A stretch of 64,000 bases of DNA from Candidatus Poribacteria bacterium. GTDB taxonomy: Bacteria; Poribacteria; WGA-4E; WGA-3G. The position numbers and the translations under genes are program-made. Below, piece after piece: positions 1 through 64,000 of this stretch. Location of the stretch: contig JAJEGI010000064.1 in NCBI GenBank assembly GCA_022819945.1, positions 1 through 64,000 on the forward strand, in the 5' to 3' direction. Under the pieces are notes generated by a model that did no database searches, was not told the origin of the DNA, and saw nothing but the letters and a program-made list of their open reading frames with translations. How positions within the stretch are numbered: position 1 is the first letter of the stretch; the number at the start of each line of letters is the position of its first letter.

Positions 1-1
1 A

Positions 2-3000
2 CGGAGCGTAATCGTTGTTGGACCCGAATTAGGGCTACACCAATGTGGTATACCCAAACGGATGGCGGTTGAATTGTTCAAACCGTTTATCATTGAGCGA
101 CTTCAAGCGTACGGTTTTACACAGACAATTAAACGGGCGAAGCATATCGCTGAACACGTTGACTCCGATTCGCCTGTATGGGAAGTCGTAGAGGAAGTCA
201 TCGCAGATCATCCAGTCCTACTCAACCGACCGCCAACGCTGCACCGGCTCGGTATTCAGGCGTTTTTGCCTGTTTTGGTGGAAGGGAAATCTATCAGAAT
301 CCCGCCCCTCGTCTGTAAAGCGTTCAATGCCGATTTTGACGGCGACCAGATGGCAGTTCATGTACCCCTGACAGTGGAAGCGCAGGCTGAGGCAAAACTC
401 CTAATGCTCAGCAGTCATAACATTTTGAAACCTTCTCACGGTCGTCCTATCGCTGTTCCTGAACTCGATATGGTACTTGGACCCAGCTTTCTCACAAAGA
501 CGCTACCAGGACACGCTGAAGATGCAGCGCTTTTGCACGAAGCCTACACGACAGGCGATGCCGATGCTTTTGAGGCTTTCCAAGACAAACCTTGGTACCA
601 TCGACGCTTCGCGCATCCTGAAGAGGTTATCACCGCACATGCCGCCGGGCAACTTAAACTCCACGACAGTATCCAACTTTTCTGTGCATCCAACGGACAT
701 GATGGAACTGATGCAGGAGCCGAGCCAATTCTCACAACAGTCGGTAGGGTGATCTTTAACGAAGTACTACCGTCTGAATTAATATGGGAAGATGAACATT
801 CACAGCAGCGTATCCCGTTTTTCAACGCGGAAGCCGGTGGAAGCGAACTGTCTACAATCATTGAGGATTGCTTCCGAGAGTTAGGAACCCGAGTTACAAC
901 CGAAGTGCTTGAAAAAGTCCAAAAACTCGCCTTTGAATACGCAACGCTGAGCGGCATCTCACCCTGCATCACAGATTATATCACACCTGATAACAGGGAT
1001 ACGTTGGTGACAGAAGCGCGGAAAGAAATTGACGAACTCCTCGAAGGCGTGGAGGCAACCGATCGCGAAGAACATGAAAATGAGCAGATCCGTATTTGGT
1101 TGAACGCAATTTCAGCCGTAGAAGATACTATGTTTGCTACCTTGCCTGAACTCGAAACACCTCTTGTTGAGCGTGGGGACCCGCGTAGGGTACATCCCTA
1201 TGTTGATCCTGATGGCGCAGAGATTAACGATAAGACAGTCGAAGGGTTCAGCCCTGTTCATATTATGGCAGATAGCGGCGCACGAGCACGGAAAAATCCG
1301 TTTATGCAAATCAGTGCTGTTATCGGTTTGAAGGCAAAGCAGACCGGCGAAATCCTCATTCCGCCTATTACCTCCTCTTATCGTGAGGGCTTGGATGTAC
1401 TCGACTATTTCAACTCCACTTACGGTTCACGGAAAGGACTGGTGGACACGGCACTGAAGACTGCTCATTCGGGTTACCTTACTCGGAGACTTGTAGATGT
1501 CGCACAGGATGTCCGCGTTACTGCTGAAGATTGTGGGACCTTGAACAGCATCCAGAAGTTCGCAACAGAAGGCGGTGATCTCGCCTTTAAGATCAGTGGG
1601 CGAACCGCTGCCGAAGATATCATCCATCCACAGAGCGGCGATGTACTCGTTCCCGCTAACACTATCATCTCCACGCAGATGGCGAACCAGATTGATGACC
1701 TTGACATAAAGGTGGTAAAGGTCCGCTCTGTGCTTACATGCCAGACTGACGAAGGCATTTGTGCCAAATGCTACGGTAACGATCTTACAACGAACAGTCT
1801 TGTGAATGTTGGCGAAGCCGTCGGGATCATCGCTGCCCAATCTATTGGTGAACCCGGAACGCAGTTAACTATGCGTACATTCCATACAGGTGGTGCTGTT
1901 GAAGATGTTTCGGAAGCGCGTCAGCACAGGATCCTATCCAAAGTGAGTGGCACCGTGCATTTTCGAGATTTCCAACCTGGACGAACGGTTAAACAGGAAC
2001 GCGAACTCTGGATCGCTACTGAAAACCGCGCAAACCTTGATGGACCCGCCTACAAGGTTCAACAGGTCAACCACCCCGATTGTCAACTCCGTAAAGGCGA
2101 GCTACTGAGTGAGAAACAGTATGGCGAAAACGCAGAGCGTTATAAAGGCTTTGATACTAAGACATGGCAGTACGAAGTCACCGCTGTTTTGGATAGCGAC
2201 TGTGCCTTGAACGCAGGCAACCGACTGTCACAGAATGAATACGACAGGGCACTCGAAAGATACGGCTTCAAGCGTTTTGTGGAGGAAAAGTTTCCTGTAG
2301 TTGAGGTAAAACATCCTGACATCTCAGTAACTGCTGGCGATCTGCTCACTGAAGAAGAAGAGGAACAGTTAAAAGCAAGTGTCCGGCAAGGATTTGATGT
2401 CGATTTGTATTACTTAGATCCAGACACTGGTGAACTCGTCAAGGAAGAGGAGCTTAAGGAAACAAGTAATGCTTCTCTCGGACAGGCTGGAGAACGGGAT
2501 ACGGGTTTCGAGCGGTTTTACCGCATCACTGATATAGGGGAAACCGTAAGCAAAGCCTTCCCATTTAAACTCGGAGAGGATGTAGCAGCGGAAAAGATCA
2601 CTCCGTGGCTGAACCCGTTTGAAGTAGATAAGAAAAAGCCTGTTTATGTTATGCGTACAGAGGTTACCGACGCGCCTTCTCTTCTCAAACAAGGCGCAGC
2701 TTTGAGTGATAGCCAAGCGCAAGACATTCCGGCACTTGGAGTCGGACGAGAGCTGACAAAGAATGAATACGATAATGCCTGCGCTCAGTACAAAGCACTT
2801 GGACGCGCATTTAAAGTCGAAAAACAGGAAGTTGAACGGCACTATGTGACTGCTGTCTATCATCCAGAATGCCCCCTTAAGGTTGACGAAGAATTAACGG
2901 AAGAAGCATTAACCCGGGCACATAGACGATTTACCGGTTTCGATGTCCAAAAACTACGACACCGCGTAACACAAGTTCATCACCCTGACTGCACGCTTAA

Positions 3001-4798
3001 GCCCGGAGATTTACTCGGTGAGAGTGAGGAAAAACAGGATAACGAACGCTATCCAGGGTTCACGACTTCTACAAGCGAGATTGATACGGGTGGTTTTGAG
3101 ACTGAACGCTTATATCGTATAACCGCTGTCAATCATCCAGATGCTGTCAATGACAATGATCCCGATTGCCCATTGGCGGTAGACGAGCTTCTCACCCAAC
3201 AACAGGCGACCGCAAAGCGGCGACAATACAAGGGGTTGGAAGTCACCCGGTATTATAAAGTGACGAACGTTGAAGACGGAACGACAACGGTGAATGTTGG
3301 TGACCGTCTCACGGAGATTGAATATAAGGCACTCCGTAAAGATGATCCTGAACTTTCAGGAAAGGTCACGAGTGTCTATGAGGTAATCAGCGTACATCAT
3401 CCTGAACTTGAACTTGAGGCTGGTACCGAGCTCGCTGATGCAAATTACAAGGCTTACAATCGAAAGTTCAAAGGATTTGATACTGAACTCGTCTACGAGA
3501 TTGTTGAGGACAATCGCGACACAGAGACACCGCTTGAACCGGGCACAATTCTTCCCTCGAAGGAATACCGCGCTTTGGAGAAAGCGAACAAGAAAGTCCT
3601 CCATACCGTAACAGCTGTCTATCATCCGAATTGCAAGTATGCCGTTGACGATGAATTGTCAGCGGAACAGTACGCAGACGCTAAGATGAGATACCCCGGA
3701 TTTGAAGTAGATGAATTATCTCTTCAGATGCGCATTGAAGTGGAAACATCTGATGGAACCCGAGTACCGCATGTCATTCCCGCAGATTATTCCTTCTCTT
3801 TGGCTGAAGGTGATACCATACGTAAAGGAGAAACGCTCGCCGAACTCCATGAGAGAACGGCGAACCTTGACATCGTTGCAGGAATTCCGCGCGTTACTGA
3901 CTTGTTTGAAGCACGCCGTCTAAAACGCGGTGATGCCGCACAAATCGCCGAAATTGAGGGATTCATCCGATCCGCAGGCACAAAGGCAGGTGTTCCGACA
4001 TATCGCATTGAGCACGAGGGATATGTCAGTCGAATCTATCAGATTCCTGATGAGAATCGACGGGTCGCTGAAGGCGATTGGGTGAATGCCGGCGAACCCC
4101 TCACCAGCGGTTTCCTTAATCCGCACGATATTTTGAGTATCGGGCGCACCACCATTGAGGGCGTACCTGTTGAAGGTGAAGAGGCTGTTTGGGCGTATCT
4201 CGTTGATGAAGTACAGAAAGTTTATGGCAAGGGCACTATCAACGATAAACACGTTGAGATCATCGTACGGCAGATGCTGACCAAAATTCGCATCACCGAG
4301 CCTGGCGACACAGACTTTTATCCGAATGATGAAGTGCATCGCAGACGCTTTGAGCACGTCAACAGCGAAATTGTGGAACAGGGCGGCACCCCTGCTACAG
4401 GTGAACCGATTCTCCAGAGCATCAGCAAAGCCTCTTTGAGCACGGATAGCTTCATCTCTGCTGCTTCCTTCCAGCAGACAACCAAGGTACTCACCGATGC
4501 CGCTGTCAGTGGACAAACCGATAAGCTCTTCGGGCTCAAAGAAAATGTCATTCTCGGCCGCCTCATCCCCGCCGGTAGTGGATTCTCCAGCTTCCAAAAC
4601 CTGGAAGTGACCCAACAGGACCCGCAGGAAGAGGTGTCTAACGGCGAGGAACAGATTGAATCTGATGGGAATTCAAAGAAGGGAAATGCAAAAACCTCTG
4701 AGTCATCTGAGGATCAAGGGGTTTATCTTTCGGATGGATCTTCCGTAATCTCGCCCACAGATGTTGGAGATACTGTTGTTGTTTTGGATGATGAATAA
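2..4798 (+). CDS. rpoC: DNA-directed RNA polymerase subunit beta' (5'-truncated by window edge)
   Basis: Catalytic subunit of RNA polymerase. The reading frame is open from base 2, and the residues before the first ATG (base 62) already match the family ([16 protein letters not shown]), so the gene starts outside the window. The Mg-binding motif NADFDGD lies at 326-346. The four-cysteine zinc site is present: Cys at 1532, then C-x6-C-x2-C at 1739, 1760 and 1769. The trigger-loop segment [16 protein letters not shown] is at 1846-1893. About 1.67 kb of tandem ~40-residue repeats follows (2051-3719), after which the conserved C-terminal part resumes ([19 protein letters not shown]-like, [24 protein letters not shown]). 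The C-terminal tail (from about 4615) is acidic and serine-rich. The N-terminal zinc finger is not in view. Identity is certain; the repeat insert is unusual. Confidence 0.97.
2051..3719 (+). repeat. Tandem ~40-residue protein repeats inside RpoC
   Basis: About eleven copies, several degenerate, of a module that reads V-T-x-V-x-H-P-[DEN]-C-x-L-x-x-G-[DE]-x-L-[ST], then a short helix-like stretch with a Y or E, and ends R-[YF]-x-G-F-[DE]-V. Clear copies begin near 2051, 2168, 2285, 2840, 2957, 3112, 3373 and 3604. The array occupies the place after the trigger loop where E. coli carries its SI3 insertion. The copies are diverged at DNA level, so the expansion is not recent. Confidence 0.85.
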
Positions 4799-4904
4799 AG
4801 TCCAATAGGACTTACACAATTCCTTGGTAGGTCCGGTTTTGCGATGTACTCGTCCAGATGCGATCTGCATGCCTAGCCGCACCGTGTGATAAAAAGTTAA
4901 AACA

Positions 4905-4931
4905 AAAAGGGAACCTCAACGGTTCCCTTTT
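4905..4931. terminator. Bidirectional intrinsic terminator between rpoC and fumC
   Basis: The arms AAAAGGGAACC (4905-4915) and GGTTCCCTTTT (4921-4931) pair perfectly across a five-base loop. A-tracts on one side and T-tracts on the other let it stop transcription from both converging genes. Confidence 0.85.
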
Positions 4932-4950
4932 GCTTTACCTACAGCGTTTC

Positions 4951-6339
4951 CTATCCGAGATTCGGTCGCGTCATATCCCCTGGGACAACAAGCGCGTCGA
5001 AAGCCTCTCCTGTCAAAACCTCCATCGCAATTGCAGCCTCACGGAGTGTACACCCCTGTTCATGCGCGTATTGTGCCACTTTCGCTGCCGTATCGTAACC
5101 GATATGGGGGGTCAATGCTGTCACAAGCATCAGTGACTCCGAAAGATGTTGTCCGATTGCCTCACTGTTCGGGACGATCCCTTCTACACAGTTAACGCGG
5201 AAGGATTCACACCCATCTCCAAGCAGTTGTATAGACTGTAAAGCGTTGTAGGCAATGACAGGCATAAATACGTTCAGCTGCAACGCGCCATTCGCGCCTG
5301 AAAACGCCAGCGTCGCATCGTTCCCGATGACTTGTGCACATACCATTGTAACCGCTTCACATTGCGTCGGGTTCACCTTTCCCGGCATGATGGAACTACC
5401 CGGCTCCATTTCTGGTAACCGCAATTCACCGAGTCCACACCGCGGTCCTGATGCCAACCACCGGATGTCGTTCGCGATCTTGAACAACGCGACTGCCAAT
5501 GTTTTCAAGGCACCGCTGGCACTAACGACAGCATCCCGGCATGCAAGTGCCTCAAACGCATTCGGCGCGCGTTCAAGTGGGTAGCCTGTTGTTTCCGAAA
5601 GACTTGCCACAACCCGTGCTGTATAGTCAGGGTGTGTATTCAAACCAGTCCCCACGGCTGTGCCACCAATCGGGAGTTCGCAGAGATGCGGCAGCGAAGT
5701 CGTAATGCGCTGTTCCGCAGCGATCAGTTGCTGCGCGTAAGCACTAAATTCCTGTCCGAGGGTCAGCGGGGTTGCATCCATCAAATGTGTTCTACCAATC
5801 TTAACGATCTCTGCGAACGCAGATGCCTTTTTGACAAACGCTTCTCGCAGTGCTATCAGGCGTGGTAAGAGATGTTCCCGAATTTGCCGAACCATTGACA
5901 AATGGATGGCTGTCGGAAAAACATCGTTTGTTGATTGGGATTTGTTGACATGGTCGTTGGGATGGATAGGATGTTTACTGCCCATTTCGCCACCGAGCAT
6001 TTCTATCGCGCGGTTCGCAATGACTTCATTGACATTCATATTCGTCTGCGTCCCACTGCCTGTCTGCCAGATACGGAGTGGAAAGTGGTCATCCAAGGTG
6101 CCGTCAATGACTTCTTGTGCTGCCTTGCTGATAGCTGCTGCAAGTTCAGTTTCAAGCAAACCCAGGTCAGCGTTAACATGCGCGACTGCCTGTTTGATAG
6201 TCCCAAGTGCCCATATAGCAGCGCGGGGTAGGCGTTCGTCGCCAATCTTAAAATTCTGGAGCGCACGTTGTGTCTGGGCACCCCAGTACCGGTCGGATGG
6301 GACATGAAGCGTCCCCATACTATCTGTCTCAGTTCTCAT
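4951..6339 (-). CDS. fumC: Fumarate hydratase class II
   Basis: Catalyses reversible hydration of fumarate to malate in the TCA cycle. It is 462 residues, the usual length of the iron-independent class II enzyme. Visible signatures include the N-terminal [18 protein letters not shown], the substrate-binding [37 protein letters not shown], and the superfamily signature [15 protein letters not shown]. It converges on rpoC with a shared terminator between them. The first ATG gives the normal N-terminus. An inverted repeat at 6385-6405 lies about 45 bases upstream and might be an operator. Confidence 0.97.
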
Positions 6340-6678
6340 AGAGTTTTTAGATTCCCTTTCATTAACTTATGAACTTTCTATTCAACGTTTTGGACATGAA
6401 AACGTCTTATATTTACAAAAAAATACGGATATTGCTTTGCCAGAGCAGGACTTAGCTCTCAAGGTGTTTTTAAAATTTAGCACACTTCCACCTCCGAATT
6501 CAATGAAATTCGGGGTTGGCGCAGAGCCATTCAATTCTCCATTTTCCGATCGAATCTTCACTATCAGGCCCGGTAGGTTCGGTTTGCAACCGAACCGGAA
6601 CTTAGCCACAAACTTTTCAGCTCTCAAAAGGCCTCTTGGATTCCGATTATAAATGCCCTGACTTACCCACGAAAAAAC
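6340..6678. other. Intergenic region upstream of fumC
   Basis: No gene is supported here. It holds the inverted repeat ACGTTTT-N7-AAAACGT (6385-6405) close to the fumC start and a 7-bp hairpin CCGAATT/AATTCGG (6494-6513). It also holds a dispersed repeat copy with a hairpin (6565-6644). The small reading frames on both strands have no recognisable protein character. Confidence 0.5.
6565..6644. repeat. Dispersed intergenic repeat with hairpin (copy 1)
   Basis: This stretch is closely similar to 47696-47776; both contain CAGGCCCGGTAGGTTCGGTT and, after the hairpin, CTTAGCCACAAACTTTTCAG. The hairpin (6576-6596) has 9-bp perfect arms GGTTCGGTT/AACCGAACC with a TGC loop. Confidence 0.75.
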
Positions 6679-6707
6679 TTGACACCCGCACGAAAAAACA
6701 GTATAAT
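6679..6707 (+). promoter_or_regulatory. Consensus sigma70-type promoter for the island
   Basis: TTGACA (6679-6684) and TATAAT (6702-6707) are separated by exactly 17 bases, a perfect match to the housekeeping consensus. A start near 6714 would give a leader of about 220 bases before the Uma2 gene. Confidence 0.8.
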
Positions 6708-6878
6708 TATACTATACTAAAAACAAGTTAGAAAATATCTTGCATAGAATCCGCAGCAACCCAAATATTACATTGCCTTAGTATATTTTTTTTGCAGCGA
6801 GAAATGACATAAAAAACGTCCACAAACCTATGCAGTGACTGAGTTTACGGCACAAATCAAAAAATTACCAAAAAGTAA

Positions 6879-6904
6879 AAAAAGATACCATTTGGTATCT
6901 TTTT
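6879..6904 (+). terminator. Hairpin with T-tract in the Uma2 leader
   Basis: Arms AAAAAGATACCA (6879-6890) and TGGTATCTTTTT (6893-6904) form a 12-bp stem with a TT loop, ending in a T-tract. It lies between the consensus promoter and the ribosome binding site of the Uma2 gene. It could end read-through or act as an attenuator for the island genes. Confidence 0.55.
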
Positions 6905-6934
6905 GGCACAAAAACCTGTTTACCGGAGGAAATC

Positions 6935-7552
6935 ATGGTAGCTCCCGCAGTACAAACACGCCTGACACCTGAGGAATACATCACTTTTGAACGCAAAGCT
7001 CTTCCAGACGCAGAAATAATCAGGCACGAATACATAAACGGCGAGTTAATTGCGATGTCTGGTGTGAGTCGCGCACATAATCTGATTACAGGGAATATAT
7101 CTGGTGAACTCCGCACTTTATTAAGAGGCAGCGAATGTGAAACCTACGCGAACGAAATGCGCGTGAGCACACCTACTACAACCTCCTATTTCTACCCAGA
7201 TGTCGTTGTCGTTTGTGAAAAACCCCGCTTTGAAGATGATGTCTTTGGCACACTCCTCAACCCCATCATCTTGGTAGAGGTGCTCTCACCTTCAACGCAA
7301 GTTTATGATCGACGCGAAAAATTCGCGCACTACCGCCAACTCGCGTCGTTGCAGGAATACGTCCTCGTCTTCCAAGACAAGGTGCTTGTTGAACACTACC
7401 GCCGCCAAGAAAAACTGGGCACCGCACCTGTTACGGGGAAGGACTGGCTTTTCACCGATTTTGAAACACTTGAAGAAATTTTGCCACTCACCTCCATCCA
7501 GTGCGAACTGCCCTTGCAGGAAATCTACGAACGCGTCACATTTCCTGATTAA
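6935..7552 (+). CDS. Uma2 family (DUF820) putative endonuclease
   Basis: A 205-residue protein of the Uma2/DUF820 family, which has a PD-(D/E)xK restriction-endonuclease-like fold. Family features are the N-terminal LTPEEYITFER and INGELIAMSGVSRAHN, then the catalytic-strand segments YFYPDVVVVCEKP and PIILVEVLSPST and the following YDRREKFAHYRQL. The biological role of the family is not settled, and it is often expanded in cyanobacteria and other environmental bacteria. A GGAGGAAA site precedes the ATG. It is the first gene after a perfect promoter and a leader hairpin. It heads the accessory region that includes the type III Res and Mod genes, but need not be functionally tied to them. Confidence 0.85.
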   Translation: MVAPAVQTRLTPEEYITFERKALPDAEIIRHEYINGELIAMSGVSRAHNLITGNISGELRTLLRGSECETYANEMRVSTPTTTSYFYPDVVVVCEKPRFEDDVFGTLLNPIILVEVLSPSTQVYDRREKFAHYRQLASLQEYVLVFQDKVLVEHYRRQEKLGTAPVTGKDWLFTDFETLEEILPLTSIQCELPLQEIYERVTFPD

Positions 7553-7601
7553 TGCTGGAACAACCACAAAAAAATCAAACGCTTGAAAATGGAATTACAT
7601 T

Positions 7602-9383
7602 ATGAACAGATACCCACGAAAACAGTTATCACTCGGGAATATCAATGTGTCCCCGTTCATTACAGCGGAAGATATTGGTTATACAAGCTCGCAGGAAAAA
7701 TTAACACAAAACCTATGTAAATTCAATCATAGGGATATTTTGATAACTCTTAGTCGAATTAATCTACTTCTGCAACGCAGTACAGACTTGCCATCAGACG
7801 AGGAAATACTTAAAGAAGCTTTTTGTCCTGATGTTTGGTTAGTGACAATTGCTTCTTCTCCCGAGTTGTATGGACGTTTTATCTTCAATAGGCAGTCCAC
7901 ACTTCGCTTGCTAATCGAAAGTGCTCGCGTTTCTGATCCTGATTCCACCAATACTCTCGATAGAGTTGATGCTCGGAACAACTTGGCAAAGTGCTATCTG
8001 ATTGCTAACTCGATGCTTGACGAGAGGAATTCTAATTCTAATACAACCTCAAAAGAGGAACTTAGTAAACAGATAATAGCTGATTCTATTCCAACTATTG
8101 AGTATGCTATAAACACGTCCCCTGGATACCGAACAAAGTTATTAATGGTTAGATCTGCGGAATTTTTACGTCGTCTCGCTGACACTGAGGAAGAGCGTTT
8201 GGGTGTTGACGCGAATCAAACTTTCTTGCAGGCTACAGGATTAACACTACAAGACTATCAACATCTCGTTTTTAGCATTTTTGCGGTGTATTGGAATTGT
8301 TCACCACAGGAAATTGTTAGACAGGATCCTTTTATGGACGGTTCGCTGTTCTTCGATCCTAATTCAGTTCCAGATCTTGCCCCCTTGTACGAGAAATTTC
8401 TGCCACATACCTGTATCTCAATAGATGAACTAAAGGAAAAAGCAGAGAACTCTCCCAGCTTTAAGAACGAATTCCGCCTATGGCGTCGGGCCCCGTTGGT
8501 ACAAATAAGTGAAAACCAAATCCTTTGTGTTGACTTTTATTTTCTTTTGGAGAAACTTCAAACCGGTGTGTTCTGGATCATGCGCGACCAACTGGAAAAA
8601 CAACACCAGGGTGACGGTCAAAAAATTATTGCCTTATGGGGAGATATTTTTGAGGATTACGTAGCCTCAATAATTAAGCGAGGAATAGATGATCAAACAC
8701 CACGCGTGGAAAAGTACATTATTGCTCCAAAGTATGACCAAAGACAAGAGGAGGAGTGTACTGATGTTGCAATCTGTGGCAGCGACACCCTCGTCTTGTT
8801 AGAGTGTAAAGCACCTATTCTACGCGCGGACACCAAGTTCAGCGGTGATTTTGATGAACTTTACGCAGAGCTTAAGGACAAAATCATTGAGGGTGAAAAC
8901 TCTGAAAAGCCAAAAGGTATAAAGCAGCTGTGTAATGCAATCCAATCTCTGTTTCACACAGAAGAAACACAAAGACAAAGCATTGAAGGGATAGACATTT
9001 CCCAAATCAAAAAGATCTATCCTGTTTTAATCCTCTCTGATCGAATATTTTCTGTGCTGTGTATGAATTGGTTTTTAAATTCGGAATTCCAACGGCTTTT
9101 GACAGATATTCATCAGATGGAGAATTTAGATATTATGCCTCTGACGGTATTAACTATAGAAGATCTCGAATCTTTAGAACCCTATCTCAGTCATACGCCT
9201 TTTCATGTTCATTTAGATGAATGGATGCAATGGCAAGCATCTGGTAACGATAAACTACCGTTTAGTGCTTATCTCTATTCTTTGCTCCAGGAAAATCCGC
9301 CTCAAAACACTTTCTATGACCAGAAATTTAATGAGATTTACACTGATGTGATGACATACTTTACGGAACGCGGTGTTGAGTGA
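7602..9383 (+). CDS. Uncharacterised PD-(D/E)xK nuclease-like protein
   Basis: A 593-residue protein I do not recognise as a named family. The first ~370 residues look helical without clear motifs. A nuclease-like core follows: Asp388 in ECTDVAICGSD, then LVLLECK with Glu401 and Lys403, the D...ExK spacing of restriction-type nucleases. Before it lies LWGDIFEDYVASIIKRG, the kind of helix that precedes this core in NERD/Mrr-like nucleases. No transmembrane segment or signal peptide is seen. It is separated by 57 bases from the downstream type III Res gene on the same strand, suggesting a shared transcript and perhaps a shared role. The nuclease assignment rests on a short motif only. Confidence 0.6.
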   Translation: MNRYPRKQLSLGNINVSPFITAEDIGYTSSQEKLTQNLCKFNHRDILITLSRINLLLQRSTDLPSDEEILKEAFCPDVWLVTIASSPELYGRFIFNRQSTLRLLIESARVSDPDSTNTLDRVDARNNLAKCYLIANSMLDERNSNSNTTSKEELSKQIIADSIPTIEYAINTSPGYRTKLLMVRSAEFLRRLADTEEERLGVDANQTFLQATGLTLQDYQHLVFSIFAVYWNCSPQEIVRQDPFMDGSLFFDPNSVPDLAPLYEKFLPHTCISIDELKEKAENSPSFKNEFRLWRRAPLVQISENQILCVDFYFLLEKLQTGVFWIMRDQLEKQHQGDGQKIIALWGDIFEDYVASIIKRGIDDQTPRVEKYIIAPKYDQRQEEECTDVAICGSDTLVLLECKAPILRADTKFSGDFDELYAELKDKIIEGENSEKPKGIKQLCNAIQSLFHTEETQRQSIEGIDISQIKKIYPVLILSDRIFSVLCMNWFLNSEFQRLLTDIHQMENLDIMPLTVLTIEDLESLEPYLSHTPFHVHLDEWMQWQASGNDKLPFSAYLYSLLQENPPQNTFYDQKFNEIYTDVMTYFTERGVE

Positions 9384-9440
9384 TAAATGATCCGTTTGTA
9401 GAAGCCAGCACAATAGAAACAAGCATCCTTAGGAAAATAC

Positions 9441-12086
9441 ATGCAACACCTTTTTGAAAAGTTACGCGAAGACACACTCAACTGGTGCAATGAAGGATAC
9501 CCCTGCCCAGATTACCCACTCATTGGCGAGGTCCTACGCTATCAATTTGAAGGCGAACCCCCAGAACAAATTTCCCTCAAATATCTCCGTGAACCACAGT
9601 TCCAATCGTTGGAACTCTATTGGTTCCTGAGACTCGTTCAGAAAACGCCACATATTGTTGACCTCTACAAACACTATTACAGCGACGATAAACGAGATTT
9701 CTTTGAAGCATTCGGTATTCCAGTGGATCCAGCAGAACTCGAATGGATACCTAATGTTGATGCAGTCATTGAGCGGATAAAAAACGACTCCGAATTCGTT
9801 AGACAAAAGCGAATCGATCCCGTTCACGAGGCTGTCACGCTCCCGTATCCGAGTTATATTTTCGCGCTCGCGATGGGTACTGGTAAGACGGTTCTCATTG
9901 GCACTATTATCGCGACCGAATTCGCGATGGCACTCCGCTATCCTGATGCCGATTTTATGAAAAATGCACTCGTTTTTGCTCCCGGCACAACGATTATTGA
10001 AAGTCTCCGTGAAATCAGCGACATTCCTTTCGATCAGATTCTTCCCCCCAGTCTATATCGTGATTTTCTCGCCAACCTGAAAATCACCTACCCACAAGCA
10101 GGCGCGAAAGAAATTCAGGTTCAAAGCGAGAGTATCTACAACGTCATTGTTACAAACACTGAGAAAATTGCGCTTCGGGCAAACGTAAAAAAACGGAGCA
10201 ATCAGACGGAATTAGAATTTGAGGAAAAGAAGGAACAGGCGGAATTAGAAGCGAACCTCCGCCTCCAAAAGATTGCAAGTCTACCTAATTTAGGCGTCTT
10301 CTCAGACGAGGCACACCATACCTACGGTAATAGGATGGATAAAGAACTCAAAAGGGTACGCGGAACAGTTAACTACATCAAAGAGAAAAAAGGCGTGATT
10401 GCTGTTATCAATACCACTGGCACCCCTTATTACAAACGACAGATGCTTCGTGAGGTCGTCGCGTGGTATAGCCTCGGTGAAGGTATAAAAGACAACATCC
10501 TTAAAAGTCTCCGCCGCGGGGTTTTTGATTACGATATCGGAAGCGGTTCTGAAGAAGAGGTTATTGAGGACGTAATCGAACAGTTTTTTGAAAACTATCG
10601 AAACGTGACGTTACCCAACGGTGCAAAAGCAAAAATCGCTTTCTACTTCAAGACCCAAGAGCATTTGGAGACTTCACGATTGCATATTGAAAAGGCATTG
10701 ACAGAAATCAATGAAAGTCCTACGCAAATACTCGTCAATACACAAAAATCAAGTCAAACGGAGATTGACGAGTTTAACCGGCTGAACGATCCCGACAGCC
10801 AAAAGCGTGTCCTGCTGCTCATCGGTAAAGGTGTAGAGGGATGGAATTGTCCCAGTCTATTTGCTTGCGCACTAATCAAGGAACAGACAACGAGCAGTAA
10901 TTTTGTCCTGCAAGCCTCGACACGGTGCCTCCGTCAAGTGGAAGGCAATACTCACCGTGCAAAGATATTTTTGGATACAAAAAACAGATTAATCTTAGAT
11001 AAAGAGTTAGAAGAAAACTTCGGTACGACGCTCGGTAGGTTAAGCGGACATACCGCCGAAATCGAAGAGGTCGAAGTTCGTATTCGCAAAACAGAATTGC
11101 CGAAACTCGAAATTTCTCGGTTGGTGTCTCGCGTCGTCCGAGACGAAAATATCTCTACAGAGATCCAGTTGAATCTCCCTACCGACGTGCAGGAGCCACC
11201 GCCGATTATTCGCAACTTACTGACTCCGAATTTTACGCGAGGTGGAAGCACTTCCCCACTTACCGGTATTGAAGCGTCGGACCAAATTGAGGTAGCCAAC
11301 AGGACAACTGACTGCTACACATTGGCACGGCGTATTGGCGCAAAATACCACCTGCCGTTTATGGAGACACTCAAAGAACTCAAACGACTCTATCCAGAAG
11401 GTGAAATCCCACACGGACACCTCTACCCATTGTTTCAGCAGGTGGAAAGCCAATTACAAAATTACAAGGTGATTAAAGATGAGGTATCAGAGGTACTTGC
11501 CCTCATCCATACACACGACAATGAAGGAAATCTTCTCTTTGAAAAAGATACCAATGGTGACTATATCCACCGGTTACGGATACAAAAACGCAACGCTGAA
11601 CGGATGAGAGACGATAGATTGCTATTTAATGAAGATGACCTGCCTGATGAACACGATCTTAGTTTTCACTATACACCTTACAACTTTGATACCAAACCAG
11701 AGCGTCAGTTTTTTGAAGTCATCTTAGAAACCTTAAATACATCAATGGAGGATGTAGAGATATTTCTGTTTACCGGTGGCTTGACCGATCCTAAGAAAAC
11801 CGATTTCCATTTTGAATACCAAGGGGTTGATAGCAATTACCACCGCTATTTCCCAGATTTTGTGATTGTCAAGAATACCGGCGAGTTCTACATTGTTGAG
11901 ATAAAGTCTGAGAGAGACCGCATGAATCCAACAGTTGAGGCGAAAAGAAAGGCTGTTGAATGTTTGGAGGATTTACAATCCAATGCTCGCTTCAAGTATC
12001 ACATCATCTATACTGATGCGGAATTTATGAGAGAAAATGTCACCGAAATTAACACCGTCTTCGCATGGATTCAGAACAAAAAATGA
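9441..12086 (+). CDS. Type III restriction-modification system Res subunit (helicase-nuclease)
   Basis: An 881-residue SF2 helicase with a C-terminal endonuclease domain. Type III Res proteins move along or signal through DNA after ATP hydrolysis and cut when the Mod subunit has marked a site. Visible motifs are Walker A GTGKT (146-150), DEAHH (289-293), NTTGTPYY (motif III region), and the arginine-rich motif VI at QASTRCLRQVEG (from about 491). The C-terminal nuclease is D806-x13-E820-x-K822 within YFPDFVIV...FYIVEIKSE. The partner Mod gene lies about 1.9 kb downstream rather than immediately upstream, separated by three small unknown genes; the usual order is mod then res. All catalytic motifs look intact. 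Confidence 0.9.
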   Translation: MQHLFEKLREDTLNWCNEGYPCPDYPLIGEVLRYQFEGEPPEQISLKYLREPQFQSLELYWFLRLVQKTPHIVDLYKHYYSDDKRDFFEAFGIPVDPAELEWIPNVDAVIERIKNDSEFVRQKRIDPVHEAVTLPYPSYIFALAMGTGKTVLIGTIIATEFAMALRYPDADFMKNALVFAPGTTIIESLREISDIPFDQILPPSLYRDFLANLKITYPQAGAKEIQVQSESIYNVIVTNTEKIALRANVKKRSNQTELEFEEKKEQAELEANLRLQKIASLPNLGVFSDEAHHTYGNRMDKELKRVRGTVNYIKEKKGVIAVINTTGTPYYKRQMLREVVAWYSLGEGIKDNILKSLRRGVFDYDIGSGSEEEVIEDVIEQFFENYRNVTLPNGAKAKIAFYFKTQEHLETSRLHIEKALTEINESPTQILVNTQKSSQTEIDEFNRLNDPDSQKRVLLLIGKGVEGWNCPSLFACALIKEQTTSSNFVLQASTRCLRQVEGNTHRAKIFLDTKNRLILDKELEENFGTTLGRLSGHTAEIEEVEVRIRKTELPKLEISRLVSRVVRDENISTEIQLNLPTDVQEPPPIIRNLLTPNFTRGGSTSPLTGIEASDQIEVANRTTDCYTLARRIGAKYHLPFMETLKELKRLYPEGEIPHGHLYPLFQQVESQLQNYKVIKDEVSEVLALIHTHDNEGNLLFEKDTNGDYIHRLRIQKRNAERMRDDRLLFNEDDLPDEHDLSFHYTPYNFDTKPERQFFEVILETLNTSMEDVEIFLFTGGLTDPKKTDFHFEYQGVDSNYHRYFPDFVIVKNTGEFYIVEIKSERDRMNPTVEAKRKAVECLEDLQSNARFKYHIIYTDAEFMRENVTEINTVFAWIQNKK

Positions 12087-12136
12087 TCGTAGAATCTTTT
12101 TTAATGAATGCCCAAAGTCCTTGAAATGAGGTTACG

Positions 12137-12388
12137 ATGAACTATGAGATCAACTCCTTGCTACCCGATAAATCATTTTGGATGGCGACAGATCGTGAAC
12201 AACGAGAGGCTCTAAACTCCAAATACACAATCCTTTGTCCGCCTGTCCTGTTTACTGAAATTGCCAGACATGGGTTAAATCCGAACAACCTATGGCTCAA
12301 TTTGGAAAATATTATCGCGGTTCCCGATTGGTTGGAATTGGTAAAAATAGACTTGCTTATCGAATTTGAGCAAAAAAATTTGTCTTAA
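12137..12388 (+). CDS. Hypothetical 83-residue protein between Res and Mod
   Basis: A small protein with a plausible start (GAGGTTACG upstream of ATG). It begins 50 bases after the Res gene. The sequence has a hydrophobic centre (ILCPPVLFTEIARHGL) and a tail IIAVPDWLELVKIDLLIEF. This faintly recalls a fragment of a PIN-like protein, but no acidic active-site set is visible and I assign no function. It could be a remnant of a longer gene. Transcription is probably coupled to the Res gene. Confidence 0.5.
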   Translation: MNYEINSLLPDKSFWMATDREQREALNSKYTILCPPVLFTEIARHGLNPNNLWLNLENIIAVPDWLELVKIDLLIEFEQKNLS

Positions 12389-12494
12389 CTTTACGGAATT
12401 TCGGACCTAATTAGCGTTGGCACTTCAGATTATGGTAGAATAAAATGCAGAGGAATCTAACGGCAGAGACGTTTCCTGAGAAGGATACCCCATT

Positions 12495-13196
12495 ATGCGA
12501 ATAGATATTACTGGTTATGTTACAAAGACATACCAAAATTATCAGTTTACGATTAAGGTCACAAGCGATAGCGTTGAACGCCTACCACTTAGTAATCTTC
12601 AAGTTTCAAAAGAGGTAAGGATTTTCATAAGTCCTGACCATTATCCCTTTGATCAGCATAACGAATTTAGAAAGCTAACAGCGTGGGACGACCCGCGTAT
12701 AGAGGATATAAAAAAGAGTCATTCCCTTGGCAAGGCATTAAGAATGGGTGACCAAATAGAATGCTCTGTATTTATAGTTGAACCAGAAACCCGTAATGGC
12801 GTTCCAACCCATGCCATTAACCGAAACCGCCGGGACATTGAAACCTACGCAGATTTCCCTTTATGGTTATATCCGAATAACGGCAATTTTAGACGATCAG
12901 AGTCGGATTCCCGGAAGTCTCTAAAATTCCGAAAACAATGGCGTTATACGTGTATAAACAAGGAAAAATGTGGAAAAATAACGGGTTATACATATAAATA
13001 TCGTAGCAGTCGGTGGATAAACAAAAACCCTAAAATAACATTCCCAATACTATGGTGGTTACGGATTAAAACCACAGTCTCTAAACTATGGAAAAGGGAA
13101 AAACGACCAAAATTATCCAATCCCATTACTATAATCAGTATTGTGGTTACTACAATCAGTATTATAGTCACTCTATGGGCGTTATTCTTTAAATAA
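12495..13196 (+). CDS. Hypothetical membrane-anchored protein (C-terminal TM)
   Basis: A 233-residue protein of unknown family. The first ~110 residues look like a beta-rich soluble domain. A cysteine pair (YTCINKEKCGKITGY) and a strongly basic stretch follow. One hydrophobic segment sits at the extreme C-terminus (about 205-231, ITIISIVVTTISIIVTLWALFF), so the protein is probably tail-anchored with its soluble part in the cytoplasm. The gene is A+T-rich compared with the flanking housekeeping genes, consistent with acquisition. It sits between Res and Mod, which is unusual; a role in defence is only inference from position. Confidence 0.55.
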   Translation: MRIDITGYVTKTYQNYQFTIKVTSDSVERLPLSNLQVSKEVRIFISPDHYPFDQHNEFRKLTAWDDPRIEDIKKSHSLGKALRMGDQIECSVFIVEPETRNGVPTHAINRNRRDIETYADFPLWLYPNNGNFRRSESDSRKSLKFRKQWRYTCINKEKCGKITGYTYKYRSSRWINKNPKITFPILWWLRIKTTVSKLWKREKRPKLSNPITIISIVVTTISIIVTLWALFFK

Positions 13197-13234
13197 CCAT
13201 GATCTAAAACCGAAGCTACCTATTGCTAAATTAA

Positions 13235-13816
13235 ATGCCATATATACCTTATCCCTTTCCATTCTATGAATATCCATTACCTATTGCGATTTTGGCAAAG
13301 ATCACAAAAATTGTAAGTGACCCTATAGCTCTATTTACGGCACTCGCTGCTATGGCTGCTATTGTTGCTGCTATGGCTGCCGTGAATGCGAATAAACCAA
13401 ACAGTAGAGAGAAAACGGACATTCTTAAATGTGAGATATTAAATTTTATACAAACTCCTATAGGTCTTCAAGTGTGGGTTAGATATGCTGCATTGGGTAA
13501 AACGACTCCCAACGGTATGGCTGAACTATTAGATATAGAACGAAGCAAACAGATATTCCCTAACATTCTTAGAAAAGGGATATTCAGAAAGATTTTAAAA
13601 AGTCGTAAGTATTCAAAATATAAATGGCGAGTCTATATCATTGCTGCTATGAGTGAATTGCAAAAAGAAGGATACGAAAATGTTGGAATAGGAACAGCTT
13701 CTATTACGCCAGCAGATATTAGCCAGTGGAGTTATGAACAGAGTGTCGCAACGCTTTCCGCTTTAGGCATACCTCAAGAGGAAATAGATAAATACCTAAA
13801 ATACAATGAGTTCTGA
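13235..13816 (+). CDS. Hypothetical membrane protein (N-terminal TM)
   Basis: A 193-residue protein of unknown family. It starts with a proline- and aromatic-rich stretch, followed by an alanine-rich membrane helix (about residues 31-51). A soluble domain of ~140 residues rich in Lys and Ile then follows. It lies 38 bases after the other membrane-anchored unknown on the same strand, so the two may work together. No catalytic motif is visible. Base composition is A+T-rich like its upstream neighbour. Confidence 0.5.
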   Translation: MPYIPYPFPFYEYPLPIAILAKITKIVSDPIALFTALAAMAAIVAAMAAVNANKPNSREKTDILKCEILNFIQTPIGLQVWVRYAALGKTTPNGMAELLDIERSKQIFPNILRKGIFRKILKSRKYSKYKWRVYIIAAMSELQKEGYENVGIGTASITPADISQWSYEQSVATLSALGIPQEEIDKYLKYNEF

Positions 13817-14008
13817 TATGAAAAATGATAAACTGGACGGCACGTAGAAAACTTTTATTGTCGCCTCAACCGAGGAGTCGGTCGAAAGATCCGGGTATGC
13901 CTGCATACTACGCCTGCGTCCAATCTGAGGATATCAGAAAGTTGATGTTACCAGTGTAGCAAGTTGATTTGCGAGTTACCGCTAAACAAATTTGAGAAGG
14001 GAAACACA

Positions 14009-15865
14009 ATGAAAATCACCCCCGTTAAAGGCAGACCCATGCTTCACTGGGTCGGCAAACGCACAATTGACACCGTAAACGCCTACCCCGCACAATTGGT
14101 GGAAATCTACAACGTTGAAAACCCAGAAAAAGAGCCGATCTACGATAGATTTAAGGACGGTCCCAATCTTGTATTTCACGGTGATAACAAAGAGATTCTC
14201 TCCACACTGCTCGTGCAAGGTTTTCGTGGTAAGATAGACCTCATCTATATAGATCCACCTTTTGCGAGCGGCGCAGACTATGTGCGAAAGGTGAAACTAC
14301 GCGGAAAAAAAGAAAATTTAGAGGCTGAAGGACACTCTGTTATTGAGCAAACGCAGTACACCGACATTTGGGCAAACGATAACTACCTCCAATTCATGTA
14401 TGAAAGACTTAGCTTGATGCGCGAACTCTTGAGCGAAAAAGGAAGTTTATACCTGCATTGCGACTGGCGGATGAATAGTTATCTTCACCTTGCAATGGAT
14501 GAAATTTTTGGGAAGAGTAATTTTCTGAACCTTGTGACATGGCGGCGACAAATTGTCCGCGGAATGAAAACACATGCCGAGTTCATGCCGTTTAGTTCGG
14601 ATTATATTTATCTCTATGCAAAAGACAAGGACAACGCAATTTGGAACAAAATCGAAAAAGTTAATGCCATCTCATTGGAAGAGGCCGAACGAAAATACAA
14701 AAAAGATGATAAAGATTTCTTCGCAACTTCCGACCCAGGAACATACTCTGACGAGAGCATCATTAAACTCTATGAAGAAGGACGCATTTATGTCACACGC
14801 GGTGGAAAACTTTTGATTAAAGATGGCAAGGTGTCGGTAACAGCAGGTAAAATCAGGATCAAGTATCACCGAGAAACTGTTGGTGATAAAGTTCTTGAGA
14901 AAACAGTTGTTGATAATATATGGGATGATATTCCTGGGTTAGGTGTTAATCCGAACGAATATCTTGATTATCCAACTCAAAAGCCCGAACCATTTCTTGA
15001 ACGTATCATTGAAGCATCAAGCAATAAAAATTCTATCGTCCTCGACTGTTTTGTGGGAAGTGGCACTACAGCTGCCGCCGCTGAAAAACTTGGTAGACGC
15101 TGGATTGCCGCAGACCTCAACAAGGGTGCAATCCAAACGACGATGAAACGGATACAGACCTGTATTGACAAACCACTCGGAATTGCACACTACCGCGTCA
15201 ATAACTACGACTTCCAAGCGGAGCATGAACTCAAAGAAATTGTCGTCTCTAAATACGGTGTGGACACTGATCGGAAAGCTGGATTTTTTGATGGTACACT
15301 AAACGGAACCCTTGTCAAAATTGCTGACCTGACGAAACCGCTCACCCGCTTAGATATCCAACTCATTAAAGATGAACTCCAAAACCGTCCGGACGAGACG
15401 CGCGACATTACGGTACTCTGCAATGGAAGCGAGGTCGGAATCCAAGAAGAGCTTGACACGGAGAACCAACGCCGTCCGATCAACAAAATCATTGTGCAGG
15501 ATATTCAACGCGATGGGGTCACTACCTACTCACCTGCCGAAGTAGAAGTTGATTTCAAAAAGGAGGGACAGAACGTCAAGATTACGATTGTAGATTATAT
15601 AAGTCCGACCATCTTAGCACGTTTAGAAATAGACCGTACAGAACTTTTTGATGTACATATTGACGATTTCCGCGCACAGATTGATTGTGTCCTGATTGAT
15701 ACTGACTACACTGGAGAGCATTTCACAATCGTTGAGAGCGATGTTCCAAAGAAAAAGACCGATTTCGTTGAGCGAGAATACACAGTAGAGCTGCCGCATC
15801 CTGATGCCCGCGTCGCTGTGAAAATTATTGATATGCTTGGTGAGGAAACGATTGTTGTGGAATAA
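14009..15865 (+). CDS. Type III restriction-modification Mod subunit (DNA methyltransferase)
   Basis: A 618-residue beta-class amino-methyltransferase, probably adenine-N6, that both recognises and methylates DNA. Catalytic motif IV DPPF is at 82-85. The SAM-binding motif DCFVGSGTT (346-354) comes later, followed by [13 protein letters not shown], the motif order of the beta class. Between them lies the target-recognition region; the ~230-residue C-terminal extension is typical of Mod subunits. The start is set at 14009 because GAGAAGGG lies just upstream; a longer frame from a TTG at 13964 has no such site. It is the likely partner of the Res gene ending at 12086. Confidence 0.9.
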
Positions 15866-15950
15866 TACCAAGGTCTCTTGAGATGAAGAAAATTCACATT
15901 CAAGTTGACATCATTGGATACCTGTAAGGAAGCATAATCGAGCGATCACA

Positions 15951-17246
15951 ATGAAAAAAATAAGTCGTATCACAACGCTGAGTGGTTTTCTACAATGGGC
16001 AGAATATCCCTCCCCATACGGAGGACAATATCATGTCTTTCGAGGTGTTTCCTATGAAAAATACTTGATAGAAGCGTCTACCTACCGACGCCGAGAGTAT
16101 GAAAGGTACTCCCAAGAACACGAAATGCAACAAATAGGGGACTCTGTCAACAAAGCCGAAAAACCCAAGAGGCTCCTCGAAATCAACGAAGAGATGATAA
16201 AAGATGCACGTAGTCAGGGACATGGCGTAAAAAATGGAATCCTTCTATCGGATTTAGATTTACTTGCAGAACTCCAGCATTATGGGGCAGCCACATGTCT
16301 GATAGATTTCACTTACAATGCTGCTGTTGCACTTTGGTTTGCCTGTCAGGAAAGCTCTAAAGGGAGTGTAAATGGTAAAGTCGTTGCTGTGGATCTATCT
16401 AAATCCAAAAAGGTTCACTACGACTTGGCAAAAAAGGGTATTCATGATTTTTTCATACAAGTTGAGGACAATAGATATCCACTTTATCATTGGCGACCTG
16501 AAAACCAGAACCCTCGTATTATGGCACAGCAATCTATCTTTATACTTGGTGGTGCGGCAATTGAGATAGTAGGAGAATGCATAATTCCAAAGGACAGCAA
16601 GCAAGACCTCCTGATTTCTCTCCAGAAATCATTGGGTATAACAGAATCAACTTTATTCCCTGATTTTGAAGGCTTTGCCAGGCAACGGGCCCATAACAAA
16701 ATATATACGCCTTCTGATGCTCGTGACTATATACATCACTATGTCACGGCATTGTTTAACAATAGGATAGATGATGCAATTGCTTACTGTACTGAAGGCA
16801 TATCATTAAAACCACGTAACCGCCATCTTGCTATTCTTTACTCTTGTCGTGCCGAGGCTTACACTCGGAAAGGCAAGTTTGACTTTGCTATTGAAGACTA
16901 TAACAATTCGATAGAATTGGAAAGATCAATAGATGGTCCCCATCTAATCTTTTTATATCGCGCTCGCGGTCAACTTTATGAAAATAAAGGCGAGTACGAC
17001 CTTGCTATCAAAGACTATAGCGAAATAATAGAACTAGCCTCTGATGATTTAGGGAGTTGGAAGGCGGCTGCTTACTTAAATCGGGGGCGTATGAAAAAAC
17101 ATCTAAATCGTATTAGCGAGGCAGAACATGATTTTAAAGAGGCTTTAATGTTGGCTGAGCCGGATAATGACACGGACCTAAGAGACAAAATTGAAGATCA
17201 GTTACGTTCACTGCAGAAACAGTCAAATAGTGCAGAGAAGATATAG
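15951..17246 (+). CDS. FRG domain protein with C-terminal TPR repeats
   Basis: A 431-residue protein. The N-terminal half is an FRG domain: the name-giving Phe30-Arg31-Gly32 in YHVFRG, then LLAELQHYGAATCLIDFTYNAAVALWFAC in the 104-132 region, written here only to mark the family's conserved His, Thr and Asp. The C-terminal half (about 240-425) carries TPR-like helical pairs, for example AYTRKGKFDFAIEDYNNSI. The activity of FRG domains is not established to my knowledge; they are often encoded near restriction and phage-defence genes. It begins 85 bases after the Mod gene on the same strand, so it may be an accessory effector of this island. No membrane segment is visible. Confidence 0.8.
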   Translation: MKKISRITTLSGFLQWAEYPSPYGGQYHVFRGVSYEKYLIEASTYRRREYERYSQEHEMQQIGDSVNKAEKPKRLLEINEEMIKDARSQGHGVKNGILLSDLDLLAELQHYGAATCLIDFTYNAAVALWFACQESSKGSVNGKVVAVDLSKSKKVHYDLAKKGIHDFFIQVEDNRYPLYHWRPENQNPRIMAQQSIFILGGAAIEIVGECIIPKDSKQDLLISLQKSLGITESTLFPDFEGFARQRAHNKIYTPSDARDYIHHYVTALFNNRIDDAIAYCTEGISLKPRNRHLAILYSCRAEAYTRKGKFDFAIEDYNNSIELERSIDGPHLIFLYRARGQLYENKGEYDLAIKDYSEIIELASDDLGSWKAAAYLNRGRMKKHLNRISEAEHDFKEALMLAEPDNDTDLRDKIEDQLRSLQKQSNSAEKI

Positions 17247-17297
17247 TATCGTAGTCTTACGCCGTGGGCTATCCAACCTATAAGAGGAAAATTCTAA

Positions 17298-17759
17298 ATG
17301 AACTGGAAACCTGAACAACTTTTAGATGATTTCTTAATTGCAGCAAAAAGCGGAAAAATTGAAATTCCGCCGAATACTATTTGTATTGAAAAACTACTGA
17401 TGCCCCACCAAAAACCGAATTTACCAGCGGGGAAAATGGCAGTATATGTGTTCTCGACAGAAACGTGTGTCCTCAAGGTAGGCAAAGTTAACACAGGGTC
17501 TGGGCCCCGATATAAATACCAACACTATAGGCACAAAGGGAACAATAGTACTTTAGCGAAGTCACTTTTAGCAGATAAAAACGCTTGTCACAGTTACAAA
17601 CTAAATGAAGATAATGTATCTGATTGGATTCTGGAAAACACGGATAGAGTAAATTTCCTTGTTGATGCGGAAGTTGACGAATTTGTGCTCAGTCTATTAG
17701 AAGCGTTTCTTCAGGTCAGGTTGCAACCGATTTATGAAGGGCGCACTAACCAACCTTAA
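17298..17759 (+). CDS. Small protein, possibly GIY-YIG nuclease-like
   Basis: A 153-residue protein. The segment AVYVFSTETCVLKVGKVN resembles the first two strands of a GIY-YIG domain (AVY in place of GIY, KVGK in place of YIG). It is followed by an Arg-Tyr helix (GPRYKYQHYRHKG) and, near the end, Glu in LLEAFLQVRLQPIYEG, which could be the metal-binding glutamate of that fold. The match is by pattern only and the key Tyr and Gly are not all conserved, so activity is uncertain. It lies just downstream of the FRG-TPR gene and directly before a truncated toxin remnant, at what looks like an island boundary. Confidence 0.45.
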   Translation: MNWKPEQLLDDFLIAAKSGKIEIPPNTICIEKLLMPHQKPNLPAGKMAVYVFSTETCVLKVGKVNTGSGPRYKYQHYRHKGNNSTLAKSLLADKNACHSYKLNEDNVSDWILENTDRVNFLVDAEVDEFVLSLLEAFLQVRLQPIYEGRTNQP

Positions 17760-17785
17760 CACAAATCGCGAGCCAAACGAACATA

Positions 17786-17896
17786 TTCCTACGCATTGTT
17801 ATCTTGCTTTGGGGTGGGACGAAAGGCACACAACAGCGGGATATTGATAGAGCACAAAACTATTGGAACGATTTCTTAGAACACATGAAGGATTAA
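17786..17896 (+). pseudogene. 5'-truncated HigB-like (RelE/ParE superfamily) toxin remnant
   Basis: In the frame ending with TAA at 17894-17896, the bases encode VILLWGGTKGTQQRDIDRAQ followed by NYWNDFLEHMKD. This matches the C-terminal third of phage-derived HigB-like toxins (IVLLxGGxKxxQxxDIxxA). No start codon or N-terminal two thirds precede it; the upstream bases belong to the GIY-YIG-like gene. The antitoxin gene starts five bases later, the normal operon spacing. The toxin was probably beheaded by a recombination event that brought in the upstream genes. Confidence 0.7.
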
Positions 17897-17901
17897 TCAC
17901 A

Positions 17902-18210
17902 ATGAATACAGAGATTAAACTTCAACATTGCACAATAAGGTTTAAAGACTATCTTCTTAAAGATCTCGCCGAACCGGAATTTGCGAAAGGTTATCTGGAA
18001 GCTGCACTCCAAGACTTCGATAAAGAGGGCAATATTGAATTATTATTGCTCTGTATGAAAGATATTGTAGAAGCACAAGGCGGCATTGACACACTCGTCA
18101 GATGGACAAATCTCAGTCCGCAGGCTCTTACCTATCTCCTTAATGCCAAACACCCATTGCAACTGGATAAAGTGCTGGACATTCTCTCAAAGTTAAAAAA
18201 CTCTTTGTAA
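17902..18210 (+). CDS. HigA-like HTH antitoxin (addiction-module antidote, COG3636 type)
   Basis: A 102-residue antitoxin. Features are FKDYLLKDLAEPEFAKGYLE at the N-terminus, then a helix-turn-helix (AQGGIDTLVRWTNLSPQALTYLL) and the closing LDKVLDILSKL. Such proteins bind and neutralise a HigB-like toxin and repress their operon. The start is placed at 17902, five bases after the toxin remnant; a longer frame from 17863 would overlap the toxin tail. Its cognate toxin is truncated, so the antitoxin is now an orphan that could still act as a repressor or give anti-addiction protection. Confidence 0.85.
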   Translation: MNTEIKLQHCTIRFKDYLLKDLAEPEFAKGYLEAALQDFDKEGNIELLLLCMKDIVEAQGGIDTLVRWTNLSPQALTYLLNAKHPLQLDKVLDILSKLKNSL

Positions 18211-18701
18211 ATTAAATTTTCGTAAATTTTGTGTTATACAATGCAATGATATTTGATGTCTGAAAATTTCATAGCAACCCACCTAAAGCTATGCTAATAC
18301 CATATTACGCGCGCCAAACCTCACACACATATTTCCAGAAACCTTCGAGAATTTCAATGACCACTAGGCATCCTTGACTCGCGAAATTTTCATGGCAAAT
18401 TTCATAGCAGCTTTCACAGCAACCTTTGATAAAATTGCCTAAAACCCAATCGTGGTAAGAGATTATAGCCTTTCGGGAAACATATCGAATCTACAGTTTG
18501 CTATGAAAACTGTGAAACGCGTCGGTCTTAAAAACGCATCTATAATCCTGAAAATCCTCGAATCCTGCAAATCCTGATTCAGACAACTGATACCATTTCT
18601 AAAAGTTTATATTGCATTATTAACCGCACCTACCAGACCTGGGGATGCGAAATTGGCCTAAAAAAACCGAAAACTAAATCGTTCTGAAACCCACTAAAAA
18701 T
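18211..18701. other. Intergenic region with TTTCATAGCA-type motifs
   Basis: No gene is supported. The motif TTTCATAGCA or a close variant occurs near 18267, 18388, 18400 and 18411 and in inverted form at 18499-18508. A short low-complexity run around 18540-18590 repeats AATCCTG. The end of the region (18637-18685) resembles a degraded copy of the dispersed intergenic repeat (ACTAAATCGT). Confidence 0.45.
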
Positions 18702-18730
18702 TTGCACTTTTTCGTTTGACATGTTATAGT
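18702..18730 (+). promoter_or_regulatory. Putative sigma70-type promoter for the RhaD-like gene
   Basis: TTGCAC (18702-18707) and TATAGT (18725-18730) are 17 bases apart, each one or two changes from consensus. Transcription would start near 18737, about 60 bases before the chosen GTG start. This also argues against the upstream TTG start at 18716. Confidence 0.55.
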
Positions 18731-18796
18731 TACAGTAAAGAAAAGAAATCACGCTGGAAATTGAGTTGTAATTCTAATCCAGGAGTCAAATCGCGA

Positions 18797-19849
18797 GTGG
18801 ATTCAACATTAGTCAATCCGTACCTCATAAACGCCTTAACAGTACCGCCTCCGCAGACGTATCACTATGAACGCTGGCGAGAACGCGGATACCACCCCAA
18901 CTTACACCCTATTTCGCCCGATAGTGAATGCGGAACTTTGATAGGGCAGATGGGGTGGGTCGGCGCACATGCACACGCTCACTACTATTTATGGGCAACT
19001 GCTGGTAATATGGGGGCAATTTTAACTGAAACGATTGACGATGCGTGCCTCATCTCTTATGAAGCATCACCACGCTACCAATTACCACCGCAGATCGTTG
19101 TTAAGGGGTTAGCAGGCAGACACGTATTACTCACAAAATCAGGGTCACGTTTGGACATGATTGGTATTGAGCATCCGGCACTCAATTTAACGCTCGTTGA
19201 GGTGGAACCAGACGGCACACATTATCGGATGCGCTTCGGTACACCAGATCAGACGACTTTGGATCAGAATCAAAATGGGGTCGCACCGCCTGCACCAACG
19301 AGTGAAATGTTCCATTACCTCCTTATCTTTGAGCAATTAGCAGAACACGGGTTTAATGCACTCGTCCATCTACAACCGAAGTTCCTGAACCTAATCTCTC
19401 GGACAGAACACGGCGCACCCGATAAATTTTATGATTTTCTCAGAGGATACGAACCGGAAACGCCTATTATCTATGACCCCTCTGGCGGTATCGGCTTTGT
19501 TGAGGAACGCGCACCGGGGATCCCAGAACTCTCTTATGAGAGTCTACGACTCTTCCAGAACGGCGGCAATCCAGCGCGGCATATCCTCTATTGGGTCGGA
19601 CACGGAACGTTTTCACGCGGCAGTGATATCCTTGATGCTTATAAACATGCTGAATACTTTGAAGCCGCTGCACGGATGGCGTGGGAAGCAAATCAGCAAC
19701 GTGTGGATGCACAGGCGTATACGGAAGAAATCGTCAGTTGTATCTTGCGAGAATTCAACGCAAACCGAGAAGCCACTTCCAACGCAGATGACGGTTTCCA
19801 AGATGCCGACAGTCCAGTACAGCCTGATAATGTCTATAATTATCCCTGA
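18797..19849 (+). CDS. RhaD-like class II aldolase, metal site altered
   Basis: A 350-residue protein resembling rhamnulose-1-phosphate aldolase and other class II (zinc) aldolases. Matching segments are TAGNMGAIL, LLTKSGSRLDMIG, NLTLVEVEPDGTHY, PTSEM (the catalytic Glu of RhaD), then ALVHLQPKFL, and ILYWVGHGTFSRG. In RhaD the metal is held by His-x-His and a later His. Here the first motif reads H-L-Q, so one ligand is Gln, while the later His (GHG) is kept. Substrate is unknown. The GTG start follows AGGAG with 11 bases between; the reading frame extends upstream from TTG at 18716 without support. It is the first gene after the accessory island. Confidence 0.65.
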   Translation: MDSTLVNPYLINALTVPPPQTYHYERWRERGYHPNLHPISPDSECGTLIGQMGWVGAHAHAHYYLWATAGNMGAILTETIDDACLISYEASPRYQLPPQIVVKGLAGRHVLLTKSGSRLDMIGIEHPALNLTLVEVEPDGTHYRMRFGTPDQTTLDQNQNGVAPPAPTSEMFHYLLIFEQLAEHGFNALVHLQPKFLNLISRTEHGAPDKFYDFLRGYEPETPIIYDPSGGIGFVEERAPGIPELSYESLRLFQNGGNPARHILYWVGHGTFSRGSDILDAYKHAEYFEAAARMAWEANQQRVDAQAYTEEIVSCILREFNANREATSNADDGFQDADSPVQPDNVYNYP

Positions 19850-19895
19850 CAGGTCAAAATGTGCGTAAGGGAACTAAGGACGGAGAGTCACAAAC

Positions 19896-20561
19896 ATGCA
19901 AACACCTATAGATGTCCAAGAACCGGAAATTGACGATACGGAAACTGAGACGGAGGCCCGGAAGGCGCAGCAGTTAGAGGAATACCTCCGCGATAGTATC
20001 GTTGGAAGGTATATTCGGAACTATAACAAGCGGTTGCGAACGCTCACCCAAGATTTAGAGAAAACGCGTCAGCATGTTGATGATAAACTTGCAGCGATGG
20101 AGCAACGTTTCATAGGTGAAATAGCGGACGTTAAAGCCGATATTCGCAAACTTTCTGGGCAACTTGAAAACGAAAATGTGCTCCTAACAGCAGACAAAAT
20201 TGAAGCACTCGTTGATACGCGAATAGATGTCCGACTTGACGGAATTGCTGGACGTGGCGAGGCGGACCTCCAGAAATTGTCAGCACTCGTAGATGAATTC
20301 GCCCGCGAATTCCAAGCACAAATCGATCGACTCACTAACGAGACAAAACTCCTGCGAGAACAGACGCGTCGAAACCAAGAAGCACTGCGAGCGGATTTGA
20401 CCTCTGAAACCGAAACGCTTGAAGCAACAAAGATTGACCGATTAACTTTATCTGAGACCCTTATTACACTCGGAATGAAACTAAAAGAGGATAACCTGTT
20501 TGATGAATTCGGCGTGGATATTGATCTCGATGAAGATTTGGATGACAACTTGGAAAAATAA
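19896..20561 (+). CDS. Acidic coiled-coil protein of unknown function
   Basis: A 221-residue, highly charged protein. Residues ~20-200 look like long heptad-patterned helices (for example LTQDLEKTRQHVDDKLAAMEQ), and the C-terminus is rich in Asp and Glu (DEFGVDIDLDEDLDDNLEK). No signal peptide or membrane helix is seen. Its stop codon overlaps the start of the next gene by one base (TAATG), indicating translational coupling with the CapA-like gene. It may be a scaffold or adaptor. Confidence 0.6.
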   Translation: MQTPIDVQEPEIDDTETETEARKAQQLEEYLRDSIVGRYIRNYNKRLRTLTQDLEKTRQHVDDKLAAMEQRFIGEIADVKADIRKLSGQLENENVLLTADKIEALVDTRIDVRLDGIAGRGEADLQKLSALVDEFAREFQAQIDRLTNETKLLREQTRRNQEALRADLTSETETLEATKIDRLTLSETLITLGMKLKEDNLFDEFGVDIDLDEDLDDNLEK

Positions 20562-21709
20562 TGAAATTTAAACGCCTGGCAAACCCTATAAACAGCCTAC
20601 AAGGCAAAAAACTTCAAATGTGCCTTCTAATGATGGGACTGTTGTACACAGTATTCCCCAACGGGCTGCTAAGTGAAACGGGTTCCGGTAATGAAATTTC
20701 AGTGCTCGCTGTCGGTGATATCACTATAAGTAGCCGTATGACCCCCGTCATTGAAAGGCGTGGGGCAGGTGTGTTTTTTCAGGGAACCACCGCCTTGATT
20801 CAGTCCGCCGACATCGCTACTGCCTCGTTAAACGCAAGCATTTCGGAGAGGGGAGAACCGCGATACGGTGTTGAACATCCTTTTCGTTCAGCACCCGGAC
20901 TCGGAAGAGCCATCGCTAATGCCGGGTTTGATGCTGTCTCCTTAGCTACACCACACATAATGGACTTTGGATTTGAGGCGTTAGAAGATACGATCACTGA
21001 ACTGGAGTGGTATAACGTTAAACCGATCGGAGCGGGAACAGATGCTGAGGCAGCGAAACTCCCCGCATGGGTGTCAATTAGTAGAGACAAAACTGAATCT
21101 GCGCAGCAGGCCGCATTGTTGGCGTATTATCGAGTGAATGCCTTCGCACGTTACACCGAAGACCCGATCGCTTACGCCGTTTATAGTGAGATGACGGATG
21201 CTGTCAAACAAGCACGCACGAAAGCAGCACTTGTCGTTGTTTGGCTACATTGGGGGAAACAAGGACGGTCAGCAGATGAGGCTATCGGGCGACAGCGAAT
21301 CTTTGCACAAGCACTCATTGACGCTGGCGCAGACATGGTGTTATGCCAGCAGTTACATACCTTTGGCGGCATTGAATTGTATCAAAATAAACCGATCGTC
21401 TACAGTCTTTCAGATTTTATCTATGATACTTACGATAAACAGCACTCACACATAGTCATCCCAAAGGCAACCTTTAATACTGGAGTTCTGAAATCTATTG
21501 AGTTAATCCCTGTTTTGACGGATCCGCCAAAGAAATCGGTACGTCCCGAAAAACCTACGGAAACTTCAGAAACACTTGAGACGGGTGGTCAATTTCCGAC
21601 CATCCTTACTGGAGAAGCAGCAATCAAAACCTTGCAAGACTATCAACAGCGTTGCGCAGAACTGAAAACGGAGGTGCTCATAGAAGGCGAACGCGGATGG
21701 ATTCGATAG
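20561..21709 (+). CDS. CapA-family (poly-gamma-glutamate type) phosphoesterase-like protein, divergent
   Basis: A 382-residue protein with a hydrophobic N-terminal segment (about 18-35) that could be a signal peptide or anchor. The CapA fold is suggested by ISVLAVGDITISSRM, FDAVSLATPHIMDFG, VVWLHWGKQG and DMVLCQQLHTFGGIELY, then IVYSLSDFIYD. In canonical members these are GD, N-x-E, ANNH, HWGxE and G-x-HPH. Here several metal-ligand positions differ (N-A-S, ATPH, WGKQ, QQLH), so catalytic activity is doubtful. Start codon overlaps the preceding coiled-coil gene. Role in capsule or cell-envelope polymer metabolism is inference from the family. Confidence 0.6.
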   Translation: MKFKRLANPINSLQGKKLQMCLLMMGLLYTVFPNGLLSETGSGNEISVLAVGDITISSRMTPVIERRGAGVFFQGTTALIQSADIATASLNASISERGEPRYGVEHPFRSAPGLGRAIANAGFDAVSLATPHIMDFGFEALEDTITELEWYNVKPIGAGTDAEAAKLPAWVSISRDKTESAQQAALLAYYRVNAFARYTEDPIAYAVYSEMTDAVKQARTKAALVVVWLHWGKQGRSADEAIGRQRIFAQALIDAGADMVLCQQLHTFGGIELYQNKPIVYSLSDFIYDTYDKQHSHIVIPKATFNTGVLKSIELIPVLTDPPKKSVRPEKPTETSETLETGGQFPTILTGEAAIKTLQDYQQRCAELKTEVLIEGERGWIR

Positions 21710-21864
21710 ATAAGCGAAATAGAAGCAATCTCTTGACCGGGACACTTCAATAAGAGTGAGAGCCAGAAATATGACAAGCAATGAGGAGAAGGTAGGCGTG
21801 ATCTCCCAATAAAACGCGTAAGCCCAAGCAACGCGCCGGGCTGGATATACGGAGAGGGCGTTTT

Positions 21865-23823
21865 TTGCAAGACTTACCTGAACAAACCGCAAGGAACATT
21901 AGAAAAGGTGAACGGGGTTTAACGCCTAAGGCTCTCGTTATAGCGATGCTTCTGATTCCGCTAAATGTTTTCTGGATTATTGAATTAGAGGTCGTCCGAT
22001 ATACACATCCCACACTGATTCATCCGCTGTTTAACGTCATTTTCATCATCTTTTGGCTGATCGTACTCAGTGCAGGACTCGGAAAACTGTCATCAGCACT
22101 ACGGTTGACACCGCCAGAACTGCTCACAATCTATGTGATGTTGTGCATCGTTTCTTCGCTCTGTTCGCACGATATGATGGAGATTCTGGTTACAATACTC
22201 GGACATCCATTTCGATTCGCAACATCGGAGAATGAGTGGCAACAACTCTTTTGGAAGGAACTTCCGACATGGTTAACCGTTCAAGATGCCAGTGTCTTGT
22301 CAGGATATTATGAAGGGCAATCAACCCTTTACCGTAAGGCACATCTGACCGCTTGGGCGGGACCGGCTGCATGGTGGACCCTTTTTATTCTTGTGTTGAT
22401 GTTTGTGATGTTATGTATCAACACACTCCTGCGTCTCCAGTGGACAGAACGTGAACGGCTAACTTATCCGATTATCCAACTGCCGCTCGCGATGACGGAG
22501 ACGAATGCAAGTTTTTTCAAGAATAAACTCATGTGGTTCGGTTTTGGCATTGCTACAGCCATTAGTGTCCTGAATTTGCTGAATTCGATTTATCCAGCAG
22601 TCCCGTATCTGCCCGTTAAACGACAAAACATCCATCAATACTTTACGGGGCGTCCTTGGAACGCGATGGGCGGTGTACGTCTCTCGTTTTATCCTTTCGC
22701 GATCGGCATCAGTTTCCTTATTCCATTGGACCTGCTTTTTTCGTGTTGGGTGTTTTATTGGGTGTACAAATTCGAGTTAATGGCAGGCAGCGTTCTTGGC
22801 GTGCGGAATTTACCAGGGTACCCTTACGCCGATGCCCAAAGCTTCGGAGCGTATATGGTGCTACTCGGTACCGCCGCTTGGGTCGGAAGAACCCATGTCA
22901 AGCGAGTTTTTATTGGCATTGTAGATGGACTACGCGGCACCTCTCGGATAGATATGCAACGTGAACCGATGCCTTACCACATCGCGTTCATCGGTATTAT
23001 GGGCGGGACGCTATTTTTGACGGTGTTTTCCTATAAGGCTGGAATGGCGCTTTGGGTGATCCCACTCTTTTTCGGGCTTTACTTTCTACTCGCAACAATG
23101 ATTGCCCGACTTCGTGCCGAATTAGGATTCTTGGTCCACGATTTGCACAGAGTTGACCCGCATGGGTTAATCGTGACAACGTTTGGCTCTCAACGATTGA
23201 CAGCAAGCACAAAAGCGGTTTTCTCGTTGTACATGTTCTTCAACCGAGCATACCGTGCACACCCGATGCCGCAGGAATTGGAGGCACTAAAAATTTCAGA
23301 ACGGCGCGGGATACGTCCACAGCACACTGCTGCCGCTATCCTCATCGCAACTGTGGTCGGTGCAATCGTCGTCTTCTGGCTACTACTGGATAGTTACTAC
23401 AGACACGGTGCCGAGACCGGCTATTATGGACCCTGGGCGTTAGGGTTCGGTAGAGGCGTTTATCGGCAGCTTGAAAACTGGTTAAATTATCCCCAAGGAA
23501 CGGATGTACCCGCACTTGCCTTTATGGGCGGAGGCGCAGGCATCGCACTCGGACTAACACTCTTGAGAACCCGTTTCCTATGGTGGCCCCTGCATCCGCT
23601 CGGCTACGCTATGGCAAATAGTTGGGGCATGTCTAACCTCTGGAGTTGTATCTTTGTCGCTTATGTAGCAAAAGCACTTATATTATATCACGGTGGACTT
23701 AAAGCCTACAGACGCGCTGTGCCGCTTTTCCTCGGACTCGCGCTCGGAGACTATATAAGCGGAAGTTTGTGGAGCATTAGCAGCATCCTCGCGAATACCA
23801 CATTATATCAATTCTGGCCTTGA
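21865..23823 (+). CDS. Polytopic membrane protein, DUF6785/DUF6784 type
   Basis: A 652-residue inner-membrane protein with at least ten predicted hydrophobic helices, beginning with ALVIAMLLIPLNVFWIIELEVV. It resembles the DUF6785 (N-terminal) and DUF6784 (C-terminal) proteins found in Poribacteria and Planctomycetes; a conserved stretch near the C-terminus is LWWPLHPLGYAMANSWGMSN. Function of the family is unknown, though the topology suggests transport. The start is a TTG preceded by GGAGAGGG at six bases, which fits well. It lies 155 bases after the CapA-like gene and may be in the same unit. Confidence 0.75.
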   Translation: MQDLPEQTARNIRKGERGLTPKALVIAMLLIPLNVFWIIELEVVRYTHPTLIHPLFNVIFIIFWLIVLSAGLGKLSSALRLTPPELLTIYVMLCIVSSLCSHDMMEILVTILGHPFRFATSENEWQQLFWKELPTWLTVQDASVLSGYYEGQSTLYRKAHLTAWAGPAAWWTLFILVLMFVMLCINTLLRLQWTERERLTYPIIQLPLAMTETNASFFKNKLMWFGFGIATAISVLNLLNSIYPAVPYLPVKRQNIHQYFTGRPWNAMGGVRLSFYPFAIGISFLIPLDLLFSCWVFYWVYKFELMAGSVLGVRNLPGYPYADAQSFGAYMVLLGTAAWVGRTHVKRVFIGIVDGLRGTSRIDMQREPMPYHIAFIGIMGGTLFLTVFSYKAGMALWVIPLFFGLYFLLATMIARLRAELGFLVHDLHRVDPHGLIVTTFGSQRLTASTKAVFSLYMFFNRAYRAHPMPQELEALKISERRGIRPQHTAAAILIATVVGAIVVFWLLLDSYYRHGAETGYYGPWALGFGRGVYRQLENWLNYPQGTDVPALAFMGGGAGIALGLTLLRTRFLWWPLHPLGYAMANSWGMSNLWSCIFVAYVAKALILYHGGLKAYRRAVPLFLGLALGDYISGSLWSISSILANTTLYQFWP

Positions 23824-23937
23824 TTATAGGAAAAAGGAGGGGTCAGCTGTCGAGGAAAAAAATCGCCTCTTCTGAAAGCCGATAATCGCTAACCGAAGGA
23901 TGCTGACAACCGAGAACTATAAGATAGGAGGAAAAAT

Positions 23938-26352
23938 ATGAAAACCGAAGAAAAAGAAAACGAATCTGAAGAAACTACCGATCAAGAAGAACTTATACAA
24001 GAACTTCCGATTCTACCGCTCGACGATCTCGTCGTCTTTCCGTACATGCCACCGGTGCCGCCGTTTCCACCGCACCACGTCGCGCTCTCGGGGAAGATGG
24101 CTACATCCGCTATTGAACAGGCTATGGAGGGTGAAAGAGTACTTTGCATCTTTCGTCCGAAAAAAGATCTCTCAAAAGAAGATATCAAAGAAATTCAAAA
24201 GGACGATCTCAGCCCAGTCGGGAGTCTGATTCATATCCTCCGCTATAAGACTGATGATGAAGATGTCCTGTTCCTCGCGCATGGACGAGAACGGGTGCAA
24301 ATTGAAGAAATTTTACATACCGAACCCTTCGTCAAAGCGCGCATCTGCATCATTGAAAGTGACGAAGCCGATGCCGCTTCTGACACAGAAACGGACTTAG
24401 AAGTTGAGGCACTCGTGCGCAGCAACGATGAAATGTTCCAACGTATCGTTCAAATGTCGTCGCGCTACCAAGAGGAATACGGCAGTATAACTAAAACGAT
24501 GCTTGATGAACCGGGCCGCCTTGCTGATTACATCGCTGCTGTACTGGATTTAAAACCACACGATAAGCAACGCATTTTGGAAGCCGTCTCTGCTCAGGAA
24601 CGATTGAATACCCTCGCTGTTATTCTCGCTAAAGAACTCGACCTGCACGAATTAGAAAGCAAAATCCAAAATAATGCACAAGCCGTTATTAACAAAGGAC
24701 AGCGCGAATACTATCTGCGTGAACAACTTAAAGCGATTCAAACTGAACTCGGTGAAGCGGACGACATGGAACTTGAGATTGATGAGATGCGAGAGCAGCT
24801 GCGCAAAACCGAAATGCCCGAAAAAGCAAAGCAGGCAGCCGAAAAAGAACTCAAGCGACTTTCCAAAATGCAGTCACTCTCTCCTGAATCGGCCGTTTCT
24901 CGGAATTATTTGGATTGGTTGCTAAACCTTCCCTGGGCTGTTAGTACAGAGGACGCATTAAATCTTGCGACGGCGCAAGAAATACTCGATGCAGATCACT
25001 ACGATCTCGAAAAGGTCAAAGAACGGATTTTGGAATATCTCGCTGTACGGATGCTCAAAACCGACATGAAGGGCCCCATCTTCTGTTTCGTTGGACCCCC
25101 AGGGGTCGGAAAAACATCGCTCGGTAAATCCATAGCACGCGCAATGGACAGAAAATTTGTACGTATCTCATTGGGCGGTATGCATGATGAAGCCGAAATC
25201 CGAGGACACCGACGGACATACATCGGTTCTATGCCAGGCAGAATCGTCAAAGGGCTCCGCCAAGCCGAGTCAAATAATCCCGTCTTTATGCTTGATGAAA
25301 TTGATAAACTCGGATCGGATTTTCGAGGCGATCCCGCTTCCGCCCTTCTCGAAGTCCTTGATCCCGAACAGAATCATTCATTCACGGACAATTACCTTGA
25401 TGTCCCTTTGGATCTCTCAAAAGTGATGTTTATCACAACCGCGAATCAACTCCATACGATCCCACCGCCGTTGCGGGACCGAATGGAAACCATAGAACTC
25501 CCAGGCTACACTGCTAACGAAAAACAGATTATCGCTAAACAGTACCTGATCCCTCGCCAATTAACGGCAAATGGATTAAAAGATGACTTGATCCATATTA
25601 AGGATACAGCTATCGACAAAGTAATCAATGAGTATACCCGAGAAGCGGGTGTACGGAATTTAGAGCGTGAACTCGGTACCCTCTGCCGTAAAGTGGCGCG
25701 CCGTGTTGCTGAAGGGAACACTAAGCCAACAATTATTCCGGCAAGGGATGTTCAAGTATATTTGGGACCCGCGAAGTTTGATTCCGAGATCGCAGGGCGT
25801 AAAGCCGACATCGGGGTCGCAACAGGGCTTTCTGTCACGCCTGCTGGCGGCGAGATCCTTTTCATCGAAGCCGCTACCACGAAAAAGACGAACGCACATA
25901 CCCAACTTCGCATCACTGGACAACTCGGCGAAGTCATGCAGGAATCTGTACAAGCCGCGCTCAGTTACGTCAAATCCCAAGCCGGTTCACTCAAATTTGA
26001 CCCGAGTGTATTAGAAGAAGATATCCATATACATGTACCCGCAGGGGCAATTCCCAAGGATGGTCCCTCAGCAGGTATTACTATCGCAACCGCCCTCGCC
26101 TCTATTGCCACGCAGCAACGGATTAGTCCTGAGATCGCTATGACAGGTGAACTCACTCTCAGAGGGAGAGTTTTGCCGATCGGTGGCGTAAAGGAAAAAA
26201 TACTCGCAGCGAAGCAAGCAGGCATTAAGAAAGTTATCCTACCACAAGGCAACGAAAAACACTTCATTGAAGTTCCTGAAGACATTCAGGAAGGTGTTGA
26301 ATTTCTGTTTGTAGAACATGTAACCGAAGTTTTCACGGAGGTATTCGCATGA
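23938..26352 (+). CDS. lon: ATP-dependent Lon protease
   Basis: An 804-residue cytoplasmic AAA+ serine protease that degrades misfolded and regulatory proteins. Domains in order are an N-terminal substrate-binding domain (LPILPLDDLVVFPYM onward), a coiled-coil linker, the ATPase with Walker A GPPGVGKTS (386-394) and Walker B VFMLDEIDKL, and the protease domain. The catalytic Ser711 lies in DGPSAG and the dyad Lys in GGVKEK near 752. Length is normal. A strong GGAGG precedes the ATG. Its stop overlaps the start of the next gene by four bases (ATGA). Confidence 0.97.
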   Translation: MKTEEKENESEETTDQEELIQELPILPLDDLVVFPYMPPVPPFPPHHVALSGKMATSAIEQAMEGERVLCIFRPKKDLSKEDIKEIQKDDLSPVGSLIHILRYKTDDEDVLFLAHGRERVQIEEILHTEPFVKARICIIESDEADAASDTETDLEVEALVRSNDEMFQRIVQMSSRYQEEYGSITKTMLDEPGRLADYIAAVLDLKPHDKQRILEAVSAQERLNTLAVILAKELDLHELESKIQNNAQAVINKGQREYYLREQLKAIQTELGEADDMELEIDEMREQLRKTEMPEKAKQAAEKELKRLSKMQSLSPESAVSRNYLDWLLNLPWAVSTEDALNLATAQEILDADHYDLEKVKERILEYLAVRMLKTDMKGPIFCFVGPPGVGKTSLGKSIARAMDRKFVRISLGGMHDEAEIRGHRRTYIGSMPGRIVKGLRQAESNNPVFMLDEIDKLGSDFRGDPASALLEVLDPEQNHSFTDNYLDVPLDLSKVMFITTANQLHTIPPPLRDRMETIELPGYTANEKQIIAKQYLIPRQLTANGLKDDLIHIKDTAIDKVINEYTREAGVRNLERELGTLCRKVARRVAEGNTKPTIIPARDVQVYLGPAKFDSEIAGRKADIGVATGLSVTPAGGEILFIEAATTKKTNAHTQLRITGQLGEVMQESVQAALSYVKSQAGSLKFDPSVLEEDIHIHVPAGAIPKDGPSAGITIATALASIATQQRISPEIAMTGELTLRGRVLPIGGVKEKILAAKQAGIKKVILPQGNEKHFIEVPEDIQEGVEFLFVEHVTEVFTEVFA

Positions 26353-28649
26353 GACGCCTATTGAAAACCATAGTGCAAGGTCCACAAGCAGCGGACGTAA
26401 TTCCTCGGTTTGCCACACTCGCTTTTGTGTCGCTATTAGCATTAGCGATGCCATGCGCTGCACAAGCGAACGCAACTGACAACGCAAACCTTGTCTCCAC
26501 AACTCCGCTGTCCGAGAATAAGACAGAACCGCCTGTTAAATTTCTAAAAGATATTGCCCCCATCCTTGACAAACAAGGGTGCTCAGCCGGCATGTGCCAC
26601 GGGAAATTTGGCGGACAGGGCGGGTTAAATCTCTCTCTGTTGACCTTGAATCCAGAATCAGACCATGAACCGATCGTTCACCATAACCGAGGCAGGCGCA
26701 TCAACCTGCTCGAACCCGATCAGAGCCTCTTCTTTCTCAAACCGACCGGACAGGTACCGCATGAAGGCGGTTTACGGTTTGATCCTAACTCAGAGGAAGC
26801 ATTGACAATTCTGCGCTGGATCAAAGCGGGTGCACCGTTTACCAACGACGAACCGCGCCTGCAGAAACTCGAAATTGAGCCGAGTTCTTTCGTGCTCTCC
26901 GATGTCGGACAAACAGCACAACTGAAGGTACTCGCCCATTTTTCGGACGGATCCATTGAAGATGTAACCGAAAAAGCCGTATATGAATCTAAAGACGCAC
27001 CTGTCGCTGAGGTATCTTCTATCGGTGAAGTGACAAGCGTCCGATGGGGAGGCACTGCGGTTATCGCACGCTTCTTGGGTGTTGTCGATGCATCATTTGT
27101 AACGATTCCGCGGGCTGCCGAGACAGATTTAGCATCACAAGAAGCGGAATTCACACCCAATAACTTTATCGATGAGTTTGTACTTGCCAAACTCAAAAAA
27201 TTGAATATCCGTCCGTCTGCATTAACAACCGATGATGTCTTTATGCGGCGAGTCTATTTGGACACTGTCGGGAGGCTGCCTACACCCGATGAAATAAAAG
27301 CGTTTCTTTCAGATACGAACCCCGACAAACGCTCGAATCTCATTGATATGCTTCTCGACACGCCGGAATGGATCCATTTACGTACGTTGAAATTAGCCGA
27401 TATGTTGCGCATTCACCCCCGTACTTTAGGGAACGGTGCCTTCGGGGAACGTGGCGCAACCCTCTTTCACGAATGGGTACATAAGGCAGTTTCAGAAAAT
27501 AGACCTTACGACGAGGTCGTTCGAGAACTCATCACAGCACGAGGCAGCACTTATCAGCACGGCCCTACAAACTACTACCGCATTGAGCGACAGCCAGCCG
27601 GTAGAGCTGAAACAACCGCACAGGTGTTTCTCGGGATCCGCCTGAGTTGTGCAAGATGTCATAAACACCCGTTTGACCAGTGGACAACCGATGACTATTG
27701 GAACTTTGCCGCCTTTACCGGAAAAGTAGGCACCCGCGGCGGTGAACTCTACAACGAGCAGGTTATCTACTATAACCCAACTGGACGCGTTATCAACCAA
27801 TCTGTACAGGGCAACCGCGGCGAAGTGGCACTCCCGACCTTCCTCGGCGGCGAATCGCTTGCACCAAATTACCAAGGCGATGTACTACAAGTACTGGCTG
27901 ATTGGATGACCTCCTCGACGAACCCCTACTTCGCGAAAGCGACCGTGAATCGTCTCTGGAGCTATTATTTCAGTAGAGGGATCGTTGATCCTGTTGATGA
28001 CATGCGCGCAACAACCCCACCAAGTGTTGAAGGTCTTCTCGAAGCATTGGCAGACGATTTTGTGCAAAGCGGATTTGATACAAAACACGTCATTAGACAA
28101 ATCCTCAATTCGCACACGTACCAACTTTCCGCGGAACCCAATGAAACAAATCAGTTGGACGACCGGTTTTTCTCGCGCTTCTATCCACGTCCTATGATGG
28201 CACAGGTTTTGTTGGATGTCTTAAACGACGTTACAGAGACCGAAGAGAAGTACGGACGTTATCCGGCCGGCACGCGTTCTATAGAATTGCCACTCCCAGT
28301 GAGTTCGCGCTTCTTGTCACTTTACGGACGCTCCGATCGCGAGTTCTTGGGTGATTTAGACCCGAAGTTGGAACCAACGCTAACGCAGGCACTCCACATG
28401 ATTAACTCCGGTTATATTCATAAAAAACTGAGAAGTTCGGACGGCGTGCTCACTCGTCTGATTAAGGAAAGTCCTGACGATGGCAAACTCATTACTGAGT
28501 TGTATCTCAGTACATTGAGCCGATTTCCGACTGATGAAGAGTTTGAAACCGCTAAATTTTATATCGCTGAGAGCCCTAAACGCCGCGCAGGGTGCGAAGA
28601 CCTGCTGTGGGCACTCGTCTCATCGCGGTCATTTATCTTCGTCCAATAA
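26349..28649 (+). CDS. DUF1549/DUF1553 protein with cytochrome-like CxxCH-type motif
   Basis: A 766-residue exported protein. An N-terminal hydrophobic segment (about 25-40, ATLAFVSLLALAMPCAAQA) looks like a signal peptide. Next comes a Planctomycete-type cytochrome-c-like region (GCSAGMCHGKFGGQGGLNLSL), then a bacterial Ig-like domain (LSDVGQTAQLKVLAHFSDGS), then DUF1549 (NNFIDEFVLAKLKKL...RRVYLDTVGRLPTPDEI) and DUF1553 (RLWSYYFSRGIVDPVDDMR). Such proteins are expanded in Planctomycetes, Verrucomicrobia and Poribacteria and commonly accompany DUF1501 proteins, which are not adjacent here. Substrate is unknown. The ATG overlaps the lon stop codon, so the pair may be cotranslated. Confidence 0.9.
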   Translation: MRRLLKTIVQGPQAADVIPRFATLAFVSLLALAMPCAAQANATDNANLVSTTPLSENKTEPPVKFLKDIAPILDKQGCSAGMCHGKFGGQGGLNLSLLTLNPESDHEPIVHHNRGRRINLLEPDQSLFFLKPTGQVPHEGGLRFDPNSEEALTILRWIKAGAPFTNDEPRLQKLEIEPSSFVLSDVGQTAQLKVLAHFSDGSIEDVTEKAVYESKDAPVAEVSSIGEVTSVRWGGTAVIARFLGVVDASFVTIPRAAETDLASQEAEFTPNNFIDEFVLAKLKKLNIRPSALTTDDVFMRRVYLDTVGRLPTPDEIKAFLSDTNPDKRSNLIDMLLDTPEWIHLRTLKLADMLRIHPRTLGNGAFGERGATLFHEWVHKAVSENRPYDEVVRELITARGSTYQHGPTNYYRIERQPAGRAETTAQVFLGIRLSCARCHKHPFDQWTTDDYWNFAAFTGKVGTRGGELYNEQVIYYNPTGRVINQSVQGNRGEVALPTFLGGESLAPNYQGDVLQVLADWMTSSTNPYFAKATVNRLWSYYFSRGIVDPVDDMRATTPPSVEGLLEALADDFVQSGFDTKHVIRQILNSHTYQLSAEPNETNQLDDRFFSRFYPRPMMAQVLLDVLNDVTETEEKYGRYPAGTRSIELPLPVSSRFLSLYGRSDREFLGDLDPKLEPTLTQALHMINSGYIHKKLRSSDGVLTRLIKESPDDGKLITELYLSTLSRFPTDEEFETAKFYIAESPKRRAGCEDLLWALVSSRSFIFVQ

Positions 28650-28668
28650 ACTAATCCCTAATAACCCT

Positions 28669-28696
28669 TACGGCGAGGTCTTCGGACCTCGCCGTA
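28669..28696. terminator. Hairpin with UUCG loop after the DUF1553 gene
   Basis: Arms TACGGCGAGGTC and GACCTCGCCGTA pair perfectly over 12 bp, closed by C-TTCG-G, an especially stable tetraloop. No long T-tract follows, so it may act as a 3' end stabiliser or a weak terminator. It belongs to the hairpin family described elsewhere (GGCGA..GACCTCGCC). Confidence 0.6.
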
Positions 28697-28795
28697 TTCA
28701 CCTCAAGAATTACAACCTTCACGCCACCGTTTGCAACCTATCGAACATTGCCATTAAGAACACCAAAAATCGACGCTAACAGGGAGAACACTACG

Positions 28796-29584
28796 ATGCA
28801 GCTTTTAAAACGCTATTTCATTTTCTGTTTCTCTGTATTACTAATGTGCAATTTTGTAATACCAGCATTCGCACAAGGCGAAAAGAAAGACGATCTACTC
28901 GGGCATTGGACTTTTGAAATTGGTGTTGAATTAGAAGACTTGACAGGACATTTTGGCGAGATTGATCTCTTGGATGCTCAGGTCAAGGATGGGAAATTGC
29001 ACATCGGCAATAATGAATGGGCGATGACTACTGGATATGAAGGCCCTGATATCGGTCCCGACAAGACATTGGTAACATGGCTCTATTTGGACGATCTAAA
29101 CGTCACGAGAGGTGCTACGCTGGCGGTCAATAAAAGCAGCGCAGATACCTTTGACGCAATCGTCTATGCTGAACGTCAACCGAAACGTTGGATGGCTGGC
29201 AGCAGCTTCTTCAGACGCACACAAGATGCGAATCCCGGATTTGAGGAAAAAGAGACAGGGAAATTAATTCAACTGGCGATTTCCTACGAAGATGATGGTG
29301 GAAACGCGAAGATCATGATATACCGGAATGGGGATCTCATCGGTGACTATACCATGGGACCCATCGTGTCTTGGAAAGCTGGCGATGTGGAAGCACTCTT
29401 TGGTCCCCGTGCACTCATCGGCGGCACCGCTCACGGTTGGGTCGTCGCACGTGTAGAAGATGCAAGAATCTACAACGCTGTTCTTGACGAGAAAGAGATT
29501 AACAACTTAACGGTGAACACATTGGATGTTGAAGCGCGTGGTAAACTCGCGATCACGTGGGGTTCCCTAAAACTTTCCAAATAA
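28796..29584 (+). CDS. Secreted LamG-like protein with KLAxTWGxLK C-terminal tag
   Basis: A 262-residue exported protein. The start at 28796 has AGGGAGA upstream and opens a classic signal peptide (MQLLKRYFIFCFSVLLMCNF..AFAQ). The body is a concanavalin/LamG-like jellyroll (LLGHWTFEIGVELEDLTG, LVTWLYLDDLN, LIQLAISYEDDGG, MIYRNGDLIGDY). The last residues read VEARGKLAITWGSLKLSK, a tag shared with three other exported proteins in this window. Role is probably glycan or matrix binding at the cell surface; this is inference. Confidence 0.8.
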   Translation: MQLLKRYFIFCFSVLLMCNFVIPAFAQGEKKDDLLGHWTFEIGVELEDLTGHFGEIDLLDAQVKDGKLHIGNNEWAMTTGYEGPDIGPDKTLVTWLYLDDLNVTRGATLAVNKSSADTFDAIVYAERQPKRWMAGSSFFRRTQDANPGFEEKETGKLIQLAISYEDDGGNAKIMIYRNGDLIGDYTMGPIVSWKAGDVEALFGPRALIGGTAHGWVVARVEDARIYNAVLDEKEINNLTVNTLDVEARGKLAITWGSLKLSK

Positions 29585-29608
29585 CGATTTGGCGGGTGGT
29601 TAGTACAG

Positions 29609-30097
29609 ATGGTTATCCGTTTTAAAAAAGGCAAAAATCAGTGGAAACACAAACCCGATACACTCACCTGTATTCGGGACGATGGGAGTATCACTTGGAC
29701 ACACCTCCATCGCGGGTTTGTGCATCACGACTTCGCACACTATGTCGTTGAAACAACACTCGGCTTTGAGAATGCGTTCTTTGGACTCGTGGCAAAAGGA
29801 TACGACATCCCCGATTTTAGCGAACCCAAAGCGAAACGTCCTTTTGAGATCCCGAAAGAAGCGATGGATACCGAACCGATTGTAGCACTACTACAGGCAG
29901 ATTTGCCTAACACGCCGAATGTCCAAGATGCTAACGCTAACGGGATATTTCAAGAACACAGCCAGACGCTTCCCGTAAGCATCACCGATGAACAACTTGA
30001 GGTGATGCGACAGAAATTGCAGACCCTCTTACACCAATGGCACAATTTACAACCTGGGGAATCAATGGGGTTAAGATTCACATATAAAACGCCGTAG
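29609..30097 (+). CDS. Hypothetical protein, conserved His-rich segment
   Basis: A 162-residue soluble protein without a recognised family name. The most conserved-looking part is LHRGFVHHDFAHYVVETTLGF followed by NAFFGLVAKGYDI; I break it here to note three His residues that could bind metal or sit in an active site. The C-terminal half has a short helical region (LEVMRQKLQTLLHQWHNL). It follows the LamG gene by 24 bases and ends at a strong terminator. Function unknown. Confidence 0.6.
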   Translation: MVIRFKKGKNQWKHKPDTLTCIRDDGSITWTHLHRGFVHHDFAHYVVETTLGFENAFFGLVAKGYDIPDFSEPKAKRPFEIPKEAMDTEPIVALLQADLPNTPNVQDANANGIFQEHSQTLPVSITDEQLEVMRQKLQTLLHQWHNLQPGESMGLRFTYKTP

Positions 30098-30154
30098 GGT
30101 ATAGTAGTAGGCACACTCCGTTGTGTCGTAACAACTACACCTTACGGCGTTTTT
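30087..30154. terminator. Bidirectional terminator between converging genes
   Basis: A long hairpin: AAAACGCCGTAGGGT on the left pairs, with one mismatch or bulge, with ACACCTTACGGCGTTTTT on the right. The T-tract follows on the plus strand and mirrors on the minus strand. It separates the plus-strand hypothetical gene from the minus-strand selenoprotein gene. Confidence 0.8.
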
Positions 30155-30173
30155 AACTTTAGTAAATTACGAT

Positions 30174-30710
30174 TTATTCACCGTTTCTTGTCAATCGCGC
30201 AACGATTTCTTCAACCGCGCCCTCCGCACGTTCACGAATCTGATCCGGGGTCAAACTCTGAATCGGGTGCGCAACAGTAAGCGGTTCTAAATCGCTATGA
30301 CCTAATACACGCGCCTGGACTTTGCCTGCAGCGAAGAAAACTTCCGTACAGACCGACACACTTGGCACCCCACGCTCTTCTAAAACACTTCCATCGTGCA
30401 TACTGCACGATATACAAGACCCTCAGTCAGCAAGTCCTTCAATAACAAAATCAGTCTGTTCCGCCAATTCAACGAGCAATTCTTCTGGTGCCGGACGCGA
30501 GAAGGTCGGTTTCTTGACATGAATCACTTCGGCAATATCGAACCGTTCCTGCATTAATTCAGCAATGCGATCAAGAAAAATATCGCTACCATTTTTCGTG
30601 ATGTTCAGCAAGCCCATCACTTTGCCATCAAGGCTATCGAGCCGCGGCGCAAGAAATTTCGCAGATACATCGCCTTGAGAGGTCGGATCAAGTAGGGTGG
30701 TGTTTGGCAT
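30174..30710 (-). CDS. UGSC family selenoprotein with in-frame UGA (Sec)
   Basis: A 178-residue protein if the TGA at 30423-30425 is read as selenocysteine. Translation runs DFVIEGLAD-U-GSCISCSMHDGSVLEE without another stop; U-G-S-C is the motif that names the UGSC family of (seleno)proteins. Ordinary gene calling would split it into two short frames, 30423-30710 and 30174-30401. Eleven bases after the UGA lies a perfect 8-bp hairpin with loop G-T-A, in the position of a bacterial SECIS. GAGG precedes the ATG at 30710. The N-terminal part contains LDGKVMGLLNITKNGSDIFL. The function of the family is not established; a redox role is likely from the U/C residues. Selenocysteine machinery is not visible in this window. 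Confidence 0.85.
30393..30411 (-). promoter_or_regulatory. SECIS-like stem-loop downstream of the UGA codon
   Basis: On the coding strand the arms ATCGTGCA and TGCACGAT pair perfectly around the loop GTA. The stem begins 11 bases after the UGA, and a G opens the loop. Both features fit bacterial SECIS elements recognised by SelB. The same bases code for the residues just after the U-G-S-C motif. Confidence 0.7.
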
Positions 30711-30734
30711 TATAGAACCTCAGCATTTTTCGCT

Positions 30735-30755
30735 GGCGAGGTTTATAACCTCGCC
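30735..30755. repeat. Dispersed hairpin (9-bp arms, loop TAT)
   Basis: Arms GGCGAGGTT and AACCTCGCC pair perfectly around TAT, in the gap between the TPR and selenoprotein genes. Same architecture as the hairpins at 6576 and 36281, with different outer bases. Confidence 0.65.
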
Positions 30756-30769
30756 CACGCTTTAAAAGA

Positions 30770-31102
30770 TCACGTAGATGAACCGGATGCTTCCATCTGC
30801 AGCTGCTGCGACTTTGCCATCGCGTCCTCTGCTTCTTGGATCATTCCTTTTCTTTGATAACACACAGATAAACTGGTATATACAAGCGGATCCTTCGGGT
30901 TAATATCAATCGCTTTTTGAATCGCTTCAATGGCTTCATCATAACGGCTGAGCCGTTCATAAGCGTGCCCTAACCCAAGGAATCCTTCTATATAATCTGG
31001 ATAGGTGTCAACTAATTCTTTGAAAGCATTGACAGCCGCCTCAAGGTCGTTTTCGGCAAAATGAGTGAGCGCAGCATCGTAAAGTTCTGCTTCGGTCGGC
31101 AT
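30770..31102 (-). CDS. Small TPR protein
   Basis: A 110-residue protein made of about three tetratricopeptide repeats (ALTHFAENDLEAAVNAFKEL, EGFLGLGHAYERLSRYDEAI, VYTSLSVCYQRKGMIQEAED) with a short polar tail. No signal peptide. It lies 59 bases upstream of the selenoprotein gene on the same strand, so the two may be cotranscribed. TPRs act as protein-binding scaffolds; the partner is unknown. Confidence 0.75.
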   Translation of the reverse strand: MPTEAELYDAALTHFAENDLEAAVNAFKELVDTYPDYIEGFLGLGHAYERLSRYDEAIEAIQKAIDINPKDPLVYTSLSVCYQRKGMIQEAEDAMAKSQQLQMEASGSST

Positions 31103-31302
31103 CCTTTGTGTCCTCTGATATAAGGGTTTGGCAAAATTCTATCAGAAAAAGTCTCAGGTGTCAATTAAAAAATAGAGGACTTACCAGAACCATTCAATTC
31201 TTCCATAAAAGCCATCCTTCCACACTTCCTCTCAGCTTCCGCTTCCAATCTTCTGACACACCACCGACAATTGAGTGGCACTGAGCGTATAAAAAACGAT
31301 TC

Positions 31303-31330
31303 TTGACAAAATAAAAGATGTGTATAGAAT
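31303..31330 (+). promoter_or_regulatory. Promoter for the GH32 gene
   Basis: TTGACA (31303-31308) and TAGAAT (31325-31330) are 16 bases apart. The predicted start lies about 50 bases before the GH32 ATG. No other gene is seen between 31103 and 31385. Confidence 0.6.
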
Positions 31331-31385
31331 AATCTGCAAAACAGATGAAATCTTCGCAACGTTGAAAACAGAAAGGAAATAATTA

Positions 31386-32732
31386 ATGATTCAGACAGCT
31401 TACAAAGAAACGTATCGTCCACAGTTCCACTTTACACCGAAAACCAACTGGACTAACGACCCAAACGGGTTAATCCATTATAAAGGCGAATACCATCTCT
31501 TCTTTCAACACAATCCATCGGGTATCGATTGGGGCAACATGACTTGGGGACACGCTGTCAGTACAGACCTCGTCCATTGGAAGCAACTGCCACACGCCAT
31601 TCACCCAGATGAACTCGGTACAATCTTCTCCGGTTCCGGTGTTGTAGATTGGAAGAATACCGGTGGTTTTCAAACAGGGGACGAGGCAGTGCTTGTCAAC
31701 TTTTATACATCCGCCGGTAGCCACGCCCCAGAGCCAGTGCCGTTTACACAAAGTATCGCCTATAGCAACGACCGTGGACGGAGTTGGACGAAATATGAAG
31801 GCAACCCGGTCATTGAACATATCGTCGCAAGCAACCGTGATCCGAAGGTTATTTGGCACGAACCGACACAAAAATGGGTGATGGCACTCTATCTGGACCA
31901 GAATGATTACACCTTGTTCGGTTCAACAAACCTTACGGAGTGGACACGGTTATCCGATCTGGAGATTCCCGATACAGAATGTCCTGACATCTTTGAACTC
32001 CCTGTCGATGGCGATCCTGAGAATACCAAATGGGTTTTCTGGGGAGCAGCAGGGAAGTATTTTGTCGGAAACTTTGATGGCACAACGTTTACACCAGAAG
32101 ACGAAGCACATCGCGCCGACTACGGTGCCAATTTCTATGCAGCACAGACGTGGAGCGACGTGCCAGAATCCGATGGCAGACGTATCCAGATTGCGTGGAT
32201 GAGTGGCAGTAAACCCCCAGATATGCCCTTTAATCAACAGATGAGCTTCCCGTGTCAGTTGACGCTCCGGACGACTTCTGAGGGGATCCGTCTGCATCGA
32301 GAACCGGTAACCGAAATCGAAAACATCCATGCTTATACGCACGCGTGGAGCAATCTTACGCTTAAACCGGGTGAAGACCCACTTGCAGGATTAACAGGTG
32401 AGTTATTTGATATCCATGCTGAAATCGCACTCAATGATGCCAGCAGCGTCGGTTTCAAGATTCGTGGACAAGATGTCCGTTATGATGTCGCAGAACAACA
32501 ACTAACATTCCTTGAAAGAAGTGGTCCCCTCGCGCCCCAAGATGGCAAAATCTGCCTGCAAATTCTCGTCGATCGTATCTCTATTGAGGCCTTCGGGAAC
32601 AACGGCGAGTTGTCAATGACTTCGTATTTCCTACCTGACTTGAATAACGCTGATATTGGTGTTTACGCTGAAGGCAGCGAGGCGACTTTGGTGTCGCTGA
32701 AGGTGCATGAACTGAAATCGGCGTGGGTGTAG
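31386..32732 (+). CDS. Glycoside hydrolase family 32 (fructan/sucrose beta-fructosidase)
   Basis: A 448-residue enzyme hydrolysing terminal beta-fructofuranosyl bonds in sucrose, inulin or levan. The catalytic triad motifs are intact: WTNDPNG with nucleophile Asp25, RDP (151-153) with transition-state Asp152, and ECPD with acid/base Glu198. The five-bladed propeller is followed by a GH32 C-terminal beta-sandwich domain (about 310-448). No signal peptide is seen, so the enzyme is probably cytoplasmic. No transporter is adjacent. AAGGAAAT upstream of the ATG supports the start. Confidence 0.93.
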   Translation: MIQTAYKETYRPQFHFTPKTNWTNDPNGLIHYKGEYHLFFQHNPSGIDWGNMTWGHAVSTDLVHWKQLPHAIHPDELGTIFSGSGVVDWKNTGGFQTGDEAVLVNFYTSAGSHAPEPVPFTQSIAYSNDRGRSWTKYEGNPVIEHIVASNRDPKVIWHEPTQKWVMALYLDQNDYTLFGSTNLTEWTRLSDLEIPDTECPDIFELPVDGDPENTKWVFWGAAGKYFVGNFDGTTFTPEDEAHRADYGANFYAAQTWSDVPESDGRRIQIAWMSGSKPPDMPFNQQMSFPCQLTLRTTSEGIRLHREPVTEIENIHAYTHAWSNLTLKPGEDPLAGLTGELFDIHAEIALNDASSVGFKIRGQDVRYDVAEQQLTFLERSGPLAPQDGKICLQILVDRISIEAFGNNGELSMTSYFLPDLNNADIGVYAEGSEATLVSLKVHELKSAWV

Positions 32733-32780
32733 GCGTGGGTGTAATTGAGTGGTCAGCTATCAGTAGGCGCGCATACAAAC

Positions 32781-32809
32781 CCCAGGCAGGGTTACACACC
32801 CCGCCTGGG
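32781..32809. terminator. Hairpin between GH32 and iscA-like genes
   Basis: CCCAGGC (32781-32787) pairs with GCCTGGG (32803-32809), with an inner GGG/CCC pairing across one mismatch. Located between two converging genes, and related in form to the hairpin at 38161-38187. Confidence 0.55.
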
Positions 32810-32826
32810 ATGAGAAAAAAGAGGCC

Positions 32827-33156
32827 TTAAACGTTAAAGGACTCGCCGCAACCACATGTATTTTTAGCGTTCGGGTTGGTTATTTTGAAGCCTGAATCCA
32901 TTAATCCGTCGTTATAGTCGAGCACGGAGCCTGCGAGATAGAGTGTGCTGCGCGGATCAATGAAAACCTTCAGACCGTGGAATTCAAACACTTTGTCAGT
33001 GTCTTTTTTCGCACCAAATTCGAGGTTATATTGGAAACCGGAGCATCCACCACCGACAACTTGCATCCGCAAACCGAGTTCAGATTCAGTCGAAGTTTCA
33101 CTATTACTAATGAGTGTAATTGCTTTTTGTGCGGCAGATTCTGTGACACTAATCAT
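32827..33156 (-). CDS. Iron-sulfur cluster assembly A-type carrier (IscA/ErpA family)
   Basis: A 109-residue A-type carrier that receives Fe-S clusters and passes them to target proteins. The three ligand cysteines are present: Cys38 in GGGCSGF and Cys101/Cys103 in NTCGCGESF. Length is typical. Its ATG overlaps the stop of the upstream IscU-like gene by four bases, so the two are cotranslated. Subfamily (IscA, ErpA, HesB) cannot be decided from sequence alone. Confidence 0.92.
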   Translation of the reverse strand: MISVTESAAQKAITLISNSETSTESELGLRMQVVGGGCSGFQYNLEFGAKKDTDKVFEFHGLKVFIDPRSTLYLAGSVLDYNDGLMDSGFKITNPNAKNTCGCGESFNV

Positions 33157-33533
33157 GATGAGCGCACCTCCTTTTTCGATAGAAAATCAGCAATTGCGTT
33201 TTTTAGAACATTTTCAGCAGCGTCAGCGTAACGCAGTTTATCTTCTGGCAGTCCTCCTAAAGCATCGGAGAGCCGCGCAGCAGTAATTTCTCGCGCTTCT
33301 GAGATTTGCGTTCCCGTAGCGAGTTCGGTGAGCACAGACGCACTCGCGATGGCAGTAGGGCACCCGAAGGCCCGGAACTTCGCCGCAACAATTACGTCAT
33401 CCGCTATCTTTAGCGTCAGTTTTACCATCTCACCACTGGCAGGAGAACCGACAGTGGCACCGCCATCAGCATCCGAGATAGTCCCGACATTTCGCGGATT
33501 TTCGTAATGATCGGTTACTTGTGGCGTATACAT
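33153..33533 (-). CDS. IscU/NifU-like scaffold lacking two of three ligand cysteines
   Basis: A 126-residue protein of the IscU/NifU N-terminal fold. It keeps the family frame (YENPRNVG, GEMVKLTLKI, FRAFGCPTAIASASVLTEL). Only the central cysteine (Cys58, FGC) is present. The usual first cysteine (PVCGD) is Ser in SPASGE, and the last (HCS..A) is Tyr102 in LRYADAAENVL. It may therefore be a variant scaffold or have a different role. It is cotranslated with the iscA-like gene, and a consensus promoter lies at 33554-33582 just upstream. Confidence 0.85.
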   Translation of the reverse strand: MYTPQVTDHYENPRNVGTISDADGGATVGSPASGEMVKLTLKIADDVIVAAKFRAFGCPTAIASASVLTELATGTQISEAREITAARLSDALGGLPEDKLRYADAAENVLKNAIADFLSKKEVRSS

Positions 33534-33553
33534 ATCAAAGAAGCCTTGTCTGT

Positions 33554-33582
33554 ATTATACAATATTTCCAGACGCATGTCAA
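33554..33582 (-). promoter_or_regulatory. Consensus promoter for the iscU-iscA pair
   Basis: On the minus strand TTGACA (33582-33577) and TATAAT (33559-33554) are 17 bases apart, a perfect consensus. The predicted transcript start is only ~14 bases before the IscU-like ATG. It lies between fur and the iscU-like gene, so the pair can be controlled separately from fur. Confidence 0.75.
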
Positions 33583-33593
33583 GTTTTTTCGAC

Positions 33594-34097
33594 TTAAGCA
33601 GCAGGAGTCCCATCGTCTTCGTCAGACGTTTTTGGCTCCATCTCTGCTTGGCATTCAGCGCAATAACCGATGATCTCATTACGGAAGCGTACGGCTTTAA
33701 AGTCATGCGCTTCACACACAGCCTTTTGTAAGGCATCAATCTGTGGTTCTTTAAATTCAACAATCTGATTACATCGTAGACAGATAAGGTGGGCATGCTC
33801 ACGGAGGGAATGAATGCTTTCGTAGCGGGTGTTTTTCTGAGCGTCAATAAACTCACTCAACAACCCGCTTTGCACCAGTAAAGGAAGGGTTCGATAGATC
33901 GTCGGGCGCGATACTAAGTAACCGTTTCTGCGCATCTGAACCAACAGGTCTTCCGTCTGGAAATGACCCGGATAATCAAAGACTTGGTTTAAGACATCCA
34001 ACCGTTTTTGTGTTAAACGGAGTCCACAACTTTTGAGATAGTCTTCAAACTGCTTTACAAACTCAGTACCGTTAGTAGATTTCTCAACGGTCTCCAT
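33594..34097 (-). CDS. Fur-family transcriptional regulator
   Basis: A 167-residue metal-dependent repressor. The winged-helix part is visible (GLRLTQKRLDVLNQVF, SRPTIYRTLPLLVQSGLL), followed by the dimerisation domain with HAHLICLRC and YCAEC, the two CxxC pairs of a structural zinc site. The start at 34097 follows GGGGGAGG; a longer frame from 34124 is unsupported and would run into mqnA. Subtype (Fur, Zur, PerR) is not clear. Next genes downstream are Fe-S assembly genes, which suits an iron or peroxide sensor. Confidence 0.9.
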   Translation of the reverse strand: METVEKSTNGTEFVKQFEDYLKSCGLRLTQKRLDVLNQVFDYPGHFQTEDLLVQMRRNGYLVSRPTIYRTLPLLVQSGLLSEFIDAQKNTRYESIHSLREHAHLICLRCNQIVEFKEPQIDALQKAVCEAHDFKAVRFRNEIIGYCAECQAEMEPKTSDEDDGTPAA

Positions 34098-34110
34098 TTT
34101 CCTCCCCCTT

Positions 34111-34950
34111 TCAGCTGGATGCAAAAGTTAGAGAACGGCACGGCGGGGCAAGATTATTTTTTACAGCATACTTATAAAAGAGTTCCATACCAGCGATTGC
34201 GGATTCGTCAAGGTCATATTTGATACAATTTTGTAAGTAGTCGAGACAAAGCGATTCAGGCAACCCTAACTTTCGCGCCTCAATCTGGGCAATATCTGGG
34301 ATTTGGGTGATACCACGTATCTTTGACTGAAGCAGGACTTGCGGTAGGTCACCCAGACATACCTCCTCCGTTGCCACCCAACAGGCATAGACAAACGGCA
34401 ATCCTGTTAACTTATACCATGCCTCGCCGAGATCAACACTATATTCTGTTGTACCGAGATGCCTGAGTGCCGGGTCCCCAATCAAGAGAACAGCCTCAAA
34501 AGGTGGATATTGACGGTTTTGAAGTGCTGTACTTGGAATTACTGTCGGGGCACAGGTTGTGAACGCTGGCGAAACTCCATATCTTTCAGCGAGTAAGATC
34601 TTCAGTAATGCCACGGAAGTCCGGGAACTCGTATCAAGCGCGATGCGCCGAATTTCCCGAATCGGTACGCGGCTGAACAGTTGGATGCTTTTGACGCTGC
34701 CGTACGATGCAATTGATATATCGGGTAGAATGCAGAGGTTGGTCCCGGAAGGGTTCGCACGAAAATATTCAATAAGCGGAATCAACCCGACATCCAGTTC
34801 TCCTTCACTGAAAAGCGTAGCAACACGACTCGGCACATCAACACTGAGCGCAATATCTGTCTGGATTTCTTTGTTCAAAAGGGGATAAATGAGCGGTTTA
34901 GTATTTAAAAACGAGACCGCCCCTATTCTTAAGCGGCTTTCCTGTACCAC
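34111..34950 (-). CDS. mqnA: Chorismate dehydratase (menaquinone, futalosine pathway)
   Basis: A 279-residue enzyme converting chorismate to 3-[(1-carboxyvinyl)oxy]benzoate, the first step of the futalosine route to menaquinone. Family features include RIGAVSFLNTKPLIYPLL at the N-terminus and the periplasmic-binding-like fold (DVGLIPLIEY, IALDTSSRTSVALLKILLAERYG). A GTG start with GAGGGGG just upstream overlaps the end of mqnE by 22 bases, indicating coupling. Confidence 0.9.
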   Translation of the reverse strand: MVQESRLRIGAVSFLNTKPLIYPLLNKEIQTDIALSVDVPSRVATLFSEGELDVGLIPLIEYFRANPSGTNLCILPDISIASYGSVKSIQLFSRVPIREIRRIALDTSSRTSVALLKILLAERYGVSPAFTTCAPTVIPSTALQNRQYPPFEAVLLIGDPALRHLGTTEYSVDLGEAWYKLTGLPFVYACWVATEEVCLGDLPQVLLQSKIRGITQIPDIAQIEARKLGLPESLCLDYLQNCIKYDLDESAIAGMELFYKYAVKNNLAPPCRSLTFASS

Positions 34951-36065
34951 TGATCCCCCTCTCGGACAATTTCATTATAAAGCGTGTCACGCTCAACAGG
35001 CACGAAACCGGCTTCCTCAATGAGGTGCGTCAGCGACGAGACGGAGACAGCCTCTGGCGTATCCGCACCCGCCATGTGTGTAATTTTCTCCTCGGTCACC
35101 GTGCCATCAATATCATCAGACCCAAAGCGGAGGGCAACCTGCGCAGTTTTCAACCCTGTCATAATCCAATAAACCTTAATATGCGGGACATTATCAAGCA
35201 TGAGTCGCGCGACCGCTATGTTCCTGAGATCCGTTAACCCCGTCGTTGAAGGCAGGTAAGCCATACGGGTATTCGCAGGATGAAAGGCAAGCGGAATAAA
35301 GGTTACAAAACCACCGGATTTATCTTGCTGTTCGCGGAGTCGGATGAGATGATCTACCCGATCCTCGTTCGTCTCAAGGTGTCCGTAAAGCATCGTTGCG
35401 TTTGTGGAAATACCGAGACGATGTGCGATGTCGTGAACCTCTAACCAGCCATCTGCGCTGAGCTTACCCGGGCAAATCTTCTCCCGCGTCTCTTCGGCAA
35501 AAATCTCCGCACCGCCCCCCGGTAAAGAATCCAGTCCGGCTTCTCTTAACTGTGTTAGCACTTCTTCTATTGACATTTTGAAAATACGCGAGAAGTGGTG
35601 AATTTCGACAGCTGTGAAGAATTTGAGATGTACTTGTGGCATCCGTTCTTTGAGTCCACGGATGATATCGAGGTAGTAGTCAAACGGCAGTTTCGGGTGT
35701 AAACCGCCGACGCTATGAATTTCAGTGCATCCGTTCTCAATAGAGTACATCGCCTTGTCTAAGAATTCATCAACACTCATTTCCCACGCCCCTTCGGTTT
35801 GCATATTTTTTCGGGCAAAGGCACAAAAGTGACACCGAGCGTGGAGAATGCAAACATTTGAATAATCAATATGCTGATTGATGTTATAGTAGGCAATGTT
35901 CCCATTTAAACGTTCACGGACATGGTTCGCAATGAATCCAACGCCTGTAATATCCGAGCTTTCATAAAGCGAGACCCCTTCTTCAAAAGAGAGCCGTTGT
36001 TCTGCCTTGACTTTTTCGTAGATGGCAGCCAATTTAGGGTCCATAAAACGACTGTAGTTCTCCAT
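34929..36065 (-). CDS. mqnE: Aminofutalosine synthase, radical SAM, with C-x5-C-x2-C cluster motif
   Basis: A 378-residue radical SAM enzyme that joins the MqnA product to adenosine to give aminofutalosine. Family segments are DPKLAAIYEKVKAEQRLS, NINQHIDYSNVC, GCTEIHSVGGLHP, LKFFTAVEIHH and DSLPGGGAEIFAEETR. The cluster cysteines are Cys72, Cys78 and Cys81, C-x5-C-x2-C, instead of the usual C-x3-C-x2-C; the codons confirm the extra two residues (ILHAR). It precedes mqnA on the same strand. Later pathway genes mqnB and mqnC are not in the window. Confidence 0.88.
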   Translation of the reverse strand: MENYSRFMDPKLAAIYEKVKAEQRLSFEEGVSLYESSDITGVGFIANHVRERLNGNIAYYNINQHIDYSNVCILHARCHFCAFARKNMQTEGAWEMSVDEFLDKAMYSIENGCTEIHSVGGLHPKLPFDYYLDIIRGLKERMPQVHLKFFTAVEIHHFSRIFKMSIEEVLTQLREAGLDSLPGGGAEIFAEETREKICPGKLSADGWLEVHDIAHRLGISTNATMLYGHLETNEDRVDHLIRLREQQDKSGGFVTFIPLAFHPANTRMAYLPSTTGLTDLRNIAVARLMLDNVPHIKVYWIMTGLKTAQVALRFGSDDIDGTVTEEKITHMAGADTPEAVSVSSLTHLIEEAGFVPVERDTLYNEIVREGDQWYRKAA

Positions 36066-36151
36066 TATTTTTTATCCTGATCGACCATCCAATTTTTCGG
36101 CTTTAGAGAAGCCTATAATTCAAAACTTACCACAGTAAAGTGAAAAATTGC

Positions 36152-36181
36152 TTGACACTTGCTTTTTACCAAAGGTATTAT
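36152..36181 (+). promoter_or_regulatory. Promoter directed at the sugar isomerase gene
   Basis: TTGACA (36152-36157) and TATTAT (36176-36181) are 18 bases apart. The transcript would run through the repeat element at 36227-36363 before reaching the gene at 36494, giving a leader near 300 bases. Confidence 0.55.
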
Positions 36182-36226
36182 AGCATAACAACTTTAAAGA
36201 TGCAAGTCTTTTTTGGTTGTCAACCA

Positions 36227-36363
36227 GGGCTATTTAGTTCTCGGTTTTTTCGTCCAATTTTGGACCCTCCAGGCCCCGCAGGTGCGGTTTGGAACCGCAC
36301 CGGACTTGAAAAAGAAGATTCAAAAATTTAGAAAATCCGATAATTTATCTAAAACTAAATCGT
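36227..36363. repeat. Dispersed composite intergenic repeat (copy 2)
   Basis: Two blocks shared with 47654-47975: GGGCTATTTAGTTCTCGG onward (36227-36265) and a 54-base block (36307-36360) that differs by one base. Between them is a perfect hairpin, arms GGTGCGGTT/AACCGCACC, loop TGG (36281-36301). The rest of the 36066-36493 gap has no gene. Confidence 0.75.
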
Positions 36364-36493
36364 CCTGGGTTGTCAACCACCGGTTGTCAGCAAAACATGT
36401 TCAGCAATTACAGTAGATTTTACGATTAACGATACACCATTAACCGGAGCGTTTCAAAGCGCGCCTACCACGCAAAGAGGAGCGGATAAATTC

Positions 36494-37294
36494 ATGTCAA
36501 AATTAGGACTTATTCATTACAACTACGCCAGCAGTTCGCTTGACGATTTTCTGAAATTTACAAGCGAAACAGGCTTCGGATACGTCGAACTTCAGATTGG
36601 TGATGTATGGAATTCGGAGACCGCTGATCCCGAACAAAATGCGGAAGCCGTGAGAAAACAGGTTGAAGGTTACGGCTTGCAAGTCTCAGCACTCGCAGCA
36701 GGGAACGATTTCGTCGTGCTGGAAGAAGCGGCGATCCGTTCCCAAGTTGAGCGGATGGAACGCATTGCCGGACTCGCCAAACTGCTCGGCACCTCAGTAC
36801 TCCGGACAGAAGGCGGTGCAGCGAAAGATGCTGTCCCAGAAACCCGATGGGTTGAAGCGATGGCTGGCTGTCTAAAGCGATGCCTCGAATTTGCTGAACG
36901 CGACGAGGTCTATTTGGCGGTCGATAATCACGGCATCGTTACAAACGACGGCGATTTGCAGGTGGAACTCTTCGAGCAGGTCGGCTCCAAATATGTCGGC
37001 GCGAATATGGACACAATGAATTACCGCTGGGCAGGGCACGATTTAGAGACGGTTGGGAGATACTATGAAATCGTCGCACCCTATACGTTGCATACACATC
37101 TAAAAGACGGGACAGGCTCACGCGGCGATTACCGCGGTGAAGCACTCGGCGAAGGTGAAATAGATCTCGCAAAAGCAATCCGCTGCTTGAGAGCAGCAGG
37201 CTATGATGGCGTCTGGTGCTGCGAATATGAAGGCAGAGAAAATGACGGAACAGGGCAGCGAAAAAGCTTTGCTTGGATGCAAGCGAACTTGTAA
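36494..37294 (+). CDS. Sugar phosphate isomerase/epimerase family protein (TIM barrel)
   Basis: A 266-residue AP-endonuclease-2/xylose-isomerase-like TIM barrel. Conserved features include FGYVELQIGD, GLQVSALAAGNDFV, LAVDNHG, VGANMDTMN, LHTHLKD and GYDGVWCCEYEG, which supply metal-binding Glu, Asp and His. Substrate is not predictable; such enzymes act on inositols and sugars. AGAGGAG precedes the ATG. Only nine bases separate it from the next gene. Confidence 0.85.
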   Translation: MSKLGLIHYNYASSSLDDFLKFTSETGFGYVELQIGDVWNSETADPEQNAEAVRKQVEGYGLQVSALAAGNDFVVLEEAAIRSQVERMERIAGLAKLLGTSVLRTEGGAAKDAVPETRWVEAMAGCLKRCLEFAERDEVYLAVDNHGIVTNDGDLQVELFEQVGSKYVGANMDTMNYRWAGHDLETVGRYYEIVAPYTLHTHLKDGTGSRGDYRGEALGEGEIDLAKAIRCLRAAGYDGVWCCEYEGRENDGTGQRKSFAWMQANL

Positions 37295-37303
37295 TTACTC
37301 GTA

Positions 37304-38113
37304 ATGAACCAACTATCTCCTATCATTACACTTACAACCGATTTTGGAATACGTGATACTTACGTCGGAATTATGAAGGGGGTCATCCTTGGTATAAACC
37401 CAGACGTACAGGTAGTCGATCTCACGCATGCCATTCCACCGCAGGATATTCACGACGCGGCTTTCACTATCCATGCTGCGCACCGCTATTTCCCGAAAGG
37501 CACAATTCACACCATTGTCGTAGATCCAGGAGTAGGCACGGATCGGCAGGCGATCGTCTGCGAAATAGATGGAACATTTTTCGTCTGTCCTGACAACGGC
37601 GTACTGAGTTATCTACTGCAAGATATTGGCAACACAGCTGAAAACACAATGAATGCGGTGACAATTCAGAATCCAGATCATTTTTTGCCAGAGGTGAGTA
37701 ACACATTTCACGGTAGGGATATTTTCGCGCCTGTTGCAGCCCACCTATCCCTTGGGGTGCCACTTGCAAATATCGGTCCGCTACTGCAAGATCTCGTCGT
37801 GTTCCCGATTCTGACACCGCGGGCATCTGGGAACACAATAACAGGGCACATCGTGAAAATTGATGGGTTTGGAAATGGGATAACCAATATCTCGGAAAGC
37901 ACCGTTGCTGATGCTGCGACTTCTTACGAAATTAGAGTTGGAAATACACGACTTAAGCGGGTCAACCGTGCGTATGCCGAATCTGAAGTCGGTGAACCGC
38001 TGGCGATTATTGGAAGTTATGGGTTGTTGGAAATTGCTATAAATGCTGGGAATGCCGAAATTAGTTTGGGATTAAAATGGGGGGATATCGTTGAGGTTCA
38101 AAGGTTTGATTGA
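37304..38113 (+). CDS. SAM hydroxide adenosyltransferase (DUF62 family)
   Basis: A 269-residue member of the SAM hydrolase/halogenase-like family, which converts S-adenosylmethionine to adenosine and methionine. Family motifs are ITLTTDFGIRDTYVGIMKG at the start, VDPGVGTDR (catalytic Asp and Arg), CPDNGVLSYLL, NTFHGRDIFAP (the His of the triad) and IVKIDGFGNGITNI. The lack of the fluorinase-specific loop, as far as can be judged, favours the hydroxide enzyme. A consensus promoter overlaps its stop codon and serves trpS. Confidence 0.9.
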   Translation: MNQLSPIITLTTDFGIRDTYVGIMKGVILGINPDVQVVDLTHAIPPQDIHDAAFTIHAAHRYFPKGTIHTIVVDPGVGTDRQAIVCEIDGTFFVCPDNGVLSYLLQDIGNTAENTMNAVTIQNPDHFLPEVSNTFHGRDIFAPVAAHLSLGVPLANIGPLLQDLVVFPILTPRASGNTITGHIVKIDGFGNGITNISESTVADAATSYEIRVGNTRLKRVNRAYAESEVGEPLAIIGSYGLLEIAINAGNAEISLGLKWGDIVEVQRFD

Positions 38114-38138
38114 CATATCCGCCTCGGCGGGGTATAAT
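38110..38138 (+). promoter_or_regulatory. Consensus promoter for trpS
   Basis: TTGACA (38110-38115) overlaps the stop codon of the upstream gene. TATAAT (38133-38138) is 17 bases further on. The leader of ~85 bases carries the hairpin at 38161-38187. Confidence 0.75.
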
Positions 38139-38160
38139 AATGGGACTTATGTAGCCCCTT

Positions 38161-38187
38161 GCAGGCGCGGTTTTAAACCCCGCCTGC
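38161..38187. repeat. Hairpin of the dispersed family in the trpS leader
   Basis: GCAGGCG pairs with CGCCTGC, one C-C mismatch follows, then GGTTT pairs with AAACC. It falls between the trpS promoter and its ribosome binding site (AAGGAGG). Confidence 0.6.
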
Positions 38188-38229
38188 GGTGCCTCAACAG
38201 GTTATAATAAAATTAGGATCAAAAGGAGG

Positions 38230-39234
38230 ATGGAAAAATTGGAACAGATTGCTTTGACAGGACTTAAACCGACAGGTCCCCCGCATATCGGTAACTACCT
38301 CGGTATGCTCAAACCATCATTGGAACTCGCGGAAAAATTTCAGGCACTCTACTTCATACCGGATTACCACGCCTTGACCACCGTCAGAGATCGAAAAGAA
38401 CTGACGAATCTCACCTACCAAGCATCGGCGACGTGGATAGCATTGGGGTTAAATCCGAATGAAGCGATCTTCTATCGCCAATCGGATATTCCAGAGGTAT
38501 TTGAGTTAGCGTGGGTACTGTCCTGTTTCACAGCAAAAGGCTTGCTGAATCGTTCGCACGCCTATAAAGCAATAGTTGACGACAACGTTGCCGAGGGACG
38601 CGAAGAGGATAAGAACATTAACGTAGGGCTTTTCACTTACCCCGTCTTGATGGCAGCTGACATTTTGCTCTTCGGAACGCATTTTGTGCCGGTCGGGCTA
38701 GACCAGCAGCAACACCTCGAAATTACGCGCGATGTCGCGATAGTTTTCAACAAAACTTATGGCGACACATTAACGATTCCCGAAGCCGTAATTCGGAAAG
38801 AGGTGATGACGATCCCCGGCATTGACGGCAGAAAGATGAGTAAAAGTTATAACAACGTCATCCCTATCTTTGCACCTTCTAACGAAGTACTTAAACGGGT
38901 CAAGCGTATTGTAACCGATTCCCTACGTCCCGAAGAGCCAAAAGACCCCGATGAATGTAACATCTTCGCAATCTACCAGCACTTCGCAGATGCGGATGCT
39001 GTTGCTGCGAAGCGGAAACTCTATCTTGAAGGTGGACTCGCATACGGCGCAATGAAACAGGAGTTGTTCGAGTTACTGGAAGCAACTTTTTCCAACAAAC
39101 GCGACCGATACAATGCACTGATGGACAACACCGATGAATTGGACACAATACTTGCAGAGGGTGCGGAAAAAGCACGCGCCATCGCTATACCTATTTTGGC
39201 GAAGGTCCGTAAAGCCGTCGGTGTAGGATCATAA
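38230..39234 (+). CDS. trpS: Tryptophan--tRNA ligase
   Basis: A 334-residue class I aminoacyl-tRNA synthetase that charges tRNA-Trp. The HIGH-type motif PHIGN is at 18-22 and KMSKS at 202-206. The tryptophan-pocket region (YQASATWIALGLNP, FYRQSDIPEVFELAW) and GLDQQQHLEITRDVA are typical. AAGGAGG overlaps the start context. Length is normal. Confidence 0.96.
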   Translation: MEKLEQIALTGLKPTGPPHIGNYLGMLKPSLELAEKFQALYFIPDYHALTTVRDRKELTNLTYQASATWIALGLNPNEAIFYRQSDIPEVFELAWVLSCFTAKGLLNRSHAYKAIVDDNVAEGREEDKNINVGLFTYPVLMAADILLFGTHFVPVGLDQQQHLEITRDVAIVFNKTYGDTLTIPEAVIRKEVMTIPGIDGRKMSKSYNNVIPIFAPSNEVLKRVKRIVTDSLRPEEPKDPDECNIFAIYQHFADADAVAAKRKLYLEGGLAYGAMKQELFELLEATFSNKRDRYNALMDNTDELDTILAEGAEKARAIAIPILAKVRKAVGVGS

Positions 39235-39240
39235 TTTATT

Positions 39241-39268
39241 TTGAAAATCAGGCTATATGTGTTATAAT
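39241..39268 (+). promoter_or_regulatory. Promoter for the LamG gene at 39468
   Basis: TTGAAA (39241-39246) and TATAAT (39263-39268) are 16 bases apart, giving a leader of about 190 bases. A short hairpin CCGCG/CGCGG (39421-39436) lies before the ribosome binding site. Confidence 0.55.
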
Positions 39269-39467
39269 TATAAAATAGCGTCTTCAGAAAAAAAACTTGC
39301 ATTTTTATGCAAAATGTGTCAAAATGTACTTATCTCCTATTTTTAACGTTGCGGGGAACATCAGGTAATTTAACGCGCACTGATAGTTTTACAAACAGCG
39401 GATTAGACAACAAAATAGATCCGCGCTGTGTCGCGGCAAATCTTTAAAGAAAGTGAGAGGAAATAAA

Positions 39468-40244
39468 ATGAAATTTAATGCTTTAACAGTTGTCCTGTTC
39501 ACTCTGGGATTGATGGCTATAAGTCTCGTCGCTGTGAATAGCAGTAACGCCCAAATTGACCAGAAGAGTGTTGTAGGTATTTGGTTGTTCGATGACGGAG
39601 GCGGAAATATCGCAATGGACTCGTCAGGAAACAATAACCACGGTACGATTGTCAACGCACCGATTTGGGTAGACGGTCGATTTGGCGGTGGCTTAGGCTT
39701 TGATGGCGTAGGGAACTGTGTCAATACGAACCAAAAACTTCTCAACGGTGTGCGTGAATTTACAGTCGTCGCTTGGGTGAAACCAGGGAATATCACCACC
39801 AATCGTGTCGGTTTGATCGGTCAAAACGATTCTCCAGAATTCGGTTTTATTAACCCGACGACCGTTGCACTATGGACACCCACAGCCGGTAGTAATAATA
39901 ATGCATACGAACACCCGCCGGGTGAGTGGCATCATGTCGCAGCTGTCGCTACACGACAGTTCACGAAGGTCTACATTGATGGCAATCCAACGACTAAAGA
40001 GGGCAGCTGGATCAATCACGGCAGATCCGACTTTAACGTAAATATCGGGGGTTGCGGCGTTTGGGACGGTAGTGGCAACTGGTTCACAGGGACAATGGAC
40101 GAGGTAGGCCTTTTCCACGCACCTTTGACCGATGACGATATCGCCGACCTTATGAATAACGGCTTGACTGCTTTAGGGGTCGCCGTAGAACCAGCAGGTA
40201 AACTCGCTGTGACCTGGGGTTCCCTCAAACAGAAAGACCATTAG
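39468..40244 (+). CDS. Secreted LamG jellyroll protein with KLAxTWGxLK C-terminal tag
   Basis: A 258-residue exported protein. The start at 39468 follows GAGAGG and opens a signal peptide (MKFNALTVVLFTLGLMAISL..NAQ). A LamG-like domain (Laminin_G_3 type) follows: VVGIWLFDDGGGNIAMDSSG, FTVVAWVKPG, WHHVAAVATRQFTKVYIDG and GTMDEVGLFHAPLTDDDI. The C-terminus reads VEPAGKLAVTWGSLKQKDH. At DNA level the last ~34 bases are very like those of the LamG gene at 28796, while the domains are only distantly related. Likely a surface glycan-binding protein. Confidence 0.85.
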   Translation: MKFNALTVVLFTLGLMAISLVAVNSSNAQIDQKSVVGIWLFDDGGGNIAMDSSGNNNHGTIVNAPIWVDGRFGGGLGFDGVGNCVNTNQKLLNGVREFTVVAWVKPGNITTNRVGLIGQNDSPEFGFINPTTVALWTPTAGSNNNAYEHPPGEWHHVAAVATRQFTKVYIDGNPTTKEGSWINHGRSDFNVNIGGCGVWDGSGNWFTGTMDEVGLFHAPLTDDDIADLMNNGLTALGVAVEPAGKLAVTWGSLKQKDH

Positions 40245-40324
40245 ACTCTTCTTAGCAGTGGATGGAACTTTGGGGAAATGGTACGCAATACTGCTTCCCC
40301 ACTCTGTCCGCTCCCCACAGATAA

Positions 40325-40371
40325 GCCCCGGCTCGAGACCTATTTCGTAAAGCAGATCCCATAACCGGGGC
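40325..40371. terminator. Possible hairpin after the LamG gene
   Basis: GCCCCGG (40325-40331) can pair with CCGGGGC (40365-40371) across a 33-base loop, between two converging genes. No T-tract follows. Weak candidate only. Confidence 0.3.
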
Positions 40372-40474
40372 AAAACTTATCAGCTGCAGAAGGTATGGTA
40401 GCCTTTGCGGCATTTTTCCGTCAATTCCAGAAGTTCACACAAGTACAGCGGCACTGAAGCCAATGTGAAACAGA

Positions 40475-40783
40475 CTACAGTTCCGTGTCGTCCACATCTG
40501 TACCTGCACTATCTTCGTAGCGACGAGGTTCACGACGCTCTGTGCGAGGACGCGCCGGGTTGACTTTCAGGGGACGTCCCATCATTTCTTGACCATCCAA
40601 CGCTTCTATCGCTCGCTCGCCATCCTCTTGGTTTTCCATCTCAACGAACCCAAACCCTTTGGATCGACCATCGTATCGGTCACGGATAATTGTCGCAGTT
40701 GCAACCGGACCGTACTCACCAAAAAGTGCTTCAAGGTCCTCTTCCGTGGCCGCGTAAGGCACGTTGCCAACGTAGATATTCAT
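40475..40783 (-). CDS. RRM-type RNA-binding protein
   Basis: A 102-residue single-RRM protein like cyanobacterial Rbp proteins. RNP2 is IYVGNV at residues 3-8 and RNP1 is KGFGFVEM near 44-51; a basic tail (RPRTERREPRR) and acidic end follow. The start at 40783 is chosen because AAGGAG lies nine bases upstream; the frame continues upstream to 40828 without support. A consensus minus-strand promoter at 41132-41160 would give a ~340-base leader. Confidence 0.92.
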   Translation of the reverse strand: MNIYVGNVPYAATEEDLEALFGEYGPVATATIIRDRYDGRSKGFGFVEMENQEDGERAIEALDGQEMMGRPLKVNPARPRTERREPRRYEDSAGTDVDDTEL

Positions 40784-41131
40784 CTCGTTTCTCCTTTTAG
40801 AAATTATGTACACCCCAACCGATATCACCTAACGGACAACAGCCCGTAAAAACACACGAGGTATTCGTATGAACCAATGTTTCAGCGCACCGGTATAGGG
40901 AATGAAAATACGGGAAAATGAGAAAACTGAGCACTGTCAGCATTTTCAAAGGCAGAAATTTGGCAGCAAGCATAGGAAAGATTGCAAAATTAGCGATCAT
41001 CAACCTCTTGTCGGATGCCTTGTCCCCCCTCATAATGAGAGTGGTTTTAGGTCTAAACCATAAAACTTTCAAAACACTACTCATAATTTTGGCAGCGGAC
41101 ACAATCACATTTCCCTTAAAATTTACAATAA
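40784..41131. other. Long leader of the RRM gene
   Basis: No protein-coding gene is supported. On the minus strand this is the predicted 5' untranslated region of the RRM gene. The short reading frames here lack ribosome binding sites and known motifs. Confidence 0.45.
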
Positions 41132-41160
41132 ATTATATCACAACCTTTGTTATTTGTCAA
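41132..41160 (-). promoter_or_regulatory. Consensus promoter for the RRM gene
   Basis: On the minus strand TTGACA (41160-41155) and TATAAT (41137-41132) are 17 bases apart. It lies between the end of polA and the RRM gene. Confidence 0.75.
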
Positions 41161-41187
41161 TTTTAAATTTTTATTATCAGAAAAATC

Positions 41188-44061
41188 TTACTTCGCAGTC
41201 ATCCAATTATCCCCGATGCCTGCCTCTGTCCGAAGCGGCACAAGCAACGACATCGCATTTTCCATCTCTTCACAAACAATCTCAGCATGTGCCGCCGCAA
41301 GCGGTTCTGGCGTCTCAAGTACCAACTCATCATGAATCTGTAACAGCATTTTCATCGGCAATTTATCTGTATCAATTCGACGTTGTACATGCACCATCGC
41401 CGCCTTCATCAGATCCGCAGCAGAACCTTGCACCACTGTATTAATTGCCAGCCGTTCACCGAGGCTGCGCCGACTTCGATTCGTCGCATAGATTTCAGGA
41501 ATCGCGCGACGTCTACCGGTGAGCGTCGTGACATACCCGTGGTCCGATGCCTGCTGGACACATTGCTGCAGAAACCGATCTATTCCCGGAAAACGCACCT
41601 TGTAATCCTCAATCAGGGCTGATGCCTCCTTCACACGCATCCCCTTAATCCGACGTGAAAGACCGGTTGGAGAAACCCCATAGATGATACCGAAATTGAT
41701 CGTCTTTGCCTTATCCCGAAGCTCCCGCGTAACCAACTCAGTCGGCATCTCAAACACCTGTGAGGCAACTGCCGTATGGATGTCTAAATCCTCGGTGAAT
41801 GTCTCTATTAAACTTTCATCTTCGCTAAAGTGGGCAAGGATACGCAGCTCTATCTGTGAATAGTCGGCACAAATTAATTTATGCCCCTCCGGTGCCCTAA
41901 AGGCACGGCGTAACTGTCTGCCAATCTCTGTCCGAACAGGGATATTCTGTAGATTCGGACCGTCGGATTTCAAACGACCTGTTGCCGTTGTTAATTGGTA
42001 GAGATGTGTGTGGATACGATCTGTTCGCCCATCAATAGCACTCTGGAGTTGTGCAAGATAGGTGCTCTGTAACTTACGATACTGCCGGTATTCAATAATC
42101 AAGCGCGGCACACTCGTTTTCGGATCGTTAACATCTTCTCTTACAGAGAGTGCCTCTAACACAGTGACATCTGTGGAGACTTTACCCCCCTGTGTACGTT
42201 TCACCGGTTTGAAACCGAGTTCCTCAAACAGGACAGGCGCAAGCTGGTGTGGCGAATCAATGTTAAACGGATGACCGACGATTTCATGTATCTCCTTTTG
42301 TCGATCCTCAACAAGTTTTTCAATGACACTGCTTTGCCGTTTGAGTTCATCTCTATCGCAAACGATACCGTTATATTCCATCTCCGCGAGAATAGGTGCA
42401 AGTGGCGATTCTATATTGCGCACCAATTCCGTAATGTCTATCTCCTCAAGTTTAGGCATGAGGAAATGATAGAGGCGCAGCGCGATGTCAGCATCCTCTG
42501 CAGCGTAAATGGTCGCTTTCTCTAAAGCGACTTGATCTATTGTTCTCTGTTCTGTGCCTTCTGCTTCAAACAGGCCACCTAATTGTTCCGCTGCGTCAGT
42601 AGGTGTCGGATCGTTTGGATCCGCTGTTAACTCTTCAAAAGAGATCATCTTGTGCCCTAAATGGAGCAGTGCCAACGTATCAAGGTTGTGAGAAGGTGTC
42701 CGAGCGTCCACCAATTGACTCGCTAGCATCGTGTCAAAAACGACCCCTTGGAGTTTGACACCGTTCCTGATAAGAATACCTGCATCAAACTTCAAATTAT
42801 GCCCACATTTCGGTACGGCGGGATCCTCCAGAATCGGCTTAAGTGCCGAGAGTACAGTATCTGTGTCCAAATGGTTTTCTGGTTGAGGCGAACGAACGGG
42901 GACGTAGACACCATGCTTTGGTTTCCACGAGAAACTTAACCCACAAAGCGTCGCTTCACGTTCCAGGCCATCTGTTTCCGTATCAAAACAGATAATTTCC
43001 TGTGTTGATAGCGTCTCAACGAGAGCGTTCAATTGGTCAAGCGTAACAATCGCAGAATAATCGCCCGTTTCGGCAGTGTCATAGTCTCCCTTGTCCAGAA
43101 TAGCATCCTTTTTCTCTTCCAATTCCGCAACCCGTTCCTTACGCGTCGTCGGTGTAGCAAGGGGTTCACCATTATCACTTGTGAGTTTCGTTACAACCTG
43201 CTCATAACGTTTGAGTTCTAATTCCTGAAGCAACGGGCGGATTTTCTGGAGATCAAGCGGTTTAACGCGTGCCTGCTCTAACGAGAAGTCCAAAGCAGCA
43301 TCCCGCTTCAAGGTTACAAGTTCCTGTGAAAGGGAGAGTTGCGAGCGCGCCTTCTCTAAATTTTCGCGACGTTTCCCCTTAATTTCATCAATATTCTCAA
43401 AAATACCGTCAATAGAACCGTACTGCTGAATCAATTGTGCAGCGGTTTTCAAACCTATTTTTTCGACCCCAGGGACGTTGTCAGAGGTATCTCCCATCAA
43501 CGCGAGGACATCAATAACCTGTTCCGGTTTTATACCTTTCGTCTCCCATAGCGACCGCTCATCAATAATCTTATCGTTGTGGAGATCGAGCATCACCACC
43601 CGATCGCCGAGCAGCTGCTCAAGGTCTTTGTCTCTGGAGATGATAGTGACATCAACATCCTGCACATCTGGATCGTCAAGCACTGCCTGTGTAACAGAGG
43701 CGATGATGTCGTCTGCCTCCAATTCCGGTTTACCGAGCGTCAAGATACCAAACGCCTCAAGCAATTGCAAGATGCGATGAATCTGCGTCACGAGATCATC
43801 CGGTGGGGAAGAACGATTCGCCTTGTATTCCGAATAGAGTTCATTGCGAAACGTGCCACCCGGTGTATCAATCGCAGCGACGATATACTTTGCCTGAAGT
43901 TCGGTTAAAATTCTAATCAGGGTACCTGTGAATCCGAACACAGCGTGTGTCGCTTCACCCGTGATACTACTTGTCAATCCGCTGCGAATCGCGTAGTAAG
44001 CCCGAAATATTTCGGCGTGCGTATCAATAATATAGACGGTGTCTTTTTGCTCGTTCTGCAT
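41188..44061 (-). CDS. polA: DNA polymerase I
   Basis: A 957-residue repair and Okazaki-processing polymerase. The 5' nuclease domain (1-~300) has YSEYKANR, LEADDIIA and GDTSDNVPGV. The 3'-5' exonuclease domain (~330-530) has Asp360-x-Glu362 in FDTETDG, GHNLKFDAG and YAAEDADIA, so proofreading looks intact. The polymerase domain has ADYSQIELRILAH, RDKAKTINFGIIYGVS and LLQIHDELVLE. Length is normal for a three-domain PolA. ATG at 44061 gives a conventional N-terminus. Confidence 0.97.
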   Translation of the reverse strand: MQNEQKDTVYIIDTHAEIFRAYYAIRSGLTSSITGEATHAVFGFTGTLIRILTELQAKYIVAAIDTPGGTFRNELYSEYKANRSSPPDDLVTQIHRILQLLEAFGILTLGKPELEADDIIASVTQAVLDDPDVQDVDVTIISRDKDLEQLLGDRVVMLDLHNDKIIDERSLWETKGIKPEQVIDVLALMGDTSDNVPGVEKIGLKTAAQLIQQYGSIDGIFENIDEIKGKRRENLEKARSQLSLSQELVTLKRDAALDFSLEQARVKPLDLQKIRPLLQELELKRYEQVVTKLTSDNGEPLATPTTRKERVAELEEKKDAILDKGDYDTAETGDYSAIVTLDQLNALVETLSTQEIICFDTETDGLEREATLCGLSFSWKPKHGVYVPVRSPQPENHLDTDTVLSALKPILEDPAVPKCGHNLKFDAGILIRNGVKLQGVVFDTMLASQLVDARTPSHNLDTLALLHLGHKMISFEELTADPNDPTPTDAAEQLGGLFEAEGTEQRTIDQVALEKATIYAAEDADIALRLYHFLMPKLEEIDITELVRNIESPLAPILAEMEYNGIVCDRDELKRQSSVIEKLVEDRQKEIHEIVGHPFNIDSPHQLAPVLFEELGFKPVKRTQGGKVSTDVTVLEALSVREDVNDPKTSVPRLIIEYRQYRKLQSTYLAQLQSAIDGRTDRIHTHLYQLTTATGRLKSDGPNLQNIPVRTEIGRQLRRAFRAPEGHKLICADYSQIELRILAHFSEDESLIETFTEDLDIHTAVASQVFEMPTELVTRELRDKAKTINFGIIYGVSPTGLSRRIKGMRVKEASALIEDYKVRFPGIDRFLQQCVQQASDHGYVTTLTGRRRAIPEIYATNRSRRSLGERLAINTVVQGSAADLMKAAMVHVQRRIDTDKLPMKMLLQIHDELVLETPEPLAAAHAEIVCEEMENAMSLLVPLRTEAGIGDNWMTAK

Positions 44062-44079
44062 TATTTCTATGAATCCCTC

Positions 44080-45150
44080 CTAATGCGGAAAATGCCAGCG
44101 ACGCAAGGAGTCTGATGCTGATAAACCAGCCTCCTGTCCGAGGGCAAACGCTGTGGCGATGAGGTTTCGTTCACCCGATATAATATCGCCCGCGGCAAAG
44201 AGTCCAGGAATCGGGTCCCCACTGCTATCTAACATCTGCATATCCTCGTTTGCGACGATCAAACCTTCTTCGTCTTTCTGATAATCCCACCCTTCAAGGA
44301 ACTTCGTATTCGGGATTAGCCCTTCATCAACAAGGAAACCGTGGAAAAATAACTCCGTTCCATCAATCATCTCAAACCCCAAAAGGTCAGTTTTTTCACC
44401 AATATGCCGTTTAATTTTTGTCTCAATGATATTAATTTTACGCGCCTTCACCTGTTCCAGTACAGGCGGCGACATACCGTGTGGTCTGCCGTTTGTTAAG
44501 ATTGTGATTTTATCGGTAAAATCTTGTGCACCGATCGCTGCTTCATAAATATAGTCACCGACACCGAGAAGTGCCAAATGTTCATTGACATGGAGATGTC
44601 CATCACAACGGATACAGACATGCCACCCTTTTTTGTTACCGGCGTAGCGGAAAACGGTTGCATACTGCTTATAGAGTCGTCCTTCACCGGGGTCAAACTC
44701 GATATCGGGCCATTTGTCATCAAACCCAGAAGCAACAACAACGGTGCGAGATTTAAAATGTGCGATTTCTAAAGGTGTATTTTGTTTGAGTGTTTTTGTA
44801 GATGCCTCAAGTTCAAAGACATCACCGTTCCGTGTAAGTTTTTGCACCAGGCCGTCGCGTATGTCAATGCCGGTTTTCCGCTGCTCCGATCCGAGCATGA
44901 AATCGACAACCGGGCGGCTCTCCATCCATTTCATAAGCTCCTTCGCAAAATGGGGCCCAATGATACCGGGAAAGACCGGGGCATCTTCAATCTCTACCGA
45001 CTTTGACCAATACGCGCGACCGCGACTGAAACTCACTTTCCCAGAGTGTAGCACCAAAACATGCCGCATTTGATGGCTCGCTGAAACCGCTGCTTGCGTA
45101 CCAGCAGGTCCCGCACCAATGACTGCAACATCGTAAATCGTTTCTGACAT
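44080..45150 (-). CDS. Thioredoxin reductase-like FAD/NAD(P)-binding oxidoreductase
   Basis: A 356-residue flavoprotein. FAD-binding GAGPAG is at residues 12-17, the redox-active pair is Cys179-I-R-Cys182-D-G, and the second dinucleotide region is LALLGVGDYIYEAA, ending with the FAD motif GLFAAGDI. Canonical thioredoxin reductase has CAxCDG and about 310-320 residues, so this is a longer divergent relative whose electron acceptor is uncertain. The start at 45150 is supported by AGGAG; the frame continues upstream to 45189 into the UbiD gene. It follows the UbiD gene by 17 bases. Confidence 0.8.
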   Translation of the reverse strand: MSETIYDVAVIGAGPAGTQAAVSASHQMRHVLVLHSGKVSFSRGRAYWSKSVEIEDAPVFPGIIGPHFAKELMKWMESRPVVDFMLGSEQRKTGIDIRDGLVQKLTRNGDVFELEASTKTLKQNTPLEIAHFKSRTVVVASGFDDKWPDIEFDPGEGRLYKQYATVFRYAGNKKGWHVCIRCDGHLHVNEHLALLGVGDYIYEAAIGAQDFTDKITILTNGRPHGMSPPVLEQVKARKINIIETKIKRHIGEKTDLLGFEMIDGTELFFHGFLVDEGLIPNTKFLEGWDYQKDEEGLIVANEDMQMLDSSGDPIPGLFAAGDIISGERNLIATAFALGQEAGLSASDSLRRWHFPH

Positions 45151-45167
45151 CGTTCTTCTCCTATTTC

Positions 45168-46613
45168 TCAAAACCCATACTTTTTCCATTTCTCATCAAC
45201 CAACGCGATCACCTCATCAGACATCCGAATCTCCTCGGGCCATTCGCGTTGATACCCCTCTTCTGCCCACTTCGTCGTCGCATCAATCCCCATCTTAGAG
45301 CCAGCACCCATAAGTGGAGAGGCGTGATCCAGCACATCAACGGGTCCTTCAACGATGGTTACATCCCGTTTCGGATCGACATTGCTTCCGACGTAGAAGA
45401 GCACCTCTTCCACATTCTGGACATCCACATCTTTATCAACAACGATGATGATTTTACTGAACATCAGCTGCCCGAGTCCCCAAAAACTGTGCATCATTTT
45501 CTTAGCTTGAAACGGGTAGCGTTTGTCAATAGAGATCAGCGCGAAATTGTGGAATACACCGAACAAGGGGAGATTCATATCCACGAGTTCCGGGAGCTGC
45601 GTCTTAATCAACGGCATAAAAATCCGCTCAGTCGCCTTCCCCATATAACAGTCCTCCATCGGCGGTTTACCGACGATGATTGTCTGATAGATAGGGTTTT
45701 TACGATGCGTAATCGCCGTGATATGCATTAGTGGATACTCATCTGCCAAGGAATAAAACCCCGTATGATCCCCGAAAGGTCCTTCTATACAGGTCTCATC
45801 AGGCTCAATATACCCTTCAATCACGATGTCAGCATCCGCAGGCACCAGCATATCAATCGTCTTAGCAGGCACCATCTCCACATTCGATTTTCGGAGAAAC
45901 CCTGCAAACAGGAGTTCATCAATACCCGATGGAAGTGGTGCAGTACCGATGTAAGACATCACCGGATCCCCCCCAAGTGCAATAGCCACTGGCATCTGTT
46001 GACCCGCTTGACGATATTCGCGATGATGCGCGGCACCATCGTGGTGAATCTGCCAATGCATCGCTAATGCGTGTGGGGTTATCTTCTGCAAACGATACGT
46101 ACCAACATTCCGTTGACCTGTTTTGAGGCTATGCGTAAAAACTTGAGGCAAGGTGATATATCGGTCAGCGTCAAGGGGCCAGCATTTAATGAGCGGGAGG
46201 ACATCTAAGGAAGCATTTTCACCGGTTAGGACAACATCTTGACACGCCCCTTTTTTCACTGTTTTCGGTGGAAAATTCGTCAATTGGGACAGCATCCGAA
46301 GGATTTTCACTTTATCGAGGAGCGAATCAGGCGCGTCTAATTTAATCATACGCTCAATTTCCGATGCGACCTGTCCGAGATCGTCAACACCGAGTGCCAT
46401 CGCCATCCGTTGAAACGAGCCGTAGGTATTAATCAGGAGCGGCATATCGCTGCCCTCAACCTTTTCAAACAGGAGCGCGGGGCCCTCTGCTTTACTCACG
46501 CGATCGGTGATCTCAGCAATTTCAAGGTCAGGGGATACAGTCGTTTTGATGCGTTTGAGTTCGCCTGCCCGATCCAAGGCTTTCACAAACTCCGCAAGGC
46601 TATCGTATGCCAT
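45168..46613 (-). CDS. UbiD family decarboxylase
   Basis: A 481-residue prenylated-FMN-dependent decarboxylase of aromatic or alpha,beta-unsaturated acids. Typical segments are GTYRLQ, KITPHALAMHWQIHHDGAAH, GGDPVM and EGPFGDHTGFYS, which holds the catalytic Glu region. Because the futalosine genes mqnA and mqnE are in this window, a role in the late decarboxylation step of menaquinone synthesis is plausible but unproved. A UbiX-type flavin prenyltransferase is not present here. TGAAAGGA precedes the ATG. Confidence 0.9.
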   Translation of the reverse strand: MAYDSLAEFVKALDRAGELKRIKTTVSPDLEIAEITDRVSKAEGPALLFEKVEGSDMPLLINTYGSFQRMAMALGVDDLGQVASEIERMIKLDAPDSLLDKVKILRMLSQLTNFPPKTVKKGACQDVVLTGENASLDVLPLIKCWPLDADRYITLPQVFTHSLKTGQRNVGTYRLQKITPHALAMHWQIHHDGAAHHREYRQAGQQMPVAIALGGDPVMSYIGTAPLPSGIDELLFAGFLRKSNVEMVPAKTIDMLVPADADIVIEGYIEPDETCIEGPFGDHTGFYSLADEYPLMHITAITHRKNPIYQTIIVGKPPMEDCYMGKATERIFMPLIKTQLPELVDMNLPLFGVFHNFALISIDKRYPFQAKKMMHSFWGLGQLMFSKIIIVVDKDVDVQNVEEVLFYVGSNVDPKRDVTIVEGPVDVLDHASPLMGAGSKMGIDATTKWAEEGYQREWPEEIRMSDEVIALVDEKWKKYGF

Positions 46614-46834
46614 GTAAATCCTTTCATTTTTTAATTCGTCCGGTCTATCTTCGCATCTAAGAGTGGATACCTATAGCCACCATAACAAGAAATATTAGAC
46701 CATAAGTTATATTGACAATTTGTAAAAGCAGTTTGTTTCATGAAAAGCGCGCAAACTACAAAGCGATTCATTTCTAAACCGTTTTTGGCGAGATACTTGG
46801 AAGAGTTGAGCGGTCTTGTCCCATTCATAACACA

Positions 46835-47152
46835 TTATTGTTCTGTATGTTTCTCAATCGGATCCCATTCTGTTTCTATTTTAATCCACGAATCCCACTT
46901 ATAGTTTTTCGCGATCTCTGTGGCAAACGTTTTTCCAGTATCCTCAAGGTTTTCCACAACTTCTGGTTTTAAATCATTATAATGCCTAATAAGTAATACA
47001 ATAGTTTTTCCATCTTCTCCAGGGGTGTATACATAATTAGCGCAATCACCAATGCTTGAATTGACGTGTTGAATAAGTGAATTTAGCATTACTACCAACC
47101 ACTCCAAACGTGACGGTGTATAATCTTCAAATCCTGGTGCTCTTTCGGACAT
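46835..47152 (-). CDS. Hypothetical 105-residue protein
   Basis: A small soluble protein with AAAAAAGGAG upstream of the ATG, so it is probably real. The sequence has an amphipathic N-terminal helix (SRLEWLVVMLNSLIQHV) and a beta-rich middle (KTIVLLIRHYNDLKPEVV). I recognise no family. It is 19 bases downstream of the coiled-coil membrane protein gene on the same strand. The bases 46614-46834 hold nothing I can support. Confidence 0.5.
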   Translation of the reverse strand: MSERAPGFEDYTPSRLEWLVVMLNSLIQHVNSSIGDCANYVYTPGEDGKTIVLLIRHYNDLKPEVVENLEDTGKTFATEIAKNYKWDSWIKIETEWDPIEKHTEQ

Positions 47153-47171
47153 CGTTAATCTCCTTTTTTAA

Positions 47172-47567
47172 TTATAGAAATTTGATAATTAAGGTAACGA
47201 TGATGCCTACAAAAGAAACGACAGCCGGAACAAGAATACCTATGAAAGTCTTTAAACTTGATAATTGATCCTTGAAGTCGCCCCTAACTTTTTGAATATC
47301 ATCTTTTAGGTCTATCTTAATCCCCTGCATATCGCCTTTGAGATCTTCCTTAATATCTTTGATGTCTTCCTTAACGTCTTTGATGTCTTCCTTGAGGTCA
47401 GTCTTGACTTCGCGAATGTCTTTCTCAAGGTCAGTCTTGACTTCTTTTACACGTTCCCCTAAGTGGGATTTTACTTCAGACAACTCTTTACTATATTGTT
47501 GCTCTTTTTGGGTTAAATAGTTTCCGAGTCCTGCAGTTATATCCTCACCCAATCTCCTGTTTTCCAT
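47172..47567 (-). CDS. Hendecad coiled-coil protein with C-terminal TM
   Basis: A 131-residue protein. Residues ~35-105 are 11-residue repeats (EVKTDLEKDIR, EVKTDLKEDIK, one 7-residue DVKEDIK, DIKEDLKGDMQ, GIKIDLKDDIQ, KVRGDFKDQLS), rich in Lys and Asp. One membrane helix closes the protein (about 109-131, FIGILVPAVVSFVGIIVTLIIKFL). This suits a tail-anchored rod projecting into the cytoplasm. The DNA under the repeats is itself repetitive. Related proteins are sometimes annotated DUF1640-like; function unknown. Confidence 0.65.
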   Translation of the reverse strand: MENRRLGEDITAGLGNYLTQKEQQYSKELSEVKSHLGERVKEVKTDLEKDIREVKTDLKEDIKDVKEDIKDIKEDLKGDMQGIKIDLKDDIQKVRGDFKDQLSSLKTFIGILVPAVVSFVGIIVTLIIKFL

Positions 47568-47653
47568 AAGTTTCTCCTATAAATTGGTGTTTGTTGCGAT
47601 GTTCAGTCGGACACAATTACGAGTATATCACAACAAGCGAAAAACTGCAAGTC

Positions 47654-47979
47654 GGGCTATTTAGTTCTCGGTTTCTTCGTCCAATTTTGGACGCCCAGGC
47701 CCGGTAGGTTCGGTTTCCTAACCGAACCGGTGCTTAGCCACAAACTTTTCAGACCTAAAAAGTCCTCTTGAGTTCCATAGGAGTGGTATGTTTATAGAAA
47801 AACGTCTCCACCGGCACCTGAACCCTGTAAGGGTGGCATGTCTATAATAACGCCTACAAAATGCTGTCAAAAATCCCTAAATTGACACTTATGGTGCGGC
47901 TTGGAACCGCACAGGGAAACCTGAAAAAGAAGATTCAAAAATTTAGAAAATCCGATAATTTCTCTAAAACTAAATAGTC
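47654..47979. repeat. Dispersed composite intergenic repeat (copy 3)
   Basis: Contains the two blocks of the 36227-36363 element, here pushed ~230 bases apart, and between them a stretch like 6565-6644. Hairpins: arms GGTTCGGTT/AACCGAACC, loop TCCT (47707-47728), and a degraded GTGCGG/ACCGCAC one (47894-47912). Two short direct repeats GTGG[TC]ATGT[TC]TATA lie at ~47784 and ~47833. The remainder of 47568-48073 has no gene. Confidence 0.75.
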
Positions 47980-48073
47980 TTAGCATGAGTTGGTAATAAA
48001 AGCGACAGTTTTCGCAGCTCTGACGTGGCTATTTTATCTCTGCTTCCTTGGCTGATCAAGTGGGAATTCTACG

Positions 48074-49708
48074 TTACAACACAGCCCTTTCACCGAAAGG
48101 AAGTCTCGGTAAAGTACCGCTGAAATAGTCTTGAATCTCGTAGAACTGTAGACGTGGAGCCTCCATGTCAAGGAACGGGTGTCGGTATGTTCCTGCGCGT
48201 GCGGCTTCTGTCTGCATGCCTTGTGTCGGTGGCGATGTGACCACGAAAACACCTAAATCCGCCTCGGCGTTCTGCATAGCGGTTCGGAAGTCGCGGATAT
48301 GCCCGAGTGTATAGTTTCCGCCCTTCACCTGTGCAACAGCTCTACCATACGCCTGTTTGCCTTTTACCCTACCGATTGGGAATCTGAAAGTGCCGTCGAT
48401 CCCACCATCTGCTACCTTCTTTGCATTGGATTTGAATTTTAGGACATGGGTAACGCACCACTCCTCAAACGCTTGCGGACTATTGCGTGCAAGTGCTAAC
48501 GCCTGTTCATAGTTTTCCGGTGTGCCGATGACGGTGACAGCGTTTCGTATTTGCGGAAAACTTTCTTCAATCCGCTGTCTGACTGCTCCTATCGCGAGAT
48601 AGGTTAAATCAATCCCGATCCAGTGTCTGTTGAGTGCTTCTGATGCCACAAGCGTTGTGCCACATCCACAGAACGGGTCAAGGACAAGGCTGTCTTTGTT
48701 TGACGAGGCTTCAACGATGCGTTTGTAGAGTTCAGTCGGCTTTTGAGTCGGGTAGCCGGTGCGTTCTTTAGACTGTCCCGCGAGTGGATTTATATCTGTA
48801 ATAACATCGTGGACTCTTCGTCCTTTTGAGGTTGATAAATACCGCTTGAACCCTGGAACCCTACCCCTTGGGGGCCAATAAATCAATCCATTCGCATCTA
48901 ATGCGTCTAATCTCTCCTGAACCGAGAGGTTTTCATAGTTTTCAGGGGGTTGTAGATCTTCGGGCCACGATTTTTTGTGTGGTGTAGCCCAATGCCTACC
49001 CACGGCAGTCGGATCTACACCTCGCCACGGTTGACCCGATTCACCTCGCCTTGCTCCCGCTGCGGTTAGATCGCCAATTCGATAACGCCCTTTTTCATCC
49101 TCGTGGCGATAAAACTTTTCAACATACTCTGGATCGTGTTCTGTATAGACAGGATTCCATAACGGTTGCCGACTTTTGCTATAGAACAGGATTACGTCGT
49201 GAACCCTGCCGAAGCGGTTGCCCTCATTATGCGCGGAGGTGCGTTGCCACACAATCTCATTTCTGAAATTCTTTGTACCAAAGATCGCATCCAAAACGAT
49301 TTTGAGATAATGGCTCGCCGCTGAATCACAGTGGAGGTATAGGCTTCCGGTGGGTTTGAGGATCCGATGCATTTCGACGATTCGGATCGCCATCATCACG
49401 AGGTATGCCATCATCGGCGTTTCGTTGAGAAACTGCCGTAGTCCTCGAACGGTATCACCGATCTGTCCGCCTTCTTCTACAAGTAGGTGTTGGTATGCAT
49501 CCTCTGCAGCTTCTCCCCATGTCCATGTGTCTGTGAACGCTCTAACGAGGGTATCGGGCTCTTGTCCGTGTTCGTCGCGGTAGGGGACGAAGTAGTCGCG
49601 TTTGGAGTTGAAGGGTGGGTCGGTGGCGATCAAATCGATGCATACGTCGGGGAATTTTCGCATCTCTTCAAGGTTATCGCCTCGCACAAGCGTGCGGTTT
49701 TCATACAT
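48074..49708 (-). CDS. DNA methyltransferase fused to an Mrr-like nuclease-like domain
   Basis: A 544-residue beta-class amino-methyltransferase (N4 cytosine or N6 adenine). Motif IV DPPF is at 30-33 and motif I DPFCGCGTT comes later, near 330-340. From about residue 414 a second domain follows. It includes FEEWCVTHVLKF, then ADGGIDGTFRF with Asp434 and Asp438, and RAVAQVKGG with Gln460-x-Lys462, which resembles the D...QxK core of Mrr-type restriction endonucleases. Such single-chain fusions could act as a self-contained restriction-modification enzyme or a solitary methylase. It is flanked on one side by the repeat region 47654-47979. Confidence 0.8.
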   Translation of the reverse strand: MYENRTLVRGDNLEEMRKFPDVCIDLIATDPPFNSKRDYFVPYRDEHGQEPDTLVRAFTDTWTWGEAAEDAYQHLLVEEGGQIGDTVRGLRQFLNETPMMAYLVMMAIRIVEMHRILKPTGSLYLHCDSAASHYLKIVLDAIFGTKNFRNEIVWQRTSAHNEGNRFGRVHDVILFYSKSRQPLWNPVYTEHDPEYVEKFYRHEDEKGRYRIGDLTAAGARRGESGQPWRGVDPTAVGRHWATPHKKSWPEDLQPPENYENLSVQERLDALDANGLIYWPPRGRVPGFKRYLSTSKGRRVHDVITDINPLAGQSKERTGYPTQKPTELYKRIVEASSNKDSLVLDPFCGCGTTLVASEALNRHWIGIDLTYLAIGAVRQRIEESFPQIRNAVTVIGTPENYEQALALARNSPQAFEEWCVTHVLKFKSNAKKVADGGIDGTFRFPIGRVKGKQAYGRAVAQVKGGNYTLGHIRDFRTAMQNAEADLGVFVVTSPPTQGMQTEAARAGTYRHPFLDMEAPRLQFYEIQDYFSGTLPRLPFGERAVL

Positions 49709-49780
49709 AGGTGCTTCCTTTATGCGTTATCTACCGGATAGCCTATCAAAATTGAAAGCCGCCAATCTCAAGTACCTACT

Positions 49781-51619
49781 TCATTCTACCGCCAATTTAC
49801 CAGAAATCTGTTTTAACCCGTGTTGGTAGTTAGGGTTCTCCGGTTCAAGTGCTAATGCCTTTCGGATCGCCTGCTCGGCTTGCTGATAATCGCCGCGTCG
49901 GAATTCAATGAGTGCAAGCGTATTGTAATAACTCGCGACATTCGGATCCAAACCAATCGCTTCCTGTGCGTAACGCCGCGCTGTTTCTAACCAACGTTTC
50001 GGATCCGCTTTATCTCTGCTTGCAACCCTCGCGCTCAACTGCGCTAAAGCATGATACGCCTTCGGCAAACCAGACGACAGATAAGCCTCCTCTGCTGCAC
50101 CAAAATCGCCTTGACTCGCCTGAAGCTCACCGATCAGATAATAGGTTTCCGTCAGAAATGGCGGTTGAATAGACGGTTCCACGCTACGAGCCGGCGATAC
50201 GGAAAGGTCAACAGCCTTTTCAAGTGCCGACAATGCTGCAGCGGTCAAATCCGCATTGAATTGCCTACGGGCATCCTCCACTGTCTTTGCTTGATATGCG
50301 TAACACAAACCCAAATTGTGATACGCCTCAGCATCGTCCGGTTTCAGTGCAACAATTGTCAAATATGCGTCAGTCGCTTCCGCATAACGCGCCTGATTCA
50401 GCAAAATTATAGCGATTTTTTGATGCGCTTCTAAAAATTGGGGGTCCAGTGCGACTGCCTGCCGGTAATGCGTTAGCGCGAGTCCCGTCTTATGCTGCCT
50501 GAAATACACCAATCCGATGCCCGCGTGTGCCTTTGGGAAATCCGGTTGCAGTTCCAACGCCTTCTGTTGTGCAGTAATCGCCGCCTCGTATGCTTCAAGC
50601 ATCGTATACGCAACACCGATACCGTTGTAAGCAGTAACCGATTCTGGATCCATGCCGAGTGCTTTTTGATACGCCGAGACGGCTTTTTCATAGTCTCCGT
50701 TTTTAAGATAGTACCTACCGATGTTAGCAAGCAGCTGTGAACGTTCGGCTGCACCTTGTGTCCGTTGGAGCGCACCGCGCAACTCGTGCAACGGCGTGAG
50801 TGCCGCTTTCCGTTTCTCAAACAGTGCCATCTGTTCACGCGCCGCCGCAGTATCTCCCGTACGGAGATACGCCTGTGCAAGATTATAGAGGGACTCAACA
50901 AGTGCCGGATCGTTTGCGTATGCTGTGCGATACGCATTAATCGCGTCAGTCCACCGCTTCTGCTGTGCGTAGAGAAGTCCTAACTGATAGTGTGCCGCTG
51001 CGAATTGCGGTGCCAGAGCGATCGCCTGCAGTTGATGTCGTACCGCCGCCGTGTGTGCCCCACGCTTACTATAGACATTCCCAAGCTGATGATGAATCAT
51101 CTCATCGCTGGCATTTAACGCGACTGCCATTTTGTAGGCATCGAGTGCCTCGGCGTATCGGTGTGTGTTGGCGTAAGCATTCCCTAAAGCTGCGTGGATA
51201 TATGCTGAATCAGGTGTATACCCAATCGCTTGCTGATATGCGGTTATAGCGTCCTCAAACTTTTCAAGCCCGGTATACGCCAATCCCAAACCGTAGTAAG
51301 CCGCCGGAACATCCGAATCCGGCGCGATCGTTGCAGCTCGCGGAACTCCGTCTACTTCGGTAATCGCTATCACTTGCTGGTACGCGTCAACCGCCTCAGC
51401 ATACGCCTCAATTTGGAGATACACCTTCGCGAGTTTCAAGCGAATTTCAGTCTGAGTGCCATCCGCAGCCAATTGTGCTTTATAGTCCCGAATCTGTGCT
51501 GTGATGTCCGAAGCATCAGTCGTTTCTTGGCAGAACCCATCTGGCAATTGCCATAAGGTAAGGTGGCACCCGATGAGTGCCACCCATACAACTGCGTAAT
51601 AGGAAAGTTTCGGTCCCAC
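49781..51619 (-). CDS. Large TPR-repeat protein with signal peptide
   Basis: A 612-residue protein. The first ~30 residues (YYAVVWVALIGCHLTLW) look like a signal peptide or membrane anchor. The rest is about a dozen tetratricopeptide repeats with the usual A-Y-x-x-L-G-x-A-Y pattern (for example AYYGLGLAYTGLEKFEDAITAYQQAI, given here to mark the repeat). Two internal clusters are separated by a linker near 270-300. Probably a periplasmic or surface scaffold. No enzyme domain is visible. Confidence 0.85.
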   Translation of the reverse strand: MGPKLSYYAVVWVALIGCHLTLWQLPDGFCQETTDASDITAQIRDYKAQLAADGTQTEIRLKLAKVYLQIEAYAEAVDAYQQVIAITEVDGVPRAATIAPDSDVPAAYYGLGLAYTGLEKFEDAITAYQQAIGYTPDSAYIHAALGNAYANTHRYAEALDAYKMAVALNASDEMIHHQLGNVYSKRGAHTAAVRHQLQAIALAPQFAAAHYQLGLLYAQQKRWTDAINAYRTAYANDPALVESLYNLAQAYLRTGDTAAAREQMALFEKRKAALTPLHELRGALQRTQGAAERSQLLANIGRYYLKNGDYEKAVSAYQKALGMDPESVTAYNGIGVAYTMLEAYEAAITAQQKALELQPDFPKAHAGIGLVYFRQHKTGLALTHYRQAVALDPQFLEAHQKIAIILLNQARYAEATDAYLTIVALKPDDAEAYHNLGLCYAYQAKTVEDARRQFNADLTAAALSALEKAVDLSVSPARSVEPSIQPPFLTETYYLIGELQASQGDFGAAEEAYLSSGLPKAYHALAQLSARVASRDKADPKRWLETARRYAQEAIGLDPNVASYYNTLALIEFRRGDYQQAEQAIRKALALEPENPNYQHGLKQISGKLAVE

Positions 51620-51659
51620 TTGCTACCGTCCTCCCTATGCTCAAATGATGGAACGCCAC

Positions 51660-52328
51660 CTAAAAACGCTGTTTGAGGCGACCCCATGTCGTAGCCAATT
51701 TATCCCGCGGCTCCACCGGTGTAACTCCAGCAATAGCATCCCCAGAGACGATAACATCATCAAAACTCGCGGCGGTTTCCCATGCCCAGACACCGGCTTG
51801 ACCTGCAGCGTACCCAGCACCGGTTTCATCCTTAAGTTCCCCTTGATCTTCACCGTTAATCCAGAGTTTCATCGACGGGCCTTCCACGACGACCCGCATG
51901 TCAAACCACTCATCGTTCGCGATAGTGACGTTAGATCCTGCGAGTTCACCGATCTTGTCGCGTGCGTCCCACGCACCAGTCTTATGTCGCCAAAGCTCGG
52001 TCTTGTTATTCGGGACATTGAGATAGTAGACGTAGTATTCCATCTCACTTTGGGCACGGAAGACAACACCCGCCCAATTCCCATCATCGAGTCGGACTTT
52101 CGCCTCAACGGTATAATCTTCCCATCCAGCGTCGCCGACGAGCGAGTGTTCGGCTCTACCACCTTTAGCGAGTTTGTAAATCCCATCCTCAACACTCCAA
52201 GCACCGTTCGCGACTTCCCAATCGTCCGCTTCTGAATCAAACGTCCAAATCTGTTCACCCGCATAAGCGAAAGATGCCACGAGTACGAGGAAACAACACA
52301 TCACAACAGTTGAAAACAGATATTTCAT
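51660..52328 (-). CDS. Exported DUF1080/LamG-like protein with KLAxTWGxLK tag (paralogue A)
   Basis: A 222-residue exported protein. The start at 52328 follows AGGAGCG and opens a signal peptide (MKYLFSTVVMCCFLVLVASFAYA). The domain is a concanavalin-like sandwich of DUF1080 type: WTFDSEADDWEVANGAW, YTVEAKVRLDDGNWAG, YYVYYLNVPNNKTELWRHK and VWAWETAASFDDVIV. The end is VEPRDKLATTWGRLKQRF. It is a tandem paralogue of the next gene upstream. Likely binds or processes surface carbohydrate; no catalytic residue can be named. Confidence 0.82.
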   Translation of the reverse strand: MKYLFSTVVMCCFLVLVASFAYAGEQIWTFDSEADDWEVANGAWSVEDGIYKLAKGGRAEHSLVGDAGWEDYTVEAKVRLDDGNWAGVVFRAQSEMEYYVYYLNVPNNKTELWRHKTGAWDARDKIGELAGSNVTIANDEWFDMRVVVEGPSMKLWINGEDQGELKDETGAGYAAGQAGVWAWETAASFDDVIVSGDAIAGVTPVEPRDKLATTWGRLKQRF

Positions 52329-52415
52329 GCTATCGCTCCTTTTATAGGAAGTTGCCTCAAAAGCCTTCGACACCGTTTCACGTAGAAAACTTCTGAGGCT
52401 AAACCTTACACAAAA

Positions 52416-53096
52416 TTAGTCATCCCGTTTGAGGCGCGCCCATGTCGTTGCGAGTTTATTATTAGGTTCAACCGCAAGGGTATCCTCAATATTATCACCA
52501 TAAACGGTAAAATCATCAAAACTCGCCTCGGTTTCCCATGCCCACACACCGACTTGGCCAGTCTTATACATATCGTCTTCATGCTCACCCTGAAGTTTAC
52601 CGTTGAGGTGGATCTCGAATTTACTACCTTCAACAACTACTTTCATATCAATCCATTCACCGTTCTTTATCTGAACCTTTTCGACAGCTGGAATTTGCGC
52701 GATGTTGTCGCGGGCAGCCCAACCCCCATCTTTGTGTCGCCAGAGTTCGGTCTTGTTATTCGGGACGTTGAGATAGTAGACATAATACTCCATCTCGCTT
52801 TCCGCACGAAAAACAATACCTGCCCAATGGTGAGTATCCAATCGGACTTTCGCCTCAATGGTGTAATCATCCCATTCCTCTTCACCGATGAGCGAGTGTT
52901 CAGCCTGTCCACCCTTGTCAACGTGGTAGACACCTTTTGCGATTTCCCAATTCCCATTCGCAACTTTCCAATCATCGTGCTTCTCTTCAAAGTCCCACAA
53001 TTGGGTACCTGCGTACGTCGGCAGGGAAAGTGCCACACCGAAAAGCACAACGAGACCCAATGCCGCTAATTTCGGCAGTGTAATAGCTACTCTCAT
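52416..53096 (-). CDS. Exported DUF1080/LamG-like protein with KLAxTWGxLK tag (paralogue B)
   Basis: A 226-residue exported protein, start at 53096 after GGAGG, with signal peptide (MRVAITLPKLAALGLVVLFG..YAG). It shares YYVYYLNVPNNKTELWRHK and the surrounding domain with paralogue A, differing mostly near the ends. The C-terminus reads VEPNNKLATTWARLKRDD, with Ala in place of the Gly of the tag. The two genes arose by tandem duplication. Confidence 0.82.
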   Translation of the reverse strand: MRVAITLPKLAALGLVVLFGVALSLPTYAGTQLWDFEEKHDDWKVANGNWEIAKGVYHVDKGGQAEHSLIGEEEWDDYTIEAKVRLDTHHWAGIVFRAESEMEYYVYYLNVPNNKTELWRHKDGGWAARDNIAQIPAVEKVQIKNGEWIDMKVVVEGSKFEIHLNGKLQGEHEDDMYKTGQVGVWAWETEASFDDFTVYGDNIEDTLAVEPNNKLATTWARLKRDD

Positions 53097-53462
53097 AGTT
53101 TCCTCCATCTTTTTAAACATAATCATATATCCCTCGCTATCACGACGACAACGAGAATTCTGTCAATAGAATAACCTTAAAAAACAAAAAAGTCAACATT
53201 AACTTCTGTAGAAAGGATCTCCGAATCCTGACTTCAAAACCTATAAAATCCGCTGAAATCCGCGAAACCTGTGCTATCCACGATTCAGATTAACTGAAAA
53301 CTATCCCTCTGACTGCTGACACCTAATACACTGACAACTGAGTACTGAAACTATTCCCGGAATAATAAGGTTGCATTTACGGCTATCATGATGTATGATA
53401 GATAGTATTGAGCCACACTCTTCCCTATTTATCAAAAATTACTCGGTGGAAAGGAAAATATT
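53097..53462. other. Intergenic region with low-complexity repeats
   Basis: No gene is supported. Bases ~53220-53350 hold short degenerate repeats (AATCC/TGAAATCCGC, then CTGACAACTGAGTACTGAAA), like the runs at ~18540-18590 and ~23880-23920. Confidence 0.4.
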
Positions 53463-54440
53463 GTGCACATAAGGATTTTAGTTACAGTTTTTATCGCCTG
53501 TTTTGCTGTGATAGAGACAACCCCCGCAGCCCTGAAAGTCGGACTCATCTACGATGTCACCGGACGTGGCGATCTCTCATTCTGCGATGCCGCCTACGCC
53601 GGTGCCAAAAAAGCCGAAGACGAATGGGGATTCAAACTGACAGAGGTCACCCCCAGCCAAAGTACAGATACCGAATTGACACTCCGCAGATTAGCAAAAC
53701 TCAAATACGACCTGATTATCGGTGTCGGCTTCCTTTTTCAGGAACCGATGAAACGCGTCGCAAATGAATTCCCAGATGTCAAGTTCGCACTTATTGACGC
53801 AATAATTGAACAGCCAAATGTCGCTTCACTCACCTACCGCGCACACGAAGGCACGTTTCTCGCTGGCGTTATCGCAGCGTTGAAAACGGAGACAAAGCAG
53901 ATCGGCTTTATCGGTGGAATGAAGGTGCCGCTGGTCGAAGCATTTGAAATCGGCTTCGGTGCTGGCATTAAGGCGACAAATCCTGACATTGAATTCACAG
54001 CGGATTACGTCGGTGTTACCCCACAAGCCTTCAATGACCCCGCAAAAGCTAAAGAACTCGCCCTCGCACAATACAACCGTGGGATAGATGTTATCCTCGC
54101 CGCCGCTGGAGCCAGCGGCTTGGGGGTCCTTGAGGCAGCGAAAACCAGAAAAAAATCGATCATCTGGGTCGATTCTAACGGCAACAATCTCGCACCAGGT
54201 TTAGTGCTCACGAGTGTTATCAAAGGTGTCGAAATATCGGTCTATGAAACAATAAAGAGCGTCCAAGAAGGGAATTTCGCCGGCGGACTCAAAGATTACG
54301 GACTCAAAGAGGGAGGCGTTGAATATATCGTTGACGATGTGAACCGCGAACTCCTCTCAGACGAGATTTTGAAACAGGTTGAGGCGTTCAAAGCGAAAAT
54401 TATATCAGGCGACATCGTTGTCCCGCATGAACGGCAGTAG
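53463..54440 (+). CDS. BMP family ABC transporter substrate-binding protein
   Basis: A 325-residue exported binding protein of the basic membrane protein (Med/BmpA) family, which usually binds nucleosides. A short signal peptide precedes LKVGLIYDVTGRGDLSFCD; family features include DLIIGVGFLFQEPMKRVA, FALIDAI, EGTFLAGVIAA, IGFIGGMKVPLVEAFEIGF and VDSNG. The start is GTG with AAAGGA upstream. Two bases separate it from the ATPase gene. The usual two permease genes are not found downstream. Confidence 0.9.
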   Translation: MHIRILVTVFIACFAVIETTPAALKVGLIYDVTGRGDLSFCDAAYAGAKKAEDEWGFKLTEVTPSQSTDTELTLRRLAKLKYDLIIGVGFLFQEPMKRVANEFPDVKFALIDAIIEQPNVASLTYRAHEGTFLAGVIAALKTETKQIGFIGGMKVPLVEAFEIGFGAGIKATNPDIEFTADYVGVTPQAFNDPAKAKELALAQYNRGIDVILAAAGASGLGVLEAAKTRKKSIIWVDSNGNNLAPGLVLTSVIKGVEISVYETIKSVQEGNFAGGLKDYGLKEGGVEYIVDDVNRELLSDEILKQVEAFKAKIISGDIVVPHERQ

Positions 54441-54442
54441 AG

Positions 54443-55972
54443 ATGATACACGCACCTATCATTGAGATGCACGGCATCAATAAACAATTTGGAGAAGTAC
54501 AAGCAAACGACGCGGTGGACTTCACGCTCCAACGCGGTGAGATTCACGCGATCGTCGGCGAAAACGGTGCAGGTAAATCTACGTTGATGAAGATCCTCTA
54601 TGGGCTGTATCAACCCGATGCAGGCGAGATATTCGTTGACGGAAATCGTATGAATATACCCTCGCCACGGCGGGCAATGCGGCTCGGTTTGGGGATGGTG
54701 CAGCAACACTTCACGCTCATCCCTGTTTTCACGGCACTCCAAAACATTGTCCTCGCCAAAGAACCCCGCAAATTCGGCGCATTACTTGATTACCGACAGG
54801 CAGAAAAAAGGGTCGTAGAACTCGCTGCGCAGCTTGGATTCGATGTACCACTCAACACGCCCGTTGAATCTCTACCTATCGGCACGCAGCAGCACACCGA
54901 AATTTTGAAAGTCCTCTATCACGGTGCGGACATCCTCATCATGGATGAACCGACTGCAGTGCTTGCCCCGCAAGAGATCGAAGGACTTTTCAATTGCATG
55001 CGCAGCCTCAAAGATGAAGGCAAGAGTCTCGTTATCATCACACATAAACTCGACGAAGTCATGGCAATCGCCGATACCGTCACAGTCATGTGGCGCGGGC
55101 AAACCGTCAACAGTTGTCCTATCACCGACACCGACCCAGCGACGTTGGCAGAAATGATGCTCGGTGAGCCTGTCATTCCGACTTCTGTGACACGGGAACA
55201 GACAGCGCAAACAACACCGATGCTCCGCATGGAAGGTGTTACGCTTACCAGAAGTTCAGACGGAGTAAAAAAGCGTAAATGGAAAGAAGTCCTGTCAAAT
55301 AGATATCCCAGCAAACGGCACCTTAACGAAATCAACCTTGAAGTGTTCCCCGGTGAAATCGTTGGGATAGCAGGCGTAGAAGGGAACGGACAAACAGAAC
55401 TCGTTGAGGTGCTGACAGGTTTACGACAGATTGATAGCGGAACACTCACGTTAAACGGCGAACGGGTCGCCCACATACCTGCCGACAGGCACCGGCACGG
55501 CATTAGCCTGACTGACCGAATTGACGATAACTTTATCATCGGTCATCATAAAAAGAAACTGTATTGCCGAAACGGGATACTTCAGCGCAAATCAATCCAA
55601 CGGTCCGCTCTGAACGCATTTGATAAATACCAGATTCGTGTAGGAAACATCGCGCATCCGATTAAAACGCTCTCCGGTGGCAATCAACAAAAGGTCGTGG
55701 TTGCACGCGAGTTAGAGGCAAACCCTGAAGTCATTATTGCCGCGCATCCGACACGCGGTTTAGATATCCACGCCGCGGAATTCGTCCATACGCGACTTAT
55801 TTACGCACGCAACCGGGGCAAAGCCGTTTTACTTGTGTCCGCTGAATTGGATGAACTCCTCCATCTCAGTGATAGGATCGCGGTCATGTACGATGGAGAA
55901 ATTGTCGGAGTTGTGAAGCCTACCGAAACCAACAAACAAGAATTAGGTGCCTTGATGCTCGGGTTAAATTAA
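54443..55972 (+). CDS. Double-domain ABC transporter ATPase (nucleoside/sugar type)
   Basis: A 509-residue protein with two ABC modules, as in YufO/RbsA. The first has Walker A GENGAGKST, a poorly conserved signature (LPIGTQQ) and Walker B ILIMDEPTAVL. The second has a degenerate Walker A (GVEGNGQTE), a good signature LSGGNQQ, and a Walker B ending AAHPTRGLD. One site is thus probably regulatory. It should energise uptake by the neighbouring BMP protein, but no permease lies within this window. Confidence 0.92.
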   Translation: MIHAPIIEMHGINKQFGEVQANDAVDFTLQRGEIHAIVGENGAGKSTLMKILYGLYQPDAGEIFVDGNRMNIPSPRRAMRLGLGMVQQHFTLIPVFTALQNIVLAKEPRKFGALLDYRQAEKRVVELAAQLGFDVPLNTPVESLPIGTQQHTEILKVLYHGADILIMDEPTAVLAPQEIEGLFNCMRSLKDEGKSLVIITHKLDEVMAIADTVTVMWRGQTVNSCPITDTDPATLAEMMLGEPVIPTSVTREQTAQTTPMLRMEGVTLTRSSDGVKKRKWKEVLSNRYPSKRHLNEINLEVFPGEIVGIAGVEGNGQTELVEVLTGLRQIDSGTLTLNGERVAHIPADRHRHGISLTDRIDDNFIIGHHKKKLYCRNGILQRKSIQRSALNAFDKYQIRVGNIAHPIKTLSGGNQQKVVVARELEANPEVIIAAHPTRGLDIHAAEFVHTRLIYARNRGKAVLLVSAELDELLHLSDRIAVMYDGEIVGVVKPTETNKQELGALMLGLN

Positions 55973-56026
55973 GCAAGGTTGGGTAAAGTAGAAGCGGGTC
56001 TTGTACCTGCCCACTCAGGAGAAAAC

Positions 56027-56875
56027 ATGATAATTGATTCACATACACACGCATGGCCCCGGTGGCCCTATCAACCGCCTGTCCCTGATGACGAAAGCCG
56101 CGGTAAAATCGAACAACTCCTCCACGAAATGGATCTGCATAATGTCGACAAGGCAGTCCTTGTCTGCGCACGTATCGACAGGAATCCTGACAATAACGAT
56201 TACATCGCAGCGTGCGTTAAACGCTACCCAGAGCGGTTGATCCAATTCGCCGATGTGGATTGCTCATGGACAGATACGTATCATACCGATGGTGCAGCCG
56301 ATCGGCTGAAAACCGCAGCAGAAACATATAACCTCAAAGGTTACACGCACTACCTCAGAGGCAACGACAATGGGGATTGGTTTTTCTCGGAAGAAGGCGA
56401 ACGCTTCTTTCACACAACATCCGAAATGGGACTGATTGCCAGCATCGCCATGGGAAGCCACCAGCATGAAGCACTCCGTAAAATCGCTGCCGAGTTTCCG
56501 AGCATTCCATTTTTGTGCCATCACATGGGCGGTGCACGGGCAGGTGAAGAACACCCATATCCGCAACTCAAGCAGGTGCTCGCCTCAGCAAATGTCCCGA
56601 ACATTCACATCAAGATGTCAGGCTTTGCTTATGTCTCGCAGGTCTCGTGGGATTATCCGCATTCGGATACGCATTGGATCGTGCGTGCCCTTTATGAACA
56701 TTTCGGTCCGGGTCGCCTCTGTTGGGGATCCGACTATCCGGTCGTTCGCAATTTTATGACGTATCAGCACGCACTTGAGGCGTTTCGGACCCACTGCTCT
56801 TTTATTCCAGAGAACGACAAAGCAGAGATTTTAGGTGGAACCCTCCAACGTCTGTTAACGGAAGCAGGGAAATAG
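56027..56875 (+). CDS. Amidohydrolase family (TIM-barrel metal-dependent hydrolase)
   Basis: A 282-residue amidohydrolase-2 family protein. It starts MIIDSHTHAWPRW (metal-binding His pair), and has LCHHMGG and a late WGSDYPV with the catalytic Asp. The start at 56027 has GGAG upstream; the frame extends to 55979 without a site. Such enzymes include decarboxylases and lactonases; substrate is unknown. Confidence 0.85.
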   Translation: MIIDSHTHAWPRWPYQPPVPDDESRGKIEQLLHEMDLHNVDKAVLVCARIDRNPDNNDYIAACVKRYPERLIQFADVDCSWTDTYHTDGAADRLKTAAETYNLKGYTHYLRGNDNGDWFFSEEGERFFHTTSEMGLIASIAMGSHQHEALRKIAAEFPSIPFLCHHMGGARAGEEHPYPQLKQVLASANVPNIHIKMSGFAYVSQVSWDYPHSDTHWIVRALYEHFGPGRLCWGSDYPVVRNFMTYQHALEAFRTHCSFIPENDKAEILGGTLQRLLTEAGK

Positions 56876-57000
56876 TTAACGTGAATTTGAATAAAAAATG
56901 GCTTATCAACATAATCCAGCAATCCAACGCCTTGAGAATGCGTTCGCTTTCCAATAACGGGCAAGCCCCTCATCAGCAAAATTAAAGGAGAATCAATCCG

Positions 57001-57453
57001 ATGACTCGCTTAAATTTAACCTTAACTTTCCTTGTATGCGTCCTTGCGTCTATTGCTATCGTCTTTGCACAAGATGACTTTTCACAACAGGGGGGCACCG
57101 TCCGCGGACAGATTGTTGACACAACCGAAACCCAAACCCCAATTGAAGGTGTTGAGGTCAGGATCGTTGGCACAAGTGGAGAAGAATATATAACAACAAC
57201 AGATGCCAATGGCGAGTATGAGAAATCAGGTATTCCTGCAGGTCGTTATCTCATCAGCATTTATAAAGACGGATATGGCGATCGACTCGGTAAACCTGTG
57301 ACAGTTGTTAATGGCGGAGATCACTATGTCCCGCTGAAAATGACCAAAAAGGACACCATCCTTGACTTTTTCCAGAGCTCTGTTCCCATGTATTGGGTGC
57401 TGATCCTCTGTGTCGTTATAGTCGTCCTAATTTTCACTCGCACTAACCGATAG
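57001..57453 (+). CDS. Carboxypeptidase-regulatory-like domain protein with C-terminal TM
   Basis: A 150-residue exported protein. Signal peptide (residues 1-23, ending IAIVFAQ), a beta-sandwich of CarboxypepD_reg type (GTVRGQIVDTTETQTPIEGV, TTTDANGEYEKSGIPAGRYLI, YKDGYGD), then one membrane helix at 128-147 and a short basic tail. The domain probably faces the periplasm or outside. AAAGGAG precedes the ATG. Confidence 0.8.
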   Translation: MTRLNLTLTFLVCVLASIAIVFAQDDFSQQGGTVRGQIVDTTETQTPIEGVEVRIVGTSGEEYITTTDANGEYEKSGIPAGRYLISIYKDGYGDRLGKPVTVVNGGDHYVPLKMTKKDTILDFFQSSVPMYWVLILCVVIVVLIFTRTNR

Positions 57454-57465
57454 TCAAATTCAGTT

Positions 57466-58140
57466 TCAATGAAAATTGACACCGATGTCAAAAGTCGGAT
57501 TGGTCAGTCCATCTGCTGTATACCCGGAACTCATTCTCCCAATTAAACTTATGCTTCCGCCCAAATCAATCTCCACACCCGCTGTGAGGAGACTCGCGTT
57601 GGACCTGCCGCCATTCAGTATATGAATGTAATTGTAGGTATAACCTACAAACGGTTTGAGCTGTTCAAACGTTATTGAGAGTCCACCGCCGACAGCAAGC
57701 GTTAAAGATTCGAGTCCGCTGTTCGCAAAAGGACGGCGATTATAACCATAATAGCTATAACTTGTACGATATGGATCATAACCATAACTCGTGTTGGAAT
57801 TAACAAGGTATGTACCGCCGAATCCCCCCATCAAGAAATAATCTAAGCCTGTTGTCCCTAAAGCGTCAATATGCACAAGTTGCAATAATTCTGAAATTAA
57901 CAAGATAGAGGAATTTGACTCAAAAATAGATAAATTGGTGACAGCGGATCCCTTTACAGTTTCTGTAAATCCCCTGTCAACACTTACCCAAATATTATGA
58001 ATCCCCTCAGTTCCAGCGTAGCCTAATCCTATAGCGCGTTTGTCACTTGGTAACTTGTATAAACTCGTTTGAGCATATACTGTCGCAGGCAGCAAAGCCA
58101 ACATGAAAATGACACACACTAATCCTTTTTTAAAGTTCAT
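57466..58140 (-). CDS. Putative outer-membrane beta-barrel protein
   Basis: A 224-residue exported protein with signal peptide (MNFKKGLVCVIFMLALLPATVYA). Alternating hydrophobic and polar strands (LESLTLAVGGGLSITFEQLK, FVGYTYNYIHIL, SLIGRMSSGY) and a final strand ending FDIGVNFH suggest an eight- to ten-stranded barrel. A Tyr/Ser-rich loop lies near 118-135. No named family recognised. It converges on the preceding gene. Confidence 0.65.
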   Translation of the reverse strand: MNFKKGLVCVIFMLALLPATVYAQTSLYKLPSDKRAIGLGYAGTEGIHNIWVSVDRGFTETVKGSAVTNLSIFESNSSILLISELLQLVHIDALGTTGLDYFLMGGFGGTYLVNSNTSYGYDPYRTSYSYYGYNRRPFANSGLESLTLAVGGGLSITFEQLKPFVGYTYNYIHILNGGRSNASLLTAGVEIDLGGSISLIGRMSSGYTADGLTNPTFDIGVNFH

Positions 58141-58447
58141 ACAATATTCCTTTTATTCGATATGTCTTGTATAATCTCTACAATTCCATCCAGAACGCAT
58201 CTCCGTATTAGCCGTAAGCACACAAACTCTAAAGAATCCTTACTTACCGAAAATAGATCGGAGATCTCACTTCACACGGCTCATACTAAGTAGAAAGGTT
58301 CCAGTTAGATCCCACTACTCACCTAAGCTGCTAAGCCGTAAAAAGACACTATTATACACATTGCCATTTATTTTATAATAATATCCTTATACGGTAATAA
58401 TACCAGAATCAGAAAAATAAGCCAAGATGAAAGTAGTAACTTTTCGC
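58141..58447. other. Intergenic region between divergent genes
   Basis: No gene is supported. AAGGA close to 58141 serves the beta-barrel gene on the minus strand. The rest is A+T-rich without repeats I recognise. Confidence 0.4.
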
Positions 58448-58476
58448 TTCACATTTTTTTCTTTTTATGGTATAAT
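58448..58476 (+). promoter_or_regulatory. Promoter for the DUF1326 gene
   Basis: TTCACA (58448-58453) and TATAAT (58471-58476) are 17 bases apart. Predicted leader about 115 bases before the ATG at 58600. Confidence 0.6.
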
Positions 58477-58599
58477 AATTAAACTACGTTCACAACGGTA
58501 TAATAACATTAAACGGTGTAGTGTTTTGTTTGCGACCCGTAACGCGAACCCGATTTGTAGACTATACCCCACTCAAGCAAGCGTAAGGAGGAACAGTTC

Positions 58600-59241
58600 A
58601 TGAAAAGTATCTTTGTTTTGACGACACTCGCACTGACCCTCGTGGCAGGATTTGCTTTTGCGTCTGTGCAAGGTGAATACATTGAAGCCCGATCCGCGAG
58701 CGTGTATGTCGGCGCGTGCCACTTCGGTGCCGAATATGTCGAAGGCGGGAAAGAAGCCACCCTCGTCTGGAATATCCATGAAGGGAATTGGAACGGCGTT
58801 TCACTGAACGATTTAACTGTCGTCGCTGTTATTAGTGCGAAAGATAACTTGGCGATTGATGCCAAAACCCGTAAGAGTGTGTTGTACATGGACGTGAACA
58901 CCACACCCGAACAGCGCGCCGCACTCAAAGACATGCTCACAACGAAACGCGCCGACGTTTTAGGTGAAGTCATTGCTACCCAAACCGCGCCTATTACATT
59001 CGCGAAGAAAGACACTAAATACGACGTCAAGGTCGGTGAAGTACTTACACTCTCCGCCAACCGCTACCCGTGCGCAAACTGCACACAACCGCATCAGATT
59101 TGGTATAAACCGCTGACAATGATTCAGAACCCCATCGTCGGTAAGTCCGAAGTCTATCGCTATAAAGACTCTCACCTCCCGGTGACGTGGCAGCAAAGCG
59201 GTGCTGAGAACAACGTCTTTGTCGGCGACTTCTCGATGTAA
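58600..59241 (+). CDS. DUF1326 domain protein, exported
   Basis: A 213-residue protein with signal peptide (MKSIFVLTTLALTLVAGFAFA). The DUF1326 frame is visible: GEYIEARSASVYVGACHFGAE, ATLVWNIHEGNWNGVSLNDL, TVVAVISAKDNL, with a later pair of cysteines YPCANCTQPH. Function of the family is unknown; a periplasmic metal or lipid role has been suggested for some relatives, which I cannot test here. AGGAGGAA precedes the ATG. Confidence 0.85.
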   Translation: MKSIFVLTTLALTLVAGFAFASVQGEYIEARSASVYVGACHFGAEYVEGGKEATLVWNIHEGNWNGVSLNDLTVVAVISAKDNLAIDAKTRKSVLYMDVNTTPEQRAALKDMLTTKRADVLGEVIATQTAPITFAKKDTKYDVKVGEVLTLSANRYPCANCTQPHQIWYKPLTMIQNPIVGKSEVYRYKDSHLPVTWQQSGAENNVFVGDFSM

Positions 59242-59254
59242 CTTCTCAATGTTT

Positions 59255-59290
59255 AATGTCTGTAGTTGTCCAACGGCAGCTACAGACATT
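59255..59290. terminator. Hairpin after the DUF1326 gene
   Basis: AATGTCTGTAG (59255-59265) pairs perfectly with CTACAGACATT (59280-59290) across a 14-base loop. There is no T-tract; it may stabilise the transcript end. Confidence 0.5.
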
Positions 59291-59389
59291 TCCGCGAGTT
59301 GTATAGGAAAAGAGAAGTTGAAAACCTCATTAGCAGCTACGCGTAACCTGTGTAGATATTCTACCCTATCTTTTTTATCTTTATAAAAG

Positions 59390-59629
59390 TTGAAGTCAAC
59401 CCAATACTTTCTCAAAACACGTGAAAAACCAGACAAGCGTAGAATAAAGATTGAGTGGATCGAAGACACTATTGAGAATCCGATCCATGCGGAAGTCCAG
59501 TCGGATGGCAGAATAAGAAGATGGAAGAAAATTGAAGAAGAGGACAAATTTCTCAGAGTCACTTTGCTTGAAGATGGAGAAACAGTCCATAACGCTTTCT
59601 TTGACAGGAATTTTAAGGGAGAATCCTAG
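59390..59629 (+). CDS. Small protein of a two-gene module (toxin-like partner of DUF2283)
   Basis: A 79-residue protein from a TTG start. The pattern STQYFLKTREKPDKRRIKIE, IENPIHAEVQSDGRIRRWKKI and LLEDGETVHNAFFDRNF recalls a family of short proteins commonly encoded just before DUF2283 proteins, by my recollection of the pattern. Its stop overlaps the next start by one base. A toxin-antitoxin role is inferred from size and layout only. No strong ribosome binding site is seen. Confidence 0.5.
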   Translation: MKSTQYFLKTREKPDKRRIKIEWIEDTIENPIHAEVQSDGRIRRWKKIEEEDKFLRVTLLEDGETVHNAFFDRNFKGES

Positions 59630-59871
59630 TGAAAGTGACCTATTTTCATGATACCGACACAGCGTTGATTGAGTTTTCAACACGTGAAGTTGTCGAAACA
59701 AAGGAAATTAGTGAGAATATTTACATTGACGTAGATGCTTCGGGAAATCCGGTTTCAATGACAATTGAGCACGCCGAGCAAAATACCGATTTGCCGAATT
59801 TATCTTATATGCCAATAGGTTATGCGGCACCTAACCCGCCTTTGGAAGAGCACACAGAGAACCACCAGTAA
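59629..59871 (+). CDS. DUF2283 domain protein
   Basis: An 80-residue protein with GTG start overlapping the preceding stop. The DUF2283 frame is visible in TYFHDTDTALIEFSTREVVE and then NIYIDVDASGNPVSMTIEHA. Members are often the second gene of small paired modules and are suspected antitoxins. GGGAGAA lies just upstream. Confidence 0.7.
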   Translation: MKVTYFHDTDTALIEFSTREVVETKEISENIYIDVDASGNPVSMTIEHAEQNTDLPNLSYMPIGYAAPNPPLEEHTENHQ

Positions 59872-59891
59872 ACACACTTAGGATAAAATCA

Positions 59892-60743
59892 ATGAACGGA
59901 CACACAGCACCCGAGGAACGGAAATTTAAACTAACCGCTGACGAACGCGAACAGTGGGACGAAAACGGATATTTTGTCCGTCACGGCGTTTTTACCGAAG
60001 CAGAAAACGACCTGCTAACGCAAGTCGCTGATGACATCGCCCTCGGAAAAATACCCTTCCCTGACCATCGGATCTTTCAAAACGCTTTAGTCAGAGATGG
60101 AAAAATTGAAGCGTCGGGTGTCCACGCGATGCACAGTATCCATCAAATGAATCTTTATTCTCCTGAGTTTCTCGAACGTACACGTGATCCGCGGCTCACC
60201 GACCCTGTTGTGGACATCCTCGGTCCTGATCTCCTCGGTCTCAACAGCCTCTATATCTGGAAACCCCCCAAAATCGGGTTAGGCTTCCCATGGCATCAAG
60301 ATAGATGGTACACGCGTCCTCAGTTTATAACCGAAACCACCGTCGGCACATGGACGGCTATTGATGCCGCAAATGTAGATAATGGGTGTCTATACATTAT
60401 CCCAAGGAGCCATAAAATCGGCATTCTTGAGCATGTTGAACTTGAAGGTTCACAACAACAGGAGTTTAGACAGGCAGTCGGTGCGCGGGACGAAGATGGT
60501 GTCGCTGTTGAAATCCCACCCGGAAGTGTCATCTTCTTCGACAACCGAATCCTCCATAAGAGTACGGATAATAACACTGAAGGCTTTCGGCGCAGTAATA
60601 TCGCACATTATATCAGTGCAAAAGCAGAACGAGTTCCACATAAAAATTATATGCGTCCCCTTATGTGGGTTCGCGGTAAAATATACCCAACGTTAACTGA
60701 GGGGGTCTACCGTGATCCTTTACCCATTACAGAATCCGAATAG
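59892..60743 (+). CDS. Phytanoyl-CoA dioxygenase family protein (PhyH-1)
   Basis: A 283-residue Fe(II)/2-oxoglutarate dioxygenase. Iron ligands are the His and Asp of PWHQDRWY and the later His in RILHKSTDN; the 2-oxoglutarate Arg is in FRRSNIAHYI. A conserved N-terminal block (EERKFKLTADEREQWDENG) is shared with the three other PhyH genes here. Substrate unknown. It begins the tandem array, 20 bases after the DUF2283 gene. Confidence 0.92.
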   Translation: MNGHTAPEERKFKLTADEREQWDENGYFVRHGVFTEAENDLLTQVADDIALGKIPFPDHRIFQNALVRDGKIEASGVHAMHSIHQMNLYSPEFLERTRDPRLTDPVVDILGPDLLGLNSLYIWKPPKIGLGFPWHQDRWYTRPQFITETTVGTWTAIDAANVDNGCLYIIPRSHKIGILEHVELEGSQQQEFRQAVGARDEDGVAVEIPPGSVIFFDNRILHKSTDNNTEGFRRSNIAHYISAKAERVPHKNYMRPLMWVRGKIYPTLTEGVYRDPLPITESE

Positions 60744-60767
60744 AATTTATCATCAATAGGAGTATGC

Positions 60768-61625
60768 GTGAGCACAAATACAACACCCAAAGAACGGAAA
60801 TTTAGTCTCACACCTGAAGAACGAACCGCTTGGGAGGAAAACGGCTACTTCGTCCGTTACGACGTTTTTACAAAAGAAGAAAACAACATCTTAGCGCAAA
60901 TCGCAGATGACATTGCCCTCGGAAAACGAACCTTCCCGGACTATCATATCTTTGAAAACGCTTTAGTCAGAGACGGTAAAGTTGAGGCACAAGGTGTCCA
61001 TGCAATGCACAATATTCAATATGTGAGTTGTAATTGTCAAGAATTCCTTGCGCGTACCCGCGATCCGCGTCTCACCGACCCCGCTGTTGACATCCTGGGT
61101 CCTGATCTCCTCGGTCTCAACAACCTCTATATTTGGAAGCCGCCAAAGATCGGTCTCGGTTTCCCGTGGCATCAAGATAAATGGTATTTTAACCATCAAT
61201 ATAAAACTGGAACGACCGTCGCAACATGGTCCGCGATTGATGACGCAGATAAAGGAAATGGGTGTCTATACGTTATCCCCGGCAGCCATAAGCAAGGCGT
61301 TCGGGACCATAAGGAACTTGAAGGGTCACAACAAGGAGAGTTTAAACAGGCAGAAGGGGCGCGTGATGAAGATGGTGTCGCCGTCGAAATCCCCGCCGGA
61401 GCGGTCATCTGGTTCAATAGCCAAGTCCTCCATAAAAGCACAGATAACCACAGTGAACGTTTTAGACGCTCCAACATCGCACATTATATCAAGGCAACAG
61501 CAGAATGGACGCGTCCTGAGGCTGTAAACAAAAAACGACCCCCCATGTGGATTCGGGGCAAAACCTATCCCGGTATGGCAGATGAAGTGCAATGGGACGT
61601 TATACCAATTTTAGAATCCGATTGA
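60768..61625 (+). CDS. Phytanoyl-CoA dioxygenase family protein (PhyH-2)
   Basis: A 285-residue paralogue with a GTG start after TAGGAG. Iron motif PWHQDKWYF and VLHKSTDNHS are intact. It differs from PhyH-1 mainly in the substrate-cap region near residues 80-100 (ALVRDGKVEAQGVH, YVSCNCQEFLART) and near the C-terminus. Gap to PhyH-1 is 24 bases, so the genes form one transcription unit. Confidence 0.92.
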   Translation: MSTNTTPKERKFSLTPEERTAWEENGYFVRYDVFTKEENNILAQIADDIALGKRTFPDYHIFENALVRDGKVEAQGVHAMHNIQYVSCNCQEFLARTRDPRLTDPAVDILGPDLLGLNNLYIWKPPKIGLGFPWHQDKWYFNHQYKTGTTVATWSAIDDADKGNGCLYVIPGSHKQGVRDHKELEGSQQGEFKQAEGARDEDGVAVEIPAGAVIWFNSQVLHKSTDNHSERFRRSNIAHYIKATAEWTRPEAVNKKRPPMWIRGKTYPGMADEVQWDVIPILESD

Positions 61626-61646
61626 CTCCTAATGAAAGGGACTACT

Positions 61647-62693
61647 ATGAAACTACGATTTACGGCCATCTATATCTTGCTTTTTTTCTTTCTATCATCT
61701 GCCGATGCAAACGTTCCTTCCAAATATGCGAAGCAGTCTCTTGAATGGTTCCAGAGCGAGGAGGGTCGTCGTATTGCCGACAACGTTCTTACTTGGCAGA
61801 CACCGATCGGCGGTTGGCCCAAGATTAGAGACACGGGGTCTGAGCCGTTTAATGGTAAAATTGAGGATCTGCATGCAACGTTCGACAACGGTGCGACTAT
61901 TGACGAACTCCGGTTTCTTGCCCAGGCGTTTCGTGCGACAAACGAGCTACGCTACGAACAGGCATTTCTCAAAGGTCTCTCTCATATCCTTGAAGCGCAA
62001 TATCCGAATGGCGGGTGGCCACAGTATTATCCGCCAAGCAAAAGTTACCATCGTCACATCACGTTCAATGATAATGTTATGTCCCGCATTCTCGGACTTC
62101 TCCGAGATGTGTCTGAATCTTCTGACTATCGGTTCCTGAAAACGGAGGCCCGCACGAAGGTTGAAGCGGCTTTAACCAAAGGCATTGACTGCGTTCTGCA
62201 CACGCAAATCAAGCAGAACGGTAAACGCACAGCCTGGTGCGCGCAACATGATGAGAAAACGCTTGCGCCTGCGTGGGCACGTTCTTATGAGCCGCCGTCG
62301 CTCTCTGGTGCCGAAAGCGTCCGTGTCGTGCGATTTCTGATGTCACTTGAAGAACCCACACCAGAGATTATCGCCGCTGTCGAAGGAGCCGTTGAGTGGT
62401 TCAGGAGCGTCGCTATCCACGGCATGCGTTTTGATGAGTTCACCGATGCAGAGGGAGAGGACGATAAACGGATCGTAGCAGATCCCGACGCGGGACCGCT
62501 CTGGGCGCGTTTCTATGAACTCGGCAGCAACCGTCCAATCTTTCTCGACCGCGATTCGGTGGTCCGTTACACGTTATCCGAGATCAGTCAGGAACGCCGC
62601 GGCGGATACGACTACTACGGTAGCTGGGCCACCAAGCTCCTCACAGATGAGTACCCACGATGGAGAGAGAAGCACAAGTTCCCAAAGGAATGA
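61647..62693 (+). CDS. Pectate lyase family 10 (PL10)
   Basis: A 348-residue exported enzyme that cleaves polygalacturonate by beta-elimination. Signal peptide MKLRFTAIYILLFFFLSSADA. Family segments are GGWPKIRDTG, ATIDELRFLAQAF, PNGGWPQYYPPSKSYHRHIT, AWCAQHDEKTLAPAWARSYE and ERRGGYDYYGSWATKLL, covering the catalytic and calcium regions of PL10. The ATG at 61647 is preferred over 61632 because AAAGGGA fits. It sits between PhyH-2 and PhyH-3 on the same strand, an unexpected position. Confidence 0.9.
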   Translation: MKLRFTAIYILLFFFLSSADANVPSKYAKQSLEWFQSEEGRRIADNVLTWQTPIGGWPKIRDTGSEPFNGKIEDLHATFDNGATIDELRFLAQAFRATNELRYEQAFLKGLSHILEAQYPNGGWPQYYPPSKSYHRHITFNDNVMSRILGLLRDVSESSDYRFLKTEARTKVEAALTKGIDCVLHTQIKQNGKRTAWCAQHDEKTLAPAWARSYEPPSLSGAESVRVVRFLMSLEEPTPEIIAAVEGAVEWFRSVAIHGMRFDEFTDAEGEDDKRIVADPDAGPLWARFYELGSNRPIFLDRDSVVRYTLSEISQERRGGYDYYGSWATKLLTDEYPRWREKHKFPKE

Positions 62694-62700
62694 CCGGCGC

Positions 62701-63564
62701 ATGAATATAAAGACAACTCCTGAAGAACGCAAATTTAGACTCACGCCTGAAGAACGTGCCTCTTGGGACGAGAACGGCTACTTTATCCGTTACGACGTTT
62801 TTACAAAAGAAGAAAACGACTTCTTGGCACAAATTGCGGATGACATCGCCACTGGAAAACGACCCTTCCGCGCGAAAAATATCCACCAAAACGCATTGGT
62901 CAGAGACGGGAAAACTGAAGCATCGGGTACCCACGCGATGCACTGTATTCACCATATAAACAATTATTCACCTGAGTTCCTTGAACGCACACGTGATCCG
63001 CGTCTCACCGATCCGGTTGTTGACTTAATTGGTCCAAATATCCTCGGGCTCAACAATCTGTATATTTGGAAGCCGCCACAGATCGGTCTCGGTTTTCCGT
63101 GGCATCAAGATAGGTGGTATTTCAACAGGCAGTATAAGACAGACAAGACCGTCGGCACGTGGAGTGCCATTGATGCATCAGATGTAGATAATGGGTGTCT
63201 ATACGTTATACCGGGAAGCCACAAGGACGGCGTTCTTGAGCATGGGGAGCTTGAAGGCTCACAACAGAACGAGTTTAAGAGCGCACGCGGTGCCAAGGAC
63301 GAAGACGGGGTCGCTGTTGAAGTCCCTCCGGGAAGTGTCATCTTTTTCGACAACCGACTCCTCCATAAAAGTACGGATAACCACAGTGGACGCTTTCGTA
63401 GATGTAGTGTCGCGCATTATATCAGCGCGGATTCAGAACGTCTACCGTATAAGAACATAAATCATATCAAACCGGTGATGTGGGTTCGTGGGGATACATA
63501 TTCAGAAAAGATGGAACCCGTTTATCGGGACGCTTTGCCGATCCCAGAGGAGCAGGAGAATTAA
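62701..63564 (+). CDS. Phytanoyl-CoA dioxygenase family protein (PhyH-3)
   Basis: A 287-residue paralogue. Iron ligands in PWHQDRWYF and LLHKSTDNHS. The start at 62701 follows AAAGGAA by nine bases; the open frame runs on upstream to 62515 inside the pectate lyase gene and is not used. Its stop overlaps the start of PhyH-4 by one base. The N-terminal block (TTPEERKFRLTPEERASWDE) matches the others. Confidence 0.92.
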   Translation: MNIKTTPEERKFRLTPEERASWDENGYFIRYDVFTKEENDFLAQIADDIATGKRPFRAKNIHQNALVRDGKTEASGTHAMHCIHHINNYSPEFLERTRDPRLTDPVVDLIGPNILGLNNLYIWKPPQIGLGFPWHQDRWYFNRQYKTDKTVGTWSAIDASDVDNGCLYVIPGSHKDGVLEHGELEGSQQNEFKSARGAKDEDGVAVEVPPGSVIFFDNRLLHKSTDNHSGRFRRCSVAHYISADSERLPYKNINHIKPVMWVRGDTYSEKMEPVYRDALPIPEEQEN

Positions 63565-64000
63565 TGGACACAAATACAGCACAACCAGAACGCCAATTTG
63601 CCATAACACCTGAAGAATTATCATCGTGGGAGGAAAACGGGTATTTTGTCCGTTACGACGTTTTCACTGAAGAAGAAAACGACATCTTACGACACATCGC
63701 TGATGATATTGCTGTGGGGAAACGATCTTTCCCGAAAACGAATATCAATCAAAACGCTTTAGTGACAGATGGAAAAGTTGAAGCATCGGGTATCCACGCG
63801 ATGCACAAAATCCATCATGTGAGTTGTTACATCCCAGAATTCCTGGCACGTGTCCGTGATGCGCGTCTCACGGATCCGATCGTTGACCTACTGGGTCCGA
63901 ACATATTGGGTCTCAACAATCTGTATATCTGGAAATCACCGCGAATTGGCTTAGGGTTCCCGTGGCACCAAGATAAATGGTATTTTAACCATCAGTATAA
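63564..64000 (+). CDS. Phytanoyl-CoA dioxygenase family protein (PhyH-4, truncated by window edge)
   Basis: The first ~145 residues of a fourth paralogue. The start overlaps the PhyH-3 stop (TAATG); GCAGGAG lies upstream. The iron motif PWHQDKWYF falls just before the window ends, and the second His is beyond it. The N-terminal block (TPEELSSWEENGYFVRYDVF) is conserved. Confidence 0.9.
   Translation, partial: MDTNTAQPERQFAITPEELSSWEENGYFVRYDVFTEEENDILRHIADDIAVGKRSFPKTNINQNALVTDGKVEASGIHAMHKIHHVSCYIPEFLARVRDARLTDPIVDLLGPNILGLNNLYIWKSPRIGLGFPWHQDKWYFNHQY

Follow-up and report, generated by a model that had tools for sequence, protein, structure and literature searches.

A UGSC-family selenoprotein gene from a sponge-associated poribacterium and its putative partner protein

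The UGSC family was named in 2008 among the major selenoproteins of ocean metagenomes, in a survey (GOS) that counts 255 UGSC sequences and places them among the most abundant selenoproteins of aquatic metagenomes (PMC2398784). The same survey reports a UGSC/Unknown_1 fusion, in which UGSC carries an extra conserved domain (PMC2398784), and a 2026 review still lists UGSC among the families whose functions are largely uncharacterised (PMC13188914). The other systems with which we compare it are selenoprotein B of the glycine, sarcosine and betaine reductases and PrdB of D-proline reductase; GrdB-like proteins have been implicated in fluoroacetate breakdown (PMC10838667). Our literature search brought up no publication that mentions Poribacteria together with selenoproteins.

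A UGSC gene split by ordinary gene calling

The gene described here lies in a 64-kb window, the whole stretch of DNA that was analysed, which is a contig of a Candidatus Poribacteria MAG from a sponge-associated source (genome of 5.8 Mb in 182 contigs, ~93% complete). Ordinary gene calling reports two ORFs, which share one frame on the minus strand (Table 1), and reading the TGA at 30423-30425 as Sec yields a single product, MPNTTLLDP...EGLADUGSCISCSMHDG..., with the motif U96-G-S-C99. The pattern TGA-GGN-TCN-TGY occurs once on both strands of the window. The initial annotation had proposed a gene split by ordinary calling, in which an in-frame UGA gives exactly U-G-S-C and the frame stays open on both sides, and all of this was borne out, the open frame by the full-length reading and by conservation past the UGA in the 47 genes compared below. 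Its coordinates hold as well; the strand, which it had left out, is minus, the gene running from 30710 to 30174.

Table 1. Features of the UGSC locus, in window coordinates
Feature	Position	Strand	Remarks
UGSC family selenoprotein gene	30174..30710	minus	178 aa with U96, TGA read through
Sec codon TGA, U96 of the UGSC motif	30423..30425	minus	TGA in 46/46 poribacterial homologues
N-terminal fragment, 95 aa	30423..30710	minus	as ordinary gene calling reports
C-terminal fragment, 75 aa	30174..30401	minus	as ordinary gene calling reports
Bacterial SECIS-type hairpin	30393..30411	minus	stem 30404-30411 / 30393-30400, loop GTA 30401-30403
Small TPR protein gene, 110 aa, directly upstream of UGSC	30770..31102	minus	kept in 43/46 poribacterial loci

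Judged by its sequence, the protein is a full-length member of the UGSC family, with matches to NF041046 (156.9 bits, cut-off 125) and PF24696 (1.5e-50; 172.1 bits against a cut-off of 25, residues 6-174). The gene very probably specifies a real selenoprotein; as its family dates from 2008, it is a fresh member and not a fresh kind. Elsewhere in the window (62-4798), an RNA polymerase beta'-like ORF carries an unusually repetitive insert with many degenerate copies of a 'V.HP.C.L..GD.L...Y..A..RY.GF'-like motif.

Hairpin, constraint and Sec machinery

A stem-loop lies directly downstream of the UGA. Its perfect 8-bp stem (ATCGTGCA-GTA-TGCACGAT) starts 11 nt after the TGA, and its loop is of the kind described for bacterial SECIS elements, i.e. 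a small apical loop containing a G (PMC1088965). When the 17 codons concerned were recoded synonymously 200,000 times, a perfect stem of at least 8 bp arose there in 289 cases (p ~0.0014), and RNA folding gave z = -2.96. The overall folding energy is not unusual, with 15% of synonymous recodings folding equally well, since the residues S-C-S-M-H-D by their own codons partly favour pairing. A search of the window against Rfam gave no match at gathering thresholds.

The decisive evidence that the hairpin exceeds chance is evolutionary constraint. We compared the window gene with 46 related loci, all from Candidatus Poribacteria and 65-97% identical, complete chromosomes among them. The Sec codon is TGA in all 47 genes and the inner 7 bp of the stem are invariant, synonymous positions included, with the eighth, closing pair broken in several of the homologues. 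Furthermore, of 96 conserved degenerate codons five never change in the 47 genes, and four of these five make up the full set of degenerate hairpin codons (TCG, TGC, AGT and CAC; P = 1.5e-6, kinship among the genes being ignored). With these codons fixed even at synonymous sites, the constraint on the DNA goes further than the encoded protein requires.

Exchange of Sec and Cys in one alignment column is the classical test of a selenoprotein. Among more distant relatives, which were taken from plasmid records and are all below 40% identity to the poribacterial protein, we observed Sec forms (TGA) in Acidovorax and Paracoccus, and Cys at the Sec column in Natrinema, Embleya, Arthrobacter, Halorientalis, Haloterrigena, Roseovarius, Halalkalicoccus and Variovorax; GSC is invariant in the alignment with the Cys forms. 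The hairpin of the Acidovorax and Paracoccus genes (GTCGTGGA-GTG-TCCA(C/T)GAC) has the same spacing of 11 nt and the same loop length as in Poribacteria, and two pairs of its stem have both bases changed relative to Poribacteria, i.e. the changes are compensated. On the practical side, standard annotation truncates UGSC genes, as in the Acidovorax and Paracoccus plasmid records, where the selenoproteins are broken at the TGA and entered as short 'hypothetical proteins' (L069:3983-4273; L074:3977-4264 and 4304-4546).

The same genome contains the Sec machinery: a tRNA-Sec (76.3 bits, anticodon TCA) adjoining SelB (342 bits) on contig C113, SelA (610 bits) on contig C76 and SelD (362 bits) on contig C4. 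SelD carries an in-frame TGA of its own, giving CAGUASK, the U of which is in the place of the catalytic Sec/Cys of SelD, and this TGA is followed by a short GC-rich hairpin (L020). A further probable split selenoprotein, PrdB-like, was seen on contig C114 (L075:1453-2217), where an in-frame TGA gives U-P-M-C; a PF07355 match is present in 49 of 59 genomes of the phylum.

From the machinery and the constraint we infer that SelB and tRNA-Sec very likely decode the UGA at codon 96 as Sec, with the hairpin that follows after 11 nt as the signal. If the UGA were instead a real stop, leaving a pseudogene or a functional truncated protein of 95 aa next to an accidental hairpin, it would be expected that standard gene callers split the gene, which is all that speaks for it; the conservation of the protein past the UGA, the frozen hairpin codons, the Cys homologues that run through the site and the presence of the machinery make such a stop extremely improbable. 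A sequencing or assembly error, with TGC or TGT misread as TGA, would be conceivable for a MAG contig, but the identical TGA in 46 other loci, complete chromosomes included, renders it close to negligible. The idea of a coherent bacterial Sec insertion site, put forward in the initial annotation, is upheld by the UGA with its hairpin, the family match, the Cys homologues, which have CGSC in the column of UGSC, and the TGA of the 46 homologues from other assemblies, which also settles the concern that the codon might be a misread Cys codon; the SelA/B/C/D machinery that it implied was recovered by genome search. Of the perfect 8-bp hairpin with loop GTA eleven bases on, which is present here, the inner 7 bp are conserved across homologues and the outermost pair is not.

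A candidate partner protein and the gene neighbourhood

A 'hypothetical protein' of ~350 aa adjoins UGSC in Natrinema, Arthrobacter and Paracoccus. Homologues of this partner adjoin UGSC in 11 of 12 plasmid loci, and in the twelfth (Variovorax) the two are fused into one protein of ~545 aa. The partners form an uncharacterised family of 310-360 residues with an invariant Cys, which mostly lies in a NAVMAGC motif. No convincing match to 14 members was found in Pfam and NCBIfam, neither UGSC nor the partner had a convincing sequence match in the PDB, and a search of viral contigs for the partner found none. A BURRH match to the partner, which covered 35 residues only and had no stretch passing alone, was not taken as homology. 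In two haloarchaeal plasmids (L130 and L134), a Cys-form UGSC gene lies between two paralogous partner copies, an arrangement that may indicate a hetero-oligomer.

In Poribacteria the partner gene is not linked to UGSC. The window genome has one copy, on another contig (C9, L076:1474-2415), and its product shares 45% identity with the Natrinema protein across 338 alignment columns. Throughout the 59 genomes of the phylum, UGSC and partner are both present in 42 and both absent from 15, with UGSC alone in one and the partner alone in one (Fisher 6e-12, phylogeny ignored); the joint absences fall in several families, also inside genera that otherwise have both. SelB is above cut-off in 57 of the 59 genomes, so the Sec machinery alone does not explain the pattern. 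Adjacency, fusion and co-occurrence suggest that UGSC and the partner are likely to be two subunits of one enzyme. The UGSC gene itself belongs to an already named family and the partner may be new; with a constant partner named, the question of UGSC function becomes testable.

The gene for the small TPR protein is the only neighbour kept beside UGSC in Poribacteria, the others changing from locus to locus, and one of the three loci without it is on a contig that ends too close to show it. The TPR protein is a probable operon partner of UGSC. Between the two genes lies a perfect inverted repeat (ggcgaggtt-tat-aacctcgcc, window 30735-30755). Outside Poribacteria, the neighbours of UGSC are often genes of organic-acid catabolism or transport, such as CoA transferases, isocitrate-lyase/PEP-mutase-like lyases, and TRAP and tricarboxylate transporters. 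Thioredoxin-system genes adjoin the UGSC-partner pair in 2 of the 12 plasmid loci (trxA and trxB in Arthrobacter, trxB in Roseovarius), and no thioredoxin gene was seen beside UGSC in Poribacteria.

In the window, iron-sulfur genes (IscU/IscA-like) lie near UGSC, and in certain other families of selenoproteins Sec may coordinate a metal (PMC13188914). Both observations would fit a reading in which UGSC is a real selenoprotein but handles something else, binding a metal, sulfur or selenium or passing it on to the partner. We regard this as quite unlikely: Isc-like genes turned up at just 4 of the 46 loci, all of them from close relatives, so they are not conserved neighbours, and the catabolic genes around UGSC elsewhere give no hint of metals. 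Iron-sulfur and menaquinone genes were both considered as functional neighbours and rejected, being absent beside UGSC in more distant Poribacteria.

Fold, proposed mechanism and comparison with known systems

In the AF2 model of UGSC (pLDDT 80), strands alternate with helices and U96 follows directly on strand 3. As modelled, the order of strands and helices in the domain would be doubly wound, as in Rossmann or flavodoxin-type folds, and not that of a thioredoxin fold. Foldseek against the PDB gave generic alpha/beta folds only (TM <0.6), with no thioredoxin fold among the 50 best matches, and neither Pfam nor NCBIfam gave a thioredoxin-family match. These results weigh against the suggestion, made in 2008, that UGSC is a thiol oxidoreductase of general function with UxxC as redox pair in a thioredoxin-like fold, and the constant partner and the organic-acid neighbourhoods rather suggest a specific substrate; the UxxC motif and the thioredoxin-system genes at two loci are in its favour, and overall we think it unlikely.

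Weak matches to glycine reductase selenoprotein B (TIGR01917) were observed in 8 of 10 UGSC members (best 0.0056), and to PrdB in 2 of the 10 (best 0.0078). The window protein reached 13 bits against TIGR01917, for a cut-off of 602, and no significant match to TIGR01917, TIGR04483 or PF07355, the models for selenoprotein B (GrdB/PrdB), was found. When UGSC was set against the PrdB-like protein of the same genome, profile comparison gave no match and a Sec-anchored ungapped comparison gave z = 1.0, which is not significant. The link of UGSC to selenoprotein B is a weak one.

Our best guess is a reductase of two subunits, linked to thioredoxin, that acts on a small organic acid in the manner of selenoprotein B. 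Its UGSC domain, doubly wound alpha/beta, would resemble that half of selenoprotein B (GrdB/PrdB) which bears the Sec; U96, where strand 3 ends, would attack a small organic-acid substrate and form a selenoether or selenenyl intermediate; the partner would help to bind or activate the substrate; and Cys99, together with the thioredoxin system, would return the enzyme to the reduced state. We offer this mechanism, as a whole, tentatively and at somewhat less than even chances. It is likewise possible, and held with similar reserve, that UGSC and its partner form an undescribed two-subunit Sec- or Cys-dependent reductase of a small organic acid in bacteria and haloarchaea, related distantly to, or convergent with, glycine/proline reductase, with the two genes unlinked in Poribacteria. 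The explanation taken in its entirety, i.e. a UGSC selenoprotein with a partner and an inferred mechanism of this kind, is the best that we have and a likely one.

In comparison with selenoprotein B and PrdB, UGSC likewise has a UxxC Sec site, and genomics points to a separate, putative partner subunit, with thioredoxin-system genes nearby in some genomes, but it is a protein of 178 aa whereas those have ~430, and no significant homology was found. Its partner gives no match to the models for GrdE and PrdA. The poribacterial gene does not differ in kind from the UGSC family (NF041046 / PF24696, the 'UGSC-containing protein' of the GOS survey), with which it shares the full-length match, the U-G-S-C motif and Cys homologues with CGSC. 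Finally, in the UGSC/Unknown_1 fusion of the survey (PMC2398784), UGSC is joined to an extra conserved domain, and Unknown_1 may be identical with the partner found here.
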